Source of the DNA: Candidatus Thorarchaeota archaeon | GTDB lineage: Archaea; Asgardarchaeota; Thorarchaeia; Thorarchaeales; Thorarchaeaceae | Direction: 5' to 3' | Assembly (NCBI GenBank): GCA_016840965.1 | Contig: JAEORI010000119.1 | Span: 1-5,153, forward strand | Length of the DNA: 5,153 nt | Shown: piece by piece, positions 1-5,153 of the stretch | Numbering within the stretch: position 1 is the stretch's first letter | How the letters are laid out: every line of letters starts with the position of its first letter | Program-made: the position numbers and the translations under genes | Notes under the pieces: model-generated | Databases searched by the model: none | The model's input: the letters and a program-made list of their open reading frames with translations, nothing else | Told to the model about the DNA's origin: nothing

Positions 1-1081
1 GATAATAGGGAGGGAGTTCTCCTATTCTCATTCGCTGAACCACACCATTTGTTATGTACACTTGGCAGGGATACTCCATGCCACCATAGAAGGCAAACTG
101 CTCTACAACATTGAATGCTGAATATGGATAGATGCCATAGGTTGTGTTGAGAAGCAATAGGGTTTCACTAGTCCAGTCTAGGACATCGTCCTCCCACTCT
201 GGTTGTGAGCTTGGGATGTAAAAGCTTGACACGTTGATGAGCCCCACCATCATAGATTCCACGACATAGTATCGAGAGGCTGAGAATGTGACTTCGCGTA
301 CTGGCAGACCAGGACTGAAGTGGTATGTGGTATTGGCTCCATCGCTAAGACTCTCAATTAACTGACCTGTCGCTGCGACCACCATATCACTCGGGACTTC
401 AACCCAGAAATCATAGAACGCCATGTCAAGGTAGAAGGGGTCTCCATAGCTAACATACCCGTCTGTGTTCCAGCCATCATACTCATCGTAAACACATAGC
501 ATAGGATAGCAACTAGCGAATGTAAAAATTCGAGACTCACTGATGTCAGTACCCTGAGAGTTGGCTCTGTCAAGACCATCAGGCAGAGTGGTCTTGAATG
601 AGATTCGAAACGATGTATTTCCATTTGGTTCTATAGATGCAGGAAGATTTACCCACATTATCAGTTCCTCCGATTCAATATTGTAAGACAAGGGAACTGC
701 AGGCGTATCGATTGTGGTCACGTTTAATATCTCAATAGCTCCCTGTCTGCTATCAAAATCCATGCCAGAAGTATACAGATGAAATGGAATGCTTGAGAAA
801 GCAATCGATTCGTCATTATAATACTCTATAGTCAGATTACCAGCAACAGTTGAATGAGTATCATCCAGTGTGACTGATATATTCATGTACGAGAAACTAG
901 TCCCTGTGAAATCTCCTTCTGAGAACCGATTATAGTCATCGAGATCAACTTGGCTCAGCGAAGGCTTAATGTCAATCCTCAAATCCTTCTGAAGGTTCAT
1001 TAGTGGTGAATCTAGGTGTATTATATAAAATCCAGTGGACACCATCAAAAGAACTAGTGAGAAGACAAAGAATCTCTTCAA
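1..1081 (-). CDS. M1-family (aminopeptidase N-like) metallopeptidase, membrane-anchored, partial (C-terminus outside window)
   Basis: This frame is open for 360 codons from a TTG at 1081-1079 and runs off the window. Upstream on the minus strand lies an SD-like AGGTGG (1098-1093), 11 nt before the TTG. Residues 1-22 (MKRFFVFSLVLLMVSTGFYI...) form a signal anchor or uncleaved signal peptide, so the rest is probably extracellular. Residues ~60-230 read as the M1 N-terminal beta domain, with CYPMLCVYDEYDGW at 191-204 matching the family's 'WYPMLAVYD..GW' segment and GDPFY at 213-217. GGMEYP at 333-338 matches the M1 GxMEN-type substrate-binding motif. The catalytic HExxH-(18)-E would follow just past the window edge, so activity cannot be judged. 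Seven N-x-S/T sites (for example N67, N82, N120, N312) fit an exported archaeal glycoprotein. The family trims peptides from the N-terminus; the substrate here is unknown. The gene lies outside the tRNA-end repeat array and is separated from gene A by 182 bp. Confidence 0.85.
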   Translation of the reverse strand, partial: MKRFFVFSLVLLMVSTGFYIIHLDSPLMNLQKDLRIDIKPSLSQVDLDDYNRFSEGDFTGTSFSYMNISVTLDDTHSTVAGNLTIEYYNDESIAFSSIPFHLYTSGMDFDSRQGAIEILNVTTIDTPAVPLSYNIESEELIMWVNLPASIEPNGNTSFRISFKTTLPDGLDRANSQGTDISESRIFTFASCYPMLCVYDEYDGWNTDGYVSYGDPFYLDMAFYDFWVEVPSDMVVAATGQLIESLSDGANTTYHFSPGLPVREVTFSASRYYVVESMMVGLINVSSFYIPSSQPEWEDDVLDWTSETLLLLNTTYGIYPYSAFNVVEQFAFYGGMEYPCQVYITNGVVQRMRIGELPPYY

Positions 1082-1181
1082 GATGACAACTACCACCTGT
1101 TACTAGTTCCTTAACAATTATCTCAAAATGCATTAAGACCTAACGTCTAAAGCAATCAATAGATCATTGTGAGATTACTTG

Positions 1182-1218
1182 TTGTGGTCTCTTTGTCCTG
1201 TTCTCTCTTTGACCACAA
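1182..1218. repeat. 8-bp inverted repeat with a 21-nt polypyrimidine loop
   Basis: TTGTGGTC (1182-1189) and GACCACAA (1211-1218) are perfect reverse complements, separated by a T/C-rich spacer. The repeat lies between the 3' end of the two-TM gene A and the start of the M1 peptidase gene, both on the minus strand. It could be a transcript-end hairpin for gene A, or an operator/regulatory site about 100-140 nt upstream of the peptidase start. No U-tract follows it on the minus strand, so an intrinsic terminator is not clearly favoured. Confidence 0.45.
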
Positions 1219-1231
1219 TTGATAGATTGGG

Positions 1232-1249
1232 AGAAGAAGTGGCGCAGCC
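1232..1249 (-). repeat. tRNA-Asn 3'-end copy R1 (acceptor 3' strand + CCA + 3' flank)
   Basis: On the minus strand this site reads GGCTGCGCCACTTCTTCT. It matches the tRNA-Asn 3' end plus 8 nt of its downstream flank (4989-4972) at 17 of 18 positions, in the same orientation. The CCA equivalent is at 1242-1240. Similarity stops upstream in the T arm, so this is a 3' fragment and not a second tRNA. It begins 14 nt past the stop codon of gene A. It may be an attachment-site remnant left by insertion at the tRNA gene. Part of the match is low-complexity CTTCTTCT, which lowers its weight. Confidence 0.6.
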
Positions 1250-1263
1250 AATACCATGAATCG

Positions 1264-1884
1264 CTAGCTTGTCATCCCCGACTCGATCTCTTGGATCCTT
1301 TTCAAATATCTCTCTCTATTGGACTCGTTGATATCTTGTAGGGCTGCGAATTTGCGGATTGCTTCCAGGAACAACGGATGGCTTCTCATTATTTCAATCT
1401 CGAACTCTCTCTCATTCTGCATATGTGCTTCGTGTCTTACCTTGAATATCCATCCTGAGATTAACGAAGCAACCAACGAAACAAGCGCAATCCCAATGAT
1501 TATGTCATTTACTGGAAACTCAGGTACGAATGCGATAATTATTATGAAACTCAAGAAGAGAGCCGCGAAAAGGGATGTGACAATCATCAAATTCTGCGTA
1601 GGGTCCTGTCTCTGACTGGTTTCCTTGGTGACTGTGACGTAGGAGAGAATCTCGGAATCGCTCAATGCATCAACTTCCCACTCATACATCCACACCCAGA
1701 AATTCTCGGTGACATCCATAATGACGTAGGTGTCCAAAGTGGGATCTTCTTCACCTCTATACCGTTTCACTCTGAACTCTGCGTATTCCTCTTTCCTCTG
1801 TATGATTCTCTCTACTCTCTTGCATCTTTCATCTGTGTAGAATGAACCAAAAGGGATGTCCAAAACGTCAATCTCTACTGTCAA
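1264..1884 (-). CDS. Two-TM membrane protein of unrecognised family (protein A, 206 aa; paralogue of 4268-4903)
   Basis: I do not recognise this family. The start is TTG at 1884-1882: an in-frame TGA lies directly before it, and the VEID that follows is shared with the paralogue's start. GGGAG lies just upstream with only ~3 nt spacing. Residues 1-95 are charged and probably cytosolic, residues 99-120 and 126-149 are two closely spaced TM helices, and residues 150-206 form a charged helical tail. This gives an N-in/C-in hairpin topology. Residues shared with the paralogue include VEID near the N-terminus, FY-x-D...C (F15, Y16, D18, C21), VKR (39-41), GE-x-D, EWE-x-DAL (68-73), SE, and a tail with FL-x-A-x-RK-x-AA (172-181) followed by a basic helix. 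The gene sits alone between tRNA-end copies R1 and the weak copy at 1939-1959, divergent from the zinc-ribbon gene. No catalytic motif is evident. A sensor, a scaffold or a mobile-element accessory protein are all possible, and none can be preferred. Confidence 0.85.
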   Translation of the reverse strand: MTVEIDVLDIPFGSFYTDERCKRVERIIQRKEEYAEFRVKRYRGEEDPTLDTYVIMDVTENFWVWMYEWEVDALSDSEILSYVTVTKETSQRQDPTQNLMIVTSLFAALFLSFIIIIAFVPEFPVNDIIIGIALVSLVASLISGWIFKVRHEAHMQNEREFEIEIMRSHPLFLEAIRKFAALQDINESNRERYLKRIQEIESGMTS

Positions 1885-1938
1885 TCACTCCCACTCTTAT
1901 TTGAACGACATACATGAATGGTTATGAGGCTTTTCGAC

Positions 1939-1959
1939 AAGAATCAGCGCCGCCAGCAG
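1939..1959 (-). repeat. Weak fifth tRNA-Asn 3'-end copy (R')
   Basis: Aligned without gaps to 4974-4994, this site matches at 16 of 21 positions, including an unbroken GCGCCGCC (1947-1954) and the AAGAA block of the 3' flank. The CCA itself has decayed (CTG at 1947-1945 on the minus strand). Its position relative to gene A (about 60 nt upstream of the start) mirrors that of the real tRNA relative to gene B (about 76 nt). Alone it would be unconvincing; the conserved placement is what supports it. Confidence 0.35.
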
Positions 1960-1960
1960 C

Positions 1961-1968
1961 AATATTGA
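1961..1968 (+). promoter_or_regulatory. Possible TATA box for the zinc-ribbon gene
   Basis: AATATTGA lies about 45 nt upstream of the TTG start, in the 125-bp divergent gap between gene A and the zinc-ribbon gene. Initiation about 25 nt downstream would give a leader of about 20 nt that contains the Shine-Dalgarno sequence GGGAG (1998-2002). The match to the archaeal TATA consensus is modest. Confidence 0.3.
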
Positions 1969-2009
1969 TGTGTCTTTGAGGCAACTCAATCTCAGAAGGG
2001 AGTTTTGAA

Positions 2010-2252
2010 TTGGAAGCGACCGAGAAATGCCCATCTTGTGGAGAAGACATGGAACCCGGTTTTATTGTGTCTCGAGGAACTATCTCTTGGTGTGGTCATG
2101 TTCCCAAAGTGATCTGTTACTGTGGCGAAGTCCTATCGAAGGGGTTTGCTATCTGCGCCTATGTGCCTGGTTACCGATGTAAAAGATGTAAAATCATCCA
2201 CTATCAGGAAACTCAACAAAAGGATGAAACAGATGATTGGCCTGTTGGTTAG
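2010..2252 (+). CDS. Small zinc-ribbon protein, DUF6487-like (80 aa)
   Basis: The start is TTG at 2010-2012, preceded by GGGAG (1998-2002) at 7-nt spacing, which decides this start. The N-terminal CPSCGEDMEPGF (7-18), a central SW (26-27), GEVLSKG (39-45) and the C-terminal VPGYRCKRCK (52-61) follow the order of the DUF6487 zinc-ribbon family, in which two CxxC pairs (here C7/C10 and C57/C60) bind one zinc. Four further cysteines (C28, C36, C38, C49) are present, which could bind a second metal or form a cluster. There is no signal peptide or TM helix, so it is probably cytosolic. Family members have no firmly known function; a nucleic-acid or protein contact is typical of zinc ribbons but is only inference here. 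The gene is alone in the shortest repeat-bounded interval (326 bp), and its stop lies 5 nt before the shared TTTGAATAAAAG sequence. Confidence 0.85.
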   Translation: MEATEKCPSCGEDMEPGFIVSRGTISWCGHVPKVICYCGEVLSKGFAICAYVPGYRCKRCKIIHYQETQQKDETDDWPVG

Positions 2253-2255
2253 CTT

Positions 2256-2269
2256 CTTTTGAATAAAAG
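2256..2269. terminator. Short A/T hairpin after the zinc-ribbon gene
   Basis: CTTTT (2256-2260) and AAAAG (2265-2269) form a perfect 5-bp inverted repeat around GAAT, 3 nt past the stop codon. On the minus strand the same stretch gives a T-rich tract directly after the tRNA-like CCA, as expected downstream of an archaeal tRNA. It may therefore end transcription in either direction. The stem is weak, so T-tract termination is more likely than a hairpin mechanism. Confidence 0.4.
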
Positions 2270-2284
2270 ATGGCGCCTCCGGGA
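2258..2284 (-). repeat. tRNA 3'-end copy R2 with TCTTTTATTCAAA flank
   Basis: This 27-nt site is identical to R3 (4239-4265) at 25 positions, in direct orientation. Its core at 2271-2284 matches the tRNA-Asn 3' end (4980-4993) at 13 of 14 positions; the minus strand reads TCCCGGAGGCGCCA, with CCA at 2273-2271. The flank beyond the CCA differs from that of the tRNA but is shared with R3. No tRNA body lies upstream of it. Confidence 0.75.
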
Positions 2285-2310
2285 GCAAGAATATTAGCTT
2301 GTTTTTGAAA

Positions 2311-2322
2311 AAGATTAAATTT
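2311..2322 (+). promoter_or_regulatory. Likely TATA-like promoter of the surface-protein gene
   Basis: AAGATTAAATTT lies inside a strongly A/T-rich stretch (2287-2342) and is preceded by a purine run that could serve as a BRE. Its centre is about 38 nt from the TTG start, which would give a short leader of about 12 nt. A second A/T block (AAATATTAAA, 2333-2342) lies too close to the start to be the TATA box unless a downstream start codon is used. Confidence 0.4.
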
Positions 2323-2355
2323 ACAATTGTAGAAATATTAAACGGGGCATAAGAA

Positions 2356-4173
2356 TTGAGGAGTAGACTGGCTTCAGTCCTTCTGTGCATACTAATGTTT
2401 TCTGGACTTGTAGTACCGTTACTTATCTTAAGTAATTCAGATAAAACTGAGAATCTCCTCCCATCAAATCAAATGGGACTAGCAGAAACCAGTTTCTTCT
2501 GGCATGATGATTGTTCCAACACAACAGGTTGGGCAGAGAATACAACCAATGTTGAGAATCTGGTTCAATATTACCAGTCTGGAATATCCCTTCTAACAGA
2601 TGGGAATGGTCTATACTCTGATACGATTCCTGAATATAGTTCTGACCTTCATGGAGCGCAGTTTTTCAAGAAGATTCGAACACCAATGAAACTAGAAAAC
2701 AACTTGGATTTCAGAGTTGAAATAGACCATCCAGGAACGTCTGGCATGGCGGGTAGTGTTGGAGTCGTTTTACTTGATCAGTACAACGCGTCTGTTTTCA
2801 AAGCTGGGGGCGTTGATGGTTGGACTGGGTCCGCATGCAACGCTTGGGTGGCGTATAGGGAGGATGGCTCCCAAGCAACTGAGTATAATAATAAGAGTGG
2901 CGCATGGTCTGGAGTTGTAAGAGTGTGGTACGATTCCGAAACATCAAGTATCAAGGGCGATGCCGCAGGTGTTGAATTCTCACTAGCATCATCAGGTAGC
3001 TTTGATCCCTCTCGTGAAGTTTACTGGGTGGGTTTAGTCTTCTACAACATGCAATCGTACCCATATGAATCTCATATTGTCACAGATATCACAGTTTCAA
3101 CAACTATGGACACCCTCCCACCTACCATTTGGCATCACGACTGCTCCAACACTACGGGTTTCGTTTCTCAATCCAGCTGGGACACGAGTTGGTATTATGC
3201 AGGCTGGACAATAGACAGTGGACTTCTCAGCTCATCCGGAACGAGCATCAGTATCTCCAATATTCCATCTGGCAACGGTTGGCATGGTCCAGCATTCACC
3301 TATGAGTTTGGAACTACTTTTCATGTGTCCGACGTACTGAATTTTGCTGTCGATATTCAAATTGACAATACTGTGGCGAATTATCTTGGACGATATTATC
3401 TCTACCTTGCTGACACGAAACAGAAACCAACGTATCTTTTCACAGGTCATGACTATCTTGCGGCATCAACTACTGGAGCTTATGGTGTCCAATACTTTTT
3501 CGAGAACGGAACATACTTCGCTTACGGTTCTCCCTCCACCTATTCATACACAGATTTTGATGGTCGAATGGAAACCGGATTAGATGAAATGAATGTATAT
3601 GGATATGTGGATGGATTTGGGCAGGACAATCTAGCAGTTCTTGATGAATCTGAACTGTCCAGAGAAATAAGATATATCGTCTTCATGGGAGGTGCTTTTG
3701 ATGCCGACCCCCTAATGCCCATTCGGATACATGATATCAAACTAACATTTGTCGAATCTCCGGAACCTGAGGATGAACTCACAATCGACCATCCAGCTGA
3801 CATTGTCTACAACGTGGGAGAAACCGGTAGCAACATCACTTGGACTCCTTTATCTTACTACCCTTACATGTATCAGCTCTTTGTTAACAATGAATCAATC
3901 GACTCAGGTCTGTGGTCTGGTAATCAAATTGTTGTTGATGTCGATGGTCTGGGTCTTGGGATCTATAATTACACACTTCGTGTATTTAACAATATGATGG
4001 AGTCTGTATCAGATGATGTGATTGTCACAGTCCTCGGACAGACAGTAGGTGGTACGCTCATCACCATGGGTATTAGCATCGGATCAATTACAGTGATTGT
4101 GGTTGTTACTGTACTCCTCCTCCAAAGAAGACCCGGCGAAATTGTAACAACTCCAAGCTCTTATGATTGGTGA
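2356..4173 (+). CDS. Secreted, C-terminally membrane-anchored surface protein with duplicated N-terminal domain and Ig/PKD-like domain (605 aa)
   Basis: The start is TTG at 2356, which gives the best signal peptide: basic RSR, then a hydrophobic core at residues 6-26. GGGG (2344-2347) upstream is a weak SD. Two related ~200-residue domains follow, at ~48-250 and ~258-467. Each opens with a near-identical motif, WHDDCSNTTGW (49-59) and WHHDCSNTTGF (259-269), and is rich in beta-strand-like and aromatic segments; a jelly-roll or lectin-like fold is a guess. Residues ~475-560 form an Ig/PKD-like domain (IDHPADIVYNVGETG, ITWTP, then GIYNYTLRV at 535-543) of the type common in archaeal surface proteins. 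A TM helix at ~566-589 is followed by a stop-transfer RR and a 14-residue cytosolic tail. Nine N-x-S/T sites indicate heavy N-glycosylation. There is no enzyme motif, so an adhesion or carbohydrate-binding role is inferred. It is the only gene between tRNA-end copies R2 and R3, with its own promoter and a hairpin downstream. Confidence 0.88.
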   Translation: MRSRLASVLLCILMFSGLVVPLLILSNSDKTENLLPSNQMGLAETSFFWHDDCSNTTGWAENTTNVENLVQYYQSGISLLTDGNGLYSDTIPEYSSDLHGAQFFKKIRTPMKLENNLDFRVEIDHPGTSGMAGSVGVVLLDQYNASVFKAGGVDGWTGSACNAWVAYREDGSQATEYNNKSGAWSGVVRVWYDSETSSIKGDAAGVEFSLASSGSFDPSREVYWVGLVFYNMQSYPYESHIVTDITVSTTMDTLPPTIWHHDCSNTTGFVSQSSWDTSWYYAGWTIDSGLLSSSGTSISISNIPSGNGWHGPAFTYEFGTTFHVSDVLNFAVDIQIDNTVANYLGRYYLYLADTKQKPTYLFTGHDYLAASTTGAYGVQYFFENGTYFAYGSPSTYSYTDFDGRMETGLDEMNVYGYVDGFGQDNLAVLDESELSREIRYIVFMGGAFDADPLMPIRIHDIKLTFVESPEPEDELTIDHPADIVYNVGETGSNITWTPLSYYPYMYQLFVNNESIDSGLWSGNQIVVDVDGLGLGIYNYTLRVFNNMMESVSDDVIVTVLGQTVGGTLITMGISIGSITVIVVVTVLLLQRRPGEIVTTPSSYDW

Positions 4174-4204
4174 CAAGAATTTGGATACTCAAGCCATCCA
4201 GTCC

Positions 4205-4241
4205 ACCTCAGGATTTCTGAAAGAATTGGAAATTGAGGTTT
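4205..4241 (+). terminator. Hairpin followed by TTT after the surface-protein gene
   Basis: ACCTCA (4205-4210) pairs with TGAGGT (4234-4239), and ATTTC (4213-4217) pairs with GAAAT (4229-4233). This leaves a 2-nt GG bulge on one side and an 11-nt loop. The right arm runs directly into TTTGAATAAAAG of repeat R3. It begins 31 nt after the stop codon and is the best candidate for the mRNA 3' end. It overlaps R3 by a few bases, so gene end and repeat are contiguous. Confidence 0.5.
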
Positions 4242-4265
4242 GAATAAAAGATGGCACCGCCGGGA
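4239..4265 (-). repeat. tRNA 3'-end copy R3 with TCTTTTATTCAAA flank
   Basis: This is the direct-repeat partner of R2 (25 of 27 identical). The core at 4252-4265 differs from the tRNA-Asn 3' end (4980-4993) at one of 14 positions; the minus strand reads TCCCGGCGGTGCCA, with CCA at 4254-4252. The core begins 2 nt past the stop codon of gene B and abuts the terminator hairpin of the surface-protein gene. It is thus the boundary between two convergent genes. Confidence 0.75.
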
Positions 4266-4267
4266 TA

Positions 4268-4903
4268 TTATGAGTTGATTTCGTTCATCGCATTTTCGAT
4301 ATACTCTAATCTGCTGATGTGCTCATCTTTATCCACATACGCCGTTTTCGGGACCGCTGCAAGTTTTCTCAGAGCTCCAAGAAAAGAGGAGTCATTTCTT
4401 GCCGCTTCCAAGTCTATCTCTCCCCTTTTTAGAATAGTAAGTTTACGTTTCAAATAGTAGACGATTCCTGACAAAGCCATGAGTATAGATGAGGCGAGAG
4501 TGACTATAAGCAGCGCTTCTGGGACTGGTTTAAGCATAAGGACGATTTGGAGCGACATAACCAGAAACAAACCAGTTATTGAAACGCCTCCTAGAAATAG
4601 CTTGAACGATATTGATTCCAACTTGTCTGAGTATTGTTCTCTTTTTTGTTGGACTGAGATAAAAGAGGCAAGCTCAGAACCATTCAATGCGTCAATTTCC
4701 CATTCTTCGAGAGTGACTATATTCTCTCCATGCTTATTTCTAACAACAAATGGGTCATTCGGTGCGTCTTCGCCACAGAACTCACGTTTGACCTCACATT
4801 CTTTGTATCTGAAATCCTTCCGAAGAATCTCCTCAATCTCTCTACATTTATCATCCTTATAGAATGCGCCATCCAGCTCAGCAGGATCAATCTCGACTCT
4901 CAC
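4268..4903 (-). CDS. Two-TM membrane protein of unrecognised family (protein B, 211 aa; paralogue of 1264-1884)
   Basis: The start is GTG at 4903-4901. Upstream the frame meets a TAG with no other start between, and the resulting VEID N-terminus matches protein A. AGG (4909-4907) is very close to the start, the same tight spacing seen for A. The layout copies A: a charged N-terminal domain (1-97), TM helices at ~100-124 and ~129-151, and a basic/acidic helical tail. Shared positions include GAFY (12-15) with C20, VKR (38-40), GED (44-46), the ENI turn, EWEIDAL (67-73), SEL (76-78), and FLGALRKLAA (174-183) against FLEAIRKFAA in A. Overall identity by eye is about 30%, so the duplication is old or the copies arrived separately. 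Extra cysteines (C36, C43) are absent from A. The gene lies 76 nt downstream of tRNA-Asn on the same strand and ends 2 nt before R3. The function is unknown, and no enzymatic motif is visible. Confidence 0.85.
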   Translation of the reverse strand: MRVEIDPAELDGAFYKDDKCREIEEILRKDFRYKECEVKREFCGEDAPNDPFVVRNKHGENIVTLEEWEIDALNGSELASFISVQQKREQYSDKLESISFKLFLGGVSITGLFLVMSLQIVLMLKPVPEALLIVTLASSILMALSGIVYYLKRKLTILKRGEIDLEAARNDSSFLGALRKLAAVPKTAYVDKDEHISRLEYIENAMNEINS

Positions 4904-4940
4904 TTTCCTGTTTCGCCAACTGTACTATCAACTGAAAACG

Positions 4941-4948
4941 GATATAGG
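4941..4948 (-). promoter_or_regulatory. Possible TATA box for gene B
   Basis: On the minus strand this reads CTATATC, about 40 nt before the GTG start and downstream of the tRNA 3' end. Initiation about 25 nt further on would leave a leader of about 15 nt. Gene B could therefore be transcribed on its own, or by read-through from the tRNA. The T/C-rich tract after the tRNA CCA (4979-4971) argues that most tRNA transcripts stop first. Confidence 0.35.
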
Positions 4949-4979
4949 TTTCCTGACAAGAAATTTGTAGAAGAAGAAG

Positions 4980-5055
4980 TGGCGCCGCCGGGAGGGCTTG
5001 AACCTCCGACCAACAACTTAACAGGCTGTCGCTCTACCGACTGAGCCACGGCGGC
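4980..5055 (-). tRNA. tRNA-Asn (anticodon GTT), CCA encoded
   Basis: A complete cloverleaf can be drawn. The 5' acceptor GCCGCCG (5055-5049) pairs perfectly with CGGCGGC (4990-4984). The D arm is GCTC/GAGC (5046-5043, 5034-5031) with the loop AGTCGGTA. The anticodon stem ACAGC/GTTGT (5029-5025, 5017-5013) carries the loop CTGTTAA, placing anticodon GTT at 5022-5020. The variable loop is 5 nt. The T stem GGAGG/CCTCC encloses TTCAAGC. The discriminator base is G (4983) and the CCA is genomically encoded at 4982-4980. There is no intron. A CT-rich tract follows immediately. The gene decodes asparagine AAC/AAU and appears intact, although its 3' end is copied at several downstream sites. Confidence 0.97.
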
Positions 5056-5081
5056 ATGTTCTCGGGGTCACGCCTCGGATT

Positions 5082-5091
5082 CAAATATTAA
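5082..5091 (-). promoter_or_regulatory. TATA box of tRNA-Asn
   Basis: TTAATATTTG on the minus strand lies 27-36 nt upstream of the tRNA 5' end, the expected place for an archaeal TATA element driving a tRNA with a very short 5' leader. It is the only A/T-rich block in an otherwise GC-rich upstream stretch (5056-5080). The remainder to 5153 shows no gene or further signal I can support. Confidence 0.6.
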
Positions 5092-5153
5092 CATTGCTGT
5101 TGAACCCACAGCGCAATAGAGATAGTGAAAATGAACCACTTTTCGTTATACAC

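Follow-up and report, generated by a model that had tools for sequence, protein, structure and literature searches.

The dif modules of Acinetobacter plasmids are served by a recombinase that is coded elsewhere, and the tycheposons of Prochlorococcus are cargo units stacked at tRNA genes, as at the locus described here, but larger and with mobility genes. As described in PMC13141974, dif modules are small, are bordered by short sites (pdif sites for XerC/XerD), and are shuffled, deleted and inverted there. In the account given by PMC9668308, integrons and CALINs, archaeal ones included, are rows of single, varied accessory genes between recombination sites, often in a genome without a recombinase. 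Elements with a tyrosine recombinase that target tRNA genes carry an integrase and several genes, and the tRNA is rebuilt after their insertion; the haloarchaeal element SNJ2 is described as having a short site confined to the 3' acceptor end of the tRNA, and an inversion reaction is reported for IntSNJ2 (PMC8371274). Casposons, transposons with a Cas1-type enzyme and terminal repeats, are also described as targeting the tRNA 3' end, with 14-15 bp copies (PMC6977970).

The window, i.e. the whole stretch of 5,153 nucleotides of thorarchaeal DNA that was analysed, contains copies of the 3' end of a tRNA-Asn gene (TGGCGCCGCCGG followed by GKAG) at 4252 and 2271, with a weak copy at 1945 and a half copy at 1240. 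The presumed chromosomal attachment site is formed by the final ~15 bases of this tRNA. The features of the window are the following, where G-numbers denote the genomes compared and F-numbers, used below, are labels of genes at the loci.

2..1096, minus strand: M1-family aminopeptidase gene, running off the contig (PF01433 is carried by relatives)
1232..1251, minus strand: half-site copy 4, AGAAGAAGTGGCGC, then diverged; the M1-gene homology block stops at 1237 in the comparison with G001 and at 1238 in that with G003
1264..1884, minus strand: DUF-A1 cassette gene, 206 aa, paralogue of DUF-A2 (28% identity, E 2e-30)
1939..1959, minus strand: weak site copy 3, CAGCGCCGCCAGCAGC, 3 mismatches in 12; left end (1947) of the DUF6487 block common with G003
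2010..2252, plus strand: DUF6487-domain cassette gene, 80 aa (Pfam PF20097, E 1.3e-8)
2258..2286, minus strand: site copy 2, TTTGAATAAAAGA plus TGGCGCCTCCGGGAGC, 1 mismatch; right end (2285) of the DUF6487 block common with G003
2356..4173, plus strand: cassette gene, 605 aa, an ORF without Pfam match; to the eye, the protein looks secreted, with a C-terminal membrane anchor
4239..4266, minus strand: site copy 1, purine-rich flank plus TGGCACCGCCGGGA, 1 mismatch in 12; the homology block with G004 begins at 4252
4268..4903, minus strand: DUF-A2 cassette gene, 211 aa, an ORF with relatives in 16 of 47 genomes; judged by eye, the product looks like a two-helix membrane protein
4980..5055, minus strand: tRNA-Asn (GTT), intronless, CCA encoded (ARAGORN; Rfam tRNA, 70.4 bits)

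The first-pass annotation had described a region divided by copies of the tRNA 3' end into intervals of about 705, 326, 1981 and 728 bp, with one gene each and varying gene direction. This description is confirmed, with the copy at 1939-1959 weak and that at 1232-1249 a half-site: each interval holds one ORF of at least 60 aa (206, 80, 605 and 211 aa, respectively), the directions are mixed, and the first and last of these genes are the paralogues DUF-A1 and DUF-A2. With up to three mismatches, TGGCGCCGCCGGGA occurs three times in the window (at 2271, at 4252 and, in the tRNA itself, at 4980), against 0.06 matches expected in a shuffled window; three were reached in none of 200 shuffles. Identity between the 27-nt copies at 2258-2284 and 4239-4265 is 93%, and 1232-1249 agrees with 4972-4989 in 17 of 18 positions (94%). 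The copy at 1240 keeps only the left half, AGAAGTGGCGC, and that at 1945 reads CAGCGCCGCCAG, with three mismatches in 12 and a register set by hand, one base away from that of the automated score; the three-mismatch scan of the window picked up neither, and alone neither is significant. What supports both copies is that homology blocks shared with other genomes stop at these positions; the DUF6487 block in the comparison with G003, for example, spans 1947-2285.

The sites sit between genes and have a pyrimidine-rich tail on the opposite strand, like the tRNA's own end. These same features would be found if a short repeat or terminator had spread through the intergenic gaps of ordinary neighbour genes, a reading to which we give almost no credence in view of the genome-wide counts. 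Across 227 Asgard genomes there are 33 exact occurrences of the 15-mer (and 5 of the reversed-control 15-mer), and 31 of the 33 are in 20 genomes of one 47-genome family. Extra site copies lie at the tRNA-Asn locus in at least 18 of the 47 family genomes, with two or more in 10. All genome matches with at most one mismatch fall within 3.2 kb in G001 (3/3) and G003 (5/5), and within 0.9 kb in G002 (2/2). In a control of 36 rows for non-Asn tRNAs, many of them loci just 2-3 kb long, four showed one similar copy in the 10 kb around them and no row showed two or more (hand count), and no array was seen at other tRNAs among the loci fetched. A search for DUF-A turned up one further array genome, G036, in which the 5' end of tRNA-Asn, a site and DUF-A are all in the expected directions. 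In contrast to what a spread repeat would predict, seven DUF-A genes located off the locus in five genomes (G017, G020, G023, G027 and G030) have no site within 1.5 kb, and whole genes are gained and lost with the site as border (see below). The generic terminator or repeat reading was rejected on the genome counts and on these siteless genes; in agreement with the first-pass annotation, which had treated the motif as a possible recombination site and had named a generic terminator as an outcome that would refute it, the copies cluster at the tRNA-Asn locus and have a fixed direction for each gene family, with families differing. In viral contigs, neither the exact extended site nor a DUF-A relative was found. 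The whole tRNA-Asn pattern had no match in the genome contigs, probably because the tRNAs of relatives have introns.

Like the tandem single-gene cassettes of integrons, the intervals mostly hold one gene, and these genes are diverse: when start codons are picked inside the interval, there is a single ORF in 29 of 34 intervals and more than one in five. Under the longest-start option, a few ORFs extend across a site (G018 3708, G026 9756, G038 4633). The orientation of gene to site is constant within each family (40/40 occurrences, 12 families, hand count), and families differ in direction; this constancy is partly due to inherited synteny (M1-PRC-DUF-A). Two NosD-like paralogues of G034, which form one BLAST cluster but face opposite ways relative to the sites, were not counted as one family. 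For 37 of 56 sites a homology block ends no more than 20 bp away, compared with 22 of 98 intergenic midpoints that have no site (Fisher p 1.3e-7, on rows that are not independent), a control on which we rely more than on the uniform null, against which 49 of 224 block ends lie near sites where 9.0 are expected. The M1 gene is flanked by weak sites on each side in G003 (interval 7532-9688) and in G002 C2 (interval 5318-7417), and the DUF6487 cassette is also present in G003, G026 and G028 beside differing neighbours, giving four different neighbourhoods in all.

The sites were scanned for a pair of attC R-boxes, the consensus of which we take to be RYYYAAC...GTTRRRY. The pair spans none of 43 sites (0.66 expected by shuffle), and folding of the sites is no stronger than that of shuffled sequences (mean z +0.15, with z under -2 for 2 of 86 strands). 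It is therefore exceedingly improbable that the locus is a classical integron array without integrase (CALIN) having attC as its sites, although single-gene arrays look similar, and although integrons are reported as enriched in Asgard archaea, with most archaeal integrons found being CALINs (PMC9668308). The main text of that source does not mention tRNA, whereas here it is a tRNA gene whose 3' end forms the border; also, genes run in both directions and no IntI was recognised. The classical attC reading was rejected on motif pair and fold.

The other outcome that the first-pass annotation had named as refuting, the same genes always staying together in relatives, was not found either: individual intervals may be there, missing or in another order, and the junctions lie in the repeat. 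A gene-sized presence/absence is seen between G045 (F04-site-tRNA) and G046 (F04-partial site-GNAT gene-site-tRNA). An empty/occupied pair with the break at a copy is formed by G031 and G032, where 46 bp ending in TGGCGCCACCGGTAG are unchanged and are followed by tRNA-Asn in G031 and by gene F25 in G032; identity is 86% over 300 bp to the left of the site and 50% over 100 bp to the right, and the G032 tRNA was found on another contig. This pair also presents a trait of tRNA-targeting elements, namely a rebuilt tRNA with the displaced 3' end at the far end. The site and ~38 nt are common to G035 and its close relative G031 (94.7%), but these two are not a simple empty/occupied pair because the next outward gene differs (HSD vs Mo). 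In G038 compared with G002, FlavR and a 370-aa gene are in swapped order. The tRNA segment itself occurs in opposite orientations with the break at a copy: the F04 flank adjoins the tRNA 3' end in G006, and in G045 and G005 the same flank meets a stub site and an inverted tRNA, the inverted stub beside the tRNA not being seen in G006. It should be noted that inversion, deletion and shuffling at sites, which are also traits of dif modules, were deduced from comparison between species and not observed live, and that the dif modules recombine at pdif sites on plasmids, whereas here the site is a tRNA end at an archaeal locus.

In one case, two lineages resemble each other much more closely in a cassette than in the adjacent genes. 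The DUF-A block of G024 (cut by the contig start) and G035 is 93.4% identical over 349 nt and ends at a site, against 68.4% over 2519 nt for the F04-F06 flank; at the protein level, DUF-A is 92% identical and the flank genes 58-82%. Because in the other families cassette identity is about equal to core-gene identity wherever both are comparable, recent transfer is documented for this cassette only.

In our opinion, the genes between the copies of the tRNA-Asn end are probably added, lost and exchanged singly, as cassettes, by site-specific recombination, with a recombinase predicted to act in trans. A cassette would travel as a circle (or an equivalent donor) bearing one site, and a crossover inside the TGGCGCC...GKAG core that it has in common with the 3' end of the tRNA would rebuild the tRNA and displace the older flank and its site outward. 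A crossover between two direct sites would delete or free a cassette, and one between two inverted sites would flip the intervening DNA, tRNA included. The enzyme may be of the tyrosine recombinase type, needing only the tRNA 3' acceptor end, and a virus, a plasmid or a helper element could provide it in trans. The array would function like an integron or dif-module array, without our claiming membership in either; this supports the proposal of the first-pass annotation, an integron-like or serial-insertion system recombining at a tRNA 3' end, with 'integron-like' describing its apparent way of working, not its class.

No recombinase had been visible in the window, and Pfam likewise recognised none among the window proteins, nor any integrase or replication gene among 20 array and array-border proteins. 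Seven of the ten genomes with at least two extra sites (G001, G002, G003, G004, G024, G034 and G038), which are drafts with many contigs, gave no match to PF00589, PF16795, PF01867 or PF00239; PF00589 thus has no match in seven of ten array genomes. PF16795 matched none of the 47 genomes, which is weak evidence because the model detects just 3 of 14 control genomes, and only one above the cut-off. The serine recombinase PF00239 is present in 14 of the 47 and, among the ten array genomes, in G018 and G035 only.

These results also bear on serial integration, in which ordinary integrative elements or satellites would have inserted one after the other at the tRNA-Asn 3' end and each decayed to one cargo gene, the sites being att remnants of separate elements and no cassette system existing. 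Both integration at tRNA 3' ends and tandem insertion into a single locus are well documented for archaea (PMC8371274). As serial integration predicts, sites become more degenerate with distance from the tRNA in the window (mismatches 1, 1, 3, 3, site 3 re-registered by hand), on the F04 side of G003 (0, 1, 2, 2) and in G004 (0, 5, 4); however, no such polarity is found in G038 (1, 1, 1, 3, 1) or on the F03 side of G003 (0, 0). Elements of this kind carry several genes and an integrase, whereas here the units are mostly single genes without one. Moreover, the same cassette is found with the same inner edge beside different neighbours, and the differences between close relatives, such as the GNAT gene of G046, are already gene-sized. 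Serial integration is therefore unlikely, though it deserves consideration.

Rather less likely is a process of break and repair, in which F07, a LAGLIDADG-like nuclease beside the tRNA 3' end, would cut at or near that end, and mending of the cut with DNA of other alleles or of ectopic origin would import genes and flip the tRNA. Wherever both were seen, in ten loci, F07 is on the side to which the 3' end of the tRNA points. F07 has two LAGLIDADG-like motifs (partly by eye) and weakly matches 2dch, the structure of a homing endonuclease (E 0.011, but 0.6 with the copy from G033). That copy from G033 also has a match to PF14528 (E 5.7e-4, just short of the curated cut-off), G045 has an HNH-like gene in the place of F07 (E 0.0017, below cut-off), and several of these tRNAs have introns, which would also fit. 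However, a profile of three F07 proteins failed to recover that nuclease structure among solved structures; F07 was not seen adjoining the tRNA in the site-bearing G003, G004 and G028, while G022, G033 and G040 have F07 and no extra site in the stretches read. Such a nuclease explains neither the 15-bp site copy at each gene nor the fixed orientation.

A casposase or Cas1-like enzyme could instead insert gene-sized fragments at this tRNA end and duplicate 14-15 bp of the target each time, producing a CRISPR-like array with gene-sized spacers. Casposases are described as inserting at tRNA 3' ends with duplications of that size (PMC6977970), and the copied core here is 15-16 bp. However, Cas1 was found in 11 of the 47 genomes, all of them outside the group of 18 that have extra sites, on which ground this reading was rejected. 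Target duplication would also leave unexplained the tRNA inversion, the reordering with the same edges, and the 25 identical bases beyond the core in two G001 sites, so that we regard it as very improbable.

Recombination of cassettes by an enzyme in trans invites a broader and more tentative proposal, namely that the locus could be an independently arisen archaeal counterpart of the integron, a permanent platform for gene capture. A housekeeping tRNA gene would be the entry site and its 3' end would delimit the cassettes, single genes would pass from species to species, and the tRNA would flip so that capture switches side. No report of such arrays was seen among the papers listed in a literature search that covered mostly freely available articles. 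If genes are captured in this way, gene-cassette capture would not be confined to integrons, and a gene-collecting system separate from known integrons would exist; a direct search for a recombinase that reads a bare tRNA acceptor end would become possible. A single safe location for acquiring ready-made genes one by one would then exist in the closest lineage to eukaryotes, the Asgard archaea, and this has a bearing on their uptake of foreign genes.

With up to three mismatches allowed, a scan of the window matched TGGCGCCGCCGGGA at 2271 and 4252 as well as in the end of tRNA-Asn (4980), where 0.06 matches were expected. The 38 non-tRNA sites of the window and its relatives share a consensus composed of a purine-rich flank, TGGCGCCGCCGG and K-A-G. 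It corresponds to the tRNA's CCA and discriminator together with the 3' strand of the acceptor stem and several bases of the T-stem. Some lineages have longer copies (46 bp unchanged in genomes G031/G032; 47 bp at 91% in G028/G034), and two G001 sites have 25 identical bases outside the core. The acceptor stem of tRNA-Asn differs between species with paired changes; array sites match their own tRNA in G028 and G032, and another tRNA form in G018 and G038.

Acceptor-stem forms in stretches (L numbers) from relatives
GCCACCG: L152, L153, L145
GCCATCG: L095, L155, L156
GCCGTCG: L149

The relatives (20 loci) were gathered via the M1 aminopeptidase gene of the window, whose start is encoded on the 5153-bp contig and whose closest named relatives are Thorarchaeotal; according to their titles, the named relative genomes are metagenome assemblies (one title lacks that mark). 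Several arrays sit at contig ends. G015 shows two tRNA-Asn loci resembling different lineages (L103, L102), with F04 on one contig 96% identical to G006, and this assembly may therefore be mixed; its contig C336 carries a GNAT gene, a site and 2.8 kb more ahead of the tRNA.

It had been considered that the motif might be a generic gene-end sequence. This reading does not hold, because the motif clusters at the tRNA-Asn locus and control counts are lower. Matches with at most one mismatch (reversed control in brackets) numbered 3 (0) in G001, 2 (1) in G002, 5 (1) in G003, 6 (3) in G004, 9 (3) in G005, 7 (6) in G006 and 7 (6) in G007, and all those of G001, G002 and G003 fall in one cluster per genome. 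A count over 227 genomes of the phylum gave 33 copies of TGGCGCCNCCGGKAG in 22 genomes, of which 20 belong to the 47-genome family, and five copies of the reversed pattern. Extra copies lie near tRNA-Asn or its neighbours in at least 18 family genomes; stretches of 36 family genomes and the short G036 locus were examined. Two or more are present in G001, G002, G003, G004 (one full, two half), G018, G024, G026, G034, G035 and G038, and one in G005, G015, G028, G032, G036, G042, G045 and G046 (which also has a partial copy). G037 has a single exact site (L148 9993-10004) away from any recognisable tRNA-Asn. Wherever flanks are visible, the array neighbours are constant: families F06 (MutS-like), F05, F02 and F04/F10 flank one end of the array, and the ZIP transporter F03 or F07 flanks the opposite end.

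A profile search with DUF-A, an uncharacterised cassette gene family, was a check that could have failed. It yielded a further array genome, G036, for which an earlier tRNA search had given nothing; there (L180 798-2100), DUF-A, with an in-frame stop, adjoins a one-mismatch site and a tRNA-Asn 5' end, with directions as elsewhere. Seven DUF-A genes elsewhere, in five genomes, have no site within 1.5 kb; apart from these, G029 has a one-mismatch match about 660 bp from a DUF-A gene.

Stretches with site-less DUF-A genes
L172, L185, L188 (G030)
L173 (G027)
L174 (G020)
L177 (G023)
L179 (G017)

Counting weak sites and taking ORF starts inside the interval, exactly one ORF of at least 60 aa was found in 29 of 34 intervals.

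Exceptional intervals
G001 458-2823: two genes plus the relic of a tRNA 5' end
G034 3380-5918: three ORFs
G035 4810-6491: a single gene plus two tiny ORFs
G038 761-1981: two ORFs
G042: fragmented F07

Intervals of this size would hold roughly one gene by gene density alone, so what counts is that successive array gaps each have a site, while gaps outside do not. Pfam matches in array genes include M55 peptidase, PRC-barrel, methyltransferase, beta-helix, beta-lactamase-fold enzyme, short-chain dehydrogenase, flavin reductase, GNAT, homoserine dehydrogenase, molybdopterin oxidoreductase and DUF6487; no recombinase was among the array genes tested.

As the first-pass annotation had anticipated, relatives differ in single intervals with breaks at the repeat. 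G031 and G032 have a common left side up to the last base of TGGCGCCACCGGTAG, after which G031 continues with the tRNA and G032 with gene F25. G031 and G035 are 92.7% identical over 3066 bp of flank and have the site and 38 nt beside it in common (94.7%), but G031 then runs on into the tRNA; as the next outward gene is Mo in G031 and HSD in G035, they do not form a simple empty/occupied pair. Around an F04 flank common to G006, G045, G005 and G046, the tRNA faces the flank in G006. G045 and G005 have an inverted tRNA, with a stub site turned towards the flank, and G046 has a GNAT gene with a partial site on one side and the full site on the other. DUF6487 (80 aa), standing in four different neighbourhoods, aligns between the window and G003 from site to site and no further. 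The FlavR and 370-aa genes are in swapped order in G038 versus G002. Ends of homology blocks coincide with 37 of 56 sites, compared with 22 of 98 gaps that have no site, and direction relative to the site is constant in 40 of 40 occurrences of twelve families (a hand count omitting the two NosD-like paralogues of G034, whose directions differ from each other, and the flavin reductase of G004, which lacks its own site).

At its inner edge the DUF6487 cassette has GCAAATGTTGATGTGT, which is similar to GCAATGTTAATATTG upstream of tRNA-Asn and may be a captured promoter.

DUF6487 inner edges
window 1960-1975
L063 13040-13058
L094 10968-10985
L097 9426-9445

A single reaction, conservative site-specific recombination, would explain how units are inserted next to the tRNA, deleted, inverted, or reordered while their edges stay the same. 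Cas1-like target duplication at the tRNA would account for insertion, but leaves inversion and reordering unexplained; Cas1 was found in 11 of the 47 genomes, none of which is among the 18 that carry extra sites, a raw count that ignores phylogeny and completeness. The enzyme searches count against the recombination reading: among the other families searched, PF00589 was found in 18/47, PF16795 in 0/47 and PF00239 in 14/47 genomes, and seven of the ten array genomes match none of these four families. A real rival as helper is F07, a LAGLIDADG-like protein of 542-796 aa coded beside the tRNA-Asn 3' end, although one follow-up search did not confirm this likeness. F07 is decayed in some genomes, and in G045 an HNH-like gene occupies its place (L146 10103-10789).

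F07 genes
L065 7251-9641
L062 10209-12221
L095 90-2012
L149 1325-2953
L153 40-2079

Archaeal integrons have already been published (PMC9668308), with attC sites. The tRNA-end sites, in contrast, fail the attC test; 'integron-like' describes how the arrays seem to work, not a family to which they belong. Dif modules (PMC13141974) are the nearest known system in behaviour. A literature search for tRNA-end sites combined with single-gene arrays found no description among the papers listed.

The tRNA-Asn genes of the family often have introns, which the window's gene lacks; that of L063 has three (by eye), which interrupt the D-loop, the anticodon loop and the T-loop, and its last exon is 17 nt long, close to the site itself. 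Near arrays are relic tRNA-Asn 5' halves preceded by promoter-like sequence, for which no 3' end was recognised; they could reflect duplication and loss of tRNA-Asn genes, or a split tRNA.

Intron-bearing tRNA-Asn genes and relic 5' halves
L063 11458-11624: intron-bearing
L064 3643-3780: intron-bearing
L062 1545-1566: relic
L095 2377-2398: relic
L061 1654-1675: relic

A case of transfer is DUF-A of G024 and G035, which is 93.4% identical across the 349 nt that run up to the site (in G024 the beginning of the contig truncates this stretch), versus 68.4% over 2519 nt for F04-F06 and 72.1% over 366 nt for F10 in the flanks; at the protein level, DUF-A reaches 92% versus 58-82% for the flank. Otherwise, cassette divergence is about equal to core divergence where both are comparable, and most arrays may therefore be old.
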